This document shows, piece by piece, positions 1 to 64,000 of a stretch of DNA of 64,000 nt. Location: NCBI RefSeq assembly GCF_014652415.1, contig NZ_BMYT01000008.1, positions 62,326 to 126,325 on the forward strand, written 5' to 3'. The position numbers and the translations under genes were made by a program. How positions within the stretch are numbered: position 1 is the stretch's first letter; each line of letters starts with the position of its first letter. The notes beneath the pieces are model-generated. The model searched no databases. It was not told where the DNA came from and saw only the letters and a program-made list of their open reading frames with translations. This DNA comes from Affinundibacterium macrobrachii (GTDB taxonomy: Bacteria; Pseudomonadota; Gammaproteobacteria; Burkholderiales; Burkholderiaceae_D).

Positions 1-7
1 ACGCGAT

Positions 8-52
8 AAAAATCTACCAATGAAGCGAAATGTCATTGGTAGATTTTTTTTA
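8..52. terminator. Rho-independent terminator at window start
   Basis: A perfect 16-bp inverted repeat (8-23 with 33-48) closes a 9-base loop and runs into a T tract on the + strand; the A run on the other side would also serve the - strand. It probably ends a gene lying left of the window. The remaining bases up to 304 hold no gene; a small hairpin (AATTTACTG / CAGTAAATT, about 140-165) and a direct repeat of TAGCGAATTT around it are the only structure seen. Confidence 0.8.
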
Positions 53-304
53 GGCTTAATGTTTCCGTGGTGGTGTCCCTCAAGCAAAAAACACTCCGAA
101 ATCATGTTTCTGAAGTCCTAAATCGCGGTTTGCCATAGCGAATTTACTGTATTCCAGTAAATTGCATCTAGCGAATTTGGGCGTTGAGTTGATATTCAAA
201 AGTCGTAACAGGCTTTTGGAAAAATTTTACAGCTTGCACTTTTAGATAACTTGCTCCTGCATTCGCATCCGTTAACGATTTGATCTTTGATTTAAGGTGC
301 GTGT

Positions 305-1534
305 ATGAAGCTAAGTTGTTTTATTTTTCTTTCTCGTGTTTTTCTTGCAGCTTATTTATTGTTTGGCGTATTTGGGGCTACGCAGGCATCCTCTTCCTCT
401 TCGTTTGACAGTTTGGCGCTTCGTAACAATCAAGCCGGTGTGAAGGAGCAAGCTGGGATCGCTAAGCAAAGTAATCCAAGACGGATTTTGTTTGTTACCT
501 CAAATCAGCATTTTTACGGCAAATCAGATATTCCTGCCGCGAATCACTTTGAAGAAATTGTGATGGCCTACGATGTTTTCGTTAGTCATGGCTACCGTGT
601 GGATATTGTCAGTCCGGAAGGTGGTGCAATTCCGATAGATTATGTAAATACCTCGATCTCACTCCAGAAAAAGTATCTTTACGACGAGAACTTCATGAAT
701 AAGCTGGAGCGCACCTACCGACCCGAAGAGCTCAATTTTGCGGATTATGCCGCGGTCTATTACAGCGGTGGCGGTGCGGCGATGTTTGGTGTCGCTGAAA
801 ATCGTGCGATTCAAAAATTGGTGGTTAGCATTTATGAGAACAACGGCCTTGTCTCGGCAGTGTGTCACGGAACCGCTGGTTTAGTTTATTTGGCGGGAAA
901 TGATGGGAAGTCTTTGCTAGATGGTAAAAATATTACTGGATTTCCTGATGCCTTCGAGCGTAAGGATAGGCCGTACTACGCTACTTTTCCGTTCAAGATG
1001 GATCAAGCTGTTCAGGCGGCAGGTGCTCACTTCAAGTATTCCCCCAATTGGGGTGATAAATTCTATATTCGAGATGGGCGTTTGATTACCGGGCAAGATC
1101 CTTCCTCATCGAGTTTGGTCGCCAAGGAAATCGTGGAATATTTGAAGGCGCATGGACTAGGCTCTGTAGCGCAAGACGAAAAGGCCGAACTTGATCAAAT
1201 TAGACTTGTATTGACAGACTACATTGACGGTACAGCGAATGGTGAACCTGATCGTGTGCGCAAGGCTTTTCATGAAGACCTTAATCTTTATTCGATTAAG
1301 AATGACAGTCTAGATGTCTGGAAAGGTAAAACCTATATCGCCAATATTGCGGTTGGCAAGAGCAATACACGTCAAGGAAAAATTGTCGCGATCGATTATG
1401 AAAAAGATGTCGCCATGGCAAAGATCGAGATATTAGTTCCAGGCTTTCGTGTATTTACCGATTATTTAATGCTGGCAAAAGTAAAAGGTGTTTGGAAAAT
1501 CATTCACAAGTCATTTACGTCTAGACCTGTTTAA
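305..1534 (+). CDS. Secreted DJ-1/PfpI family protein with C-terminal NTF2-like domain
   Basis: An N-terminal hydrophobic signal sequence (about residues 8-28) is followed by a DJ-1/PfpI (type 1 glutamine amidotransferase-like) domain at about residues 58-285. The nucleophile elbow AVCHGTAGLV places the reactive cysteine near residue 187, and an early acidic stretch (FEEIVMAYDVF) matches the family's usual glutamate region. Residues about 295-409 form a second domain (YIDGTANGEPDRVRKAFHEDL) of the NTF2-like, putative lumazine-binding type. Members of the DJ-1 family act as glyoxalases, chaperones or amidases, so the substrate cannot be named. The start at 305 has AAGG about eight bases upstream. 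The NTF2-like tail resembles the separate gene at 2767-3201, which suggests related partners. The fusion of the two domains is unusual. Confidence 0.85.
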   Translation: MKLSCFIFLSRVFLAAYLLFGVFGATQASSSSSFDSLALRNNQAGVKEQAGIAKQSNPRRILFVTSNQHFYGKSDIPAANHFEEIVMAYDVFVSHGYRVDIVSPEGGAIPIDYVNTSISLQKKYLYDENFMNKLERTYRPEELNFADYAAVYYSGGGAAMFGVAENRAIQKLVVSIYENNGLVSAVCHGTAGLVYLAGNDGKSLLDGKNITGFPDAFERKDRPYYATFPFKMDQAVQAAGAHFKYSPNWGDKFYIRDGRLITGQDPSSSSLVAKEIVEYLKAHGLGSVAQDEKAELDQIRLVLTDYIDGTANGEPDRVRKAFHEDLNLYSIKNDSLDVWKGKTYIANIAVGKSNTRQGKIVAIDYEKDVAMAKIEILVPGFRVFTDYLMLAKVKGVWKIIHKSFTSRPV

Positions 1535-1566
1535 TTTAACTAGTGCTAATTTAGACTCATAACATG

Positions 1567-1603
1567 AAGAAGACCCAATGCTGTTAAGACATTGGGTCTT
1601 CTT
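1567..1603. terminator. Hairpin between two + strand genes
   Basis: A perfect 14-bp stem (1567-1580 with 1590-1603) closes a 9-base loop just after the DJ-1 gene. There is only a weak T run on either side, so it is a probable terminator or mRNA stabiliser. It ends 16 bases before the next start codon. Confidence 0.6.
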
Positions 1604-1619
1604 AAATTAGAGAAAAACA

Positions 1620-2681
1620 ATGTTGATATTGATACCTCGAATTTGTCTTAGTTTTATCTTGATGCTATTGCTGCCTGCGTATAGCTTTGCGGAAGTATCA
1701 GCAAAGATTGCAATTGATCGTTACGTACGAGAGATTCAGCAATCACATCGCATTCCCGGTTTAGCATTAGCGATTGTGCGAGATGGTAAGGTGATTCATC
1801 GCGCAAATTATGGAACAGCGAATATTGAATTTGATGTGTCGGTTTCTGATGAAACGGTGTTTCCTCTTTTTTCAACGACTAAGATATTTTCTGTCGTCGC
1901 AGTACATCAATTGATAGAGCAAAAGAAGATTTCACTTGATAGTAAATTGGCCGAATTATTAGATGATCTTCCGGAAACTTGGCGAGAGGTGAAGATCAAG
2001 CATTTATTGAGTCACTCTTCTGGCTTACCTGATATTGTGGTTTACGAAAATCAGGTTGAGAATGAGGCGCAACAAGCGGTATACGCACAAGCTATTCTGT
2101 TTAAACCAGGCGAAAAGTTTGATTACAACCAAACCAATTATTGGTTGCTGAATCGTATTTTCCAGAAAATAGCTGGACAAAGTCTAAGCAACTATATTTT
2201 GACAACGCAGTTTTTAGGGGCGCAAGAGACGGTCTTTTTTGAGGGTAATCATCTCGCTGTTCATCCTCACTTTAGTGTGGGGTATAACAACGCTGGAAGT
2301 AAATTGATGAAGCGAAACTGGCACTTTCCGCAGTATAACTACGGGGCAGCCGGCCTAAATATGAGTATGAATGCTTTTCTCGAATGGCATAAGAAACTGG
2401 AGAGCGGTACCTTGTTATCTACGGCGAGCTTAGCGAATCTGCAACAAGCATTTGTGTATGACCAAGCAAGAAGTTTTGCACATGGCTGGGATTTGATAGA
2501 TATGGACGGCGTCGCCTCCTATGGGTTTACCGGTGGCATGGCGACCGCATTTCGACAAGTGCCGCAGAAAAAAATGACATTGATATTGCTAGCAAATGCG
2601 ATGTTTATTCCTTCTGCAAAGCAAACGAGTTTGGATGGCTTTGTGAATCGGCTTCTTTTAATGGCAGAAACGCTGCGATGA
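1620..2681 (+). CDS. Secreted serine hydrolase, beta-lactamase/penicillin-binding class C fold
   Basis: The protein starts with a signal peptide (about 24 residues, ending in SFA). The class C beta-lactamase / D-peptidase family motif SxxK is present as STTK near residue 85, followed by the typical HLLSHSSGLPD segment. The second motif, normally Y-x-N, reads YNQTNYW, so its third position appears to be Gln rather than Asn, although an Asn follows two residues later. Family members hydrolyse D-peptides, beta-lactams or esters, so the substrate is open. Length (353 residues) fits the family. The gene follows a hairpin terminator by 16 bases and has no strong ribosome binding site, so initiation may be weak. 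Confidence 0.82.
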   Translation: MLILIPRICLSFILMLLLPAYSFAEVSAKIAIDRYVREIQQSHRIPGLALAIVRDGKVIHRANYGTANIEFDVSVSDETVFPLFSTTKIFSVVAVHQLIEQKKISLDSKLAELLDDLPETWREVKIKHLLSHSSGLPDIVVYENQVENEAQQAVYAQAILFKPGEKFDYNQTNYWLLNRIFQKIAGQSLSNYILTTQFLGAQETVFFEGNHLAVHPHFSVGYNNAGSKLMKRNWHFPQYNYGAAGLNMSMNAFLEWHKKLESGTLLSTASLANLQQAFVYDQARSFAHGWDLIDMDGVASYGFTGGMATAFRQVPQKKMTLILLANAMFIPSAKQTSLDGFVNRLLLMAETLR

Positions 2682-2766
2682 AGTACCAACGCTGCTTGAC
2701 TAAAAATACCTTGAAAGAGCGCAGGGCCGTAAATCAATTTTTTAAAGCCATCCATTCATAGCTGAA

Positions 2767-3201
2767 TTACTTCTTGGGTTTGCTATACCAAAGTGCGTTT
2801 ACAATAATCCATCGGTCACCAAAACGCCCCATGTGAAAATAGTCTACAAACCATGGTGTTTCTAATCTTACCGATGCGGCATTGTCGGTGACATCCAGAA
2901 TCTTGCATGTTCTGTCCCACTGCTCTTTTGGGGTTTTTAATACACCTTGTTTGGTCAGGCTGACTAACTCTTCTTTTGACATACGGCGCAAACCTAAGCG
3001 TTCATCGGGTGTGTCGCCGATGGCAGCGCGTTTTGCCAGATCAGGGTGGAGGGCGCGCGCAACGCGTTGTGGATTGGCCTCTAGTTGACCATCAATATAG
3101 TCAAAGCAAGTAGCCTCGATGGCGGCGATAGTTGCTTTATCGGGTTCTGCTGGTGCGGTACTCGAGAATGCTAATAGCGCAAAAAGGGCAGTGATACTCA
3201 T
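2767..3201 (-). CDS. Exported NTF2-like (putative lumazine-binding) protein
   Basis: The chosen ATG at 3201 is preceded by AGGA six bases upstream and begins a signal peptide (MSITALFALLAFSSTAPA). A longer frame to 3291 exists but has a charged, non-signal N-terminus. The mature part is about 125 residues and carries FDYIDGQLEANPQRVARALH and a C-terminal GRFGDRWIIVNALW strand, typical of the SnoaL/NTF2-like putative lumazine-binding group. It resembles the C-terminal domain of the DJ-1 protein at 305-1534. Enzymatic activity is not evident; such domains often bind small hydrophobic ligands. Confidence 0.75.
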   Translation of the reverse strand: MSITALFALLAFSSTAPAEPDKATIAAIEATCFDYIDGQLEANPQRVARALHPDLAKRAAIGDTPDERLGLRRMSKEELVSLTKQGVLKTPKEQWDRTCKILDVTDNAASVRLETPWFVDYFHMGRFGDRWIIVNALWYSKPKK

Positions 3202-3492
3202 AGCGGTCCTTATTTGATATTGATCGATGGTTGATCTCAGCTTATGACTGAGTGATTTTGATTTAGTTCTTGAGATTTTACATACGCACACAAATGACTA
3301 AATTCTCGGCCTCGATATCTTACCGTAGCTATTGTTTAAACAGCATTACCTTCTTCATAGCGTGATTCTGGTACTTTAGCTTGTGTCGGGATTAGAGTAA
3401 TATCAGAGCCGCATAAAAAGTGGTTCGGCGCGTGCAATAATCTGCATCCTTGTGATTCGCTGATGTCAGCCGTCGATGGAAAGGGAGCGAGT

Positions 3493-3900
3493 ATGTTTCG
3501 GTTTATCTTCTTGCTGGTCAGCTTGTCATTGATGCCGAGCGCGAAAGCTTGCACTTGTCCTTCAACTTTAAGTACGGATCAGCAAGTCGTCGATGGGATG
3601 ATGCAAGATGCGGTGATGGTGTTTATTGGAAAAGTGACAGCGGCCAATTTGCTCAGATTGAATTCTGCCGAGCGTAGTTTTCAATTTGTGGTGCATGAAA
3701 GCTTTAAAGGCGTAAAGAAAAATGTGGTGACCGTGTATTCTGCTTTACGTAGCGCAGATTGTGGAACGACGCTGGCGCTTGGAAAGACTTATTTGGTTGC
3801 CGCATACGGCAGAGAAAATATGCCTATTATCCGCTCTTGTGATCGACCCGAAGAGATTGAATTTGTCGCCCAACGCATCGCATTATTGCGTGCAAAATAG
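3493..3900 (+). CDS. Exported NTR/TIMP-like cysteine-containing protein
   Basis: The start at 3493 has an AAAGGGAG ribosome binding site seven to eight bases upstream and opens a signal peptide ending in AKA before CTCP. An ATG at 3463 is in frame but less well placed. The mature protein begins with Cys-x-Cys, has a central VVHESFKGVKKNVVTVYS strand segment and later cysteines in SADCGTT and RSCDRP. The N-terminal CxC and this layout are like the netrin/TIMP (NTR) fold of secreted inhibitors. The function in bacteria is not known. It is a monocistronic-looking gene upstream of the GNAT gene. Confidence 0.68.
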   Translation: MFRFIFLLVSLSLMPSAKACTCPSTLSTDQQVVDGMMQDAVMVFIGKVTAANLLRLNSAERSFQFVVHESFKGVKKNVVTVYSALRSADCGTTLALGKTYLVAAYGRENMPIIRSCDRPEEIEFVAQRIALLRAK

Positions 3901-3976
3901 GATGGTTTTTAATTGGCACTGCGATTAGGCACAAACTGCATTGCTTTTATTTTCGAGAAATAGTTGAGTTCCATTC

Positions 3977-4495
3977 ATGACCGATTTTATCGTACGCCCG
4001 ATGCAGGTAGAAGACATGGACGAGATTTTACTCGTGCAGGCCGCCTGCTATAGCGATGATATTCCTGAATCTGTCGAATCTCTGCGAGCGAAATTGTTAG
4101 CTTCTCCCTTGAGCTGTTTTGTCGCGATTCGACATGATGAATTGATCGCGTATTTAATTGCTCTTCCTTGGAACTCATCAGCACCGCCAGCACTGAATGC
4201 GCCAACTTGCGAGATTCCTGCGCATGTCGATTGTTTGTACTTACATGATTTGTCGGTTCATCCATACGCTCGTGGCACTGGCGTTGCTAGAGCACTCATT
4301 GATTGCTTTTTCTCGCGATGTGCACAATGGCAGATGCGACGTAGCTGTTTGGTAGCGGTACAAAACTCCACTAGCTATTGGCAGCGATTTGGTTTTCTAC
4401 CGACCACAACGACGGCAGAAATGCGTGAGAAGTTATCAAGCTATCCGGGCAACGCTGAATTTCTAATGCGAGAAATTTGGACGCAATCAAGTTGA
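3977..4495 (+). CDS. GNAT family N-acetyltransferase
   Basis: This 172-residue protein has the single GNAT domain. The acetyl-CoA binding motif A is seen as LHDLSVHPYARGTGVARALI at about residues 91-110, with the R/Q-x-x-G-x-G/A pattern as RGTGVA. The C-terminal NSTSYWQRFGFLPT is the usual late strand. It would transfer an acetyl group from acetyl-CoA to an amine; the substrate is unknown. Its stop codon overlaps the promoter of the downstream guanidinium exporter gene. Confidence 0.85.
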   Translation: MTDFIVRPMQVEDMDEILLVQAACYSDDIPESVESLRAKLLASPLSCFVAIRHDELIAYLIALPWNSSAPPALNAPTCEIPAHVDCLYLHDLSVHPYARGTGVARALIDCFFSRCAQWQMRRSCLVAVQNSTSYWQRFGFLPTTTTAEMREKLSSYPGNAEFLMREIWTQSS

Positions 4496-4501
4496 TATAA
4501 T
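4493..4501 (+). promoter_or_regulatory. Extended -10 promoter for the guanidine-regulated exporter gene
   Basis: TGATATAAT matches the extended -10 consensus (TGnTATAAT) exactly and lies about 10 bases before the first riboswitch stem, so transcription would begin near 4508. No good -35 box is seen at 17-base spacing, which extended -10 promoters tolerate. It overlaps the stop codon of the GNAT gene. Confidence 0.6.
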
Positions 4502-4510
4502 CCTGTTTGT

Positions 4511-4560
4511 TAGCGGGACGACCCGTTAGTCTTCCTTGTATTGGGGACGACCCCATCAAT
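4511..4560 (+). promoter_or_regulatory. Guanidine-II (mini-ykkC) riboswitch
   Basis: Two short GC-rich hairpins each present the loop ACGA: the first has stem 4511-4517 with 4522-4528 and loop 4518-4521; the second has GGGG (4543-4546), loop 4547-4550 and CCCC (4551-4554). The linker is about 12 bases. This paired ACGR-loop layout is the signature of the guanidine-II class. The ribosome binding site (AAGGA at about 4565-4569) follows directly. In this class guanidinium binding stabilises a loop-loop interaction and frees the ribosome binding site, turning translation on. The downstream gene is a Gdx-type exporter, the most common partner of this riboswitch. Confidence 0.92.
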
Positions 4561-4575
4561 TCCGAAGGAATGAAG

Positions 4576-4908
4576 ATGAGCTCTATTACCATCAATTGGT
4601 TGATCTTGTTATGTGCAGGTCTGTTTGAAATAGTGTGGGCGATTGGATTGAAATATACCGATGGTTTTTCACGTTTTTGGCCAAGTGTTATTACCGCCGC
4701 TGCGATGCTCGCTAGTGTCGTTTTATTGGGCGTTGCGATGAAGTCGCTGCCTGTAGGCACCGCCTACGCTGTTTGGGTTGGCGTTGGTGCTATTGGTACA
4801 GCGATTCTTGGCATTATTCTGTTCAATGAACCTGCTAGCTTGGCACGTATTCTTAGTTTGTTTTTGATCTTGTTGGGAATCATAGGATTGAAACTGAGTT
4901 CTCCTTAG
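4576..4908 (+). CDS. gdx: Guanidinium exporter of the SMR family (Gdx/SugE)
   Basis: A four-helix small multidrug resistance protein of 110 residues. The sequence closely follows the E. coli Gdx (SugE) pattern: [20 protein letters not shown] with the central Glu in the first helix, then [20 protein letters not shown], and the C-terminal [10 protein letters not shown]. Gdx proteins are dual-topology proton-coupled exporters of guanidinium in the inner membrane. The start at 4576 is chosen because AAGGA lies six bases upstream; ATG 4570 is too close to it. The preceding guanidine-II riboswitch explains its regulation and supports the substrate. Confidence 0.95.
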
Positions 4909-5015
4909 CAAATTTGGCTTGAAAAAACGCACATTCTTTGACATCTTCATCTTGTGACTTTATGCATTTTTCCTTTCTGACTTTTCCGTTTGGTGCTCGC
5001 AATAAGGGGCACACA

Positions 5016-5648
5016 GTGATCAACACTTTGTGTTTTGGCTTATGCCTCGCGCTAAACGCTAGCCACGCGTATGCCGACAACAAAGTGCAATCGAGTGAAT
5101 ATGGAAAACGCTTAGAGGTCGAAATACAGCTAAGCCCTGAAGATGTCTCGCGATTGGCGAATTTTCAAGCACCTGAAGAAAACAAAAAACTCTCAGGCCC
5201 GATGGCCTCGGTCACCGCTACATCGGAACGTTGGCGCGGTGATTCCATCAATGCAGGAAAAGACACTGGTCCTTACACCATGGTGGTCACTTTAAAAGGT
5301 CGCGCTAAGACTGCAGGTGATGTGAGTACGATGTGGAATTCCGGTTGGGATTTTAGCGATGATAGTGCGCGCGTGACGGCATTTCCTGGCTTGTCGAAGT
5401 TGGGTGTCAAGGCGGGGGAACAAGTGGTGATGGTAAAAGCAACTGCGCCGATACGTTTCAAAGAATCGCGCGCGGTCAGACCTGTGTTGGAATTAGTGAG
5501 AGCTGATAATTTTGAGTTTGAATCAATCTTTGTCCAGATATGGTCTGGCGTCGGTGGTAGTTCGTGGCAGGATATTTTGATGTCATTTCGTTGGCTAATT
5601 GCAGGCTTGATTTTATTCTTTCTCCGATGGTGGTGGGTGAAGCGTTGA
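5016..5648 (+). CDS. Exported protein with C-terminal membrane anchor, unknown function
   Basis: I do not recognise the family. A GTG at 5016 has AAGGGG about seven bases upstream and begins a convincing signal peptide (INTLCFGLCLALNASHAYA). An in-frame ATG at 4938 would add 26 residues with no signal character. The soluble part of about 160 residues has no cysteine and looks beta-rich. It ends in a single hydrophobic helix (WLIAGLILFFLRWWWVKR) with a Trp/Lys/Arg tail, a layout of type I inner-membrane proteins facing the periplasm. Confidence 0.6.
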   Translation: MINTLCFGLCLALNASHAYADNKVQSSEYGKRLEVEIQLSPEDVSRLANFQAPEENKKLSGPMASVTATSERWRGDSINAGKDTGPYTMVVTLKGRAKTAGDVSTMWNSGWDFSDDSARVTAFPGLSKLGVKAGEQVVMVKATAPIRFKESRAVRPVLELVRADNFEFESIFVQIWSGVGGSSWQDILMSFRWLIAGLILFFLRWWWVKR

Positions 5649-5702
5649 GCGTGATCGACACCATAGTTCGATAGTGAATTTGCGTAAATTAGGAAAATTA
5701 AA

Positions 5703-5918
5703 GTGCAAGAAAAATTGAGGCGAAAAATCATTGCAGTGTGCGAGCAAAAAATTGCACAAAAGGGTGCCAATGTTGGTTTGTCTTTTTATGCTTTTTTCGC
5801 GAATAGAAATGACGATCCTGCATTGTTGATGGAAGCGGCAACTTGGTGGATTCAAACACACCAGTTAGATCATTTTGAAAAAGCGGAAAAGATAAAGCAG
5901 CTGGTGGAGGCTATTTGA
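5703..5918 (+). CDS. Small conserved protein, possibly DUF6500
   Basis: A 71-residue soluble protein starting at GTG with AGGAAA upstream. It contains GLSFYAFFANRNDDPALLME and a helical C-terminus (HFEKAEKIKQLVEAI). I recall a small family (DUF6500) of this look, but the assignment is from memory. No signal peptide or known active site is visible. It lies 39 bases before the MazG-like gene and could share its transcript. Confidence 0.65.
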   Translation: MQEKLRRKIIAVCEQKIAQKGANVGLSFYAFFANRNDDPALLMEAATWWIQTHQLDHFEKAEKIKQLVEAI

Positions 5919-5957
5919 TTTGCTGATGATGGTAAGTACATAGGAGAGGAAAAATCG

Positions 5958-6404
5958 ATGAGTGGATTTTCAGAAGATATTAAGAAATTTAATGGTATCT
6001 ACAAGTTACCAGTGAACACCGCACCGACGCTGGATGTTGGTGTGCCTGCAGCGGAGAGAATGGCGGCTTTCAAAGATATTTTATTGGAGGAAGTGCACGA
6101 AATAGATGAGATCATCGCGGCGCAGAAAGCGGGTAAAGATCCGCTAGAAGTTTTGACGATGTTGGCGGACTTATTAGGCGATATCCAAGTCTACTGTGCT
6201 TCTGAAATGGCAAAATTTGGACTGCCTTTGGATCAAGTGTTGTCGATCATCATGCAATCCAATTTTTCGAAACTCGGCGCAGATGGGTTGCCGATTTATG
6301 ATGAGCGCGGCAAGGTAATGAAAGGCCCCAATTACTGGAAACCAGAACCCAAGTTGCAAGCGATGTTGACAGAAATGACGACCACAAATTCTTCGTCAAA
6401 ATAA
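5958..6404 (+). CDS. MazG/PRA-PH-like all-alpha nucleoside triphosphate pyrophosphohydrolase
   Basis: The 148-residue protein has the metal-binding pattern of the all-alpha NTP pyrophosphatase superfamily: EEVHEIDEI (ExxE) at about residues 51-59 and a later DLLGD (ExxD-like) at about 76-80. Such enzymes split (d)NTPs or related nucleotides to monophosphates plus pyrophosphate, often house-cleaning. The C-terminal GPNYWKPEPKLQAML is seen in one subgroup of these proteins. A good ribosome binding site (GGAGAGG) precedes the start. The DUF2306 gene starts three bases after its stop. Confidence 0.8.
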   Translation: MSGFSEDIKKFNGIYKLPVNTAPTLDVGVPAAERMAAFKDILLEEVHEIDEIIAAQKAGKDPLEVLTMLADLLGDIQVYCASEMAKFGLPLDQVLSIIMQSNFSKLGADGLPIYDERGKVMKGPNYWKPEPKLQAMLTEMTTTNSSSK

Positions 6405-6407
6405 ACC

Positions 6408-7013
6408 ATGACAAAGAAAATACTGTATGGCTTGATGTTGCTGATGAGTTTTGCGGTTGCTGCCTATGCGACGATTGCTTACGCTGTCTTTCCTTTGGGA
6501 AGTTTGGTGCATCCCGATATGAGAATCAATTTTGAAAATCATCGTATCGCCGTTTATTTGCACATCTTTGCATCTAGTTTAGCGCTCCTAATCGGGCCGT
6601 TCCAGTTTTCTAAGCGTTTGCGCGCGAGTCGCCCGATGCTGCATCGTCATTTAGGAAAAGTATATTTAGGTTTTGGTGTGGCGCTCGGTGGTTTGTCAGG
6701 ATTGTTGATGGCGGTATTTGCCTATGGCGGACTTGGCTCGAATTTGGGATTCGGTATTTTGGCTGTTTTATGGTTGTTCACTGGTGCGCGCGCGTATTGG
6801 GCGATACGGCGCGGTGATGTGATCGATCACCAACGCTGGATGATACGCAATTTCTCTCTGACTTTAGCTGCGGTTACCTTGCGTATTTATTTACCTTTAT
6901 CGATGGTTTTTGGCTGGCCATTTGAACTGTGCTATCCCATCATTTCTTGGTTATGTTGGGTGCCGAATTTACTCATCGCCGAATGGATTTTTAATCGTCC
7001 TTTATCAGTTTGA
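6408..7013 (+). CDS. DUF2306 family inner-membrane protein
   Basis: Five to six hydrophobic helices in 201 residues. The conserved core HIFASSLALLIGPFQF, followed by LHRHLGKVYLGFG and later DHQRWMIRNFSLTLAAVTLR, matches the DUF2306 pattern of His-rich membrane proteins. Several histidines on helix ends could bind metal or heme, but that is not established. Probably co-transcribed with the MazG-like gene. Confidence 0.8.
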   Translation: MTKKILYGLMLLMSFAVAAYATIAYAVFPLGSLVHPDMRINFENHRIAVYLHIFASSLALLIGPFQFSKRLRASRPMLHRHLGKVYLGFGVALGGLSGLLMAVFAYGGLGSNLGFGILAVLWLFTGARAYWAIRRGDVIDHQRWMIRNFSLTLAAVTLRIYLPLSMVFGWPFELCYPIISWLCWVPNLLIAEWIFNRPLSV

Positions 7014-7049
7014 TTCTTGACCTGCATTTAATTTGAAGGAGAAACTGAC

Positions 7050-7070
7050 ATGAACACCGCAATTGAATAA
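7050..7070 (+). other. Possible six-residue leader ORF (MNTAIE)
   Basis: ATG at 7050 with AAGGA nine bases upstream encodes MNTAIE and then a TAA, followed by another AAGGAG. It sits in the 152-base gap before the broken SDR gene. It may be the remnant of a lost gene start or a short leader. Nothing further supports translation. Confidence 0.2.
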
Positions 7071-7165
7071 GGAGTTGGAATAAATCTTACCGTTGATTTG
7101 TATCGACATCTAACTCCTGATACTGAAAATATCTGATTCTAGAATTCAATTAAGGAGCATGTTTT

Positions 7166-7987
7166 ATGCAACGATTACATCAAAAAATCGCGCTCGTTAC
7201 TGGCGCGGCGCGCGGGATTGGTGCAGCTATTGCCAAGGCCTTTATTGATCAAGGTGCCACCGTTATTGTGACCGATATCGATCATCAATTAGGAGCCGCC
7301 TTTGCAGATTCTTTGGGTGCACGAGCCCGCTATCTACCTTTAGATGTGCGTGATGAAACAGCGTGGCGATCGGTGATGGCTGAAGTTTTACAAAACTACG
7401 GTGTTTTGCATGTGTTGGTGAATAACGCAGGCATCACTGGATTTGAGCGAGGCGTCGTTGCACATGATCCAGAAAACGCCAGCCTAGAAGATTAGCAGTC
7501 TGTACTTTCTACCAATTTGGACGGTGTTTTTTTAGGATGTAAATATGCGATCCAAACGATGCGAAAGACCAGTGAATCTGAGGCTTTGCGCGGATCAATT
7601 ATCAATATCTCGTCGCGCTCAGGTTTAGTCGGTATTCCTGCTGCAGCGGCTTATGCAGCATCAAAAGCTGCGGTACGTAATCACACAAAATCAGTAGCAC
7701 TGTATTGTGCAGAACAAGGACTAGCGATACGTTGTAATTCAATTCATCCGGCAGCGATCCTGACGCCGATGTGGGAACCTATGCTAGGGCAGGGCGATGA
7801 TAGAGCAGCTCGTATGCACGACTTGGTGCGCGAATGTCCGATGCAAAGATTTGGTTTGCCAGAAGAAGTGGCAGCGCTTGCTGTTTTACTCGCTAGTGAT
7901 GAAGCTGCGTATATGAATGGTGCTGAACTGAATATCGATGGCGGGATGCTTGCCGGTTCTGTGGTGCGCCCTGTGCCCAAGTCTTAG
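7166..7987 (+). pseudogene. SDR oxidoreductase interrupted by one in-frame amber codon
   Basis: The two halves (109 and 156 residues) lie in the same frame and join into a full-length short-chain dehydrogenase of about 272 residues. The first half has the NAD(P)-binding TGAARGIG and the NNAGI motif; the second has Ser in IINISSRSG and the catalytic YAASK. They are separated only by TAG at 7493-7495, where the family usually has Trp (ED-W-x-x-V), so a single TGG to TAG change explains it. The start has AAGGAG seven bases upstream. All catalytic residues are intact, so it is either a recent pseudogene, a sequencing error or an amber-suppressed gene. Substrate unknown. Confidence 0.85.
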
Positions 7988-8059
7988 ATAGTTTAGTGGC
8001 GTCTGTTTTGCGGTAGTGGTAATCATTCACGTTTGTCAATACCGCTTTTTATTGATGGT

Positions 8060-8395
8060 TTAGACTTTTTTCAGGTAACAGGCTTTGAGCATAAAGTTGC
8101 CAGTATCCATCTTGCAATCGACTTCATGATCGCCACCGACTAAGCGAATGCTCTTCACTTTGCTACCTTGTTTTAAGGTGATCGATGAGCCTTTTACTTT
8201 AAGATCTTTGATCAAGACAACGGCATCACCATCGGCTAATACGTTACCGTTGGCATCTTTGACGATACGCTCATCGGACTCTTCTTCGATCGCTTGCATC
8301 GGCCACTCATGACCACAATCGGCGCAGACGTAATTGCTGTTATCAGGATAGGTGTTTTCCATGCCACAAACTGGGCAGGCGGGTAATTGAGACAT
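8060..8395 (-). CDS. yjdM: YjdM (PhnA-like) zinc-ribbon protein
   Basis: The 111-residue protein begins with a zinc ribbon, [10 protein letters not shown] followed by CADCGHEW, and continues into the typical PhnA C-terminal domain ([17 protein letters not shown], ending in the basic tail LKKV). Family members were once called alkylphosphonate utilisation protein PhnA, but a phosphonate role is not supported here: no phn genes are nearby. The start at 8395 is chosen over an upstream in-frame ATG (8485) because the family begins directly before the first zinc-ribbon cysteines. Confidence 0.9.
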
Positions 8396-8578
8396 AATTT
8401 CTTTCAGTCGGGAGAAACAAGAGGCGTAAGTATAACCGACAGAGGCACTTATTTTGGGCTCACGATGTTTGATGTAGCTCGACAAAGTCGCTTTTTGTCG
8501 ATAAATAATGCGAAGTTAATGATTTTTGTAAAACAAGAAATGTGCTTAGATAGTCGTATGAGGCTTGCTACATGAATG

Positions 8579-8613
8579 AAACTGGTGAGCGTGTGGCGTA
8601 CGCTCACCAGTTT
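8579..8613. terminator. Terminator between yjdM and metalloprotease genes
   Basis: A perfect 13-bp stem (8579-8591 with 8601-8613), 9-base loop, followed by a T run on the + strand. It lies downstream of the - strand metalloprotease gene. Confidence 0.65.
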
Positions 8614-8634
8614 TTGTATCGCTTATTAAGTGAC

Positions 8635-8667
8635 CTGCTGGAGATGCTTGCGTAGCAGCTCCAGCAG
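8635..8667 (-). terminator. Second hairpin downstream of the metalloprotease gene
   Basis: CTGCTGGAG (8635-8643) pairs perfectly with CTCCAGCAG (8659-8667) 14 bases after the stop codon of the metalloprotease gene. No T tract follows, so it may stabilise the mRNA or act with the next hairpin. Confidence 0.45.
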
Positions 8668-8680
8668 TATCGTCAATGGT

Positions 8681-10546
8681 TTAATTGACGGTAGCTTTTA
8701 CCGTCAAGCTATTAAACGCTGAATACGCATACACACCAAGGTAGTAACGTCCCGCGCTAGGTGCGTTGACCGTGCAGGTTTCAACCGATGTGGAACCATC
8801 TGATTTACATTTGTATGAAGACGTAGTTGGTTTAACCGATAGTTGTGAATAAATATCGGCGTCACCATTTGCACCGTTCACATTAAAGACGATACTTGTT
8901 TTACCGGCAGGAACATCAATTGCGTAGTACTTCCACGTGCCAGTTGCAGCACTTTGATTGCTGAGTGCGACTCCGCTGGTGAGCATAATGTCGGCTGGTG
9001 GTGTGCTGCCAGTAAGTGTCCCTTTCATGCCGTAGTAGCCGAGCGAGGAATAATTGGAGAATCCATTGGATGGTGTGCCCTCAGCACCGCCCGCGATCAC
9101 TAAGCGATAATTACCTGCGCTTAAATTTAAGGCGATGAATTCGGCTGAGCGATTCACCGCTTTGTTACTACTGGCGACCAAAGTATTTGCAGAGTTATAG
9201 ATTTTTGCATCGACATCTAACATCCCGAAATATTCGATAGGATCGATTTTTAAATCTAGTCTTCCGTTGCCAGTGACCGTGAAGTTAAATGTATCGGTAT
9301 CGCCCGTTCTTTCGATTTGTCCGAAGTTAGCAACAGGATTGATGTTGCCAGCGCTATCAAGGCTGAGATTTTTGCCCGATGGATTATCGTCTGCAACATA
9401 CGGAATCGATTCGTTCACATTCATGATGCGTAAATCATCTTCAAAGTTAGAGGCTGTGTTGTACTCGCCTTTACTCCAAGTCCAACGACTAGCTGCCCAT
9501 TGCGAGCCCATCCAGTAATTGCCCATGATTGGTCCCCATTGATAAGCAGCGATGCCTTCGAAATATTCGCCGCCACTTCCTCCTCTGTCGTGATTCATCC
9601 CCATTTGATGACCAATCTCGTGTGCGGCGGTCATCCCTATGCCATAGCCGTAATCAAAACCGCTGGATGGATTGCGATATAGAGTACCAGCAGCAGTGGT
9701 GCCAAATGAGCTTAACGGAGCGTTAGATCGACCATCTTGATTTACAAAGTTCAAGACACCTGTACGCAAAATATTGGCAGATTTTGCCGCGTTATAAACT
9801 GCCGGATTGGTCGTGATATTGATGTTGTACATCGAGTATTGATCAGCAACAATTTGCCATACGCGATACATGTTCTCTTTCGTCACCCCATTTAATGGTG
9901 TAGTACCACTCATCACTGCAGAATGATTTAAATAAAATACCCATGGACTGCCAGGCTTGCTTTCTAGCTTGGTTACATCTTCGTTGTTGTACGGACCAAT
10001 ATGACGCGCTTGTCTTAGTGCCATTGGGCTGTATACCGGATGGATTGCACCAGCAAGTGTATTAAAGCTGGTTGCCTTTAACCAGTTCTCATCCAAGTCA
10101 GGAACAACTTTGCTAATAGCGACTTCAGTTACACTGACTATCCCTTTGGCATCTGTGCTGTACTCGTAAGCTTTTTTCTCATCATGTCGAACCAAATAGC
10201 CGCGTAGATTTTTTTCTGTCCCTTTCAAATAGAAGTGGGAGTTCGCGCTACCACGTGCTTTACCTGATACAGAGACCAAACCATCTTTCAGTTGGTAGTC
10301 TGTGATCTCGGTATCGAGATGTTTATTTTTTGCTGTACTCACCTCGCCAGAGCGCATAAAACTAGCATTAGGATTGGCGTGTTGCGCCCCTAAACTACGA
10401 ATCAATGCTTGTGCGGTTCCAATTTCTTGGCGCGCACCATCTGCTGCCGTCACGTTGAATGCACTTAATAACAATGCACAAAGTAGGCCAGTGTTGAAAG
10501 TGCGAGGCTTTGCGTTAAAGGATTTTTTGTAGGTATGGTTTTTCAT
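8681..10546 (-). CDS. Secreted M12-like zinc metalloprotease with PPC domains
   Basis: A 621-residue pre-pro-protein. A signal peptide with an extended N-region ends near residue 34, and the propeptide runs to about residue 180. The catalytic motif HEIGHQMGMNHDRG near residue 307 is the full HExxHxxGxxHD of reprolysin-like (M12) metzincins, and IMGNYWMG about 30 residues later is a plausible Met-turn. Two C-terminal beta-sandwich domains follow: about residues 395-510 and a terminal pre-peptidase C-terminal (PPC) domain at about 525-621 (GDADIYSQL, YYLGVYAYSAFN). PPC domains are usually removed during maturation and aid secretion. Likely an extracellular degradative enzyme. Two hairpins lie downstream. 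Confidence 0.9.
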   Translation of the reverse strand: MKNHTYKKSFNAKPRTFNTGLLCALLLSAFNVTAADGARQEIGTAQALIRSLGAQHANPNASFMRSGEVSTAKNKHLDTEITDYQLKDGLVSVSGKARGSANSHFYLKGTEKNLRGYLVRHDEKKAYEYSTDAKGIVSVTEVAISKVVPDLDENWLKATSFNTLAGAIHPVYSPMALRQARHIGPYNNEDVTKLESKPGSPWVFYLNHSAVMSGTTPLNGVTKENMYRVWQIVADQYSMYNINITTNPAVYNAAKSANILRTGVLNFVNQDGRSNAPLSSFGTTAAGTLYRNPSSGFDYGYGIGMTAAHEIGHQMGMNHDRGGSGGEYFEGIAAYQWGPIMGNYWMGSQWAASRWTWSKGEYNTASNFEDDLRIMNVNESIPYVADDNPSGKNLSLDSAGNINPVANFGQIERTGDTDTFNFTVTGNGRLDLKIDPIEYFGMLDVDAKIYNSANTLVASSNKAVNRSAEFIALNLSAGNYRLVIAGGAEGTPSNGFSNYSSLGYYGMKGTLTGSTPPADIMLTSGVALSNQSAATGTWKYYAIDVPAGKTSIVFNVNGANGDADIYSQLSVKPTTSSYKCKSDGSTSVETCTVNAPSAGRYYLGVYAYSAFNSLTVKATVN

Positions 10547-10978
10547 GTGGGTCTCCCAGATTGGATTACGACTAATTCGCGACTAATTTACTATCACGCC
10601 TTTTTCCTTGCATTTGCACCTAGCAAGAGCGCATTTATTGCTGCGAAATTACTTGGCCTGCTGTGTTTGTTGATGGCGCGAACGGGAAGTAGAACAGAAA
10701 AAAATGAAATTCAATATACCTTATATATATTGAAAACAAGAGAATTTGTATATACAAATAACATGATTTTTAGATAAATTTTCTTTGCTACTCTGCGCTA
10801 GATATAATCGATGCCAATTCCATCTATTCACCAATGAATAATCATTTTTATTCTATTTTTGTTGTAAGTGTATTGATTTAAATTTATTTATTTTAATTAC
10901 AATTGCATTGTGGTTTTTTGCTTAGTCACTAGTAATGGCTAAGATAATGGCTAAGATTTTTTTCTTATAGAGTGAACT
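10547..10978. other. AT-rich intergenic region, divergent promoters
   Basis: No gene is supported in these 432 bases. From about 10700 the sequence is strongly AT-rich with ATATATATTG and TTGTATATACAAATA runs that look like promoter DNA for the - strand metalloprotease and the + strand Cys/His-rich gene. No operator can be assigned. Confidence 0.4.
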
Positions 10979-11278
10979 ATGACGAACGAGATAATTCACT
11001 GTGATCAGCATGGCGATAGAACTGCCGTAATGAGTTGCGCACATATAGGTCATCAACCTTGTCATCGTATTTATATCAATCCCGCTGACGAAGAATATCC
11101 GGAGCAGGCTTGGTGCAATATTTGTGAACAGGCGCGAATTAAAGATCAGGGATGGTTTGATTACGCGGATGCAGTAGCAGATTGGCGTTGGATTTGTCAT
11201 TCTTGCTTGTTGGATGCTAGTGCGCTGGCGGTCGAGTGTGTGCGTGTGAAGAATCCTGGCGTACCTGATGAGCGATGA
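10979..11278 (+). CDS. Small Cys/His-rich protein, putative metal-binding
   Basis: I do not recognise the family. The 99 residues contain several metal-ligand-like pairs: CDQHGDR near the start, SCAHIGHQPCH at about 20-30, WCNICEQ at about 45-51 and ICHSCLLD at about 71-78. CNIC and CHSC look like two halves of a zinc knuckle. There is no signal peptide or membrane segment. A weak ribosome binding site (AGAG) precedes the ATG. Confidence 0.62.
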   Translation: MTNEIIHCDQHGDRTAVMSCAHIGHQPCHRIYINPADEEYPEQAWCNICEQARIKDQGWFDYADAVADWRWICHSCLLDASALAVECVRVKNPGVPDER

Positions 11279-11429
11279 GCTTATGTGTTTATGCCGATCG
11301 CGCTAAATTGATTACGATGAATGCGCTTACTAGGGTACAGCTGGTGAAAGTATAATTCTGTACTTTGCCGGGCTTAAGCATCATTTAGCATTTATCTACG
11401 CTTTTCGTTAGCAATTACTTGGCTGTGAC

Positions 11430-14420
11430 ATGAATATCGCACGCGACTTTAACTCTATCCTCCAGCAACACCAAGCAGGCCAATTGCAAGAAGCGCTTAG
11501 CGCTTACTTGGCCTTACTTGAGTCGTCTCCCAATCATGTGGATGCTTTAGTTTCTCTCGCTACGCTCTACTTACAACTTGGAAAATTAGATGAAAGCGCG
11601 CAGTATTTTGAGAAAGCGCTCGCACTGCAACCAAGCAAGCTACTCGCCTTACATAACTACGGTTTGTGTTTGAAACAGCAGAAACTATTTGATCGTGCCT
11701 TGACACAATTTGACTTAGCGATCTCGGTGAATCCGCAATATGAGCTCGCTTATAAAAACAAATTCGCTTTGCTTGCTAGCATGGGGCGACATGAAGAGCG
11801 CATCGTGGGATTGCGGCAGGCATTGGTTCATCTGCCAGGCTCGTTGGAATTGACTATATTATTGGTGGCTAGCCTTCGTGCTTTGAAACAACATGACGAG
11901 GCTTTAACTTATGTCGAAAACTTGTTACGCATCAAACCAGATTCAGAGATCGCGTACAACTTGCGAGGGAATATTCTCTTGGATTTAGATTGTGCTCAAG
12001 AGGCAGTTTCTTCATACCAGCAAGCGATTCAATTGCAGCATAACTATGCGAAAGCATACGGTAATCTCGGGATCGCATACCTATCTCTTGCAAAATATAA
12101 TGATGCACTTACTAGTTTTGATCGCGCATTAGAGCTGGACCTCAATTTGGTGGGTATGCCGAATAATCGTGCGAATGCACTGCAGAATTTGCACCGTTTC
12201 GACGAAGCTATTGCTGCCTATGACGAGATTTTGATACAGGCTCCACATGATTTTGTGGCCGCCGCGAATAAGGGGATGCTGTGTTTGCTGTTGGGAAGAT
12301 TCGCAGAGGGCTGGCCTCTGTATGAAGCACGTTGGCATAACACTGCAATGTCGATTCATAAGGAATTATCAGCCTACCCTATCTGGGATGGCACGGAATC
12401 GCTAAATGGGAAAACCATCATCCTGCATCCTGAGCAAGGCTATGGCGATACCATACAATTTAGTCGTTACGCGCGTGTGCTCGCGAAGTCCGCTGAGAAA
12501 GTCTATTTAGTCGTTAATCAGCCGCTTTTTCGCCTGATGCAAACTAGTGTTTCGCATTGGCCGGAATGCGAACGGATCGAGGTGATTAGTGACGGCGATC
12601 AGGTACCTGCATTTCATTATCAATTGCCCTTGTTGTCCGCACCATGTGTGTTGAAAACTGATTTAAACAACATTCCTAATTTTGGCACTTATTTGTATTG
12701 TGATGATGAAAGCCGCGCCAAATGGTCGCAAATTCTGGGGCCAAGACTTCGACCTCGCATCGGTATCGTTTGGTCGGGATCAGACAAGCATAGCAATGAT
12801 AAAAATCGTAGTCTGAGCCTTGCGGAATTGGCTTCGGTTCTTAGCGCCGAGTTAGCTTGTGATGTCGAATTTCACTCTCTACAAAAAGAAATTAAGTCGG
12901 CTGATCTGTCAACAATGGCAATGCTATCGATGAGCGATCATGCAGAAAATTTACAGAACTTCAGTGATACTTCCGCGCTAATTATGCACATGGATTTAGT
13001 GGTGAGCGTGGATACGTCGGTCGCACATTTGGCTGCGGGGCTAGGAATGCCGACTTGGATTCTTTTACCGCATGTTCCCGATTTTAGATGGTTGCTAGAA
13101 CGTTCCGACAGCCCTTGGTATGACAGCGTACGATTGTTCCGGCAAACACAGGCTCGAGATTGGTCTCCAGTGTTACAAAAAGTTGTGCGTGCCTGTAACG
13201 CGCAATTTCAGATGCATGCGATTGTCGGCAAAGAGAATTTGCTTAGTCGCATCAATTATGCCAATGAATTGATCTCATCTGGACGATGGCAGGAGGCAGA
13301 AGCGATCTTTCGGCAAGAGTTTGATGCACAGAGAGTGAGTGCGAAGCTCTACAATAACTGGGGCGTGGTATTGCAAAAATTGCGCAGATTTGACGAAGCG
13401 CTTGCTGCTTTTGATGCATCGATGCAGATGGATTCCGATTATGTCAGCCCACGTCTAAATAAGTCCGTCTGTTTGCTTAGCTTAGGTCGTTTTGATGAAG
13501 GATGGCGTTTGTACGAATGGCGCTGGAAAAATGCGCAATGGGACAGCTCTCGAAGAAACTTGGGGCAGCCATTATGGTTGGGGCAAGAATCCTTAGCTGG
13601 TAAAAAAATCTTAGTTTATGCAGAACAAGGATTAGGCGACAGTATTCAGTTTTGTCGATTGCTACGCAATTTGCTTGATTTAAGAGCAGTAGTGTTGCTT
13701 GAGGTGCCCAAAGCCTTGCTCGCATTGTTCCGATGCCTACCTGTTGCCGTTTATGAGAGTGGAACAGCGCCACAAAATTACGATTATCAATGTCCATTAT
13801 TAAGCCTGCCACTGGCCTTAAAACTTGGCATGGATAATATTCCACATGAAGTTCCTTATTTGCGAATTGAGCAGGAATTGCAAACTAGATGGCTTGAAAA
13901 AGTTTGCGCATATCAAACACCACTTCAGGCAAGGAAAAAAATTGGTGTTGTGTGGGCAGGGTCGTCACGACACAATAATGATGCGCAACGTAGTTTGCCG
14001 TTTTCGATGTTGGCCAAAGTCTTGCAGCATGATGCAGATTTTTTCATTTTGCAAAAGGATATCAAGCCCGCTGATCGCGTGGGGTTACGCTTGATGCAAA
14101 GCTTTGGTAAGCGCATCTTTATCATGGAAAATGAACTGCATGATTTAATCGATACCGCAGCGCTGATCAATTGTCTCGATTTGATTGTGTCTGTGGACAC
14201 ATCTGTTGCGCATTTAGCTGGAGCACTAGCCAAACCTTTATGTGTATTGCTTCCGTACGAGGCGGATTTTCGCTGGTTGCAAGATCGGTCAGACAGCCCA
14301 TGGTATCCCACTGCGAGCTTGTATCGACAGCAAGATGTAGGTGATTGGAGTGCTCCATTAAATTTGGTGAACGCACGTATTCATCGCTTGATTTCTGCCG
14401 ATGTTTCGCAAGAAAACTGA
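11430..14420 (+). CDS. TPR protein with two glycosyltransferase-9-like domains (internal duplication)
   Basis: The 996-residue protein is a tandem duplication of a TPR plus GT9-like unit. Residues about 5-290 form roughly eight TPRs (e.g. YFEKALALQPSKLLALHNYG). Residues about 292-588 form a GT9/ADP-heptosyltransferase-like domain beginning EGWPLYEARW and ending with VSVDTSVAHLAAGLGMP and SDSPWY. A shorter two-TPR segment (about 605-685) is followed by a second GT9-like domain from about 689 (EGWRLYEWRW ... VSVDTSVAHLAGALAKP). Proteins of this kind are common in betaproteobacteria and are thought to glycosylate proteins or surface polymers; donor and acceptor cannot be told. It has no neighbours in an operon. 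Confidence 0.88.
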   Translation: MNIARDFNSILQQHQAGQLQEALSAYLALLESSPNHVDALVSLATLYLQLGKLDESAQYFEKALALQPSKLLALHNYGLCLKQQKLFDRALTQFDLAISVNPQYELAYKNKFALLASMGRHEERIVGLRQALVHLPGSLELTILLVASLRALKQHDEALTYVENLLRIKPDSEIAYNLRGNILLDLDCAQEAVSSYQQAIQLQHNYAKAYGNLGIAYLSLAKYNDALTSFDRALELDLNLVGMPNNRANALQNLHRFDEAIAAYDEILIQAPHDFVAAANKGMLCLLLGRFAEGWPLYEARWHNTAMSIHKELSAYPIWDGTESLNGKTIILHPEQGYGDTIQFSRYARVLAKSAEKVYLVVNQPLFRLMQTSVSHWPECERIEVISDGDQVPAFHYQLPLLSAPCVLKTDLNNIPNFGTYLYCDDESRAKWSQILGPRLRPRIGIVWSGSDKHSNDKNRSLSLAELASVLSAELACDVEFHSLQKEIKSADLSTMAMLSMSDHAENLQNFSDTSALIMHMDLVVSVDTSVAHLAAGLGMPTWILLPHVPDFRWLLERSDSPWYDSVRLFRQTQARDWSPVLQKVVRACNAQFQMHAIVGKENLLSRINYANELISSGRWQEAEAIFRQEFDAQRVSAKLYNNWGVVLQKLRRFDEALAAFDASMQMDSDYVSPRLNKSVCLLSLGRFDEGWRLYEWRWKNAQWDSSRRNLGQPLWLGQESLAGKKILVYAEQGLGDSIQFCRLLRNLLDLRAVVLLEVPKALLALFRCLPVAVYESGTAPQNYDYQCPLLSLPLALKLGMDNIPHEVPYLRIEQELQTRWLEKVCAYQTPLQARKKIGVVWAGSSRHNNDAQRSLPFSMLAKVLQHDADFFILQKDIKPADRVGLRLMQSFGKRIFIMENELHDLIDTAALINCLDLIVSVDTSVAHLAGALAKPLCVLLPYEADFRWLQDRSDSPWYPTASLYRQQDVGDWSAPLNLVNARIHRLISADVSQEN

Positions 14421-14761
14421 AGTATTGAGCGTTCGGTTAGCTTACTTCGATTTTTCGGCGCCATATAATTTGATTAATGCGTCGTTAATTTTTTTGATAT
14501 ATGCAGCGAGCTCATCTTTACTGCAAACAATGAACGAATCTAATCCCGCAGAGATACTTGATGATGTGGCTTATTTCGCCTAGTAACGAAGATAGTTTGG
14601 TAGATGAGATTGTTGTTTAGTTAGCATAAATTGATACTGTATTACTGGTAACAACTTTATCGACGGTGACATCAATCATGATGGATACGAAAAAGCGTGC
14701 ATACAACGCACGCTTTTTGAGGTTTGATGCCAGCGCTGCAGAACTAAATTGTTCTTCCAGC
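14421..14761. other. Intergenic region between convergent genes
   Basis: No gene supported. The only structure is the terminator at 14690-14718. Confidence 0.5.
14690..14718. terminator. Bidirectional terminator
   Basis: Perfect 11-bp stem AAAAAGCGTGC (14690-14700) with GCACGCTTTTT (14708-14718), 7-base loop. The A and T ends make it usable by the TPR gene on + and by the DUF2846 gene on -. Confidence 0.85.
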
Positions 14762-15547
14762 TTAAGGCGTGAATAGACTGCATTGACGCAATTCACAGCG
14801 CGCTTTGATTTCGCGACCATCTTTGCAATTTACGCGATAGACTTCAACTGGTCCTTTTTTGTAAAGTAAACCTGCACCCAAATCCGTTTCGCAACTATTT
14901 TGTTTGGCGATACGTTCTACTGTCGCAGATGAGACGCCAATTTCAAAAGGAACTTTTTGAATATTTAAGTTTGCCTCATCGACAGAAGAGTTGGATTGCG
15001 GTGCGGATGACGTTGAGCTTGCCTGTTTGGCGTCAGCGATTGCGGCGCTAGTATTGCGGTTAGTGGCGGTTGTAGCCGATGCATTTTTTGGGGCATCCGA
15101 GCTAATTTCTAATAGCTTTGATTCTCGCACGCCAGCTTGACCTTGTTCTTGATTGACTAATTGTAATTTCGAACGCGCTGATAAGATGCCCATTTTCACT
15201 TCTTGCCAGACAAAGTAATTTTTGCCTGCTTCTGTAATTAGATCGAGGCTAGTATCATTTTCCGCTCTTGAAACGATAGTGTGTTTTCCAGGAGGGACGT
15301 CAACTGCAAAATAAGTTTTTGATCCGGTTTTACCGATCTCTTTGCCATTGAGTTCAACTGTCATGCGAATGGCTTGTCCCATAAATTCGTTACGATAGAT
15401 GTAAAGTTTGGCTTGATTAGGGTTAGTTGTGAATGTCTTTGCCTTTGCGTCTTCGCTCACACTAGCGGTTTTGACTGAGGCACATCCAGTCAGCAAAGTC
15501 GCACCCAAAATCGAGATGATGGCAAATAGTTTATGTAAACGCACCAT
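14762..15547 (-). CDS. DUF2846 family lipoprotein
   Basis: A lipoprotein signal ends in the lipobox LTGC, with lipidation at about residue 22. Residues about 45-150 form a beta-rich domain (AKLYIYRNEFMGQAIRMTV, VDVPPGKHTIVSRAEND) typical of DUF2846, a PEGA-like surface-structure domain. A Ser/Ala/Thr-rich linker (about 155-195) leads to a C-terminal segment with four cysteines (NSCETDLG, NCKDG, RCELRQC) that could form disulfides. Outer membrane or periplasmic location is inferred. AGGA precedes the start. Confidence 0.82.
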   Translation of the reverse strand: MVRLHKLFAIISILGATLLTGCASVKTASVSEDAKAKTFTTNPNQAKLYIYRNEFMGQAIRMTVELNGKEIGKTGSKTYFAVDVPPGKHTIVSRAENDTSLDLITEAGKNYFVWQEVKMGILSARSKLQLVNQEQGQAGVRESKLLEISSDAPKNASATTATNRNTSAAIADAKQASSTSSAPQSNSSVDEANLNIQKVPFEIGVSSATVERIAKQNSCETDLGAGLLYKKGPVEVYRVNCKDGREIKARCELRQCSLFTP

Positions 15548-15729
15548 GGTTTTCCTGTCTTAATAATAGCAAATAGGATATTCGTAAAATTCTGCAGCTA
15601 TTTAAGCAAATTCTTGCTCCGAAGAGAAGAAATAATTGCTGTAAATGTTATGTAATCGGTGCAAGTAGTGGTTTTATGTGAAGCATGTTGAACGATATTG
15701 CAATGAATGTGCTTTCTAATCATCCAAAT

Positions 15730-15756
15730 AAAAAAGGCGCGCAAAATGTGCGCGCC
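15730..15756 (-). terminator. Terminator of the hmgA-fahA transcript
   Basis: GGCGCGC (15736-15742) pairs with GCGCGCC (15750-15756) around a 7-base loop; on the - strand it is followed by a run of six to seven Ts. A second small hairpin (AAGATTT/AAATCTT, 15764-15780) lies between it and the fahA stop. Confidence 0.85.
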
Positions 15757-15783
15757 ATGTTTTAAGATTTGCTAAATCTTCTT

Positions 15784-17112
15784 TTAGCTCAAATTACGTG
15801 CTGGTAGTAATCGTCCTTCCACTTCGCCAAATCCAATTCGAGGCGTTCCCTCTTTTTGTGCCCAGCCACGCAAGATAATGCTGTCACCATCTTCTATGAA
15901 GATTCTTTGTTCTCCGTTGCTAAAGACGATAGGCTTTTTACCGCCCTCGGTTAATTCTAATAAGGACCCCGCTTCTTCAGGTGCGGGACCTGATTGGGTA
16001 CCAGAGCCAAGGAAATCACCTGGGCGCAGATTACAGCCATTGACTGTATGGTGCGTCACCATTTGTGACACTGTCCAGTAGGAATGGCTAAAGTTAGATA
16101 GAGATAAGCGTTGCGCAGACATACCATCACGACGCATTTTCTCGGTTTGTAGCAAGACTTCGAGTTGAATATCGAACGCACCAGCATTACGCAAATCAGC
16201 GCTATCTAAATACGGCATAGGCTGTGGGTCTGCTGCATCACGAGTCCAGGCTTTGCGATAAGGTGCCAAGGCTTCAAGCGTGACAACCCAAGGTGAAATC
16301 GTCGAAGCAAAGTTCTTTGCTAAGAAAGGACCTAAAGGTTGATATTCCCATGCCTGCACATCGCGCGCGGACCAGTCATTTAATAAACACATGCCAAATA
16401 CATGTTGCTCTGCATGCTCGATATCTATCGCTTCACCGAGTGCATTACCTTGACCGATAAAGATACCGACTTCACATTCGTAATCCAAGCGTTTTGCTGG
16501 GCCAAATGATGGCGTCGCCGCATTTGGTGGCATGGTTTGCCCAATTGGACGACGGAATTGTTGTCCTGAGATACCGATTGATGATGAACGGCCGTGGTAA
16601 CCGATCGGAACCCATTTGTAGTTAGGTAGTAAAGGATTATCTGGACGGAATAATTTGCCTACGGAAGTGGCGTGATGTACGGATGTATAAAAATCGGTGT
16701 AGTCACCGATTTGGGCAGGCAGTGCATATTCCGCATCTGCTTGTGCCACCAGCGTACCCACCAATTGCTTTTGTGCGGCCGCGTTTTCACGCAAAGCTTT
16801 TGATAATGCTAAACGGACTTGCGAAGAAGTTTGGCTTCCCAAATCCATCAAGGCATTTAGATTGCTTGCGGTCAATGCATGCGCTAGAGCGGCGTTGCTA
16901 ATGTCAGCAAAGACGCCAGCGTGCAAGGCAATACTGAGATCTAAAATTTGATCTCCGATTGCGACACCGAGACGAAATTGTTCATTGCTTGCAGCGCGGC
17001 GAAATACGCCAAATGGCAAGTTTTGAATCGGAAAGTCGGTGTTGCCATCGTTGGCGGAAGTGACCCAGCTACGTAGTGCTGGATTATGTGTTTCATTTAG
17101 TTGTACGCTCAT
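15784..17112 (-). CDS. fahA: Fumarylacetoacetase
   Basis: Last step of homogentisate catabolism: fumarylacetoacetate + H2O to fumarate + acetoacetate, in the cytoplasm. The 442-residue length and the two-domain layout (N-terminal SH3-like part about 30-140, FAH catalytic barrel about 145-435) are typical. Visible family segments are DFYTSVHHATSVGKLFRP (metal/catalytic His region), GYHGRSSSI, DYECEVGIFIG (metal-binding acidic residues), LLNDWSARDVQAWEY and GDFLGSGTQSGP. It lies 75 bases downstream of hmgA and shares its strand and terminator. Confidence 0.97.
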   Translation of the reverse strand: MSVQLNETHNPALRSWVTSANDGNTDFPIQNLPFGVFRRAASNEQFRLGVAIGDQILDLSIALHAGVFADISNAALAHALTASNLNALMDLGSQTSSQVRLALSKALRENAAAQKQLVGTLVAQADAEYALPAQIGDYTDFYTSVHHATSVGKLFRPDNPLLPNYKWVPIGYHGRSSSIGISGQQFRRPIGQTMPPNAATPSFGPAKRLDYECEVGIFIGQGNALGEAIDIEHAEQHVFGMCLLNDWSARDVQAWEYQPLGPFLAKNFASTISPWVVTLEALAPYRKAWTRDAADPQPMPYLDSADLRNAGAFDIQLEVLLQTEKMRRDGMSAQRLSLSNFSHSYWTVSQMVTHHTVNGCNLRPGDFLGSGTQSGPAPEEAGSLLELTEGGKKPIVFSNGEQRIFIEDGDSIILRGWAQKEGTPRIGFGEVEGRLLPARNLS

Positions 17113-17187
17113 TCTTGAACTACCTTCTATAGACTTGAATTCGAGGTTTAGTGATTGTACTTACACTCAAACTCGGATATTCGGATT

Positions 17188-18483
17188 TTAAGCTTGATTA
17201 GGATTGAAATTTTTCTTAATCCCTTGCCAGCATTTGAAATAATCTGGCTGCAATTGTGGAGAGTTCATCGCCGCGCGTGTTGGTTTGATGATGGTACAGG
17301 TTTCTATCATGAAGGCCATGGTGTTATCGACTTTCTGCGGTGTGCTGGTGTCGATATTGCTGGCTTTCTCAAAAGTTGGTGCATCTGGGCCGTGACCGCT
17401 CATGCAATTATGTAAGCTAGCGCCACCTGGACGGAAGCCGCCCGATTTTGCATCATATTGGCCATGAATTAAGCCCATAAATTCGCTCGCGATATTACGG
17501 TGGAACCAAGGTGGGCGGAAGGTGTTTTCGGCGGCTAACCAGCGCGGTGGGAAAATCACAAAATCAATCGTATCAACACCTGGCGTGTTGCTAGGTGATT
17601 GCAAAACCAAGAAGATCGATGGATCTGGATGATCGTAGCTGATCGAACCGATGGTGTTGAAGTGGCGCAAATCGTATTTGTAAGGCGCCATATTGCCGTG
17701 CCATGCGACCACATCAAGTGGTGAATGCCCAATCGCTGCTTGCCACAGATTGCCACTAAATTTGGCGACCAATTTGAAATCGCCTTCACGATCTTCATAC
17801 CACGCTGTCGGCGTTAAAAAATCACGTGGATTGGCTAAACCATTCGAACCAATCACACCTAAATCCGGAAGCTTTAACATGACACCAAAATTCTCGCATA
17901 CATAGCCGCGCGCTTCACCATCTGGGAGCCTTACTTGAAAACGCACACCGCGAGGAATTACTGCGATCTCTTGTGGCTCAATATCGATCAAGCCCATCTC
18001 GGTTTTGATATGTAAACGACCTTGCTGTGGAATGATTAATAGTTCTGCGTCGGCATCGTAAAAAAACTTATCTGTCATATCGCGATTCGCTGCATATAAA
18101 TGAATCGCGCACCCTGTCTGCGCATCCGCTGAACCATTGCCTGCCATCGTCAACCAGCCCTCGATAAAGTCGGTCGCTGTGCTTGGCATCGGTTGCGGAT
18201 CCCAACGCAATTGATTTGGCGTACTTGGCACCTGCGCAAAATCGTTGGTCATAGTGCCGTTATCAATTTGCACGAATGGTTGATGCATTGCGGCGGGACG
18301 AATACGATAAGTCCAAGAGCGACGATTTGAATGGCGTGGTGCAGTAAATGCGGTGCCAGAAATCTGTTCAGCATATAAACCATAGGCGCACTTTTGTGGT
18401 GAATTTTGATTTGCTGGCAAAGCGCCAGCTAAGGCTTCTGTCGCAAATTCATTGGCGAAACCACTCATGTATTTTGTTGTCAT
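17188..18483 (-). CDS. hmgA: Homogentisate 1,2-dioxygenase
   Basis: Ring-opening Fe(II) dioxygenase that turns homogentisate into maleylacetoacetate in tyrosine and phenylalanine breakdown. The N-terminus [18 protein letters not shown] is the family hallmark. The iron-site regions are seen as [20 protein letters not shown] (His and Glu ligands) and [19 protein letters not shown] (last His). Length of 431 residues is normal. It is first in an operon with fahA, divergent from a LysR-type gene. Maleylacetoacetate isomerase (maiA) is not in the window. Confidence 0.97.
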
Positions 18484-18664
18484 GATTTTATCCAGAAAGA
18501 GTAAAGCGATACGCCAACAGCTTGCAGCAATCTAAGATCCAAATCACTGCCGCCGCGTATAGTCGCAAAAACACGAGAATTCGCTAATGTAGTGCAATCT
18601 ACCTATTTTTGCGATATAAATACTAAAATGTAGGTCATTCATAAAATCAATAGTGGGGTAAGGT

Positions 18665-19576
18665 TTGATCGAAGCCAAAGACATTGATCTGAATCTTCTG
18701 GTGGTATTTCAAGAAGTATTTCAGGAACGCCAGATTTCTAGCGTTGCACGCAAATTGAACTTGTCGCAACCTGCGGTCAGTAATGCGCTTGCACGTCTGC
18801 GTAAGACCTTGAATGACGAGCTATTTGTGCGTACTTCTCTTGGTATGCAGCCGACACCCTTGGCGCAGCAATTGGCCGATCCAGTCGCTGCCGCTTTAGC
18901 TAACATCACAAAAGCGCTAAATCAACACGAAGCGTTCGATGCGCCAAGTAGCCAACGGCACTTCACAATTGCGATGACCGATGTGGGCGAAATGTATTTT
19001 ATGCCGGTATTGATTGAGCAATGCCGTTTGCACGCGCCGCAGGTAAAAATCTCGACGGTGCGTGCGCATAATCTTGATCTCATGGCAGAAATGGAGACTG
19101 GTCGCATCGACCTTGCTTTAGGCGCATTTGACGAGGTCTCGGGCGCGCTATATCACCGTCGTTTGTTCCAACAAGATTACGTTTGTATGTATCGACAGCA
19201 TCATCCCTTGATGAAAGCCAACATGTCGATGAAAGACTTTCTAAAGGCTGAGCAACTATTGGTCTCGACCACTGAAAGTCCGTACGACAAAATTAGTCAA
19301 AGCTTAGCGAAGGCAGGTGTGATCGCGAACGCGAGTTTCACGATTCCACACTTCTCTTCAGTTCCCTACATTATTAGTAGCACAGACTTGGTAGTGATCG
19401 TCCCCGAAAAGCTGGCGACCAGTGCCGCTGCTCCATTTCGATTGGCATTGATGAAGCCACCCATCAAACTACCAACACTACAAACCAACATTTTCTGGCA
19501 CCGTCGTTTTGCACAAGATGAAGGGAATCAATGGTTGCGTGCATTACTAGTGTCGTGCTTTTCTGATCGTGATTAG
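18665..19576 (+). CDS. LysR-type transcriptional regulator, probable controller of hmgA-fahA
   Basis: N-terminal winged helix-turn-helix at about residues 5-65 (SSVARKLNLSQPAVSNALAR, DELFVRTSLGMQPTPLA) and a substrate-binding effector domain in the rest (303 residues in all). It starts at TTG with GGGGTAAGG upstream. Divergent placement, 181 bases from hmgA, is the classic LysR arrangement, so it likely senses homogentisate or a related aromatic; that effector is inference. The gap holds an imperfect inverted pair CTACCTATTTT / AAAATGTAG (about 18599-18633) that could be its operator. Confidence 0.88.
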   Translation: MIEAKDIDLNLLVVFQEVFQERQISSVARKLNLSQPAVSNALARLRKTLNDELFVRTSLGMQPTPLAQQLADPVAAALANITKALNQHEAFDAPSSQRHFTIAMTDVGEMYFMPVLIEQCRLHAPQVKISTVRAHNLDLMAEMETGRIDLALGAFDEVSGALYHRRLFQQDYVCMYRQHHPLMKANMSMKDFLKAEQLLVSTTESPYDKISQSLAKAGVIANASFTIPHFSSVPYIISSTDLVVIVPEKLATSAAAPFRLALMKPPIKLPTLQTNIFWHRRFAQDEGNQWLRALLVSCFSDRD

Positions 19577-19628
19577 TTGTCGTGATTAGTTGAAATCTTG
19601 ATGCGACATTCTTGATACCTGATCGCAG

Positions 19629-19659
19629 CTCCTTGAGAGTTTGAATGACTCTCAAGGAG
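19629..19659. terminator. Hairpin between convergent genes
   Basis: A perfect 12-bp stem CTCCTTGAGAGT / ACTCTCAAGGAG (19629-19640 with 19648-19659) with 7-base loop, between the LysR and S41 peptidase genes. There is no T tract, so termination is likely but not certain. Confidence 0.55.
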
Positions 19660-19683
19660 AAAGGTGTTTACTGCGTTTGTAGT

Positions 19684-21693
19684 TTAGTTCGTCACGCTCA
19701 CCATGCGTTTGGTATTCCACAATGGTGTGTGACCTGCATCAGTTCCAACGAAGGCGATTTGATATTGGTCGCCAAGTGCTTTTACTGGCAAATTTAAGGC
19801 GACAGTACGCGGGTTTCCATACACGCCAACGTAGTGGCTCTTGAGTAGTACGTTATTCACATAGACTTTGACGTGCTCAGTGTTCGCTACCTCTAAGTTA
19901 AAGTTGCGCGTGCTGGCCGGAATACTTAAAATATTGCCGACAGGTGTTAGAAAACGATGCAATGATTTAGGCGCAGGTTTTGCCAACAAAGTGTCCGCGA
20001 TTTTGTCAAATTGGGTTTGGTCGCCATTGCTCAAATCACTTAATTGACGCGGCACTTGAACCGAAGCATTGCAACCGTGATCTTCAATCATCGTGCCATT
20101 GTTGTAGCCACTTCGAATACTTTGACGCCACGACACGCGCATTGATACACCACCTGGTAATGTTGGGAAAACCGCTGGCGCAAAGGCATTAAAGAATGCG
20201 TGCTCCAACACGTTTGCTCCACCAGCGCCTGTTTTGGGATCTTCGCCAAACACAGTTGCGGCGCCATTGTCTTGCATAGCGCAAGTGAACAAATCAGTTG
20301 CAGAATAACTGCGTGCATTCGCCAATACACCGACTGGTTTGTAGTACATCTGTCCCATGCTATTCGCATCTGCTGCGGTAGTAAATACTCCCGTTTTGCT
20401 ATATCGATTATTGGTGTTTCTAGCGTCCGTAATTAGTTGAACCCAGTTTGGCCAATACTGCTTAAAGATATCTTGATTTAAGAAGTTAAAGTTCAGCGCG
20501 GTATTGAGCAAGCGTGCTGAGTTTGTCGTGGCATTACCCGGCATGAACATCTGTGGCAATTTGTCGGCATAGACAATACTACCCCCGCCATTATTGCGGA
20601 CATCGACAACTAAGGCATCGGTTGCAGCCAATTGATTGCGCAAGAGATTCGCGATAATCGCTAGTGCGCCATTATCATTGACGCGGCTTGGGACAAATGA
20701 GCCGATACTGATATAGCCAAGCTTTTTAGTGCCGCGATTGACGATAGCCCATTTAATAGATGGTTCTGTGGTTGCTTGCTTGGCGAATGCACCTTGATCC
20801 TGATTGAGATTCTTTTCAAGGAATTGGTTGTAACGTTCTTGAAATGGCTCATTACTCATCGCTAAAGCTTGAATTGCGGATGCCGCATTTAATGCCTTGC
20901 CCGCGTTTGTCGCTGATGCAGTCGGACTTAAATCTGCGTCATCATACTGGCTCATCCAAGGAATGGTGATGCTATATTCTTCGTCAGTTTGTGCAGATTT
21001 TAACTTCAAGCTGATACGATCTTTTGCTGGCGGCAGCGACGATGCTTGTGACGTAAATGTCATGGTTTGCAAGGCGCGTGAGAAGCCTGCATATAAGTTC
21101 GCGCCATTCCCGTTGATGACTTCTTTATCGACTGCTTGTTTGATTGGCAAACCATCGTACTCTAAGACCAAATCACCGATTTGTGGTTTGCGTTGATCTG
21201 GAAAAAACACATCGAAAAACACGCCATAAATACTGCTAATCCGTACTTCATTTTGATTCGTCGGTGAAGCAGTACGGGTAAAGTTAAATGGCAAAAAGCT
21301 GATGAATGCAGCATGTGGTAGTGGGAAGTTGTAATTCAAATGTAGATCACGTTGACTGACAAAAATTTGACTCAAATTTTTATGTAAATCAGTCGTGCTC
21401 AAGCTATCAATCGAATTAACGACTGCTTGCACTTTAGCCGCTGGATCAACATGTCCGCTAAAGTTGGGGTTGGTGCCGTAGTACTCATTTTTTTGATAGC
21501 GATTGACGTACAAGTCGCGCAAGACGAGTTGAGATTGTTGCGCCAACAAAAGCTTTTCACTGCGAGTGAGTTCGTTAAATTTAATCAGCGGGCGAACGTT
21601 CGATAAGTAATTTGTTTTGATTTCTGCTTGCGCAAAACCTGTTGCGATCGACAGACTTAATATTGCTAGTTGGAAGTGATGCTTGACTTGCAT
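19684..21693 (-). CDS. Secreted S41 family (C-terminal processing-type) peptidase
   Basis: The start at 21693 is favoured over 21759 because GGAG lies seven bases upstream and a signal peptide follows (ending FAQA). The protein is about 669 residues. A PDZ-like segment (GDLVLEYDGLPIKQAV) at about 195-215 precedes the S41 core: LVVDVRNNGGGSIVYADKLP, then ARSYSATDLFTCAMQDNG holding the likely catalytic Ser near 463, and VFGEDPKTGAGG. A C-terminal beta-rich domain of about 100 residues follows. It probably acts in the periplasm or outside. Substrate unknown. Confidence 0.85.
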   Translation of the reverse strand: MQVKHHFQLAILSLSIATGFAQAEIKTNYLSNVRPLIKFNELTRSEKLLLAQQSQLVLRDLYVNRYQKNEYYGTNPNFSGHVDPAAKVQAVVNSIDSLSTTDLHKNLSQIFVSQRDLHLNYNFPLPHAAFISFLPFNFTRTASPTNQNEVRISSIYGVFFDVFFPDQRKPQIGDLVLEYDGLPIKQAVDKEVINGNGANLYAGFSRALQTMTFTSQASSLPPAKDRISLKLKSAQTDEEYSITIPWMSQYDDADLSPTASATNAGKALNAASAIQALAMSNEPFQERYNQFLEKNLNQDQGAFAKQATTEPSIKWAIVNRGTKKLGYISIGSFVPSRVNDNGALAIIANLLRNQLAATDALVVDVRNNGGGSIVYADKLPQMFMPGNATTNSARLLNTALNFNFLNQDIFKQYWPNWVQLITDARNTNNRYSKTGVFTTAADANSMGQMYYKPVGVLANARSYSATDLFTCAMQDNGAATVFGEDPKTGAGGANVLEHAFFNAFAPAVFPTLPGGVSMRVSWRQSIRSGYNNGTMIEDHGCNASVQVPRQLSDLSNGDQTQFDKIADTLLAKPAPKSLHRFLTPVGNILSIPASTRNFNLEVANTEHVKVYVNNVLLKSHYVGVYGNPRTVALNLPVKALGDQYQIAFVGTDAGHTPLWNTKRMVSVTN

Positions 21694-22168
21694 AAAGAGG
21701 CTCCATTGGTTGGGTGCACATTCTTGCTGTGCTATTTTTATATTGAGTAAAGACTGCATGCTTGACGATATGACATCAAGTTGGCGCAGTATGTTGCTCT
21801 CAATTTAACAAGTCAATTATGCAAATTTTAATTATAAATAACTAAAAAATCCTTTATTTTGGTGATTATCTAGGCTAGATAAAATTACTTGTCTATACCA
21901 CTTTGTAGAGGTAGGTATGATCTGATTGGTTTGATGTCAGCGTAGCTCAACATAAAGATGAGCTGGGCGGGAAATTGACCTTAATACCAGTGCCGAAGTG
22001 AAACATAAGATCGACTAAAGTCTTTAAGCGATGCACAAAGACTTCAGTCGATCTCATTTAGAAAAATTAGAGGTGCTGTGGGTTTAGCGTCACAGAGAAT
22101 CGTGCCATGTTTGATTGTCTGTGCCATGGAGATGTCGGAAAGTTGTAGTTGATAATGCCTTGTTCGCT
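21694..22168. other. AT-rich intergenic region with a long hairpin
   Basis: No gene is supported. The part next to the peptidase gene (about 21800-21900) is AT-rich promoter-like DNA. At 22009-22025 with 22037-22053 a 17-bp stem with one mismatch and an 11-base loop forms a strong hairpin downstream of the M64 gene; it lacks a clear T tract and is a possible terminator. Confidence 0.5.
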
Positions 22169-23569
22169 TTACCGCGAGTACAAATCAATAATCGTCGAAA
22201 TCCCATCCTGACAGACTCGACAGAATTGCTCGCTACGGTCAAACATTAAGCATTGCATTTGTGAACGGTAATAACCTTTTGCTTCATAGTTCGCACCTTC
22301 GAATGCGCCTATAGTTTGGTAATTTGGATCTTTGCTAAATAACTGACTCGATTCGTGCAAATCTTTTTTGAACAAGGCACTCATTTCTGATTCTGGGCGA
22401 TTGTTTTTTCTTAGTTCAGCACGTACTTTTTGGAATTGGCGTGCGGCATTTTCGTAGATTTCCTTTGGCCATGTAGTGGGTAGCTTTGTATCCGCGCTCA
22501 CATACTGTTTCCACTTCAATTGGGTTTTATCTTTTAAAGCGGTGACATTGGGTTCCCATGGCTCGGTTTGAATTTCATTCCCTGTTTGGTAGGCAACCGG
22601 CGAAGTATAGTATTCGTCCGCCAAGCCAGCAAAATGGTGGCCAAACTCATGTACAAACAAATAATTTGCCCAGTCACTGCCCGCCGCGGCGGTTGAGAAT
22701 TGTCCAAAAATACCGCCGCCGCCATAAGTGTCGTTATTGACCAGAATTTCAATGAATTCATAAGGTGCATGTTGAGCGATCTCGCGTAAGGCGCGATTGT
22801 CTAGGGTGAGTACATAGCGCTCACTGCCAAAAATATCATAGCTCGCACCTGTAGTTGAAGCATGAAATTTCCCTGTTGATGGACGTGATACGCCCGCCTG
22901 TTTTGTGGGAACTGCCAAGCCCCAAACATTAAAGTCTTTTGCGCGCTCTTTGAAAGGCGATACAGTGAATAGAAATTGGCTTAGTCGTTTAGCGTCTGCG
23001 ACAAATTTCCCCATTTGTTTTTGCGTATAGCCGTCACCAATAATGAGTAAATCCACTTTATCCGTTGGTGCGCCACTTACATGAATAGGAATGGGTTTGA
23101 GTTCGGCACCTGCTTGCTTCCTGATGACATCTGGCGCATCGGTATCGATATCCACATTCCATACCAATTGAAACTGGTTTTGCGCATCACGTTTCAAGAT
23201 GCGTATGTTGACGGGTTTGGTCGGTTTGGGAAAACGTAAAGATTCTTGAAAGCCGCGATCAATTTTGCTTGCTTCCGCGGTGCTTTGCCATTCCGCGAAG
23301 ATGGTAGAAAATCCGCGCGAATAAATTAATTCGCCGCTTGCTTTATCTCGCACCTCAAATAAATTCACGCCACGATTTGTTTGATCGATATTCTTATGTA
23401 GATTGCCAGGCCAAAGCAGCGGTTCGATTAACACGCGGTCTAAAGCAAAATGCTCGGTCTTCGCATTGCCGCTGTGTAGATAATCAACGCGAACCGTGGC
23501 GACTTGGGCAATGCTGACATTAGCAATCCACAGCAAACCAATACCAACTGCTTTGAGTAAAGATTGCAT
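22169..23569 (-). CDS. Secreted M64 family zinc metallopeptidase
   Basis: A signal peptide (about 21 residues, ending SIAQ/A) leads to a 466-residue protein. The catalytic motif HEFGHHFAGLADEYY near residue 305 matches the M64 (IgA peptidase-like) pattern HEFGHxxAGLADEY. Upstream DLLIIGDGYTQKQMGKF is the other family landmark. Four cysteines cluster at the C-terminus (QCLMFDRSEQFCRVCQDG). Clostridial M64 enzymes cleave IgA, but in free-living bacteria the substrate is unknown. GAAGGGGG upstream of the ATG is a strong ribosome binding site. Confidence 0.9.
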   Translation of the reverse strand: MQSLLKAVGIGLLWIANVSIAQVATVRVDYLHSGNAKTEHFALDRVLIEPLLWPGNLHKNIDQTNRGVNLFEVRDKASGELIYSRGFSTIFAEWQSTAEASKIDRGFQESLRFPKPTKPVNIRILKRDAQNQFQLVWNVDIDTDAPDVIRKQAGAELKPIPIHVSGAPTDKVDLLIIGDGYTQKQMGKFVADAKRLSQFLFTVSPFKERAKDFNVWGLAVPTKQAGVSRPSTGKFHASTTGASYDIFGSERYVLTLDNRALREIAQHAPYEFIEILVNNDTYGGGGIFGQFSTAAAGSDWANYLFVHEFGHHFAGLADEYYTSPVAYQTGNEIQTEPWEPNVTALKDKTQLKWKQYVSADTKLPTTWPKEIYENAARQFQKVRAELRKNNRPESEMSALFKKDLHESSQLFSKDPNYQTIGAFEGANYEAKGYYRSQMQCLMFDRSEQFCRVCQDGISTIIDLYSR

Positions 23570-23660
23570 TTATTTCCCCCTTCAATATTTGTGTAAGTAT
23601 TTTGCAGCACGCACGCAAAATCTTAACAGAGGAATAAACCTCGCTATCGAGAATCGCCAT

Positions 23661-23690
23661 AAAAAAAGCGTGACTGTTGCCAGCCACGCT
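23661..23690 (-). terminator. Terminator of the ibpA gene
   Basis: AGCGTG (23667-23672) pairs with CACGCT (23685-23690) with extra inner pairs, followed on the - strand by six or seven Ts. Confidence 0.8.
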
Positions 23691-23731
23691 AGGAGGGGAA
23701 CTTTAAAACTAAGTTGATTACTTGCAGATCA

Positions 23732-24205
23732 TTATGCAGCCTGTAGTTGATCAGGTGCTGCTACGTTGTTGACCGTGCGTAGTGGTTCGCCATCGATCAA
23801 GATACGACGAGGTTTGTGCGCCTCCGGAATTTCGCGTTGCAATTCAATATTGAGTAAGCCGTTGTCTAAGCGCGCGCCAACGACTTTAACGTGATCTGCT
23901 AGACGGAAGCTGTGTTCAAAATCGCGTGAGGCGATGCCACGGTGTAAAAAGGTGCCTTGGGTTTCTGGCTTGGCTTTACGACCAACTATTTTCAATACAT
24001 CACGTTCAGTTTCGATTTCGATTTCACTGCGATCAAAACCGGCGACAGCCATACTGATGCGATATTGATCTTCGTTGACCAATTCGATGTTGTAAGGTGG
24101 ATAGCTTGGCGTTGCCTCGGCACGTTGTGCTTCGTTGATGAGGTGAGCTAAGCGATCAAAACCGATTGCAGAACGGTAGAGAGGAGAGAAGTCAAAATTA
24201 CGCAT
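23732..24205 (-). CDS. ibpA: IbpA-type small heat-shock protein (Hsp20)
   Basis: ATP-independent holdase chaperone that binds aggregating proteins in the cytoplasm. The N-terminus MRNFDFSPLYRSAIGFDRL is nearly the same as enterobacterial IbpA. The alpha-crystallin domain spans about residues 38-130 (YNIELVNEDQYRISMAVAGF, HRGIASRDFEHSFRLADHV, LDNGLLNIELQREIPE). A short C-terminal extension carries PRRILIDG, with the I-x-I/V-like anchoring motif as ILI. Length is 157 residues. The 5' region holds a ROSE-like thermometer and a sigma-32-like promoter. Confidence 0.96.
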   Translation of the reverse strand: MRNFDFSPLYRSAIGFDRLAHLINEAQRAEATPSYPPYNIELVNEDQYRISMAVAGFDRSEIEIETERDVLKIVGRKAKPETQGTFLHRGIASRDFEHSFRLADHVKVVGARLDNGLLNIELQREIPEAHKPRRILIDGEPLRTVNNVAAPDQLQAA

Positions 24206-24275
24206 GATATATATCCTTATAAGTTGAAGCGATATGAATTAATTAAATTTGCAGACCTCACTTGAGCATCTGCTG
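24206..24275 (-). promoter_or_regulatory. ROSE-like RNA thermometer in the ibpA 5' UTR
   Basis: On the - strand the ribosome binding site lies in AAGGATA (24218-24212). It pairs with TATCGCTT (24234-24227), leaving one bulged G, to close an 8-base loop. The anti-Shine-Dalgarno strand thus contains UCGCU, the ROSE consensus UYGCU with the bulged G that makes the helix heat-labile. A second, upstream hairpin (GCAGAT/GTCTGC, about 24251-24273) completes a short multi-stem UTR. ROSE elements repress translation of small heat-shock genes at low temperature and open on heating. Confidence 0.8.
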
Positions 24276-24281
24276 ATTCGG

Positions 24282-24310
24282 ATATGTAGATGCCGAAAAG
24301 GCTTTTCAAG
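24282..24310 (-). promoter_or_regulatory. Sigma-32-like promoter for ibpA
   Basis: Read on the - strand: CTTGAA (24310-24305), 15 bases, then CTACATAT (24289-24282), which matches six of eight bases of the heat-shock -10 CCCCATAT. Transcription would start near 24275 and give a UTR of about 70 bases, a good length for a ROSE element. Confidence 0.5.
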
Positions 24311-24336
24311 AGAAAATAATTTATATTTTTGAGGGG

Positions 24337-24364
24337 CTTGAAAGACTTATTTTTGACCCCATTT
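24337..24364 (+). promoter_or_regulatory. Consensus sigma-32 promoter facing away from ibpA
   Basis: CTTGAA (24337-24342), a 14-base spacer and CCCCATTT (24357-24364) match the heat-shock consensus completely, but on the + strand. It points to the Ala-rich gene starting at 24670, about 300 bases on, with an AT-rich stretch (about 24490-24535) in between. Its product could be that gene or an unknown short RNA. Confidence 0.65.
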
Positions 24365-24669
24365 CCTTTCGCTTTTTTGAAGATCCTTAGTGATTTCTTT
24401 CGCTTTGGAAAGAGAAGATATTTAATTCCCACTCTTTTGGTTTTTCTATATCAGTGAAAAATAACTGCATGAAAAATGACGCAGTAAAAAATGATCTAAA
24501 TTTTTTAGGCAAAAAAATTTTTAAAAAAATTTGAAATTCGTGTCAACACAAAAAAACTTGAGCCCGTTGTGGATGTACGCAGCAAACACTGCGCAACAGC
24601 AAGACAAAATAAAGTTGTACCGGAATACAAAACTCACTTTAATTCATTTGATCTACATAGGAATTCATC

Positions 24670-25077
24670 ATGAAAAAAATCGCATTGACTATCATCGCAA
24701 CGACATTGTCTATGACTGCTGCATTCGCAAATGCAGAACAAACACCAGCGGCAAGTGCGAGCGCTAAGGCAGCAGTAGCAACGGCTACAGCACCAGCAGC
24801 GTCTGCTGCAACGCAAGCCGCTGCGCCAAAAGCAGCCGCAGCAGCGACAGCAGCCTCTAGTGCAGTCGCAAGCGCAACAACTAAAGCGGCTAGTGTTCCA
24901 GCAAGTGCGCCAAGCGCTACTGCAGCTAGCGTACCAGCAGCTGCAAAAGCAGCAGCGAGTGCTGATGTGAAAGGTGCACCAGCAAAGCACGCTGATAAAG
25001 CAGTGAAAAAAGTAGAAAAAGCAGTTGAGAAAACAACTGAAAAGGCAGCAGCATCGGTACCAGCTGCAAGTAAATAA
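24670..25077 (+). CDS. Exported Ala-rich low-complexity protein
   Basis: A 135-residue protein with a clear signal peptide (MKKIALTIIATTLSMTAAFA) followed by about 85 residues made almost only of Ala, Ser, Thr, Pro and Lys, then a basic helical tail (KAVKKVEKAVEKTTEKAA). There is no recognisable domain. Such sequences are disordered or lightly helical and may be periplasmic. The ribosome binding site AGGAA precedes the ATG. A sigma-32 type promoter lies 300 bases upstream on the same strand, which hints at stress induction. Confidence 0.75.
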   Translation: MKKIALTIIATTLSMTAAFANAEQTPAASASAKAAVATATAPAASAATQAAAPKAAAAATAASSAVASATTKAASVPASAPSATAASVPAAAKAAASADVKGAPAKHADKAVKKVEKAVEKTTEKAAASVPAASK

Positions 25078-25211
25078 GTAAGAGAATTTGTCGCTGAGTA
25101 AAACAGTGATTTGGTAAGCAAATTCACTCTATGGCAATATCGTAGATCCTCAGCCTCAAGTACAAATAGGCAGTAAAAAATGTAGTGCAAAAGAACGGAA
25201 AAGTGTAAACA

Positions 25212-25239
25212 CAAAACGGCGCATCTTTGCGCCGTTTTG
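25212..25239. terminator. Terminator after the Ala-rich gene
   Basis: CAAAACGGCGCA (25212-25223) pairs perfectly with TGCGCCGTTTTG (25228-25239) around a four-base loop; 4 Ts end the stem. It lies 135 bases after the stop codon. Confidence 0.8.
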
Positions 25240-25437
25240 CATTGAATGTGAGATGAAACTTGCGCGTTACGATAGCTCAAAATGGTTTTGAAACGCTGCG
25301 CAGTTGATCGCGCTTTTTTGCATTCTGCTCCCAAGAACTGACATTTCATCTTTTTTCGCAGACAATTTTAAAAAATACTGGCAGACTCGCATCACTCGAT
25401 GTAGTTCTTTACTTAATTTTTACTTACGGAGTTCCCC

Positions 25438-26070
25438 ATGCGCAAATTCATCGTCTCTTGTTTCACCGTTGGCTTGGTGCTTGCTAGTTCTTTCGCTGCG
25501 GCGGGTGAGCAAGTTCGCAAAGTTTCTCCTTTTAATACGATTCGTACGCAAGGCGCTTTGTCAGTTGAAGTGGTGGTTGGTAGTGTACATTCGATTACTG
25601 TCAAAGGCGATGATAAATACATGGATAAAATCATTACCGATATCGCAGGTGACGAGCTGTTGATCAGTTACAAAGAAAAGAAAAATATTCGTATTTCTGA
25701 TGATTTGAAAGTGATCGTGACGATGCCGACCTTGACCAAATTTAAAATGGAAGGCGCGGGTTTAACCACTGTTAGTAAAATTGCTGGCGAGCGATTTGAA
25801 TTAAATTACGAAGGCGTTGGATTATTAAAAATGAGCGGAAAAGTACGTGACTTTAAATTGCGTGCACAGGGTGTAGGCTTTGTCGATGCGAAAGGCTTGG
25901 TAGCCGAAAATGTTGACGCCACAGTAGAAGGAATTGGCTCGGTTGAAGTCACCGCAACTGAAAAACTGAAAGCGAATGTACAAGGCATAGGCTCATTAAA
26001 TTATTTTGGTAACCCTAAATCGATCAACAAAACGGTTGATGGTATTGGTGGTGTGAGTGCTGGAAAATAA
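25438..26070 (+). CDS. Exported DUF2807 (GIN domain) protein
   Basis: A signal peptide (about 22 residues, ending FAAA) is followed by one GIN/DUF2807 domain of about 185 residues. This is a right-handed beta-helix-like fold with repeating strands: FNTIRTQGALSVEVVVGS, LKVIVTMPTLTKFKMEGAG, KLRAQGVGFVDAKGL and VEGIGSVEVTATEKLKANVQ. The domain is called a putative auto-transporter adhesin head, but a role is not proven. A good ribosome binding site (ACGGAG) precedes the ATG. Confidence 0.88.
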   Translation: MRKFIVSCFTVGLVLASSFAAAGEQVRKVSPFNTIRTQGALSVEVVVGSVHSITVKGDDKYMDKIITDIAGDELLISYKEKKNIRISDDLKVIVTMPTLTKFKMEGAGLTTVSKIAGERFELNYEGVGLLKMSGKVRDFKLRAQGVGFVDAKGLVAENVDATVEGIGSVEVTATEKLKANVQGIGSLNYFGNPKSINKTVDGIGGVSAGK

Positions 26071-26165
26071 TTCTTCATTTGAATATTTTTGATGCTTGTA
26101 GACCGTTCTTTCGGATGACTAGAGTATGCAAGTTTAAAGCAGATTAAATTGGATTAGATGACAAC

Positions 26166-26205
26166 AAAAAAGCCAGCGAAGAATGATATCTTCGCTGGCT
26201 TTTTT
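26166..26205. terminator. Bidirectional terminator between DUF2807 gene and ald
   Basis: A perfect 17-bp stem (26166-26182 with 26189-26205) ends in A6 and T6 on opposite sides, so it serves both convergent genes. Confidence 0.92.
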
Positions 26206-26276
26206 ATTGTTCACCGCAAATTGTATGCATTAAATCAGGTGTAACAAATCACATATAGCAAATCGACCAAGTCCAA

Positions 26277-27392
26277 TTAACTGAGTAGACTTTCTGCCGC
26301 CACATATGGATAGCCGAGATCATGTGCAACAGCTGCATAAGTAACTTTGCCTTCGCACACATTTAAGCCATTGCGCAGATGTATATCGTCGCGTAATGCT
26401 TGTTTCCAACCTTTGCTAGCGAGAGCGATCGCATGTCCGACCGTTGCATTGTTTAAGGCGAATGTCGAAGTACGAGCAACCGCGCCTGGCATATTCGCTA
26501 CACAGTAATGAATGACGCCATCAACAACATAAGTCGGCTCAGCATGCGTTGTGGCATGAGAGGTTTCAAAACAACCACCTTGATCAATTGCCACATCAAC
26601 GACGACCGCCCCTTTTTTCATCCGCGAAATCAAACTACGGCTGACCAACTTAGGCGCAGCAGCGCCCGGAACTAGTACGCCACCAATGACGAGGTCCGCA
26701 GACAATACTGCTTCTTCGATTGATTGAGCATTGGAATAAACTGTTGAAATTCTATTGCCATAAACTAAGTCTAATTGACGCAGGCGATCAATACTTTTGT
26801 CTAACACGGTGACGCGTGCGCCCGTGCCGACTGCCATTTGCATCGCGTTGGTGCCGACTACACCAGCACCAATAATCACGATATGTGCAGGCGCTACACC
26901 CGGTACGCCGCCCAACAACAAGCCCATGCCACCTTTGGATTTTTCTAGATGTGCCGCGCCCGCTTGGATAGACATGCGGCCGGCCACTTCGCTCATTGGC
27001 GCAAGCAAAGGCAAGCCACCATTCGCACCAGTAATCGTTTCGTAGGCGATACAAATCGCGCCTGATTTTACTAAGGCTGCGGTTTGTTCTGGATCTGGCG
27101 CAAGGTGCAGGTAGGTGTACAAAATTTGTCCAGGGCGCAACATGGCGCACTCAATCGCTTGTGGTTCTTTGACTTTTACAATCATCTCGGCGCGTTCAAA
27201 AATCTCTTTGGCTGTCTCGACTAATTCCGCACCGACCGCGACATATTGTTCATCACTTAAGCCAATCTCCCCGCCTGCATTTTTTTGCACGAGCACTTTG
27301 TGGCCGCGTGAAGTTAATTCACGTACTGAGGATGGAGTCATGCCCACGCGATATTCGTGGTTTTTAATTTCTTTAGGTACGCCAACAATCAT
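26277..27392 (-). CDS. ald: Alanine dehydrogenase
   Basis: NAD-dependent interconversion of L-alanine and pyruvate plus ammonia in the cytoplasm. The N-terminus MIVGVPKEIKNHEYRVG, the GEIGLSDEQY segment, the Rossmann motif VIIGAGVVGTNAMQMA (about residues 172-187) and the C-terminal NMPGAVARTSTFALNNAT are all family hallmarks. The 371-residue length is normal. AGAGG precedes the ATG. It lies near an Lrp/AsnC regulator and the lysine cluster, so it may be part of an amino-acid catabolic neighbourhood. Confidence 0.97.
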   Translation of the reverse strand: MIVGVPKEIKNHEYRVGMTPSSVRELTSRGHKVLVQKNAGGEIGLSDEQYVAVGAELVETAKEIFERAEMIVKVKEPQAIECAMLRPGQILYTYLHLAPDPEQTAALVKSGAICIAYETITGANGGLPLLAPMSEVAGRMSIQAGAAHLEKSKGGMGLLLGGVPGVAPAHIVIIGAGVVGTNAMQMAVGTGARVTVLDKSIDRLRQLDLVYGNRISTVYSNAQSIEEAVLSADLVIGGVLVPGAAAPKLVSRSLISRMKKGAVVVDVAIDQGGCFETSHATTHAEPTYVVDGVIHYCVANMPGAVARTSTFALNNATVGHAIALASKGWKQALRDDIHLRNGLNVCEGKVTYAAVAHDLGYPYVAAESLLS

Positions 27393-27474
27393 GATGCCTC
27401 TTTCTATCTATTTTTGGAGTGTTTAAGTTGGGAGCGATTTACTTGCTGCTTTTAAAACGCATTTCTCGACGATA

Positions 27475-27515
27475 AGAACGTTGGGAGATTTACTCGCCAA
27501 CGTTCTGTTTTTTTT
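27475..27515 (+). terminator. Orphan terminator upstream of ald
   Basis: AGAACGTTGG (27475-27484) pairs with CCAACGTTCT (27497-27506), followed by GTTTTTTTT on the + strand. No + strand gene ends here: ald starts at 27392 on the other strand. It may end a short + strand RNA or be a relic. Confidence 0.7.
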
Positions 27516-27852
27516 GTTGTATTTGACTAGATGGGTAATCAGCCGAGGTCGATTATGGCATTGGAAAAAACTAGCATTTCACTAACAGAAATAAAAATTT
27601 AAATTTGCTGATGTGTGGCAATTGTGCGTGCGCACAATGTATTGAATTCCTTACAAATGAGCAGAATTTGTCCGTATTTTCAGACAGTTTGCACTTGCAG
27701 CATGCGGCTGTTTGTCTGATTTTCTTCTTGTGGTGCCTAACACGTGACTGCGATAGAGATGGCCTAAGTTGGTGCATGAAGCATTTGCCATATCCAATGC
27801 GCTCAAGTTAGCATGCTGCGAATTAAATATTTATTTTTATAGGAATTAAATT
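27516..27852. other. Intergenic region, no gene supported
   Basis: 337 bases between the ald promoter region and the membrane protein gene. A 68-codon open frame (27605-27811, +) has no ribosome binding site or family look, so it is not called. Confidence 0.45.
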
Positions 27853-28380
27853 ATGCAAAATAGAAATTTCCTGCTTACCTTGTTAAAAATAGTGCTGACA
27901 TTGCCAGTCGCTTATGCACTGGTATATCCGTTTCTACATTCATCACAGAGTGTCGGCATACTGCAAGAACTTGAAACGCTAGGCGTCTACGGTAGTATCG
28001 CCTTGGGTTCAGTCTTTTTGATTTTTGTCTTCTTCTATTGCAGAGATTTGTCCCGAACACTGTCTTTAGTAAGCCCAAACGCACGCGTCGCTCAAGCGCG
28101 GAGTGTTTGGTTGATGTTTCTTATCCCTTATAACTTTATTGAAGATTTTTTTATCATCGCGAATGTCGCGACTTCTTTGCGAAATGAGGCAGCGCAAAAT
28201 CCAGCTTTGCAGTCACTCACGCATTTTGGTTTGGCTTCTGGAATAGGCTGGTGTGCCGCGCAGATAGTCTCATTGTGGCCAAGTGAAATCGGTTCATTCG
28301 CGAGCTTGATCGCGATTGTTTTGTGGATTGTGCATTGGCGCTTTATACGACAAGTGAATCGTTTGCTAGCAAATTCTTAG
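27853..28380 (+). CDS. Four-helix inner-membrane protein, unknown function
   Basis: 175 residues with four likely helices: about 10-28, 48-68 (GSIALGSVFLIFVFFYC), 85-105 and 145-165. The ribosome binding site AGGA is about eight bases upstream. I do not recognise the family. It is convergent with the Lrp gene that follows 30 bases later, so it is not in the lysine operon. Confidence 0.7.
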   Translation: MQNRNFLLTLLKIVLTLPVAYALVYPFLHSSQSVGILQELETLGVYGSIALGSVFLIFVFFYCRDLSRTLSLVSPNARVAQARSVWLMFLIPYNFIEDFFIIANVATSLRNEAAQNPALQSLTHFGLASGIGWCAAQIVSLWPSEIGSFASLIAIVLWIVHWRFIRQVNRLLANS

Positions 28381-28410
28381 TTTTTAATCTTATGTGTTTG
28401 TTGAGAAGAG

Positions 28411-28881
28411 CTAAGCCGGTCTATCCAATTTCGTCGACAACAAAATCGTCGAAAAGGTGTCCACCACACCTTTTATCAAACGGATCTTATCAATAACTGC
28501 GTCAAGCTCATGTGTCGATTCTGTGGAGAGCATTGCACATAAGTCATAACGGCCTGACACCGTGTATAACTTGATGATCTCATGTCGTTTGGTCAGTGCT
28601 CGCATGATTTCGGGTTCGTGTTGCGATTCAATCGAAATTAACACCATCGCTTGAATGCTAGGTCGCGACCGATTCACCGAAATGTCGACTGTATAACCAC
28701 TAATAATGCCTCGGTCTTCTAGTGACTTGAGGCGCAGTTGTGCAGTGCTACGAGCGCAACCTAGCGCCTTTGCCATTGCAACGATGGGAAGCCTTGCGTT
28801 CACTTTGAGCAGGTCGATAATTTGTTGATCTAGGGCATCTAATACTTGTGACATAGTGAAATTCTTAGTGGTTTCAGGCAT
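28411..28881 (-). CDS. Lrp/AsnC family regulator, divergent from kamA
   Basis: N-terminal helix-turn-helix (ALDQQIIDLLKVNARLPIV, GCARSTAQLRLKSLEDRGII) and a C-terminal RAM effector domain (MVLISIESQHEPEIMRALTK, VSGRYDLCAMLS). The N-terminus could also begin at the inner ATG at 28854; neither start has a strong ribosome binding site. Lrp/AsnC proteins usually sense amino acids. Its divergent placement 171 bases from kamA makes it the likely regulator of the lysine cluster, by inference. Confidence 0.88.
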   Translation of the reverse strand: MPETTKNFTMSQVLDALDQQIIDLLKVNARLPIVAMAKALGCARSTAQLRLKSLEDRGIISGYTVDISVNRSRPSIQAMVLISIESQHEPEIMRALTKRHEIIKLYTVSGRYDLCAMLSTESTHELDAVIDKIRLIKGVVDTFSTILLSTKLDRPA

Positions 28882-29052
28882 TTTGTTTGAATATCATACA
28901 TTATGACTGATTTTTGCTGTTTCATTAAGTCACTTTGTGCGTTTGTGACGGCACAACTCGTCTTTACACTCTCTCCCTATCGCCCGTAGGGGTATTTATT
29001 TCAGCTTGTTTGCATTTTTGCGAACTTTCGCCATATCAACGAGAGAGACATC

Positions 29053-30234
29053 ATGGACCAAAAAGTCGAATTTAATCCTATCAAGAAATTACTGACACGC
29101 GAAGAATTAGACGCTTATGATCCAGAGTCAGAATCTTGGCAAAAGCAATTCACGCGTCGTTATTCTCACCATTCTGAATTGATGGGTGTATTGAATAATG
29201 TGGAAGACGTGGATAACACCGTCTACAAAAAATTCGCGGTTGCAATTACGCCTTACATGGCGAAATTGATGGACAAAGATGATCCAAATTGCCCTATCCG
29301 TTTGCAATACATGCCTTCGCACCATGAGCAAACCATCCCTGGTTTTGCGACTTCTTTGGATCAATTAGGCGAAGAAGGTGACACAATTCCAGGTACTAGC
29401 GTGGTGCATCGTTACCCACGTCGCGTGTTGTTCTTGGTTTCGAATACTTGTGCAACTTTGTGCCGTTTCTGCACACGTAAGCGCATGGTGTCGCAGCCGG
29501 ATGGTTCTGTTGCGAAAGACGAAATCGAAGCATCGATTGACTACATCGCTAGCAATCCAGAAATTGAAGACGTGTTGTTGTCTGGCGGTGATCCATTGAC
29601 ATTTACCGATGAGCGTTTGGACTACATCCTCGGCGAAATTCGTCGTCGCGCACCGCATGTTCGCTTCTTGCGCATGGGTTCCCGCATGGTCGTGCAATTG
29701 CCAACACGCGTCACACCAGAGTTGTGTGCGGTATTGGAAAAGCATCGCGTACAGATGATCAATATCCATATCGGACATCCAAAAGAAATCACACCTTTGC
29801 TGCGTCAACGCGTCAAGATGATACAAAAAGCCGGCATTATGATGGGCTTGCAAACAGTCTGTTTGAAAGGCGTGAATGATGATGTGATGGTAATGCGTGA
29901 TCTGTTCATGCAAACCATTGAAATGGGTGTGCGTCCTTACTATGTATACTCTACAGATATGGTCGAAGGTGCAGCGCACTTCATCGTGCCACATCACCGT
30001 ATGATTGAATTGTATGAAGGTTTGCGCGGTTGGATCAGTGGTCCAGCAGTACCAACCTTCGTGGTAGACGGTTTGGGAGGCTTGGGTAAATTGCCTATCA
30101 TTCCTACTTATGTACGTGAAGAAGAATTACCAGATGGTAGCGGTACGACAGTTAAGTGCCGTAACTACAAAGGTATGACAATTGATATGCCTGGTTTGGG
30201 TCATAACTTTAGTTTGCCTACGCGTAGTAACTAA
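29053..30234 (+). CDS. kamA: Lysine 2,3-aminomutase
   Basis: Radical SAM and PLP enzyme that makes L-beta-lysine (3,6-diaminohexanoate) from L-lysine. The cluster motif CATLCRFCTRKR (about residues 133-144) is the CxxxCxxC of radical SAM enzymes. The lysine-binding aspartates are seen in YSTDMVEGAAHF and VVDGLGG, as known for the clostridial enzyme. The PLP-lysine loop, usually PGGGGK, reads GLGGLGK. Length (393 residues) is normal. A good ribosome binding site (GAGAGA) precedes the ATG. It is first of a seven-gene cluster for lysine breakdown. Confidence 0.94.
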   Translation: MDQKVEFNPIKKLLTREELDAYDPESESWQKQFTRRYSHHSELMGVLNNVEDVDNTVYKKFAVAITPYMAKLMDKDDPNCPIRLQYMPSHHEQTIPGFATSLDQLGEEGDTIPGTSVVHRYPRRVLFLVSNTCATLCRFCTRKRMVSQPDGSVAKDEIEASIDYIASNPEIEDVLLSGGDPLTFTDERLDYILGEIRRRAPHVRFLRMGSRMVVQLPTRVTPELCAVLEKHRVQMINIHIGHPKEITPLLRQRVKMIQKAGIMMGLQTVCLKGVNDDVMVMRDLFMQTIEMGVRPYYVYSTDMVEGAAHFIVPHHRMIELYEGLRGWISGPAVPTFVVDGLGGLGKLPIIPTYVREEELPDGSGTTVKCRNYKGMTIDMPGLGHNFSLPTRSN

Positions 30235-30252
30235 GGTCCTTCGGTATTAAAG

Positions 30253-30290
30253 CCCTTCTCCCGCAAGCGGGAGAAGGGTTGGGATGAGGG
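30253..30290. repeat. REP-like palindromic repeat A, copy 1
   Basis: CCCTTCTCCCGC / GCGGGAGAAGGG (30253-30264 with 30267-30278) with a GGGATGAGGG tail, 18 bases after kamA. The same type recurs in opposite orientation at 30370-30406 and twice near 35000. Confidence 0.85.
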
Positions 30291-30369
30291 ATGTTCAGAA
30301 ATGAATGTTGGTCATTATTGGAATGAATTTCGGTATTGCTTTTTTCCAACGATGCAGCTATTTCAATCC

Positions 30370-30406
30370 CCCTCACCCTAACCCTCTCCCGCTTGCGGGA
30401 GAGGGG
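30370..30406. repeat. REP-like palindromic repeat A, copy 2 (inverted)
   Basis: CCCTCACCCTAACCCTCTCC followed by CGCTTGCGGGAGAGGG. It is copy 1 in reverse orientation, so the kamA-kdd gap carries an inverted pair 79 bases apart. Confidence 0.85.
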
Positions 30407-30449
30407 ATATTAGCGGCGATCATCTACCTAACTATCCCATCTTTTCATC

Positions 30450-31496
30450 ATGACATTTACAACACCAAGCTCCCCCTACGGAATTCATCGCGTGATCGAA
30501 CCACAAGGCGTCTTGCCACAAGGCGCGTGGAAGATCGATAACACGATGGAGATCACCGACAACGAAATCCTGATCGACGTCTCCGCGTTAAATATCGACG
30601 CGGCCAGCTTTACGCAAATCAAACAAGAAGCGAATGGCGACGAAGCCAAAGTGGCTGAGATCGTCAAAGGCATCGTTGAAAAGCGCGGTAAACACCACAA
30701 TCCGGTGACCGGTTCTGGCGGTATGTTAATCGGAACGATCTTGGAAATTGGTTCATCCTTAGCTGGCAAGATCGACTTAAAAGTAGGCGACAAAATTGCT
30801 ACCTTGGTTTCCTTGTCATTGACACCATTGCGCATTGATGAAATCGTCAAAATTCATATGCAAAAAGATCAGGTCGATATCAAAGGCAAAGCGATTTTGT
30901 TTGAAACTGGCTTGTACGCTAAGTTGCCAGATGATATCGATGAAAAAATGGCGTTAGCAATCTTGGATGTCGCTGGCGCACCTGCGCAGACAGCACGTTT
31001 GGTGAAAGAAGGCGACACCGTTGTCGTTATCGGCGGTGGTGGCAAGTCTGGTACTTTGTGTGTGTACGAAGCGAAAAAACGCGCTGGTAAAAACGGTTGC
31101 GTGATCGGTGTCTCTCCATTTGAAAAAGACTGCAAACGCATGCAAGAATTAGGTTGGGCTGATCATACTTTGCAGGTCGATGCGACCAATGCTTTAGCTT
31201 TGATGGAAGCTGTATCCAAAGTCACAAATGGCGCGATGGCGGATTTAGTCATCAATTGCGTGAATATTCAGAACACGGAAATGGGCAGTATTTTATCAAC
31301 CAAGCAGCACGGTAAAATTTATTTCTTCTCGATGGCAACTAGCTTCACTGCCGCTGCATTAGGCGCAGAAGGTGTCGGTAAAGATGTGGAAATGATCGTT
31401 GGTAATGGTTACGCGACGGGTCATGCAGAACACTCTTTAGCCTTATTGCGCGAGAGTGAAAAACTGCGTCAGTTGTTCACAGAACTCTACGTTTAA
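30450..31496 (+). CDS. kdd: L-erythro-3,5-diaminohexanoate dehydrogenase
   Basis: NAD(P)-dependent oxidation of 3,5-diaminohexanoate to 5-amino-3-oxohexanoate with release of ammonia. The N-terminal PYGIHRVIEPQGVLPQGAWK and the Rossmann core VVVIGGGGKSGTLCVYEAKK (about 188-207) are landmarks of the family. Length is 348 residues. There is no ribosome binding site close to the ATG; the A-type repeat lies just upstream. It is followed closely by the kamB-like gene. Confidence 0.92.
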   Translation: MTFTTPSSPYGIHRVIEPQGVLPQGAWKIDNTMEITDNEILIDVSALNIDAASFTQIKQEANGDEAKVAEIVKGIVEKRGKHHNPVTGSGGMLIGTILEIGSSLAGKIDLKVGDKIATLVSLSLTPLRIDEIVKIHMQKDQVDIKGKAILFETGLYAKLPDDIDEKMALAILDVAGAPAQTARLVKEGDTVVVIGGGGKSGTLCVYEAKKRAGKNGCVIGVSPFEKDCKRMQELGWADHTLQVDATNALALMEAVSKVTNGAMADLVINCVNIQNTEMGSILSTKQHGKIYFFSMATSFTAAALGAEGVGKDVEMIVGNGYATGHAEHSLALLRESEKLRQLFTELYV

Positions 31497-31527
31497 TTTC
31501 GCTGTAGAACTTAGAAAGTTGTCGACG

Positions 31528-32637
31528 ATGGAGTTCAAACATCCCACATTAAGTAATATCAAAACCAGTCCGCTATGGCAACGCATCCACGATAGCGGTA
31601 TGCAAACATTAGCGGTCATGGGCATGACCAAAAACACCGGTAAGACTGTCGCAATGAACCATGTGCTGGCGCAAGCAGCGGCAGCGCAAGTGGACATAGG
31701 CTTGACCTCAATCGGTCGTGATGGCGAAGACCGCGATCAAGTTTTTTTTAATCCTAAGCCACCCATCATGGTGTGGCCTGGCAATCTCGTTGCCACCGCA
31801 CGTGAAACTTTGCAGCGCGCGAAAGTGCGTTGGAAGTTAATTGACTCAACACAAATCGATAGCCCAATGGGTGAGATTTTGGTGGTCAAGGTATTGGAAT
31901 ATGGCGAGATGGAAGTCGCTGGCGCATCGCGTGGCAGTGATCAATTAAAAGTCATCGCGCGCTTGCGCCAATGCGGTGCAAATTTAGTGATTTTGGATGG
32001 CGCTTTAGGTCGCAGTCATCATGCGTCTCCAGCGATAGCCGATGGCGTGATTTTAGCGACTGGTGCTGCAATTGGTGGCGGTATTCAAGATGTGATCCGC
32101 AAAACACGTGATCGCCTTGGCATTCTTGGTATCAAACAAGCAGATGATCATGTCAAAGCCCAATGTGAGGCCGTGTTTACACAAGGTGGCGTTGGCATTT
32201 GGGATCAAGATGGAAAGGTCCTCTTTTTAGAAGAAATCGCGACCCTCAATGCGGGTGCTAAGTTGATGGAATACATCGATGCCAAGGTTGGCACCATCGC
32301 CGTTAGCGGTGCAGTTGGGCGCAATTTGTGGCGCGCTTTAAGTAGCTTGGCGGAACGTCATCCAGCATTGAACGTGGTGGTTGCAGATGGCACGAAATTA
32401 TTTATAGAAAACACCGATTTATTGATCTTTCAAAAACTCGGTGCGAAATTAGTCGGGTATCGTGGCATTAATTTGACTGGGATTACCTTGAATCCATTTT
32501 CGCCCATGGGTGGCAGCTTTGAGGCTGCTGAGTTTTTGGACGTGGCAAAGAATGCGTTCGTCGGTTACGACGTATGTGACGTTGTATTAGAAGCGACATC
32601 GGACGAAAAAATTAAAGAAACAGGAGAAGTAGCATGA
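31528..32637 (+). CDS. KamB-like lysine 5,6-aminomutase reactivase subunit
   Basis: The start at 31528 is chosen; an upstream ATG (31456) overlaps kdd and adds a non-conserved segment. A P-loop GMTKNTGKT lies at about residues 32-40, so it binds nucleotide. A long central domain has ASRGSDQLKVIARLRQCGA and LVILDGALGRSHHASPAIAD. Such genes accompany kamD-kamE and are thought to reactivate the B12-dependent mutase. It overlaps kamD by four bases (ATGA), so coupling of translation is likely. The usual MutS-like partner kamC is not seen in the window. Confidence 0.75.
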   Translation: MEFKHPTLSNIKTSPLWQRIHDSGMQTLAVMGMTKNTGKTVAMNHVLAQAAAAQVDIGLTSIGRDGEDRDQVFFNPKPPIMVWPGNLVATARETLQRAKVRWKLIDSTQIDSPMGEILVVKVLEYGEMEVAGASRGSDQLKVIARLRQCGANLVILDGALGRSHHASPAIADGVILATGAAIGGGIQDVIRKTRDRLGILGIKQADDHVKAQCEAVFTQGGVGIWDQDGKVLFLEEIATLNAGAKLMEYIDAKVGTIAVSGAVGRNLWRALSSLAERHPALNVVVADGTKLFIENTDLLIFQKLGAKLVGYRGINLTGITLNPFSPMGGSFEAAEFLDVAKNAFVGYDVCDVVLEATSDEKIKETGEVA

Positions 32638-34184
32638 GCCAATTAAAACTAGATCAGGGGCAAATCGACCGCGCACGTGATTCCGCGCGTCGCATTGCAC
32701 GTCAGGTGTTCGATGAAATGTCACAGTACACGACGACGACGGTAGAGCGCGCCACTTTGCGTTTACTCGGCATCGATGGTATTGATGAAAATTATGTACC
32801 TTTGCCCAACGTGTTGGTTGATCATTTACAAGCAAAAAACTTATTGCAACATGGCGCAGCACCGATCGTGGTCGCCGCCATGCAAGAACACAATATGACG
32901 GCGCAAGCTGTGGCAGAAGCCGTGTCGAAAGGCACACTGACCTTAGCTTTACCAAAAGATGCAGATGCCGCGCGTAAAGCGACAGAAGCACAAGCTGCGA
33001 TCATGTGTCAGCATATCGCTGGTCAACGTGCATTCCGCGCGAAGCAAATTGAGACCATGGGCGAAGCACCAACACCTTGGTTATATTTGATTGTTGCGAC
33101 GGGCAATATTTATGAAGACGTAGTGCAAGCACGCGCCGCAGCAGAACAGGGTGCCGACATCATTGCGGTGATTCGCTCAACTGGTCAAAGTTTGCTCGAT
33201 TACGTGCCGTATGGCGCAACGACCGAAGGTTTCGGTGGTACTTACGCGACCCAAGAAAACTTCAAACTGATGCGCGCTGCTTTGGATGAAGTTGGCGAAA
33301 AACTCGGTCGCTATATTCGCTTGACTAACTATTGCTCAGGTCTGTGTATGCCAGAGATCGCGGCGATGGGCGCGATCGAACGTCTCGATATGATGCTCAA
33401 TGATTCCATGTACGGCATCATCTTCCGCGACATCAATATGAAGCGTACTTTCATTGATCAATTCTTTTCTCGCATGGTGAATGCCTATGCGGGCATTATC
33501 ATCAACACGGGTGAAGATAATTATTTGACGACAGCCGATGCTTATGAAGCCGCGCATACGGTCTTGGCATCGCAATTAATCAATGAACAGTTTGCGTATT
33601 TGTCTGGGTTGCAGCCAGATCAAATGGGGCTCGGTCATGCATTTGAAATTAATCCTGAATTAGAAAACGGCTTCTTGTGGGAAATGGCGCACGCGCAATT
33701 GGTGCGTCAAGTATTTCCAGATGCGTCATTGAAATACATGCCGCCAACCAAACACATGACAGGCAATATTTTTAAAGGTCAGGTTCAGGACACTTTATTT
33801 AACATCGTCAGTACCGTAACAAATCAAAATATTCATTTGCTCGGCATGATGACTGAAGCGATTCATACGCCATTTATTCAAGATCGTTTCTTGGCAATCC
33901 AAAATGCGAAGTATGTGTTCGGTACGATGAAAGATTTGAACTCAGAAATCGAATTTAAATCCGGTGGAAAGATCGAAACCCGCGCACAAGAAGTGTTGGC
34001 AGAGACTGAAAAGATTCTGGCAGAAATTGAAGCAATGGGTTTATCTGCCGCGATTGGCAAGGGCACTTTTGCCGAGATTTCACGCACCCCAACGGGCGGT
34101 AAAGGTTTGGCTGGTGTGATCAGCAAAGCAGCGGATTACTACAATCCTTTCCCACAATTGATGTTGCCAACACAGACAGCGTAA
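32634..34184 (+). CDS. kamD: Lysine 5,6-aminomutase, alpha subunit
   Basis: The large subunit of the adenosylcobalamin- and PLP-dependent enzyme that moves the 6-amino group of beta-lysine to C5. Residues visible include the alpha-subunit segments TPWLYLIVATGNIYEDV, GADIIAVIRSTGQSLLDYVP, TTEGFGGTYATQENFKLMR and KYMPPTKHMTGNIFKG. The 516-residue length is typical. Its start overlaps the stop of the kamB-like gene, and kamE begins 10 bases after its end. Confidence 0.97.
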   Translation: MSQLKLDQGQIDRARDSARRIARQVFDEMSQYTTTTVERATLRLLGIDGIDENYVPLPNVLVDHLQAKNLLQHGAAPIVVAAMQEHNMTAQAVAEAVSKGTLTLALPKDADAARKATEAQAAIMCQHIAGQRAFRAKQIETMGEAPTPWLYLIVATGNIYEDVVQARAAAEQGADIIAVIRSTGQSLLDYVPYGATTEGFGGTYATQENFKLMRAALDEVGEKLGRYIRLTNYCSGLCMPEIAAMGAIERLDMMLNDSMYGIIFRDINMKRTFIDQFFSRMVNAYAGIIINTGEDNYLTTADAYEAAHTVLASQLINEQFAYLSGLQPDQMGLGHAFEINPELENGFLWEMAHAQLVRQVFPDASLKYMPPTKHMTGNIFKGQVQDTLFNIVSTVTNQNIHLLGMMTEAIHTPFIQDRFLAIQNAKYVFGTMKDLNSEIEFKSGGKIETRAQEVLAETEKILAEIEAMGLSAAIGKGTFAEISRTPTGGKGLAGVISKAADYYNPFPQLMLPTQTA

Positions 34185-34194
34185 GGAGAACAAC

Positions 34195-34959
34195 ATGACA
34201 ACAATGGCAGATATCAAAAAACCAGAACAATGGGTTAAGCCTTACGGCGACACGATGAATGATGGTCGCGTACAAGTTTCTTTCACCTTACCGGTCGCAC
34301 TCGATGAGACTTCCAAAGAAGGTGCTAAGCGTTTGGCACTGTTGATGGGTTTAGAGGAACCCGCGGTCGTCCACAGCGAAGACATGGGTAAGGGTTTTAG
34401 CTTTTACGTCGTGTATGGTCAGTGCAAGCATCAAGTCGATTTATCGAGCTTCCAAGTTGTCAAGCCAGAATATGAAACACTGGATAAAGACGCGATCAAT
34501 GCCTTGATTGCGGAAAAAATGGGACGTCGTATGGTCGTCATTGGCGCGTGTATCGAAACCGACGCACACACCGTTGGTATTGACGCGATCATGAATATGA
34601 AAGGCTATAACGGCCACAAAGGCTTAGAAAGCTATCATGAAGTTCGCGCTATCAATATGGGCGCGCAGGTCGATTCAGAAGAATTGATCGCCCGTGCGAT
34701 TGAAGAAAAAGCCGACGTGATTTTGGTGTCGCAAGTAGTGACACAAAAAAATATTCACCTCGATAATTTGACCAAATTGTCCGATCTGTTAGAAGCGGAA
34801 GGCTTGCGTGATAAAGTGATCTTGGTGGTTGGCGGCCCACGTATTTCGCATGAATTAGCGAAGGAGTTGGGTTACGATGCGGGCTTTGGTACCAAGTCTT
34901 ACGCAGAAGATGTTGCTTCGTTTGCGATTCATGAGTGGATTAAGCGTCACGCTGCTTAA
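34195..34959 (+). CDS. kamE: Lysine 5,6-aminomutase, beta subunit
   Basis: The cobalamin-binding subunit. The B12-binding motif DAHTVGID (DxHxxG) lies at about residues 123-130, where His is the lower ligand of cobalt, followed by MNMKGYNGHKGLESYHEV with the lysine that binds PLP in the family, then ILVSQVVT and VVGGPR. Length is 254 residues. A strong ribosome binding site (AAGGAG) precedes the ATG, right after kamD. Confidence 0.97.
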   Translation: MTTMADIKKPEQWVKPYGDTMNDGRVQVSFTLPVALDETSKEGAKRLALLMGLEEPAVVHSEDMGKGFSFYVVYGQCKHQVDLSSFQVVKPEYETLDKDAINALIAEKMGRRMVVIGACIETDAHTVGIDAIMNMKGYNGHKGLESYHEVRAINMGAQVDSEELIARAIEEKADVILVSQVVTQKNIHLDNLTKLSDLLEAEGLRDKVILVVGGPRISHELAKELGYDAGFGTKSYAEDVASFAIHEWIKRHAA

Positions 34960-34972
34960 GTGAATTTAAGTT

Positions 34973-35155
34973 CCCTCTCCAGCAAGCGGGAGAGGGCTAG
35001 GGTGAGGGAAGTTTCGTAGGGCGGGTGCAACCCGCGCTGCTCAGGTGCTCGATGTTTTGGCGGCGCGGGTTGCACCCGCCCTACGATGGAAAATGTCGTT
35101 TGTGTTCGCTGAACCACCCTCATCCCCAACCCTTCTCCCGCTTGCGGGAGAAGGG
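34973..35155. repeat. Nested palindrome of repeats A-B-B'-A'
   Basis: An A-type copy (34973-35008), a B-type copy TAGGGCGGGTGCAACCCGCG (35017-35040), then B in reverse (35063-35086) and A in reverse (35117-35155). The whole forms a nested inverted repeat of about 183 bases between kamE and kal. It probably folds into a strong cruciform or mRNA hairpin. Confidence 0.9.
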
Positions 35156-35185
35156 AGCAATGAACCGAATTTAAAAGAGGTAATG

Positions 35186-35593
35186 ATGGAAGATTTATCC
35201 AAGTACACGAGTTTGATACGCCTGCGTATGGGTTCGCATGATGCACACTATGCAGGTGACCTAGTCGATGGCGCGAAGATGTTGAATTTGTTTGGCGATG
35301 TCGCAACAGAATTGTTGATCCGTAGTGACGGCGATGAAGGTTTGTTTGTGGCCTACGATAATGTGCAATTTATGGCACCGGTGTTCGCTGGTGATTATAT
35401 TGAAGCGACGGGTCGTATTGTTTCTATGGGCAAGACCTCGCGCAAGATGGAGTTTGAAGCACGTAAGGTGATTTCTCCTGCGAAGATAGCTGGACAAGTT
35501 TCTGCTGCGGATGTGTTGGCTGAGCCTGTTGTTGTTTGTAAGGCTTCTGGGACTTGTGTGGTGCCGGCGGATTTTCAGCGTATAAAACGCTGA
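35186..35593 (+). CDS. kal: 3-Aminobutyryl-CoA ammonia-lyase
   Basis: Deaminates L-3-aminobutyryl-CoA to crotonyl-CoA and ammonia. The 135-residue single hotdog-fold domain shows [20 protein letters not shown], the family signature with His and Asp, and [18 protein letters not shown]. The start at 35186 is chosen because AGAGG is five bases upstream; ATG 35183 is too close. The open frame extends further up through the repeat island but without homology. A repeat island follows before kce. Confidence 0.92.
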
Positions 35594-35635
35594 TTTGTTT
35601 GTGTTTGGCTTGAGGCTGTTGTGATGTAGTTTCTG

Positions 35636-35659
35636 TAGGGCGGGTGAAACCCGCGCTGC
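35636..35659. repeat. Repeat B, copy 3
   Basis: TAGGGCGGGTGAAACCCGCG with the CTGC tail, 42 bases after kal. Pairs with the reverse copy at 36301-36325, enclosing the long palindrome. Confidence 0.85.
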
Positions 35660-35710
35660 TTTGTTTTTCGTATTTTGATTTGACGTTCTTGGATGCGTGA
35701 CTTGTACTTG

Positions 35711-36253
35711 GTCGGGTGTGGCCCGACGGCCACTTATCTTTTTTGCTTCGCCAAAAAAGGTAAGCCAAAAAAGGCGACCGTAGACTCGCCCTTCGGGTGC
35801 TTACGCTACGCTCCAGCATAATTTGTGCGTCACAAAAAATGGGAAAGTGTCGAAACTCGCTTCGCTCAAACAACGACACTTTCTTATCCATTTTCTGTGA
35901 AGCACAAATTACATCGTCTCAAACGGAGGTAGGTCAAAGTCAAAAATAAAGTCAAAAACAAAGTCAAAAGCAACGACCTGCAAAGCTAATAGAAAAATGA
36001 ATGTCCGTCGATATTGATTGTTTTGATTTTGTTGTTGCTTTTGACCTTCATCCACTTCTGACACTGCCAATTGTGCAAGACAGAAAATGGATGAAGAAAG
36101 CTTCGTTGTTTGAGCGAAGCGAGTTTCGAAGCTTTCCCATTTTTTGTCTTGCACAATTGGGAACCCGAAGGGCAGTGGCAGCGTGGTCGCCTTTTTTGGG
36201 TTACCTTTTTTGGCGAAGCAAAAAAGGTAACTAGCTGTCGGGCTACCCCCGAC
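35711..36253. repeat. Long imperfect palindrome of two inverted repeat copies
   Basis: A copy of about 200 bases (35711-35910) recurs in reverse complement at 36067-36253. Shared blocks include CTTTTTTGCTTCGCCAAAAA, AAAAAAGGCGACC, GCCCTTCGGG, AAACTCGCTTCGCTCAAACA and ATCCATTTTCTGT. Each copy has its own inner inverted repeat (GTGTCG/CGACAC or GCTTCG/CGAAGC). The 156-base middle has three 12-base AAAGTCAAAAAY-type units (35936-35971), and GTCAAAAGCAAC also recurs in reverse near 36044. No transposase is present; open frames here are not genes. Confidence 0.88.
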
Positions 36254-36300
36254 CAGTGAACGATCAGCAAATGCGAACGCGAGTACGAAGTGTAAAAAAA

Positions 36301-36325
36301 CAGCGCGGGTTGCACCCGCCCTACA
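36301..36325. repeat. Repeat B, copy 4 (inverted)
   Basis: CAGCGCGGGTTGCACCCGCC followed by CTACA, the reverse complement of copy 3, 54 bases before kce. Confidence 0.85.
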
Positions 36326-36378
36326 AATAAGCCAATGAATTAGTTAGAAAAAACGCCAACTATAAGAGGCAAAACATC

Positions 36379-37200
36379 ATGGAAAAACTCATCATCACCG
36401 CCGCCCTAACTGGCGCAGAAGTCACCCGCGAACAACAACCCAACCTCCCCATCACCCCAGACGAAATCGCCGATGCCGCATTCGAATGCGCGAAAGCTGG
36501 CGCCTCTATCGTGCACGTACACGGACGTTATGACGACGGCACGCCAACCCAAGATAAAGAAGTCTATCGCCAAATCATCAATAAAGTCCGCGAGCGCTGC
36601 GATGTGATCGTACAGGTTTCAACAGGTGGTGCAGTTGGCATGACAGCGCAAGAACGTCTCGCGCCAGTTACGCTGAAACCAGAGATGGCAACCCTGTCGA
36701 TGGGCTCGGTCAATTTCGGCAATGATGTATTCATGAATCATCCCGATGACATGGATATCTTCGCGACGACGATGAAAGACTTGGGCGTTAAAATTGAATA
36801 CGAAGTTTTCGACACTGGCATGATCACCACCGTGAATCGTTGGTTGAAAAAAGGCTTAATCACCGCGCCATTGCACGTCGATTTCGTACTCGGCATCCCT
36901 GGCGCGATGGCAGGTACGCCAGAGGCTTTGATGTATATGCGTTCGCAATTGCCAGCAGAGGCAAGTTGGACCGTTGCAGGAATCGGTGCGGCACAATTGC
37001 CATTGGCGACCATGGCAATTATCCTCGGTGGTCACGTGCGCGTCGGTTTTGAAGACAATGTCTATTACCGTAAGGGTGAACTCGCTACTAGCAATGCTCA
37101 GTTGGTCGAGCGCGTTGTGCGCATTAGTCGTGAGCATGATAGAGCAGTGGCGACTCCGGATGAAGCGCGTAAGATTTTGGGAATGCCAGCGCGTACTTAA
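36379..37200 (+). CDS. kce: 3-Keto-5-aminohexanoate cleavage enzyme
   Basis: Zinc enzyme of the BKACE family that reacts 5-amino-3-oxohexanoate with acetyl-CoA to give acetoacetate and 3-aminobutyryl-CoA. SIVHVHGRYDDGTPT (about residues 42-56) holds the metal-binding HxH, GMTAQERLAP and SMGSVNFGND follow, and the end has TPDEARKILGM. Length (273) is typical. A GAGG ribosome binding site precedes it. It is the last gene of the cluster; kal and kce sit after the repeat islands rather than being tightly coupled to kamE. Confidence 0.96.
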   Translation: MEKLIITAALTGAEVTREQQPNLPITPDEIADAAFECAKAGASIVHVHGRYDDGTPTQDKEVYRQIINKVRERCDVIVQVSTGGAVGMTAQERLAPVTLKPEMATLSMGSVNFGNDVFMNHPDDMDIFATTMKDLGVKIEYEVFDTGMITTVNRWLKKGLITAPLHVDFVLGIPGAMAGTPEALMYMRSQLPAEASWTVAGIGAAQLPLATMAIILGGHVRVGFEDNVYYRKGELATSNAQLVERVVRISREHDRAVATPDEARKILGMPART

Positions 37201-37220
37201 ATAGGTTTCAGGCATAAAAC

Positions 37221-37259
37221 AAAAGCCAACTTAGATGCATTCTCTAAGTTGGCTTTTTT
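37221..37259 (+). terminator. Terminator of the lysine cluster
   Basis: AAAAGCCAACTTAGA (37221-37235) pairs with TCTAAGTTGGCTTTT (37243-37257) around a 7-base loop and runs into T6, 20 bases after the kce stop. Confidence 0.92.
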
Positions 37260-37286
37260 ACGCTTTCTACAAATAGCAAATTGGGA

Positions 37287-38180
37287 CTATTTTTTTGATA
37301 CGGGTTCAGGTTCTGGAAAGTCCCCGACCGCTTTGATATTACTAAGGTCCTCTGATAGCAATTTTTGGAGCGCGGCATTGTTTTCAGGATAGGGATAATC
37401 GAGTATTCCTTTTACGCCGATTTCTTGGAGAAATTGTTGAGACGGGAAATATATTGCATCAGCATAGGGATTGTTAATAACAAAAGAAACTTCGGAGTTC
37501 TTTTTTAGTGACTTTCGAAGTCTTTTTTCCATAAGCTTCTGGCCTCGATCATCCCAATTGAAAGTATACTTTTTGCCGTCTATGGTAAGTACTACTGTTC
37601 GTTTTGCCTTCGGGTCAATCGGATTTTTTTTGTAAAGCTGTGCATTGATCGTGCTTAGCGTATCTAAATTTAGGCCGACTTTCTTGAGCAATTCCCATTC
37701 TAAGATCTGTAATCGTTTTAGCCCCTCTTTGCCTGTGTAGTCGTCTTTGTTGAGTTTTCCAAGCTCAAATTGCTCTCTCAGATCAGCACTATTTTTTAAA
37801 GAAACCGCACCGTGGAATCCCAAAACGCTATCGACTAGTAAGCTTTTTTTCTGTGCCATCAAGAATAAATAGTTTGCGCAAGACGACATACAATAGCCAT
37901 CAACAATGAGGCCAAGATTTTGATCGATGATCTGATTGCCGATTAACATCGCTTCTTCGCCATCGCCACCACTAGAGCGAATACGAAGCGTTGTGGTTTC
38001 TGGTGTGAGTTGAGCAAGTAATGCATGAAAACTTCCCTTGACGATTCTTCCCTGATAGGAGACGGTAGCGGCGTCCAAGCGTTTGATTTCGTATTCTTCT
38101 GCATAGACAGAAAATGAGGCGAGGATAGTTAATACGAGCGCTGTCGCTTTGCAGAACTTAATTAAGTGGTGTTTGGGCAT
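37287..38180 (-). CDS. Exported ClpP/crotonase-fold-like protein
   Basis: A start at 38180 gives a signal peptide ending in VYAEE; the longer frame to 38240 adds a hydrophobic stretch with no better ribosome binding site. The mature part shows LRIRSSGGDGEEAMLIGNQI, then DGYCMSSCANYLFLMAQ and LGFHGAVS. This order (a GG loop, a Ser in an S-C-A-N-Y helix and a His) resembles the ClpP-like fold of the COG3904 periplasmic proteins. Protease activity is not established. About 297 residues. Confidence 0.7.
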   Translation of the reverse strand: MPKHHLIKFCKATALVLTILASFSVYAEEYEIKRLDAATVSYQGRIVKGSFHALLAQLTPETTTLRIRSSGGDGEEAMLIGNQIIDQNLGLIVDGYCMSSCANYLFLMAQKKSLLVDSVLGFHGAVSLKNSADLREQFELGKLNKDDYTGKEGLKRLQILEWELLKKVGLNLDTLSTINAQLYKKNPIDPKAKRTVVLTIDGKKYTFNWDDRGQKLMEKRLRKSLKKNSEVSFVINNPYADAIYFPSQQFLQEIGVKGILDYPYPENNAALQKLLSEDLSNIKAVGDFPEPEPVSKK

Positions 38181-38323
38181 GGCGGATGAAAATCGTAATA
38201 GAAAATCAATTATAGTCAAGTATTGATTTTTTAAATACATATTCTTGCTTGTGTTCTTGTTTGTTTTGTTTGCCGAGGTTTCAGCGATGCATGAGTTGAG
38301 ACTCTGAGTGATGTGATGGATAT

Positions 38324-38360
38324 AAAAAAACGCAGACAGGTTTTGTAGACCTCATCTGCG
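38324..38360 (-). terminator. Terminator of hemA-prfA
   Basis: CGCAGACAGGT (38331-38341) pairs with ACCTCATCTGCG (38349-38360) with a small internal loop; on the - strand seven Ts follow. Confidence 0.82.
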
Positions 38361-38395
38361 CTCAATTTTAGTTATCTAAACGATGTCATTCGAAC

Positions 38396-39475
38396 TTAAT
38401 CATCCCCCAAACTAGCCAACAACTCAGCCTGATGTTCAGCCACCAGCGCATTGGTCAGTTCAGTCAAATCCCCATCCATAATAAAATCGAGTTTATACAA
38501 AGTCAGATTGATACGGTGATCCGTCATGCGACCTTGTGGGTAGTTGTAAGTGCGGATACGTTCGCTGCGATCACCTGAGCCGATTAAGCTCTTACGCGTG
38601 GCGGCTTCTTCGGCTTGTTTCTTGCGCAGTTGACCGTCCATGATGCGGGTAGCTAACACGCGCATCGCTTGTGCTTTGTTTTGATGTTGACTACGACCAT
38701 CTTGGCATTCCACCACGATGCCGGTTGGGATGTGGGTTAAACGCACTGCCGAATCCGTTTTATTGATGTGCTGACCACCAGCGCCAGAGGCACGGAAAGT
38801 ATCGATACGCAAATCGGCATTATTGATCACGACGTCGGTCAATTCATCGGCTTCTGGCATGACTGCAACGGTACAAGCAGAGGTATGAATCCGACCTTGG
38901 GTTTCCGTTGCGGGGACGCGTTGTACACGATGGCCGCCGGATTCAAATTTGAGCTTGGAGTACGCGCCAAAACCAGCGATACGAATGATCACCTCTTTAT
39001 AGCCACCGAGTTCTGATGGTGATTCCGACATGACTTCGATTTGCCAGCGATTGCGTTCAGCGAAGCGGGTGTACATGCGCAGTAAGTCGCCGGCGAATAA
39101 GGCCGCTTCATCACCACCCGTTCCTGCGCGGATCTCTAACAAAATATTGCGTTCGTCGTTAGGATCTTTCGGTAGCAACATGGTTTGCAATTCGCGTTGT
39201 AACGCTTCGATACGATCTTTGGCTGCTTGGATTTCTTCCTGCGCGAATTCTTTCATGTCGGGGTCGTTCAACATTTCTTGCGCCTCGACGATGTCGCTCT
39301 GCGCTTGCTGATAGTTGTGATACAGCGCGACCAAAGGTTCCAGCTCGGCGTGTTCACGATTGAGTTTGCGGTAAGCGTCCATATCATTGGTGACGCCTTC
39401 TTGTACCAGCAATTGACCAACTTCCACCAGACGCTCTGAGAGTTGATCGAGTTTATGTAGCATGGATGGTTTCAT
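38396..39475 (-). CDS. prfA: Peptide chain release factor 1
   Basis: Recognises UAA and UAG stop codons on the ribosome. The tripeptide anticodon region is in [17 protein letters not shown] (PxT), and the catalytic GGQ is in [19 protein letters not shown]. Length 359 and the start [16 protein letters not shown] are standard. It lies 134 bases downstream of hemA, the usual order in proteobacteria. Confidence 0.99.
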
Positions 39476-39609
39476 GATTTTTTCTCTTTATGCTTGCTTG
39501 GCTCGTTCGTGAGATATTAAGTCTCGTTGAGCCAGAATGAATTAAATTTGGAAATCGTCGTGATGACGGTAGAGCATGCGCAAAGGCATGCGTAGAATGC
39601 TGGGGGCAG

Positions 39610-40884
39610 CTAACGCTTAGTGCGGAATAATTGTGGCAGCAAACGCACTAGATGCGCGCGTTCTTCGCCATGGGCTTGATGCAAGGCTTGTTGGGGGCCG
39701 TGCAGGAATTTTGCGGTAATGCCTTTGGAAAGGGCTTCCAAAACCATTTCGATATCGTCACCACGTGCCAGCATTTTGCGTGCGCGTTCTAATTCATGTT
39801 GGCGGACTTGCTCACCGCTTTCGTGCAAATCTTGAATCACAGGAACCACGTGACGGCCATCGACCCAATGCATAAAGGATTGCACGCGGGTTTCAATGAT
39901 TGCTTCGGCTTGCGCTACTGCGGCATGACGATTTTCTAAACCGCTTTGTACTACGCTGGCGAGATCGTCAACTGTGTACAAAAACACGTCATCCAATTTC
40001 GCTACTTCGGATTCGATATCACGCGGTACTGCGAGATCAACCATAAAAATCGGACGGTGTTTGCGTGCCTTAATCGCACGCTCGACCAAGCCAAGGCCGA
40101 TAATCGGTAAAGAAGAAGCTGTGCAAGAAATAATGATGTCGAATTCATGCAAGCAATTTGGTAATTCGGCTAAGCGAATCGCCTTACCGCCAAAACGATT
40201 GGCGAGGGTTTCGCCACGTTCTAAAGTACGATTGGCGATGGTGATAGTCTTAGGATTCTGCGCAGCAAAGTGGGTTGCGCATAGTTCTATCATTTCACCT
40301 GCGCCGATAAACAAAACTTTTTGATCGGCGATTTTGTCGAAAATGCGTTGCGACAAGCGTACTGCAGCGGCGGCCATCGATACACTGTGCGCGCCGATTT
40401 CGGTCGTACTGCGTACTTCTTTGGCGACTGCAAAAGTGCGTTGGAACAGTTGATGCAGATAAGTACCAAGTCCACCTGCCTCATCAGACTGGCGTACTGC
40501 TTCTTTCATCTGTCCTAAAATTTGTGGCTCGCCCAATACCATAGAATCTAAACCAGACGCGACGCGAAACGCGTGACGCACTGCATTGTCTTGCGGCAGC
40601 GTGTACAGATGATGCCGCAAATCTGCGTAAGGCAGCTTGTGAAAATCGGCCAAGAAATGCGCAGTCATGTCGATAGGATTATCGACATCAGCAACGGCAT
40701 ACAGTTCGGTACGATTGCAAGTCGACAATACTGCAGTCTCAGAGGCATGTGCTGCACCGTTGCGCGCAAACCATGAGCGCGCACCAACCACCGCCTGAGA
40801 AATTTGCTCAGGCGAGAAGGCAACCTTTTCTCGTAGTGAGACAGGTGCAGTCGTGTGATTGAGGCCGACGGCGAGTAATTGCAT
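39610..40884 (-). CDS. hemA: Glutamyl-tRNA reductase
   Basis: First committed step of C5-pathway tetrapyrrole synthesis: glutamyl-tRNA to glutamate-1-semialdehyde with [20 protein letters not shown] at the start and [12 protein letters not shown] with the catalytic Cys near residue 56 are diagnostic. The NADPH-binding domain has [17 protein letters not shown]. The C-terminal helical dimerisation domain ends [10 protein letters not shown]. 424 residues. Heme and, importantly, cobalamin supply in this organism depend on it; the kamDE mutase needs B12. Confidence 0.99.
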
Positions 40885-40974
40885 AGGAATCTTTGGTTTG
40901 AGGGCGCCATTATAGCGCGACTCGCTTACTAGTTCACGGCTGGCTTATGCTTCTTGCGTAATATCAATTGATAA

Positions 40975-43512
40975 TTAAATATTATTTGCAGGAATAGTAA
41001 TCGTAAAACAAGTCCCTTCACCGGGCACACTGGTAAAACTGATATGTGCAAAATGGCGGTCAATGACGGTTTTGACAAAGACCATACCAAGCCCGATGCC
41101 GTCGTTCTTGATTTGGTCTGCTCCCTTGCCGTGCCCGAGGCGTTGAAACCGTTGAAATAGACGGCTTTGATCCGAACGTGCGATTCCGTAGCCTTGGTCT
41201 TGTATGCTACAAACGATACTGTCATTTAGACTTTCTGACACAAAAGCTAAGCTGCATGTCACGGTGGTATCGCAAGGGCTGTACTTGATGGCATTCGAGA
41301 GTAGATTGGTTAATACGCGCGTCATTAAGCTGCGGTCGACGCGCACTGGATATTCACCCTCAGGAATGTCTGTGACGATGCGGATGCGTTTGGATTTTGC
41401 CAGCGTCCACATCTCTTCAGTTGCATCGAGCAAGATGTCTTGGAAATCAAGTTCGGTGTATCGATATTCATTGGATTCTGCGTGCGCCAGTTGGACAAAA
41501 TTATCTGCGAGGCCCAAGGTGGTGTTTGATGCTTTTTCGATTCGACTTAAAAATTCTTCATGTTCGATCGCGGTTTTTGGATTTTTCTGTAACTCGATTA
41601 AGGCCAAGATCGAAGCTTGAGGTGCGCGCATATCGTGTGAAATGAAATGCAAAGTTTCATCGCGACGACGTTCTGCTTGCCGAATTTCTGAAATATCCAG
41701 AATGCTGATGATCCAACCAATCAAAACGTGTTGACCGGAGTAGCAGGGCGCACTTTTGATAATTAAGTCGCGGTTTTTGGGATCGACGACTTCAACGCCT
41801 TTCATCAAGATATCGCTTTGATTTAAATCGAGGATATGCCACCAACTAAAGCTTTCACGCTCGCCTGCATAGAGGGTGTGTGGGTGGCTCATATTTGAGA
41901 AAAGATACGGTACAAGCGTATCAATCACATGCGGCATGCCTATGCTCTTGAAATACGCAAGCGCTGCTGGATTGGCTAGTACCACGTTGCCGTCGGTGGT
42001 GGTGACCATGGTCGCATCGGGTAAGCTAGTTAAGCTATCGGTGACAAATTGACGCAGATCGCGCACCCGTCGCGCTGCTGCTTGAATAGCGCTGAAATGA
42101 CGTTCTAATTTATCTTGAATTGCGCGGCGTACCGGCACTTTGGCGCCATGTGCTAATGTTAAATCTGGATTGAATTCTGGCAGCAAATGCGGCTCTTGAT
42201 CGAGTAAAACAAATTCTTTTCCTAAGAAACTAATAGTTGCTTCTAGCCGACGCCAACTCCACAGTGGATAAGCAATAATCAACATCAAAACACTGACCGC
42301 GGGTGGAAACCAAAAGCCCCAATAGATGAGAATCACGCTGGCAGAAATCGTTGCCAGAATCAAACCGAGTACCGTAAAAAACGCAATTCTTGGTGAGAAA
42401 AACAGAAAGCTGAGCAAGGCCAAGCTAATCACTAAAACGCTCACCAAAATCACTTGCCATGCTTGTGCTTTAATAATCGAACGCCCATCTAATAGACTCG
42501 CCAAAATATTCGCATTGATTTCAATTCCAGATAACACGCCTTGATTCGAGGTGACTGGAGTAGGAAATGCATCGGCCATACCTTGTGCCGTGGTGCCAAT
42601 TAATACGTATTTGTCCCGGAAGAATTCTGTTGGAACTTCGCCGCGTAGTACGGCCACATAGGGAACGCTGGTAAAGTGCCCGCTGCCACCGTAGTAAGGT
42701 ATGTGCAATTGAAAATTGCGATGCCAAATACCGGCGGTGGTGTTGCTGGAATTGGTTTGGCGGGTGTTGATAGGTAAATCGGATGGGCTGATCTGTTTAA
42801 TTGAATTTGCGTCTTTGGCGTTCTTCGTGTTTTTAGTGTTTTCGTTGAGGTTTGCTTCGCGCTCAAATTGTTGACCAATTTCATACAGTGCTAAGGAAAA
42901 ATGTGGCCACCAAAGTCCTTGCGTTCCTTCTTTTAGAAAAACACTGCGAGCGACACCGTCTTCATCTAATTCAATATGAATATGCCCCATCATAGCGGCC
43001 GCTTGTGCCAGCATTGGCGTGGCTTGCACAGCTTGCAATCCACGACCTGCATTGATCGAGACTAATGGTAATACAACGCGTTGACTCGCAGTCAAAGCCT
43101 GCGCCAGAAGTTGATCGCCATTTGGGTTGTCTGGACTCGCTGTTTCTGATTCGGCAAATACGATATCAACGCCGATTGCGCGAGGTTTGGCAGTGTTCAA
43201 TTTTTGAATTAAGTCGGCATGACGCGCGCGTGGCCAGGGCCATTTACCTAATTCAGCTAAACTGAAATCATCAATCGCGACGATAATAATATCGTCGCGA
43301 GCTGGCGTACTTTGATTGCGCAATAGCAGATCGTAGGCGGTTTGATCCAATCGCTGCAATCCATTGAACATGCTTAACACGATCGTCAGGATCAATAAAA
43401 ACAGCGTCAGAATGATCCATTCATGCAGTGCAATTGCTTGCCGCTGTTTGCGACGTCGCCCCAAGTTCGTATTGACGCGATGTTCTGCTTGATGTGCTGA
43501 TTCGCTCAACAT
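40975..43512 (-). CDS. CHASE2-domain membrane histidine kinase
   Basis: An 845-residue sensor kinase. One helix (about 30-50) precedes an extracytoplasmic CHASE2 domain (about 55-345; VAIDDFSLAELGKWPWPR, IGVDIVFAESE). Three helices follow (about 350-420), then a PAS-like domain (about 480-600) and a kinase core: HFISHDMRAPQASI with the phosphorylated His near 622, NLLSNAIKYSP, and the ATP lid GIGLGMVFVKTVIDRHF. A low-complexity Asn/Lys segment (NENTKNTKNAKDANSIKQ, about residues 210-228) sits inside CHASE2. It ends a cluster with a FecR protein and, further up, an OmpR-type regulator. Confidence 0.93.
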   Translation of the reverse strand: MLSESAHQAEHRVNTNLGRRRKQRQAIALHEWIILTLFLLILTIVLSMFNGLQRLDQTAYDLLLRNQSTPARDDIIIVAIDDFSLAELGKWPWPRARHADLIQKLNTAKPRAIGVDIVFAESETASPDNPNGDQLLAQALTASQRVVLPLVSINAGRGLQAVQATPMLAQAAAMMGHIHIELDEDGVARSVFLKEGTQGLWWPHFSLALYEIGQQFEREANLNENTKNTKNAKDANSIKQISPSDLPINTRQTNSSNTTAGIWHRNFQLHIPYYGGSGHFTSVPYVAVLRGEVPTEFFRDKYVLIGTTAQGMADAFPTPVTSNQGVLSGIEINANILASLLDGRSIIKAQAWQVILVSVLVISLALLSFLFFSPRIAFFTVLGLILATISASVILIYWGFWFPPAVSVLMLIIAYPLWSWRRLEATISFLGKEFVLLDQEPHLLPEFNPDLTLAHGAKVPVRRAIQDKLERHFSAIQAAARRVRDLRQFVTDSLTSLPDATMVTTTDGNVVLANPAALAYFKSIGMPHVIDTLVPYLFSNMSHPHTLYAGERESFSWWHILDLNQSDILMKGVEVVDPKNRDLIIKSAPCYSGQHVLIGWIISILDISEIRQAERRRDETLHFISHDMRAPQASILALIELQKNPKTAIEHEEFLSRIEKASNTTLGLADNFVQLAHAESNEYRYTELDFQDILLDATEEMWTLAKSKRIRIVTDIPEGEYPVRVDRSLMTRVLTNLLSNAIKYSPCDTTVTCSLAFVSESLNDSIVCSIQDQGYGIARSDQSRLFQRFQRLGHGKGADQIKNDGIGLGMVFVKTVIDRHFAHISFTSVPGEGTCFTITIPANNI

Positions 43513-43539
43513 GAACTTGGTCTGCCTTTGTGTTTAGAT

Positions 43540-45255
43540 TTATTTGTTAGTGGCGGGTTTTTGTGGTTGAACCATACCACCGATTGATTCAAGAGGATCG
43601 CCGCTGCCGGTAGTCCAGCGCAACAGGATTTCAAATTTCTGTGGCTTGGAGAAGTTACCAATGAAGCGATCAGGATCAGTCGCTTGCACGCGAATATAGT
43701 AAATTCCCGGCTCTGGTCGTGCGATACTTAACTTGGCTTGATCGAGATTGCGACTTAAATAGATTTTTTTAAATTCTGGATCTTGCGCAATCTGAACCAA
43801 GAATGTCTGCCCCGGTTCGGCTGGCCAGCCAAATTCCATTTGGTTTTGTCCAAGGTCGACCACTTCATTCATTGCTTGCGGTGCTAACAAACGGAACGCT
43901 TGTGGTAATGAAAATGGACCTTGATCGGGTTGACCATTTTTCTCAATGATCGAGGCGACGCGCCAGTAATAATTTCCTACTGATAGTTTGTCGGTGTTAG
44001 CTTCTACGCCTGCGATATTATTTTGGTCTAGTACGATTTGTTTAAATTCAGCGTCACTTGCCACTTGCAAACGATACGCTTTTACTTCGCCTGCTTGCGT
44101 CCAATTAAAACTCACACTGTCGGCGCGTACTTTATGTTTTGGGCTTAATAAAAAAGGTGGCTCTGGGCGCGCTTTTAATCGGAATGCTTGCGTGCTTGGC
44201 ATGCCTTCCAAGCCATTTTCATCAATCGCTGTCACGCGGATAAAGTAATTACCATCATCTAAGCCTTCGAAGCGGAAGCGCAAGTCTTTATCGTTGGCTT
44301 CCGCAATCACATCCTGATTTTGTGCATCTCTAGAAATTTGTGCGTGATAAGCAACGGCTTTAGGTAAAGCTTGAACTGCAAATTGCAAAATAGGACGTTC
44401 TTGCAATTGAAATCCAGCCGTCAAACTCGGCGCAGGGAGTAAGGTGATTGCTTTGCCTACGCCAGCCTTGTTGACGATATTTCCTTGGCCTGCAGGCAGA
44501 ACTAAAGCTTGAGGTTTTTCTTTATTGCCTACTGCCACACCACCTTCTAACACTTCATTTGCCACTTTGTCCTCATCCACGCCAACGCGGAAATGCGTAC
44601 CACGCACGCCCGCAATCGCCAATGGAGAGCTGACTTCAAAACGTCCTTTATTATTGTTTAAAGGACTGACTTTTGATTCGACTTTACCTTGAACTAATTT
44701 GATTAAGGTACGCGGGCTTTTGACAAACTGTGTCATGCGTAGTTTTGATAAACTGACCTGACTATTGGAGGGTACCGATACTCTAGAATTATCTGGTAGC
44801 TCAAACGTCACAAAACTGTTTTTCTCAGTTTTTATTTGGCTGCCTTCGAATACCACACTGCCCAAGATGAGTGCGGATGTGCTGCCTTTGAGATTGGTTT
44901 CATTGACTTGACCAGCCAAGGCAATCACGGTGGCTTGGCTTGGCTCTTCCAACAGCAGATCCGCTGGAATCAAAATGCCAGAGCCAATCGGGATAGTTCT
45001 ATCATTACTGATTTTATTTAGCTTGCCTAAGGCTTCCCAATTATTGGGTGTCGGTGTGAAGCGTTTTGCGATCGTCGTTAAAGTATCGCGTTCGAGCGCA
45101 AAATAAGTAATCCCTGCGCTATCAATTTGTACCGTACCAGGTTTTCCTTTGATTTTCTCTGCAGCGTGGAGCGGGGCGCCGCTAACTAGATAAACCGCAG
45201 TTAGTGCCGCACAGGCGTATTTGGCAAATCGATCAAAGGAAATACGGTGATGCAT
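43540..45255 (-). CDS. Exported LysM-FecR protein with FN3-like domains
   Basis: A signal peptide (about 31 residues, ending LHAA) is followed by a LysM-type domain (about 45-100; LERDTLTTIAKRF), a FecR domain (about 115-225; GSVVFEGSQIKTEKNSFVTF, VSSPLAIAGVRGTHFRVG) and repeated FN3/Ig-like modules rich in W and Y (about 280-555; e.g. SFNWTQAGEVKAYRLQVASD). LysM binds peptidoglycan, so it is probably periplasmic. FecR-CHASE2 pairs are frequent neighbours, and this gene precedes the CHASE2 kinase by 27 bases, so the two likely act together. Confidence 0.9.
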   Translation of the reverse strand: MHHRISFDRFAKYACAALTAVYLVSGAPLHAAEKIKGKPGTVQIDSAGITYFALERDTLTTIAKRFTPTPNNWEALGKLNKISNDRTIPIGSGILIPADLLLEEPSQATVIALAGQVNETNLKGSTSALILGSVVFEGSQIKTEKNSFVTFELPDNSRVSVPSNSQVSLSKLRMTQFVKSPRTLIKLVQGKVESKVSPLNNNKGRFEVSSPLAIAGVRGTHFRVGVDEDKVANEVLEGGVAVGNKEKPQALVLPAGQGNIVNKAGVGKAITLLPAPSLTAGFQLQERPILQFAVQALPKAVAYHAQISRDAQNQDVIAEANDKDLRFRFEGLDDGNYFIRVTAIDENGLEGMPSTQAFRLKARPEPPFLLSPKHKVRADSVSFNWTQAGEVKAYRLQVASDAEFKQIVLDQNNIAGVEANTDKLSVGNYYWRVASIIEKNGQPDQGPFSLPQAFRLLAPQAMNEVVDLGQNQMEFGWPAEPGQTFLVQIAQDPEFKKIYLSRNLDQAKLSIARPEPGIYYIRVQATDPDRFIGNFSKPQKFEILLRWTTGSGDPLESIGGMVQPQKPATNK

Positions 45256-45595
45256 AGCAATGCTCCAACAAATAGTGAGAAGGATGATGATTTTGCTTGG
45301 TGGTCTTGTCGACGCAGAATAATTCGCGCAGGTATTGATTTGAAAAAGAACGACGGCACTACTTCAAGCTATACCAACTCATGAAATCTAAATTTTTATT
45401 ACAGGCTCAAATTTTATGAGCTCAGCGATTCGCCAATTTAGTCTTTCACGCGTAATTATTTGTTTTGTCTGATGCAAATCATGCTGCGTTTAACCGCAAC
45501 TTGAAATAGCAATTTTTACTAATTGCTTGGACAGCAAATAATCGAATAATCCAATAGTTTTAGCGCTAAGAATAAATCAGCTAGGCTGCAGAACC
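45256..45595. other. Intergenic region between regulator and FecR genes
   Basis: 340 bases with no gene supported. It is AT-rich and likely carries the promoter of the FecR-kinase operon. No clear operator or terminator is visible. Confidence 0.45.
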
Positions 45596-46288
45596 TTAGT
45601 CTTTTGAGATTTGTTCCAGTCGATAACCGTAGCTGTACACAGGCGCTAGTCGATAGCCATTTTCTGGTCGCAAATCTAATTTACTGCGCACCCGAGAGAT
45701 GTGGGTATCCATCGTACGTGAAGGAATTTCGATATCGCGTGACCATACTGCTTCCAGAATATATGCGCGAGACAATGGGCGACCTAAGTTTTGAAACAGA
45801 ACTAAGGCGAGATCAAATTCTTTTTGCGTTAATTCGATCGGGTTGCCATGCAATTTGGCGCGACTGGCGCGCACGTCAAACTCGTAGTGACCGAATGTGA
45901 TAATTTCATTTGCGGTTTGGCTCGGGTAGGCACGACGCAACAAGGCGTTCACTCGCGCAATCAACTCGGCACGACGAATCGGCTTGATCATGTAATCATC
46001 CGCGCCTGCTGCCAGACCTGCCACGATATCATCCTCGCCAGAACGGCTAGTCATGAAAAGCACAGGCAAGGTCGTTGATAATTTTTCGCGTACCCAGTGC
46101 AAGATTTCGGTGCCACTTAAGTCAGGAACTTGCCAATCAAGAATAAGCAAGTCATAGCTCTCTCGATGCAATTGATGCAGCATCGCTTTGCCGCTGGAAA
46201 ACGGATGGCAAATATGACCTACATCCGTCAATGTCGCAACGGTTAGATCGAGTAAATTTTGATCATCATCCAGAATGGCAATTCGCAT
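45596..46288 (-). CDS. OmpR/PhoB-type response regulator
   Basis: Receiver domain at residues about 2-115 (ILDDDQ acidic pocket, phosphoacceptor Asp51 in LLILDWQVPD, Thr in LFMTSR, Lys in MIKPI) followed by a winged-helix DNA-binding domain (about 130-228; LTQKEFDLALVLFQNLGRPL, RTMDTHISRVRSKL). 230 residues. It is on the same strand as the FecR and CHASE2 kinase genes, 340 bases upstream, and is their probable partner. Confidence 0.93.
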   Translation of the reverse strand: MRIAILDDDQNLLDLTVATLTDVGHICHPFSSGKAMLHQLHRESYDLLILDWQVPDLSGTEILHWVREKLSTTLPVLFMTSRSGEDDIVAGLAAGADDYMIKPIRRAELIARVNALLRRAYPSQTANEIITFGHYEFDVRASRAKLHGNPIELTQKEFDLALVLFQNLGRPLSRAYILEAVWSRDIEIPSRTMDTHISRVRSKLDLRPENGYRLAPVYSYGYRLEQISKD

Positions 46289-46318
46289 ATTTTATTGAGT
46301 AAAAAGCTTGGTTACGAA

Positions 46319-46361
46319 CAAAAAACAGAAAACTTGAACATACCGAATGTATGTTCAAGTT
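46319..46361 (-). terminator. Terminator of minCDE
   Basis: AACTTGAACATA (46331-46342) pairs perfectly with TATGTTCAAGTT (46350-46361) around a 7-base loop; on the - strand a T-rich run (TTTTTTG) follows. Confidence 0.85.
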
Positions 46362-46371
46362 CTGGCGACCG

Positions 46372-46638
46372 TTAAATGCGTGAATCCGCGTCAGGCAGGA
46401 TGACGTTGACGTCTAACACTTCTAAATTACCTTGCTTATCCAAAGAGACTTTAATGTCATCTGGATTTACTTTGGTGTATTTAGAAATGACGGCGATCAG
46501 TTCTTCACGCAAGGCTGGCAAAAAATCATAGCCATCACGTCCTTCGTTACGTTCACGGGCAATAATGATTTGCAGACGTTCTTTTGCTGCGCTAGCACTT
46601 TTCGGCTGTGACTTAAACAAAAAATCAAGCAAAGCCAT
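46372..46638 (-). CDS. minE: Cell division topological specificity factor MinE
   Basis: 88 residues. The N-terminal membrane/MinD-contact segment MALLDFLFKSQPKSASAAKE and the C-terminal domain with NPDDIKVSLDKQGNLEVLDV are typical. It stimulates the MinD ATPase and drives pole-to-pole oscillation. A strong ribosome binding site (GGAGGT) lies at the minD end, one base after the minD stop. Confidence 0.98.
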   Translation of the reverse strand: MALLDFLFKSQPKSASAAKERLQIIIARERNEGRDGYDFLPALREELIAVISKYTKVNPDDIKVSLDKQGNLEVLDVNVILPDADSRI

Positions 46639-46639
46639 T

Positions 46640-47455
46640 TCACTTACCTCCGAAAATACGTTGCAGCAAACCTGGCTTTTCGTAATCGACGAAGCGTAAT
46701 GGTGGTTGCTCTCCTAAGAAACGTGCGACAACATCGGTGTACGCCTCAGAAACATCACTACCTTTGACATGAATCGCTGGATTACCATGATTCGATGCGT
46801 GTAAAACCGCTTCTGATTCAGGAATCACGCCAATCAGCGGAATCCGCAAAATTTCTTGCACGTCGGTGTACGACAGCATTTCGCCTGCATCGACGCGTTT
46901 TGGTGAGTAACGCGTAATCAGCAAATGTTCTTTCACTGGCTCGCCACCAGCTTGCGCGCGTTTGGACTTGGCTTGGATGATGCCCAGAATACGATCTGAG
47001 TCTCGTACCGAGGAAACCTCTGGATTGGTGACGACGATTGCTTCATCAGCGAACGTCAACGCCATCACGGCTCCACGTTCGATACCTGCTGGCGAATCGC
47101 AGACGATGTATTCAAAATCCATTTTAATTAAATCATTCAGCACGCGCTCTACGCCTTCTTCGGTCAGCGCATCTTTATCGCGGGTTTGCGAAGCGGGCAA
47201 AATGAATAGATTGTCGCAATGTTTATCTTTAATCAGCGCTTGATTTAATGTCGCCTCGCCACTGATGACATTGACTAGGTCATACACCACACGGCGTTCA
47301 CAACCCATGATCAAATCGAGATTGCGCAGACCGACGTCGAAATCGAGAACGGCAGTTTTATGTCCACGCAGCGCTAAACCAGAAGCGAAACTAGCGCTTG
47401 ATGTGGTCTTGCCTACACCGCCTTTACCGGATGTCACAACGATGATTCTTGCCAC
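46640..47455 (-). CDS. minD: Septum site-determining ATPase MinD
   Basis: Deviant Walker A VTSGKGGVGKTTSS at the N-terminus, LDFDVGLRNLDLIMG switch region, and a C-terminal amphipathic membrane helix (GLLQRIFGGK). 271 residues. It starts at GTG with AAGGAG six bases upstream. It recruits MinC to the membrane and is displaced by MinE. Confidence 0.99.
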   Translation of the reverse strand: MARIIVVTSGKGGVGKTTSSASFASGLALRGHKTAVLDFDVGLRNLDLIMGCERRVVYDLVNVISGEATLNQALIKDKHCDNLFILPASQTRDKDALTEEGVERVLNDLIKMDFEYIVCDSPAGIERGAVMALTFADEAIVVTNPEVSSVRDSDRILGIIQAKSKRAQAGGEPVKEHLLITRYSPKRVDAGEMLSYTDVQEILRIPLIGVIPESEAVLHASNHGNPAIHVKGSDVSEAYTDVVARFLGEQPPLRFVDYEKPGLLQRIFGGK

Positions 47456-47526
47456 AGGGTACTCCTTTGTTGAACTTGATAATAACTAAGACGAAAAATG
47501 AAGCAATTGTTAAAGCTGTTCTTTTA

Positions 47527-48291
47527 TTAAGCCGATTTTAGTGATGATACTTCAATACTGTCACCGACAAGTTTGATTTGTACGGGTTGATTCGGTGTCA
47601 GCTTCGGAAAACCAGCATCAAATGTTTGATAAATACCAGCGATCGAGACTAATTCCGCTTCCATCGCTGTGGTAAAAATTCGCGCATCGGTATTTCCGCG
47701 CGCACCCGCCAAAGCGCGACCTCGTAAGGGCGCATAGATGTGGATGCTGCCATCAGCAATTACCTCGGCACCATTATTCACCGATGCCGTAATAATCAAA
47801 TCACAGCCACGGGCATAAATTCGTTGGCCAGCTCTTACCGGCGTATCAACGATCATGGCGGGGATATGCTCAACCGCCGCTGGCATTGATACGGGAGCTG
47901 GTGCAGGTGCCTCAGCCGCTGCTTGCTCGACTTTTGCTGGTGTGTTGGCTTGCTCTGGAATTTCTGGTTTTGCTTTGGTAACGACATCGATGCTTAAGCC
48001 ATGTGCACGAATTGACGCATGTTGTTCTTCTGCTGCATTTCGCACCGCTACTGCATTCAGGCCACAAGATTTGAAGAGGCTAATAATCGCAGCCCAATCC
48101 AAATTTTCATGGGCAATGTTTTCTACATCGATAATCGCGAATTCGTCGTCAAAGAAATCGGGTGTACCGCCGGTCATTTCTTTCAGTGCGATTGCTAACT
48201 TTTCTAGTACGGCTTCGTTCAAAAGAACAGCAACTGCCACAACCGTGGATATTTTTATTTCTATAGGTTTGCGGGTCAGGCTATTTTGCAT
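47527..48291 (-). CDS. minC: Septum site-determining protein MinC
   Basis: FtsZ assembly inhibitor. The N-terminal domain (about 1-105; GGTPDFFDDEFAIIDVENIA) is joined by an Ala/Pro-rich linker (about 110-150) to the C-terminal beta-helix (about 155-250; RAGQRIYARGCDLIITASVN, DGSIHIYAPLRGRALAGARG) that binds MinD. An in-frame TTG at 48303 is possible, but the ATG at 48291 is preferred. Ribosome binding site is weak for both. First gene of the min operon. Confidence 0.97.
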   Translation of the reverse strand: MQNSLTRKPIEIKISTVVAVAVLLNEAVLEKLAIALKEMTGGTPDFFDDEFAIIDVENIAHENLDWAAIISLFKSCGLNAVAVRNAAEEQHASIRAHGLSIDVVTKAKPEIPEQANTPAKVEQAAAEAPAPAPVSMPAAVEHIPAMIVDTPVRAGQRIYARGCDLIITASVNNGAEVIADGSIHIYAPLRGRALAGARGNTDARIFTTAMEAELVSIAGIYQTFDAGFPKLTPNQPVQIKLVGDSIEVSSLKSA

Positions 48292-48702
48292 ATTGCAGAT
48301 CAATTGGGATTAAAAAATAAATTAAGCTTGGTGCTTGTTGCAAATATAGATTGTTCATCTGACTTAACAAATTATTTTGAAAATAAAGAAGATTGTTAGC
48401 GTCGATAAACTACTATGCTGCAACTCTATCATCTCGATAAAGCAATGATTTTTGCGCAGGCTCCATCCTACCAATTGATTGCCCACTTAGCAAAAAAACT
48501 GCGCAAAAAACGCGCAAAAGCAGCAGTTTGCTTGAATTTAGCGCTGCAATCCTTACACAGTTGAAAGAATGCCGAGTCTCAACGCAGATATGCTTCCGCG
48601 CAAGATGGTGATGATGGTATTTTCTAGATAAGTAAAAGAGTTAATTTTTGGTGTGCCGACAGCTTGGTTCTTGCTGGAATAAATGATGAAAATTTTGTCG
48701 AC
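48292..48702. other. Intergenic region upstream of minC
   Basis: About 410 bases without a supported gene. A hairpin AAACTGC/GCAGTTT (about 48497-48531) with inner GC repeats is the only structure noted. The minC promoter is probably here. Confidence 0.4.
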
Positions 48703-48984
48703 TTAAAATGGCAAGGCGGTTGCCTGATCGCGAGTACGACGACCAAAACTACGACGTCGACCATTATTTTTCCGTGTGTCGATGTAAGGCTGGCAGTTAA
48801 TTATACGGCGTTCTTCTACACGTCGATCTACACCACTTCTTCTTTCGATTTGCGGCCAAGTTTTTGTAGGTACTTGCTCCAAAGTTTCTGTTTTAGTTTG
48901 ACTATTCAATATCTGTTCAGACGACGAGGCTTTGTGTGGTGTCGAGAAACTGTCGAAGATATGAAAAATTCGCATGAAACTCAT
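48703..48984 (-). CDS. Small Arg-rich protein, RR-motif paralogue 1
   Basis: The start at 48984 has GGAGG six bases upstream; a longer frame to 49026 is less likely. The 93 residues begin MSFMRIFHIFD, continue with a polar linker, and end in an Arg-rich region: ERRSGVDRRVEERR and TRKNNGRRRSFGRRTRD. The same arrangement is found in the next gene. I do not recognise a named family. Nucleic acid or lipid binding is possible from the charge, but this is a guess. Confidence 0.68.
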   Translation of the reverse strand: MSFMRIFHIFDSFSTPHKASSSEQILNSQTKTETLEQVPTKTWPQIERRSGVDRRVEERRIINCQPYIDTRKNNGRRRSFGRRTRDQATALPF

Positions 48985-49277
48985 GCAAGACCTCCATTGT
49001 TGATGCCAAATATTTTTTGAATGCATATTGCTAGAGCAGATTTCGTGCCTACTCCATGATGATTTTTTGCGCCTGAATTATAGGAAGCTTGTGAGCCGTC
49101 GTGCGGTGTCGACTGTGAACGATGTATAAATCGAGAAAAGTTTTTTAAGTTACGCCGATTTTTTTACATGTAAATGTTTTGCCGTATATGCAAACACATT
49201 GCTGTACTTTTGTTTTCGCTTAGTTTTAGTCTGGTAAAGAGACGCAAATCATCAACTTCAAAACTTGAAATTACGTT
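48985..49277. other. Gap between the Arg-rich paralogues
   Basis: 293 bases with no gene. AT-rich, probably promoter of the gene at 48703-48984. Confidence 0.4.
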
Positions 49278-49580
49278 TTAGCCTTTTAATGAGATCGGGC
49301 GATACTTACTTTGAATATCGTCAGCGCGACGTCCGGCAGAACGTCGACGACCTTGCATTTTTCGGGTGTTGAGAAAAGTCGCTTGTTGTTTTTCACGCCG
49401 CTCTTGGGCGCGTCGATCTGCTTGTTGACGACGCTCTTCGATGACCTCAAGCCCAGCGTTGCTTGGTGTGGAGTTATTGATCCCGTTATTAACTGCGTTG
49501 GTACGTGCAAGCTCGTGCCGGTAGAGTTCGGCAGACGGCTGTTGATAATCAAAGATACGAGTGAGTTGGAGCGGAAACAT
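49278..49580 (-). CDS. Small Arg-rich protein, RR-motif paralogue 2
   Basis: The start is uncertain: ATG 49580 gives MFPLQLTRIFD, which lines up with paralogue 1; a TTG at 49634 is the longest option. The C-terminal half has EERRQQADRRAQERR and TRKMQGRRRSAGRRADD, matching the neighbour's motif order (ERR, DRR, ERR, TRK, GRRRS, GRR). About 100 residues, no cysteine, no signal peptide. The two genes look like a tandem duplication. Confidence 0.62.
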   Translation of the reverse strand: MFPLQLTRIFDYQQPSAELYRHELARTNAVNNGINNSTPSNAGLEVIEERRQQADRRAQERREKQQATFLNTRKMQGRRRSAGRRADDIQSKYRPISLKG

Positions 49581-49726
49581 GATAGGCGTTAGTAAAAAGA
49601 ACAGCACCTCGCAGTATCGGCAGTCTTCCGACAAACTTTAGAAATATCCTTAATAAACAATAACTTGCATTTTGGAAATGGATTGCACTAATGGATTGAG
49701 CTAACAATTGATACGCATGTTAGGCA

Positions 49727-49762
49727 TAAAAAAACGGCATAGCTTGTGTCAGCTATGCCGTT
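49727..49762 (-). terminator. Terminator of the lip operon
   Basis: AACGGCATAGCT (49733-49744) pairs with AGCTATGCCGTT (49751-49762) around a 6-base loop, followed by T7 on the - strand. Confidence 0.92.
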
Positions 49763-49806
49763 GGAATTTACAAAAACTATCTTAGTAATGATGATTGCTT
49801 CACTGC

Positions 49807-50793
49807 TTATTTCACATCAGTTCCTACGCCATGTGCTTGTTGATCAGCGTGGTAAGACGATCTCACCATAGCGCCAACTGCCGCGTGCGCGAAGCCCATT
49901 TTATAAGCTTCTTCTTCGAACATTTTGAACACATCTGGATGAACATAACGACGCACTGGCAAGTGGTGACCGCTTGGTGCGAGATATTGACCGATCGTTA
50001 GCATGTCGACATTGTGGGCGCGCATATCGCGCATTACTTGCAGAATTTCTTCGTCCGTTTCACCCAAGCCAACCATGATGCCTGATTTGGTCGGTACATT
50101 TGGATGCTGCTCTTTGAAACGCTTGAGTAAGTTCAATGAGTATTCATAATCAGAACCCGGACGTGCTTCTTTGTATAAACGTGGTGCCGTCTCTAAATTA
50201 TGGTTCATCACATCTGGTGGTGCCATGTTCAAGATTTCTAATGCACGATCCATACGACCACGGAAGTCGGGTGTCAGAATTTCGATGCGCGTCATTGGTG
50301 ATAGTTCGCGGATTTTAGTGATGCATTCGGCAAAATGCGCGGCGCCGCCATCGCGTAAATCATCGCGATCAACGGAAGTGATGACCACATAGCTTAAGCG
50401 TAATTCAGCAATAGTTTTTGCCAGATTGAGCGGCTCATTGACATCGAGTGGATCAGGACGACCATGACCGACGTCGCAGAATGGGCAGCGGCGTGTGCAC
50501 TTGTCACCCATGATCATGAAAGTCGCAGTGCCTTTGCCGAAACATTCACCGATATTCGGACAAGTTGCTTCTTCGCAAACGGTGACTAATTTATTTGCGC
50601 GCAGAATATCTTTGATTTCATAGAAGCGTGTGGTTGGAGAACCCGCTTTAACACGTATCCAATCAGGCTTAGGCAAACGTTCTGCCGGAACGATTTTGAT
50701 AGGAATACGGGAAGTTTTACTCGCACCCTTTTGTTTTTCAGTTGGGTCGTAGTTGCTGTTATCTTCTGCGAGAGGCGTATTTTCGGTAATCAT
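49807..50793 (-). CDS. lipA: Lipoyl synthase
   Basis: Radical SAM enzyme that inserts two sulfurs into octanoyl groups on lipoyl domains. Auxiliary cluster motif [12 protein letters not shown] and radical SAM motif CTRRCPFC (about 90-100) are both present, with [16 protein letters not shown] and a C-terminal RSSYHAD. 328 residues. It follows lipB by 19 bases. Confidence 0.99.
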
Positions 50794-50812
50794 AGCTGAG
50801 TTCTAAGCCCAA

Positions 50813-51469
50813 TTAAGCGGCGGTCAATAAATATTGTAAGCGTGTTGCTAAAGCAGTTTGTACTTGCGCAAGCGGTACTTGTACTTGCAGGGTTTGCATA
50901 TCGACGGTGGCAAGACCCGCGTAGCCACAAGGATTAATCCAAGAAAATGGCTGTAGATCCATCGCGACATTTAAAGAAACACCATGATAAGTACAACCAT
51001 TGGCGCGCACTTTTAAGCCTAGCGCGGCAATTTTGGCTCCTTGCCATTGTCCTTCTTTGAGGTAAATTCCAGGCGCGCCAGCAATCCGTTCACCGGCGAT
51101 ATTATACGCCTCCAAGGTATCGATTACCGCCTGTTCAATCTGATGTACAAATTCGCGAGCAAATAAACGGCCTTTTGTGTGGCGTCGCTTGAGATCGATC
51201 AAGAGATAAATCACCACTTGACCGGGCCCATGAAAAGTCACCTCACCGCCACGATCTGTTTGAATCACCGGAATATCATGCGGCGCAAGTACATGGGATT
51301 GATCCGCACCCAAACCTAAGGTGAAAACAGGAGGGTGTTCAACAATCCATAATTCATCAGGCGTTTCTGCGGTGCGAGCATCAGTGAAAGCGCGCATGGC
51401 AGCAAAGCTGTCTTGGTAATTCTCTTGCCCGCGATGTCGAATCAAGATGGTTTGTGTGTCGGCTGTCAT
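50813..51469 (-). CDS. lipB: Octanoyltransferase
   Basis: Transfers octanoate from octanoyl-ACP to lipoyl domains, giving the LipA substrate. [20 protein letters not shown] and [20 protein letters not shown] carry the conserved His and the catalytic Lys; the catalytic Cys is in INPCGYAGL. The start at 51469 overlaps the upstream small gene by four bases (ATGA), which fixes it against a longer frame. 218 residues. Confidence 0.97.
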
Positions 51470-51693
51470 GCTTGCTCCAACAAACGTTTGACGGTGACAC
51501 GTTGTATGAAAAATTGACCATTGACCACTTTGCGAAACGGTATGCCATCCAATACAAAGCCGGGGCCGCCATTGGCGATCCAAGTTTGTGCTAGGCGATC
51601 AAATGCGACCAGATCTAAACCAAGCATGGGCGCAGAAATGACAAAGCGCGCGCCTGCTTGTTGTTTGTCGACGATGGTTTTTAAATCTGGCAT
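51466..51693 (-). CDS. Small conserved protein between DUF493 gene and lipB
   Basis: 75 residues: [20 protein letters not shown], then [20 protein letters not shown] and [10 protein letters not shown]. No domain is recognised. Its translational coupling to lipB (ATGA) and its place in the lip operon point to a role linked to lipoate metabolism or to simple co-transcription. Confidence 0.7.
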
Positions 51694-51773
51694 AGTGAAT
51701 TTAGGATCGCAGGGGAGCGTATTGTCCCCGCGCGGTGTTCGAAAGAGAAACTGTCCAGCGATTATTTCAGTGT

Positions 51774-52049
51774 TTATAGAACCATTTTTACCATAGGATG
51801 CGACGATAAATCGCGATACAAATTATCGAGTTGCTCGCGATGAACGGCACGTACCGTTACTGTCAACGCTAAGTAATTGCCTTTGCTCGATGGGCGCATC
51901 TCTAATTTTCCTGCATGAAAAGTCGGATCGTGAATCATCACCACTTCAACGATGGTTTGAGCAAATGACTCTTGCATGACGCCCATGACTTTGATCGGGA
52001 AGTCACAAGGATATTCGATAAGACTGTCTTCAGGTTTGATTTCGCGCAT
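51774..52049 (-). CDS. ybeD: DUF493 (YbeD-like) protein
   Basis: 91-residue ACT-like domain: DSLIEYPCDFPIKVMGVMQE, then RPSSKGNYLALTVTVRA and EQLDNLYRDLSSHPMVKMVL. YbeD family proteins are usually next to lipB, as here. Function unknown; an ACT-like fold suggests ligand-controlled regulation. Confidence 0.92.
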   Translation of the reverse strand: MREIKPEDSLIEYPCDFPIKVMGVMQESFAQTIVEVVMIHDPTFHAGKLEMRPSSKGNYLALTVTVRAVHREQLDNLYRDLSSHPMVKMVL

Positions 52050-52399
52050 GATAAAACTTCTTTAAAAGGCAAGCTGAGTGAGTGAATTGCAGGTGGTCTC
52101 TTGAAAAAACGCTAAATTTAAGAGGATTTAAGTTGATGACTTCTACCTGTTTCTCGTGCCTAAATGGGGACTTTTCCGCCAAAAGCAATAGTTTGAACCC
52201 CTATCCTCCAGACTGCAAGCCTTGTTTTGCATGTGAGATGTAAAAGACTTATGACTTTGAATGTGAATAGCACCACTAGTTTAGTTGCGGCTTGCGCACC
52301 TTTGGGCCGCAAAACTTGCCACTTTGTCGTTTCTACTCGACTAGTACGATGTTTAGGGTGTTACTATTGTTGCATTGTTTTTTGTGAGAGGGAGGCAGG
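52050..52399. other. Intergenic region between divergent operons
   Basis: 350 bases. An open frame 52227-52448 overlaps the next gene and lacks support. Likely carries the divergent promoters of the lip operon and the DUF2157 cassette. Confidence 0.4.
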
Positions 52400-53392
52400 A
52401 TGGAACAGCCAACGCAGATATTTGAATGGATTGCGCAAGGCCGAGTAAAGCATGGCAGTGAATTTCAGGCACTCGAATTAGCTGGAATACATCCCAAAGC
52501 TAGCCAGTGGCATAGGTTTATTGAACAGATGTTGCTATGGTGTGGCGTGATTTCATTGGGCGCATCGTTGATTTTCTTTTTAGCTTATAACTGGCAATCG
52601 ATGGGGCGATTTGCAAAATTCGCTTTAGCCGAAGTGGCTGTGCTTGGCGCCATGTTGGCGTGCTGGAAACTGGGTTTGGAGAGTACGGCTGGCAAAGCGA
52701 GTTTATTTATCGCTAGTTTGTTCACTGGCGGATTGCTGGCGTTAGTCGGACAGACTTATCAAACTGGCGCTGATACCTATGAATTGTTCCGAGCGTGGGC
52801 CATCGCTACCTTGGTATGGGTGCTGTTAGCGCGATTAAGTGCGCTGCATTTGTTTTGGCTGGGCTTGGTGAATTTGAGTGCGCTTCTGTATTTTCAAACT
52901 TTTGGTGGCTTTTTTGGTTTGCTATTTAGTTCAAGCAGTCAGTTATGGACATTATTCATACTCAACGCGATCGCCTTGATAGCTTGGGAAACGCTACGTT
53001 GGCGTGGTGTTTTGCATTTACAGGAGCGCTGGTCAGCTAGAGTCTTGGCGACCGTAGTTGGTGTGTTAGTAACGATGTTGGTGCTAGACGCGATTTTTAG
53101 TCACGACGATGGTTATCGTTTACTGGCAAATTTATCGAATGTTCTTGCAATAGCGACTTATGCAGTTTGGGCTTGGCTAACTATGTGGGTCTATCGCAGA
53201 AAAGTGAAAGACTTGTTTGTGCTAGCAGGTTGGGTTTTGAGCTTAATTATTACGACTAATGCTTTCTTGACGCGATTAGTCGTCAATCATATGGAATCGG
53301 TAGGCTTTTTAATGGTGAGTCTGATGATCATCGGTTCATCTGCTTTGGGCGGTATGTGGTTGAAGAAGGTGATGAAGGAGATGCAAGCATGA
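52400..53392 (+). CDS. DUF2157 inner-membrane protein
   Basis: 330 residues with about eight helices. The N-terminal soluble HRFIEQMLLWCGVISLGASL region followed by FFLAYNWQSMGRFAKFALAE is the DUF2157 signature. GGAGG precedes the start. Its stop overlaps the start of the DUF4401 gene (ATGA). Function of the family is unknown. Confidence 0.88.
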   Translation: MEQPTQIFEWIAQGRVKHGSEFQALELAGIHPKASQWHRFIEQMLLWCGVISLGASLIFFLAYNWQSMGRFAKFALAEVAVLGAMLACWKLGLESTAGKASLFIASLFTGGLLALVGQTYQTGADTYELFRAWAIATLVWVLLARLSALHLFWLGLVNLSALLYFQTFGGFFGLLFSSSSQLWTLFILNAIALIAWETLRWRGVLHLQERWSARVLATVVGVLVTMLVLDAIFSHDDGYRLLANLSNVLAIATYAVWAWLTMWVYRRKVKDLFVLAGWVLSLIITTNAFLTRLVVNHMESVGFLMVSLMIIGSSALGGMWLKKVMKEMQA

Positions 53393-54507
53393 ATACCCCA
53401 CAACCCGCCTCTATCACGTCCGCAACAGTCTGGCAACGCCTATTGGAAGCGAAATTGGTCGAGGGCGAAATGCCTGTAATTGATCAGACACAGAGTCTTA
53501 CTCAACCTTGGTATATTCGCGTCATGCTTGGTTTCTCTGGTTGGCTTGGCGCTCTGTTTTTGATGGGCTTTGTCGGCATTTTTATGGGACTCGCTGGTGA
53601 TCACGGGATCGTGACTGTTTGTATCGGTGCTGGCCTATGTACGCTTGCTTACACCTTATTTCGCGTACCGAAAAATACAGATTTCTTGTTGCAGTTTGCG
53701 CTGGCTGTGAGTCTTGCTGGACAAGGATTTTTTGTATTTGGTTTGTTTCAATTGTTTCGTAACGATGGTGCCGAAGTTTATCTGGTGATATTGCTGTTTG
53801 AAGTCGTTTTGACTGTTTATGTTTCGAACTGGATTCATCGTTTCTTAACAAGTTTGGGTGCAGTGTTCGCGGCTTATTTCTTTTTCCAACAATCCGCAAT
53901 TTTCGGTCTCATGCATGGCTTGGTGGCATTGGCTGTTTGCGGCTTGTGGTGGTCGCCCTCGCTATTGCGTCGATCTGAATTGTTACGCCCAGTCGCCTAT
54001 GCCTTAGCCTTTGCTTTGTTGTGTACTGAAGGAGGGCGGTTTGTCACGCGAATTTTGTTTGATGCTAATCATGGTTGGTGGTTATTGCATGGCTGGCGCG
54101 TCGGCACCACGCTCGCCAATCTAGCCCTCATCATCTCGACAGTGATGGTGTTGCGACGGCTAAAGTTCGCGTTGAATTCTTTGCCTGCGATACTGGGATT
54201 GTCGGCTGCGGTGTTGTTTAGTGGATTCTCGTATGTCGCACCAGGATTAAGTAGTGCGCTGTTATTGATTTTAATTGCGTATAGTTTTTCTGATCGCGTT
54301 TTGCTTGGAACAGGTCTGCTCGGTTTGCTGAGTTTTGTCTCGTATTATTACTATCAACTGCAGCATAGCTTGCTCTATAAATCGATCGTGTTGTTCAGCC
54401 TGGGCTTGTTGCTGTTGGCAGCGCGCTTGTTATTGTGTCGCCTTTTTCCAGAATCCAGTTTGGCGGATACGCATAATCAGAAGGAGTCTGCACATGATTC
54501 AATTTAA
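53389..54507 (+). CDS. DUF4401 inner-membrane protein
   Basis: 372 residues with about ten helices. PWYIRVMLGFSGWLGALFLM is the DUF4401 signature. The start at 53389 overlaps the upstream stop by four bases, which favours it over 53356. Its end overlaps the next gene by 14 bases. It forms a fixed trio with DUF2157 and GDYXXLXY genes. Confidence 0.88.
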   Translation: MNTPQPASITSATVWQRLLEAKLVEGEMPVIDQTQSLTQPWYIRVMLGFSGWLGALFLMGFVGIFMGLAGDHGIVTVCIGAGLCTLAYTLFRVPKNTDFLLQFALAVSLAGQGFFVFGLFQLFRNDGAEVYLVILLFEVVLTVYVSNWIHRFLTSLGAVFAAYFFFQQSAIFGLMHGLVALAVCGLWWSPSLLRRSELLRPVAYALAFALLCTEGGRFVTRILFDANHGWWLLHGWRVGTTLANLALIISTVMVLRRLKFALNSLPAILGLSAAVLFSGFSYVAPGLSSALLLILIAYSFSDRVLLGTGLLGLLSFVSYYYYQLQHSLLYKSIVLFSLGLLLLAARLLLCRLFPESSLADTHNQKESAHDSI

Positions 54508-55051
54508 GCTCAGAAGCAAAGCCAGAGTGTGGTTGGCAGTGTTGGCCGGTATCTTGGTTTTGATTGCAGTGAATGTATCGATCTATCAACGTGAACAATT
54601 GCTTCAGCATGGTCGTTTTGTTTTGCTCGAATTAGCACCGGTGGATCCACGCTCCTTGATGCAAGGCGATTACATGGCATTACGTTTTGAAGTTGCGAAC
54701 CAAGCTTTTCCCAATTTTGCGTGGAGGCGGGCTGGCAATCATGAAAACCTGAGTACGATGGCGTCGGACGGTGCGATTGTGGTGCGCTTAGATCAACACC
54801 AGGTAGGACACTTTCAACGCATCGCGAAGCCACAAGAAACATTGGCAGCGAATGAGGTCTTAATGCGTTATCGGATTCGGAATGATCAAGTGAAATTTGC
54901 CACCAATGCTTTTTTCTTTGAGGAAGGACAAGCGCAGCTTTACGAAAAAGCACGTTATGGAGGATTTCGTGTAGCAGCGAATGGCGATATGTTATTGCAC
55001 TCCATGCATGCGGCTGATTACACGCTGTTGAAAAAGCAAGCGGATGAATAA
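54494..55051 (+). CDS. GDYXXLXY domain protein
   Basis: 185 residues. One N-terminal helix (about 12-30; VWLAVLAGILVLIAVNVSIY), then the motif for which the family is named: GDYMALRF, in LELAPVDPRSLMQGDYMALR, and later RYGGFRVAANGDMLLHSM. The start at 54494 has AAGGAG eight bases upstream. Probably periplasmic, anchored. Confidence 0.85.
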   Translation: MIQFKLRSKARVWLAVLAGILVLIAVNVSIYQREQLLQHGRFVLLELAPVDPRSLMQGDYMALRFEVANQAFPNFAWRRAGNHENLSTMASDGAIVVRLDQHQVGHFQRIAKPQETLAANEVLMRYRIRNDQVKFATNAFFFEEGQAQLYEKARYGGFRVAANGDMLLHSMHAADYTLLKKQADE

Positions 55052-55140
55052 ATAAATCGACAATTCAGGCTGAAAAAAGGAAAGCGAAACGCACGCGCAA
55101 ATTCTTGTATGATGGCGTAGATTTTATTTGAGGAAAATTT

Positions 55141-55389
55141 ATGCCTAAGAATTTGCAAAGACAATGGTGGTTTATGTTTCCCATCACATTTATCTCCGGT
55201 TATGCGGCGTATTTATTGGTGAGCGCGGCAGGAATTGGTGGCTTGGAAACCTTGGCGCAGATGTTGGTGTTTGCATTGTGTTTCGCCGCGCTGCGTACGG
55301 GTTTGCAGTTTATTTCGTGGCTTGGGATTGTGGCATTTATGCCGAAGCTGGCGAAGTCCGTTTTAGATCAAGAGACGGCTTCAAAGTGA
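55141..55389 (+). CDS. Small inner-membrane protein
   Basis: 82 residues with two helices (about 12-32 and 42-70). No family recognised. GAGGAAAA precedes the ATG. It is 89 bases after the cassette and may be its last gene. Confidence 0.65.
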   Translation: MPKNLQRQWWFMFPITFISGYAAYLLVSAAGIGGLETLAQMLVFALCFAALRTGLQFISWLGIVAFMPKLAKSVLDQETASK

Positions 55390-55412
55390 ACATCAGGTGA
55401 CCACGAGGTAAG

Positions 55413-55463
55413 TAAAAAAAAGCCCGCGATGACCGACTGTTATGTCGTGTTATCGCGGGCTTT
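55413..55463. terminator. Bidirectional terminator before dacC
   Basis: AAAGCCCGCGAT (55419-55430) pairs with ATCGCGGGCTTT (55452-55463), loop 21 bases. The A8 run makes a good - strand T tract for dacC. Confidence 0.8.
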
Positions 55464-55479
55464 GATTTTTTCTTTTGAA

Positions 55480-56649
55480 TTATTTGAATAAGAGACGGAT
55501 TGAATCCCAAGCTCGACCAAAAATGCTGGCTTGCGGAACGTCTTCCAAGGCTAACACCGGAAACTCGGCAACGGCTTTTCCATCCAACATCATCTTCATC
55601 GTACCGATTCTGCTATTGGCAGCGATTGGCGCTACTAGTGGATCTTTGCGCTCAAGTGCGGGTTTTAATCGTGCGGCACTACCTTTTGGTAAAGTAACGT
55701 AGAGGTCTTGTCTAAAACCGACTTTGATTTTGCCTTGACTGCCTTTCCATACGTCTAACGTTTCGATGGCTTGCGCTTTATCGTAGAGTTTGACCGTGTC
55801 AAAGTTGAGGTATCCCCAGTTCAATAGTTTTAAACTTTCTTGTGCGCGAATTTGATCGCTCTTCGTTCCCGTTACGATAGAAATTAAGCGACGTTGACCG
55901 TTACCGTTTGGACGGTTCGCTGACGAAATCAAGCAATAACCTGCGGCTTCAGTATGACCTGTTTTCATACCATCAACCGTTGGGTCTAACCACAGTAAAC
56001 GGTTGCGATTTGCTTGCGTAATTTTGTTATAGGTGTAGCTCTTGGTTGAATAATATGTTTTGTAGTATTCAGGATGATCAGCGATTAAACGTGATGCCAA
56101 GATCGCTAAATCATATGCCGTTGAAAAATTATCTGGGCTAGGCAATCCATGTGAATTGGCATAACGCGTAGCTTTCATTCCAAGACGCGCAGCTTCACGA
56201 TTCATCTGGACGACAAATGCTTCCTCACTACCAGCAACGGCTTCTGCTAAGGCAACCGAGGCATCATTCCCTGATTGCACAATCAAGCCAAACAATAAGT
56301 CATTGATGCTCACAGGTGTCGCTGGATCAATAAACATTTTCGAACTGCTTGCATCGACTTTCCACGCACGTGTCGAGACAGTGATCTGTTGATTAATATC
56401 TAAGCGCTTTTCTTTGAGTGCGTTAAATACTAAATACGCAGTCATGATCTTGGTCAACGAAGCCGGTTCAATTTGCAGAGTGGCATTATCAGAATTGATC
56501 ACTTGATTGCTGGTGGCATCTAATAGTACCCAAGATTTTGCGTCAATCAAGGGCTTTGGCAGCGTTTGGGCTTGAGCCACAGATATGCTGCTGAGCGTCA
56601 CGGCTAAAAAAGCTAGTGATGAAAGTAAAGAAGACAAAGTTTTTTTCAT
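55480..56649 (-). CDS. dacC: D-alanyl-D-alanine carboxypeptidase (PBP5/6 type)
   Basis: Periplasmic, C-terminally membrane-attached enzyme trimming pentapeptide stems. Signal peptide of about 27 residues. SxxK is SLTK (about 64-67), SxN is SGN (about 125) and KTG is in GMKTGHTEAAGYC (about 220). C-terminal PBP5-like beta domain to about 370, then an amphipathic anchor (FGRAWDSIRLLFK). 389 residues. The exact dac paralogue is not certain. Confidence 0.95.
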   Translation of the reverse strand: MKKTLSSLLSSLAFLAVTLSSISVAQAQTLPKPLIDAKSWVLLDATSNQVINSDNATLQIEPASLTKIMTAYLVFNALKEKRLDINQQITVSTRAWKVDASSSKMFIDPATPVSINDLLFGLIVQSGNDASVALAEAVAGSEEAFVVQMNREAARLGMKATRYANSHGLPSPDNFSTAYDLAILASRLIADHPEYYKTYYSTKSYTYNKITQANRNRLLWLDPTVDGMKTGHTEAAGYCLISSANRPNGNGQRRLISIVTGTKSDQIRAQESLKLLNWGYLNFDTVKLYDKAQAIETLDVWKGSQGKIKVGFRQDLYVTLPKGSAARLKPALERKDPLVAPIAANSRIGTMKMMLDGKAVAEFPVLALEDVPQASIFGRAWDSIRLLFK

Positions 56650-56722
56650 TGGAAATCAAATAAGGTAAAAAGAAAAATCGAAGTTGGAAAATTGCGAATT
56701 AAAAATCGTGAAAACCATGAAT

Positions 56723-57355
56723 TTAAGTCCACAAGTCACTAATAATTTTTTTTATGTGCGGTAGCCGACGATGAAAAAAGTGATCCGCACCAGGAATCAC
56801 AATCACCGGAATATCTTGCGGTCGTAACCAGTCAAATACGGCTTGTAAAGGAATCGTATCGTCAAGTTCACCATGAATCAAAATGGTATCGCTAGGAATG
56901 TCTGGCATTGCCCATTTACCTGCTGCCGCACCGACTAAAACTAGCCTTTGCACCGCAACACCGGTCGCACTTAAGCGTTGATGTAAACGTGATTGCACAA
57001 AGGTGCCAAAAGAGAATCCACTTAACACCAAGGGCAAATCTGGGTAGCGTTGTCGCATATGTTGCAATAGCGTTTCCATATCGTCAGTCTCACCTATGCC
57101 AGCATCATGTACACCTTCAGATTGACCAACACCACGGAAATTCATGCGCACGGTGACGTAACCAAGTGAGACAAAAGTACGCGCCAAGGTTTGTGCAACC
57201 TTGTTTTCCATGGTGCCACCAAACAAGGGGTGCGGATGGGCTACCAATGCAAGGCCGGTCGGCTTGGGAAATAACTCAGGATCAGGATGATTTACCGCGC
57301 ATTGCAGTTGCCCAGCATTACCCGGTATCAGAAATTGTTCGGTATGAATATTCAT
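56723..57355 (-). CDS. Alpha/beta hydrolase (COG2945 type)
   Basis: 210 residues. HPHPLFGGTMENKVAQTLAR is the family landmark; the nucleophile elbow is GFSFG (LSGFSFGTFV), the acid Asp in HGELDDTIPL and the His in GADHFFHRRL. Substrate unknown. It starts six bases after the ferredoxin-like gene. Confidence 0.92.
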   Translation of the reverse strand: MNIHTEQFLIPGNAGQLQCAVNHPDPELFPKPTGLALVAHPHPLFGGTMENKVAQTLARTFVSLGYVTVRMNFRGVGQSEGVHDAGIGETDDMETLLQHMRQRYPDLPLVLSGFSFGTFVQSRLHQRLSATGVAVQRLVLVGAAAGKWAMPDIPSDTILIHGELDDTIPLQAVFDWLRPQDIPVIVIPGADHFFHRRLPHIKKIISDLWT

Positions 57356-57361
57356 CGCGTT

Positions 57362-57679
57362 TTATACTTTGAGACGTTCGACTACGCCACCACCGACCAG
57401 ATCGACATCGATAATTTCGTCAATATCACTTTGGTCTACATAGGTGTACCAAGTGCCTTGTGGATAGACCACTAGTACTGGGCCTTGTTCACAACGATCT
57501 AGGCAGCCCGCTTTATTAATACGAATCTTGCCTTCGCCATTCATATCAAGTTGCTTGATGCGACGTTTGGCGTGTTCTTGCGCTGCTTGTGCGCCACTTT
57601 TGGCGCAGCATTGACGGCCATCATCACGGTCGTTTAAGCAAAAGAAAACGTGTTTTTTAAAATAGAGATTGTCAGACAT
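57362..57679 (-). CDS. Thioredoxin-fold [2Fe-2S] ferredoxin
   Basis: 105 residues. Cysteines in HVFFCLND, GRQCCAK, KAGCLDRCEQGP match the thioredoxin-like 2Fe-2S ferredoxins (C-x(n)-C ... C-x3-C). VVYPQGTWYTYVDQSDIDEI is typical. Starts at ATG 57679; a TTG at 57691 is less likely. Operon with the hydrolase. Confidence 0.92.
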   Translation of the reverse strand: MSDNLYFKKHVFFCLNDRDDGRQCCAKSGAQAAQEHAKRRIKQLDMNGEGKIRINKAGCLDRCEQGPVLVVYPQGTWYTYVDQSDIDEIIDVDLVGGGVVERLKV

Positions 57680-57863
57680 GTGTTTTTTCAATTAGGCGAA
57701 TTTAGCTCTGGTAGAGCCAATTTCGCACGATAGACGAATAGAAGGCGCTATGATACATCGAATTGAAATCACGAATGCGTTGATCACTGTACTTAATAGA
57801 GAGGCCGGTGCTCGCTTAGTGAAGTATTTTTATTGATGATTATTCTTTATTGGAGAGCCGCAG

Positions 57864-58196
57864 ATGTTGAATCTAGATTGTCAAATTAATTTGTCTGCCA
57901 AGATGATTCCAAACGGTATTAGAGGATCTGAATGGAAACTGAACTGGCTTCTGTTATCGATATTTGTCGTCGTGTTGTGCAGTGGATGCGGCAAATCAGC
58001 GAAATCGGCGGCGGCGGTAGAGTCATCCGCGACGACCGCAAGTGCTGCCTCTGCGAGCGCAGTGGAGGAGCCTGCTTTTAAGATTGCTGAAGAACAGCGC
58101 AAGGCGTTAGAACAGGCTAAACAATTTGAGCAAGATTTGCAGAACGCTGCTGATAAGCAAAGACGTGAAATTGAGGCTGCAACAAACGGAAATTGA
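57864..58196 (+). CDS. Small lipoprotein with coiled-coil tail
   Basis: 110 residues. A lipobox LCSGC follows an N-terminal helix (about 28-38), so the mature part is about 67 residues: an Ala/Ser linker and a charged helix (EEQRKALEQAKQFEQDLQNA) that may form a coiled coil. GGAG precedes the ATG at 57864; a later ATG at 57903 would leave a shorter signal peptide. Function unknown. Confidence 0.65.
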   Translation: MLNLDCQINLSAKMIPNGIRGSEWKLNWLLLSIFVVVLCSGCGKSAKSAAAVESSATTASAASASAVEEPAFKIAEEQRKALEQAKQFEQDLQNAADKQRREIEAATNGN

Positions 58197-58224
58197 AATG
58201 AATAATGTGAAATGTAATTGAGAC

Positions 58225-59373
58225 CTAGGCCGACTTCTGCAAAATCTGTTGCGTCGCTTTTTGATGTTTAAGTAAATACCAAATCGCAATAAATGGCCAA
58301 GTCACAGATAAAAACTGTGCTGCACCGTAAAAATTCAACATTTTTCCTTGCACCATGGTTTGTAAGGTATTGAGGAAGTAAGGATTACTAGGAATTAAAT
58401 TTACCATCAATAAGCTAATCAGCAATAACAGCACTGCCAGTCGGCGTTGTGCGTGGCTTGGGGAAAAAGAAAATCCATACAACATAATGGTGCTGATTAA
58501 GATCCCTCCTTTGGCTCCGGGTGCTAACCATAAGAAGGCATTTTCAGGTTGAAACATTAAGGCGCTCGATAAGGCTTTCACTGCTAAACCTGCGATTAAT
58601 AGTAAGCAAGCCAAAGCGAACTTTGGTGCGTTTCGATTCAACAAAGACAAGCAAATTAAGATCGCGCCCGTACAGGCGCAAGCGGTAATGATGGTTTCTG
58701 AAAGCAGATAGGTTTCTGGGCTTAGCTCGATACCGTGCCTGAGGTAAGCGCTGAGATCAATGCTGACATCTAAATATTCTTCGCACCATAATGAAATAAT
58801 TGGCAAAATTTGCCCGTGACCAAATAAAAACGCTTGCGGAAAAATTTGCGCCAATGGCCATAATCCTAGTACCACTAATTCGGGTGAGGATTCACGTTGT
58901 AACCAAAGCGTGCGCAAAGATTGTAGGCGACCACTTTCTAAGATATTCGGTAACAATAATACGCCGCACAAAGCACCGATAAACCCACCGGCGGCATTGG
59001 TAATGAGATCGAGCAGCGAGGTGACGCGATTCGGTAAAAAATACTGAATGCTCTCCATCAGTAAACTCATACTCGCAACGGCAACACAAGCGAGCAAAAA
59101 CGACCAACGTAATTTGATCAAAGGATAGATGGAAAAAACTAACAGCACACCAAACGGGATATAGCCGATGACATTGACGATCGCATCAAACTTCGACCAA
59201 TAACGTGGCCACTGCGAAATCTGTGCTGAGAAAGCGGCTAGATTTTCGAATTGCCAATCAGAGAATGGATACAAACTCGCGTACACGATCAATACAGCGT
59301 AGGCCACTAAACTGGCGCGCGAAAGAGGTGATGCTGTTTGATTGTGTTTGGATGTCATGCGCTTACTAAACAA
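58225..59373 (-). CDS. VanZ-like membrane protein
   Basis: 382 residues with about eight helices. Early SLYPFSDWQF, then FDAIVNVIGYIPFGVLLVFS and LPNRVTSLLDLITNAAGGFI form the VanZ core (about 20-135). The C-terminal part is a further membrane domain. VanZ confers low teicoplanin resistance in enterococci; in proteobacteria its role is unknown. Confidence 0.85.
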   Translation of the reverse strand: MFSKRMTSKHNQTASPLSRASLVAYAVLIVYASLYPFSDWQFENLAAFSAQISQWPRYWSKFDAIVNVIGYIPFGVLLVFSIYPLIKLRWSFLLACVAVASMSLLMESIQYFLPNRVTSLLDLITNAAGGFIGALCGVLLLPNILESGRLQSLRTLWLQRESSPELVVLGLWPLAQIFPQAFLFGHGQILPIISLWCEEYLDVSIDLSAYLRHGIELSPETYLLSETIITACACTGAILICLSLLNRNAPKFALACLLLIAGLAVKALSSALMFQPENAFLWLAPGAKGGILISTIMLYGFSFSPSHAQRRLAVLLLLISLLMVNLIPSNPYFLNTLQTMVQGKMLNFYGAAQFLSVTWPFIAIWYLLKHQKATQQILQKSA

Positions 59374-59430
59374 TGCTTAGGTCTCGAATTGATGATTTAC
59401 TGAGAACGAGGAATATAGAACCAAGCTTAC

Positions 59431-60060
59431 TCATTTCACTTGAGTCTGTAACCATGCAATAAGTTCCGTAATTGTGCGATCGCTTGCTTGAGGCATCGCC
59501 TTTGCACCACCTTTTGCGTCAGCGCTATCGCATGTTGTTTGTGCCTGAAAAATTTTTTGCGCGATTAATTGATTTTGCTTGATCAAGCTGGCGCGCCAGC
59601 GCAGTTGCACTTGGCTTTGTTGTGGACTGTTAAAGTGCTGCGAGAATTCCTCAAGCTCAATTCGAAGGATAGGCAAATTCTTAACACCGTCAATGCTAGT
59701 GAGCACTGCGCCCCCTTGTTGATTAATATGTGTTTTGATTCTTTGCTTGAGTAACTGTGCTGGGGGCATGCTCCAACGACTTTGCGCATAAGGTCGCAAT
59801 TCTTGCTTATTCTCATAGAGTAGTCGATACAGCATGGATGTGCCTTCTAAGCTATTTGGCACCTGAATTTCTGCCAATAAAATGGCGAGTTTTGGATTGC
59901 TCGTCGCGTTGAATGTTTGTTGGCTGTCTTCGGTTTGACTAACGCCAAAATCAAATTGCTGGTGCATGGTGGGACTGGCACAGGCGAATAACAAACTTGT
60001 TAAGATGACGAATAAGCTAGAGCGTAGCAGCCAGACGCGGGCAAAGTAGGTCGTGTTCAT
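59431..60060 (-). CDS. ABC-transport auxiliary lipoprotein (PqiC/DUF330-like)
   Basis: 209 residues. Lipobox LLFAC after an N-terminal helix. LAILLAEIQVPNSLEGTSML, NKQELRPYAQSRWSMPPAQL and VQLRWRASLIKQNQLIAQKI match the DUF330/ABC-type auxiliary family (MlaX/PqiC like). Last gene of the mla-type operon, 55 bases after mlaD. Probably outer-membrane anchored. Confidence 0.9.
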   Translation of the reverse strand: MNTTYFARVWLLRSSLFVILTSLLFACASPTMHQQFDFGVSQTEDSQQTFNATSNPKLAILLAEIQVPNSLEGTSMLYRLLYENKQELRPYAQSRWSMPPAQLLKQRIKTHINQQGGAVLTSIDGVKNLPILRIELEEFSQHFNSPQQSQVQLRWRASLIKQNQLIAQKIFQAQTTCDSADAKGGAKAMPQASDRTITELIAWLQTQVK

Positions 60061-60115
60061 AAGAGTTTATTGGTCTTAAAAATACAGGAATGGAAGTTAG
60101 CGTAGTGATCGCTGT

Positions 60116-61048
60116 TTAATTGTTTTTGAAGCCGGTTTCGCCAGGTCCTGGAGGGATGGGTTTCGGCCCAAATAACAGACTTTGTGGGCGTTCATTAAAA
60201 TTCTCGGTGCTTCGATTGATGCTGCGCAAAGTACCCCCTGCGTCGAGAATCACATTGTGCATTGCTGGCAAAGTTTCGAATTGCAGGCTTTGACTGATTT
60301 GTTCCAGATTTTTACTTAAACGACCAATGCTGCTTTGCTCGCTTTGTAGGTTGCTTAGCACTTGATTTAGATTGCTACTGGTGTTCTTTGCATTATCAGA
60401 GAATTGTTTAAACGCCAGAGCGCTTTCGCGTGCTTGCGCGATCGTTTGCGGTAAATTATTTAATACGGGGTCAAGTTTTGCGGGTAAGGCTTCCCATGCA
60501 GCAGCGGTTTTGCCGATTTGTTTGACTGTATTTGTGAGCGATGCGCGATTCTCTTGATCTAACAAGGCATTTAGTCGCTTACTAAGTTCTTCGGTTTGGT
60601 TCAAGATGGCGATCCCATGTTTTTCAACTTCTTGCAATAAGCCTGGACGCAGAGGAATTCTTGCGCCCAATTTTGGGTCACGCACAATAGCTGCAGGTTG
60701 ACTACCATCATCGTCTAGTTCGATAAATGCGATCCCCGTTACGCCTTGATATCCTAGTGTTGCATAAGTCGATTGCGTGATCGGTGTGTCCGACACAATA
60801 TCTAGACTAAGAAGCAATTGACCGGGTACTTTACTATCAAAATCTATGTCAGTCACTTTGCCCACTTTAATACCTTTATAGCGGACTGCTGCTTGAATGT
60901 TTAATCCAGATACTTTGAGTGAGGTCGCAATGGTGTACGGCGTGCGTTGAATTTCATCTTTGCCCAGCCATAGCGCTAGTGCGCCAGCGAGGATTGCTAG
61001 GCCAATCGCAAATACGCCAGCGATCAATGCATGTGATTTACTTTCCAT
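60116..61048 (-). CDS. mlaD: MCE-domain lipid transport protein (MlaD type)
   Basis: 310 residues: N-terminal helix (about 8-28), one MCE domain (about 38-120; RYKGIKVGKVTDIDFDSKVP, VTGIAFIELDDD) and a long helical C-terminal region (about 145-275). The long helix distinguishes it from short MlaD and recalls PqiB/YebT-like or beta-proteobacterial proteins. It overlaps mlaF by 11 bases. Confidence 0.93.
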   Translation of the reverse strand: MESKSHALIAGVFAIGLAILAGALALWLGKDEIQRTPYTIATSLKVSGLNIQAAVRYKGIKVGKVTDIDFDSKVPGQLLLSLDIVSDTPITQSTYATLGYQGVTGIAFIELDDDGSQPAAIVRDPKLGARIPLRPGLLQEVEKHGIAILNQTEELSKRLNALLDQENRASLTNTVKQIGKTAAAWEALPAKLDPVLNNLPQTIAQARESALAFKQFSDNAKNTSSNLNQVLSNLQSEQSSIGRLSKNLEQISQSLQFETLPAMHNVILDAGGTLRSINRSTENFNERPQSLLFGPKPIPPGPGETGFKNN

Positions 61049-61877
61049 AATGTGCTCCTGCTACTGTTTTTGCGTCGACATTCGTTGGTGCTAAAACTTC
61101 CATTGCGCGGATACCACGTCCACCACGGAAGTAAGTCTGAATAAATGGATGTTGAACCTGTATTACTTCGTGGGCATTGCCAACCGCAATCATTTTTTTG
61201 TCGGCAATCACGCCGATGCGGGATGACAGCGCGAATAAAGTATCAAGATCATGCGTCACCATCACGACGGTGAGTTTAAGTGATTGATGCAGTGATTGAA
61301 TCAAATTGACGAAGCTATCTGAGCTATCAGGATCTAAGCCCGCGGTTGGCTCATCAAGAAATAATAATTCTGGATCAAGCGCGATGGCACGCGCCAAAGC
61401 GATTCGTTTAATCATGCCACCCGATAAATCAGACGGCATTTTTTTCGCATGTTCAAAACCGATGCCGGACATATGTAACTTGAGATAGGCAATATCCATG
61501 ATCAGCGATTCCGGCAGGCTATTGAGTTCGCGCAGGGGTTGCGCAACATTCTCAATTACATTCAAGGCGGAATATAAAGCGCCGTGCTGAAATAGCATGC
61601 CCGAGCGGCGATGCAAATGTTCTAAATGTGGTTGCTTAGGCGCATGGATATCGTCACCAAAAACTTTGATAAGACCACTTTTGGGTGTTTCTAGTCCTAG
61701 TATCTGTCGCATCAAAACTGTCTTACCCGAGCCAGATCCACCCACGATGGAAAAAATTTCGCCACGTTGAATTTCTAAGTTCAGGTCATCATGGATCACT
61801 GTACGCCCAAATTGTGTACGTAGGTGCGCAATTTGTATGACAGACTCAGCGAGTGAAGAAGTCGTTTGATTTTCCAT
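61038..61877 (-). CDS. mlaF: ABC transporter ATPase (MlaF type)
   Basis: 279 residues. Walker A GGSGSGKTVL, signature LSGGMIKRIALARA and Walker B LLFLDEPTAGLDP are intact. The start at 61877 lies four bases after the mlaE stop and is chosen over in-frame ATGs upstream. Pairs with MlaE. Confidence 0.96.
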   Translation of the reverse strand: MENQTTSSLAESVIQIAHLRTQFGRTVIHDDLNLEIQRGEIFSIVGGSGSGKTVLMRQILGLETPKSGLIKVFGDDIHAPKQPHLEHLHRRSGMLFQHGALYSALNVIENVAQPLRELNSLPESLIMDIAYLKLHMSGIGFEHAKKMPSDLSGGMIKRIALARAIALDPELLFLDEPTAGLDPDSSDSFVNLIQSLHQSLKLTVVMVTHDLDTLFALSSRIGVIADKKMIAVGNAHEVIQVQHPFIQTYFRGGRGIRAMEVLAPTNVDAKTVAGAHYGK

Positions 61878-61881
61878 ACAC

Positions 61882-63024
61882 TTAATAAGCGACATTGCGG
61901 AACAGCACCGCAAAAAAAGCATCCGCAATAATCACGGAAGTAATCGACACAACGACTGAACTAGTGGTGCCTTGACCTAGGCTTTCTGTGTTGGGCTTGA
62001 TTCTGAGTCCATAGTGGCAAGCAATAATCGCGATCAGCATTCCAAAAACTACGCCTTTGCCGAGCCCGATCCAATAGTTGCCCAGACTTACCACATCAGG
62101 AAGTTTGTGCAAGAAAAATCCCGGTGACATATCGAGGATAAATTGTGCTGAAATTGCGCCGCCGATCAAGGCCATTACGTCCGTCCAAATCACGATCAAG
62201 GGCATGGTGATGGCGAGCGCGACGACTTTGGGCATAATCAGACGGAATCCAATCGGAATCCCCATAACCCGCATCGCATCGAGTTCTTCGGTGACTTTCA
62301 TGACGCCCAATTGCGCTGTGATCGCCGAGCCTGAGCGGCCAGCAATTAAGATCGCCGCTAGCATGGGCCCGAGTTCGCGAATAATGCTGATCCCAAGTAA
62401 ATTGACGATGAACAGATCGCCACCGTAGTTACGCAATTGTTGCCCAGATAAATACGACAGTACGACACCAATTAGTAATCCGACCAAAGCGGTAATGGCC
62501 AATGCCTGAAACCCAGTACGGTAAATATTGGCAGAAATTTCTTTCCATGGACCTCGTGTTGGATGACGTAGAAAACGTCCTAGGTCGAGTACTAATTGTC
62601 CGAGTAATTCGATGATTCCAATGACATGTAGTGCAAAGTTTAATGATAGACGCCCTAGTCGCCCGAATGGCGGCACGATGGGTTTGGGTGGGGTGATCAG
62701 TGGAATGGTTTGTACTTCGGCTAAGCGATTGAACAAGGTTTGATGATGTTCGTTGACGAGTAGATTTTGGGGAAAACGCTTGCCCCAACTCAGCCATAAT
62801 AATTGCGCCCCAATATGATCAAGCGCACTGAGTTGGCGTAAATCCCAAATTAGTTCAGGTCTGTTTTGTGTTGCTAACAGGCTGGCATTGATTGTTTGCA
62901 TTAAGCCTGGTTCAACTAACAAATCCGTGAGCCAAGCACCTTGAATTTGAACAGTCGCCTGTTCATTTTCGATAAGCTGTAAGGAAGGAGTAGTATCGCG
63001 GCGCATGGTAGCAGTGTAAGTCAC
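61882..63024 (-). CDS. mlaE: STAS-fused ABC permease (MlaE type)
   Basis: 380 residues. An N-terminal STAS-like domain (about 20-110; IWDLRQLSALDHIGAQLLW) is fused to the MlaE permease (about 130-375; LLIGVVLSYLSGQQLRNYGG, ELGPMLAAILIAGRSGSAIT, LGVMKVTEELDAMRVMG). In E. coli the STAS part is the separate MlaB. It begins the operon mlaE-mlaF-mlaD-lipoprotein. Confidence 0.95.
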   Translation of the reverse strand: MTYTATMRRDTTPSLQLIENEQATVQIQGAWLTDLLVEPGLMQTINASLLATQNRPELIWDLRQLSALDHIGAQLLWLSWGKRFPQNLLVNEHHQTLFNRLAEVQTIPLITPPKPIVPPFGRLGRLSLNFALHVIGIIELLGQLVLDLGRFLRHPTRGPWKEISANIYRTGFQALAITALVGLLIGVVLSYLSGQQLRNYGGDLFIVNLLGISIIRELGPMLAAILIAGRSGSAITAQLGVMKVTEELDAMRVMGIPIGFRLIMPKVVALAITMPLIVIWTDVMALIGGAISAQFILDMSPGFFLHKLPDVVSLGNYWIGLGKGVVFGMLIAIIACHYGLRIKPNTESLGQGTTSSVVVSITSVIIADAFFAVLFRNVAY

Positions 63025-63147
63025 AATATAAAGCTGAGCAATTTATAAAAGGCTTGATCTAGTGAATATCGTTTGTTTTATTGAATGCTTGGTTTTGAAC
63101 GCCGCATTGAATTCTTCATATAGTCCTTAACTGAATCCTTCCTTACT

Positions 63148-64000
63148 CTATTTCTCTTGTTTTAAAGGCTGTTTATTATCAATGACCTCGCGACAATCAC
63201 CTTTTAAATAAGCGTCATCGTAGTGCGTCCAACCGTAGCTATCGACATAGCGGGTATGGTAAGTCCATAGTGGACTAAATACGCTGCGTTCTAATTTCTC
63301 ATCAGGATAGCGAATGTCGACCATATCAACGATGGAGTGAAACACATTTTCTGTGCTCAATTTGGCATGCTGATGGGCTTTTAGATGTTGAATTTTGTTT
63401 GGATGTTGTGCCGCATATTGGTCGGAATACCAAACAAATGCAGGTATATGAAACTCATACTGCGTGTTATGTCCATGAAAAGCGAGGTTGCAACTACCGT
63501 CATATAAAGTTTGCCCGTGATCGGAGATATACCACAACGCAGTCATGTGCGGGATTGCTTTTAGTTGAGCTATCATGCGAGACAAAATCCAATCGTTATA
63601 TAAGATCGAGTTGTCATAGCTATTATTTAAAGCTTCTTTGTTTTTTAAGTTGGTATAGGCGGGCTTTGCAATGCCGAATAAAGAAGGTTTCCACTTATCA
63701 AAATTTTGTGGGTAACGATGGCTGTAGTTCCAATGATTGCCTAGACTATGAATCACGATTAATTTGTTTGGCGCACTATCTTGCAACGCTGTTTGCATGG
63801 GGGCTAGCAGAACTTCATCGTAGCTAGAATTGTTGGTAAAACCACCAAGATTCAGGAATTGTGTGACGTCAGCCTCTTTGGCGATCACGGAAGTGGGAGT
63901 ATCGAATTGGCCAAAGCTCATTTGATTAGAAATCCAAAATGTTTTAAAGCCTGCTTCTTTGTAGGCGCTTAAAAATGATTTCTCGGTGAACCCGGGCTTC
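63148..64000 (-). CDS. Phosphoethanolamine transferase (EptA-like sulfatase fold), cut by window edge
   Basis: The open frame continues past base 64000 (KPGFTEKSFLSAYKEAGFKT is read before the internal Met at 63921), so only the C-terminal part of about 284 residues is present. Sulfatase-fold motifs are seen: YKEAGFKTFWISNQ, LIVIHSLGNHWNYSHRYP, ALWYISDHGQTLYDG and FHGHNTQYEFHIPAFVW with metal-binding Asp/His pairs. These fit inner-membrane transferases that add phosphoethanolamine to lipid A or related molecules. It lies just upstream of the mla-type operon, with a short gap. Confidence 0.88.
   Translation of the reverse strand, partial: KPGFTEKSFLSAYKEAGFKTFWISNQMSFGQFDTPTSVIAKEADVTQFLNLGGFTNNSSYDEVLLAPMQTALQDSAPNKLIVIHSLGNHWNYSHRYPQNFDKWKPSLFGIAKPAYTNLKNKEALNNSYDNSILYNDWILSRMIAQLKAIPHMTALWYISDHGQTLYDGSCNLAFHGHNTQYEFHIPAFVWYSDQYAAQHPNKIQHLKAHQHAKLSTENVFHSIVDMVDIRYPDEKLERSVFSPLWTYHTRYVDSYGWTHYDDAYLKGDCREVIDNKQPLKQEK

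Follow-up and report, generated by a model that had tools for sequence, protein, structure and literature searches.

The DNA upstream of the heat-shock gene ibpA in the 64,000-nucleotide stretch analysed here (the window) contains a sigma-32 promoter sequence that points away from ibpA, which raises the question of what this outward site is for. The analysis described below leads us to think that it probably belongs to a bidirectional heat-shock promoter, whose outward sigma-32 transcription would read into the gene for a small Ala-rich exported protein, on top of an ECF-type control that is family-wide. The features concerned are listed in the table. Among the open-access papers listed in our literature searches, judged by title and abstract start, we found no description of this promoter pair, and, judged by title, nothing on Undibacterium heat-shock transcriptomics.

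Features of the region between ibpA and the Ala-rich gene, in window coordinates
Feature	Position	Strand	Basis
ibpA-type small heat-shock protein gene, 157 aa, Hsp20	23732..24205	-	Pfam HSP20, E 8.9e-18
ROSE-like ibpA leader	24206..24287	-	Predicted fold
ibpA sigma-32-like promoter, CTTGAA-N15-CTACATAT	24282..24310	-	11/13 by scan
AT-rich gap of 26 bp separating the -35 boxes	24311..24336	.	Gap length in relatives
Sigma-32 promoter, CTTGAA-N14-CCCCATTT	24337..24364	+	13/13 consensus match and conservation
Unconserved stretch of variable length	24365..24541	+	Comparison of clade loci; without a terminator-like site
SigAb-type ECF promoter proximal to the Ala-rich gene, GTCAAC-N17-CGTT	24542..24568	+	Module conservation; motif equals the SigAb core
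Hairpin, ACGCAG-CAAACA-CTGCG	24577..24593	+	Covariation
Small exported Ala-rich protein, 135 aa, 41% Ala	24670..25077	+	ORF; signal-peptide-like start read by eye

The outward site consists of a -35 box, CTTGAA (24337-24342), a spacer of 14 nt and a -10 box, CCCCATTT (24357-24364). The available excerpt of PMC4263515 gives the sigma-32 consensus as CTTGAA-N13-17-CCCCATNT; the site matches it at 13 of 13 positions with a spacer in range, which bears out the perfect + strand promoter claimed in the initial annotation. No other site with at least 12/13 matches and a spacer of N13-15 occurs on either strand of the window, and 60 first-order Markov shuffles of the window gave means of 0.18 such sites and 0.017 perfect ones. 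With the spacer widened, CTTGAA-N10-17-CCCCAT matches once in the window against 0.05 expected. Genome-wide, CTTGAA-N13-15-CCCCAT occurs four times, and not at all in the reversed control; the other three sites lie within or antisense to ORFs. To calibrate for the sigma-32 promoters of this genome we used CTTGAA-N13-15-CCNNATNT, which has 16 genomic matches against 6 in the reversed control, the majority of them in ORFs. The intergenic matches include sites whose -35 boxes start 63, 66 and 78 nt 5' of grpE, clpB and secB (by Pfam, GrpE, a Clp_N/AAA protein that we read as clpB, and SecB), implying that this genome uses the sigma-32 promoter class. At 24337, by comparison, the -35 box starts 333 nt before the Ala-rich ATG. 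The site is therefore like known sigma-32 (RpoH) heat-shock promoters in its consensus boxes and allowed spacing, but differs from them in its leader of about 300 nt, in the second promoter that lies in between, and in having an exported low-complexity protein as its putative target.

The site had also been placed back to back with ibpA. This is indeed the arrangement: the divergent Hsp20 gene is itself preceded, on the - strand, by a sigma-32-like promoter. The leader of ibpA is predicted to fold into two hairpins, with the Shine-Dalgarno AGGAUAU paired with AUAUCGCUU around a bulged G; for the one sequence folded the energy is -14.8 kcal/mol (z -1.67), a stability that 14 of 200 shuffles also reach. 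The excerpt of PMC3669281 gives the ROSE motif as U(U/C)GCU, and the UCGCU opposite the Shine-Dalgarno in the 3' hairpin fits it. By motif and fold, the leader can be classed as a putative ROSE-like thermometer: it shares the two hairpins, the Shine-Dalgarno opposed by UCGCU and the bulged G with the ROSE-like thermometers of that excerpt, but differs in that no Rfam thermometer matches up to E 1 in window positions 23000-26500. The AT-rich gap between the two -35 boxes is possibly a shared UP element. The locus also has genes for an M64 peptidase and a DUF2807 protein nearby, at 22169-23569 beyond ibpA and at 25438-26070 downstream of the Ala-rich gene.

A search of 60 genomes for ibpA gave matches in 36, and 30 of these were turned into loci. 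In nine of the 30, ibpA stands head to head with the Ala-rich gene. Eight of the nine have a perfect 13/13 site with a 14-nt spacer; in the ninth, L008, the boxes have decayed to ATTGAA-N14-CACCATTT (11/13). Two more head-to-head genomes were reached through the Ala-rich protein: L041 (13/13) and L044, where ibpA is partial on its contig and the site reads CTTGAA-N15-CCCCATTA (12/13). Altogether, 11 Undibacterium genomes have this arrangement, nine with a 13/13 site, one with 12/13 and one with 11/13. The initial annotation had proposed aligning the divergent region among homologues; in the alignment of these 11 genomes both boxes are kept, and the spacer and flank have drifted. Mean pairwise identity over all 11 rows, which include two close pairs and so are not independent, and with one L044 spacer base omitted, is 97% for the -35 box and 96% for the -10 box, as against 45% for the spacer, 39% for the 3' flank and 66% for the 5' flank. 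A narrower count, which leaves out L008 and takes the eight copies whose -35 is exact, gives 100% for the boxes, 52% for the spacer and 44% for the 3' flank. As judged from these alignments, the putative sigma-32 boxes are conserved beyond neutral drift in the relatives. The position of the three other exact sites, within or antisense to ORFs, would suit the idea that the 24337 site is a chance match or an inactive relic, but its boxes have been retained while their surroundings drifted, and are perfect in most of the genomes; we regard this explanation as highly improbable.

Is an outward site a general property of ibpA? We added 80 named loci (the best 80 among the matches listed) to the ibpA upstream set and dropped nine duplicates, which gave 101 distinct loci. 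In this set, with those best 80 among the matches listed included, 98 of the 101 loci have an inverted CTTGAA 60-200 nt upstream of ibpA, and 38 have a second CTTGAA that points away from it, whereas a scan beyond the ibpA -35 found no second box in the other 63; CTTGAA occurs in 23 of 4395 control tiles. At the -10 distance, 30 of the 38 outward sites carry CCCC (often CCCCAG, not CCCCAT), six carry CCC and two neither. The gap between the two -35 boxes is 25 or 26 bp in eight of the 38 (the window clade), 35 bp in one and exactly 2 bp in the remaining 29. This last, tight configuration of divergent sigma-32-like -35 boxes (TTCAAGnnCTTGAA), seen at 29 of the 101 distinct loci, is one in which two polymerases should compete. 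The gene on the outward side varies: it encodes thymidine kinase in other Undibacterium and the Ala-rich protein here; in Duganella, where one locus was tested, it encodes an M61 peptidase, and we had considered an S9 peptidase as the Duganella-type neighbour and rejected it. Because an outward CTTGAA is present in 38 of the 101 loci, the preferred interpretation of 24337-24364 is that it forms the outward half of a bidirectional sigma-32 promoter.

The same survey suggests a different function, in which the outward site serves ibpA itself, by holding or recruiting RNA polymerase or by supplying negative supercoils, and its transcript is a by-product. This would explain why the outward box occurs beside neighbours as unrelated as thymidine kinase and the Duganella M61 peptidase, why 37 of the 38 two-box loci (the best 80 among the matches listed included) have a -35 gap of either 2 or 25/26 bp, and what might assist an ibpA promoter that is here the weaker of the two, at 11/13. 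Nevertheless, the 63 ibpA loci without an outward site do not fit it, nor does the retention of both boxes, -35 and -10, in the window clade; such conservation points to transcription rather than to binding alone. We therefore consider a role confined to ibpA unlikely, and prefer a bidirectional promoter whose outward transcript matters in its own right.

What, then, would that transcript reach? The initial annotation had named the Ala-rich gene or an unknown RNA. Between the end of the -10 box and the ATG lie 158 to 305 nt across the nine loci, and the sequence between the sigma-32 site and the gene's own promoter is not kept among clade members. No + strand terminator-like site was found from the promoter to the Ala-rich gene, either in the window or in the nine loci, and no Rfam family reaches its gathering score in window positions 23000-26500. 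The best Rfam match, isrG, lies on the - strand inside the Ala-rich gene (E 2.1e-6; 33 bits against a gathering score of 100) and was taken as a composition match; a Pfam match of Pox_F15 to an overlapping ORF, 24531-24767, was set aside as below the cut-off. A small regulatory RNA or a short peptide made from 24365-24540 would find room in these roughly 175 nt, which contain one reading frame of about 21 codons (by eye). However, the stretch varies in length and sequence within the clade, in L002, the closest relative, the short frame is interrupted (by eye), and no terminator-like site would end such an RNA, all of which makes this product very improbable. With no such site and no conserved RNA on the way, the promoter is likely to be used for transcription that reads through into the Ala-rich gene. 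The target claim is thus upheld as regards the Ala-rich gene, the next + strand gene downstream, and disfavoured as regards an unknown RNA.

The Ala-rich gene also has a promoter sequence of its own. Directly before it stands a rigid module, GTCAAC-N17-CGTT-N8-ACGYAG-loop-CTRCG (24542-24593). The two boxes alone are unenriched, GTCAAC-N17-CGTT having 19 matches in the genome against 27 in the reversed control; adding the hairpin start makes the pattern specific. With 3-11 nt allowed before ACGYAG, a scan of 43 Undibacterium genomes finds the module in 40, with 79 matches in all and 8 in the reversed control; by coordinates this spacing is 8 nt in 78 of the 79. With 8 nt fixed, it is found in 39 of 294 family genomes, with 2 matches in the control: 25 of 26 genomes within the genus and 14 of 268 outside it, the latter in seven other genera. 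We read 59 distinct sites; two further matches belong to the seventh genus. At all 49 sites in Undibacterium the module precedes a small Ala/Lys-rich protein with a signal-peptide-like start, and the same type of protein follows it at all ten loci read outside the genus, in six genera. A stem pair of the hairpin covaries over these 59 modules (47 T-A, 10 C-G, none mixed, two without the 3' arm), and a transcript from the ECF promoter would be expected to carry the hairpin at its 5' end or close to it. In some genomes (G001, G011, G022 and G062), three or four modules lie a few hundred bases apart.

The GTCAAC/CGTT motif was derived here before we compared it with the core of the Acinetobacter ECF factor SigAb, which in the excerpt of PMC12153292 is GTCAAC (-35) and CGTT (-10) with a spacer of 16-18. 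The window sequence agrees with this SigAb-type pattern in both boxes, with a spacer of 17. It differs in its setting: the bacteria belong to another class, and the genes that follow encode exported Ala/Lys-rich proteins, whereas the direct targets of SigAb given in that excerpt are sigAb, relA and sabS. The same excerpt holds SigAb to be Acinetobacter-specific, implying that a different factor must read GTCAAC/CGTT here. An ECF sigma of the NF006550 type is a candidate reader, which we offer as a lead only. It is present in 42 of 43 genus genomes; in the window genome its gene (G000:C1:342746-343312, L222/L238) is followed by a DUF3619 gene. Of the 29 loci scanned upstream of this sigma gene (one of 30 was skipped), GT(A/C)AAC-N16/17-CGTT is present in 11, of which three are exact (GTCAAC-N17-CGTT, in L246, L255 and L256) and eight have one mismatch (GTAAAC-N16/17-CGTT, 87-101 nt upstream); it is absent in 18, including the clade members L248 and L249.

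Having its own ECF-type promoter, the Ala-rich gene would not depend on sigma-32 alone, and the sigma-32 site becomes an additional input that probably responds to heat. Of 60 modules, 8 have a sigma-32 site of at least 12/13 within 350 nt upstream, and all eight are beside ibpA; this suggests that the heat input is not a property of the family but a clade-specific addition. The opposite strand of the 60 segments has three matches, all of them the promoters of ibpA itself, so that 3/60 is no estimate of chance.

The protein that this gene encodes has no Pfam or PHROG family that we could find. Some of its relatives end in KAKHKKHAKK-like tails. It resembles the acid-shock protein Asr (NCBIfam NF033636) in being small and Ala/Lys-rich with a signal-peptide-like start, and a relative from G017 matches that model at E 7.8e-5, below the cut-off. 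In a scan of four proteins with NF033636, the best score was 23.4 bits against a cut-off of 50 bits, and the window protein had no match. By composition, then, the predicted protein is Asr-like in make-up and is not a member of Asr. Asr is a disordered periplasmic chaperone. The Ala-rich protein is probably disordered, and may be protective in the periplasm.

The history of the locus can be approached through the ibpA tree of the 30 loci. The nine head-to-head loci form one group (support 100/99), which stands beside nine loci with a thymidine kinase neighbour (fork support 88/66, midpoint root). Seven of the latter nine have the Ala-rich gene after thymidine kinase; of the other two, L024 shows no such gene and L014 stops short of the position. 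In the remaining 21 genus loci that were read, thymidine kinase is the neighbour of ibpA; the kinase of L013 was identified as Pfam TK. In the window clade, thymidine kinase lies elsewhere in eight of nine genomes (for example at G000:C2:153355-153900, L215), and G008 has no match. The idea that a relocated tdk carried the sigma-32 promoter with it was rejected: seven of the eight window-clade tdk genes have no exact CTTGAA within 320 nt upstream. The eighth, L218, has one; CCTTAT comes 15 nt further on, which makes the site a weak match (about 10/13).

Our model starts from what can be read in the DNA itself, namely both promoter motifs and their conservation, the lack of a terminator-like site and the family-wide ECF-type module; from these we infer that either promoter is active and that readthrough occurs. 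On heating, RpoH (sigma-32) would start ibpA leftward, with a ROSE-like thermometer in the leader, and would also start a second, rightward transcript near 24370. This transcript would run for about 300 nt, through the ECF promoter region and past no recognisable terminator, into the Ala-rich gene. The basic control of that gene would lie in its own GTCAAC-N17-CGTT promoter and the covarying hairpin near the mRNA start, with sigma-32 as an added heat input limited to one Undibacterium clade. We propose that, through this input, the levels of an envelope protein and of a small heat-shock protein of the cytosol increase in parallel.

A more extended scenario, which we hold tentatively and with rather less than even confidence, adds an origin. 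It supposes a small SigAb-type ECF regulon, marked by GTCAAC/CGTT and a 5'-terminal hairpin, in Undibacterium and in no fewer than six further genera of its family, and devoted to exported, disordered Ala/Lys-rich proteins. When thymidine kinase left the side of ibpA in one clade, the Ala-rich gene would have come to face the outward sigma-32 half, and this capture would then have been kept under selection. The outcome would be a pairing of a small heat-shock protein in the cytosol with an envelope protectant that is likewise under heat-shock control.

If the model is correct, the cytosolic heat-shock response is linked to an exported low-complexity protein, for which heat would offer a first condition of study. 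A further implication is that a SigAb-type ECF promoter, highly consistent in its target, is found far beyond Acinetobacter. Finally, the model suggests that ibpA regions are often two-way heat-shock promoters, the second target of which may be swapped in evolution.
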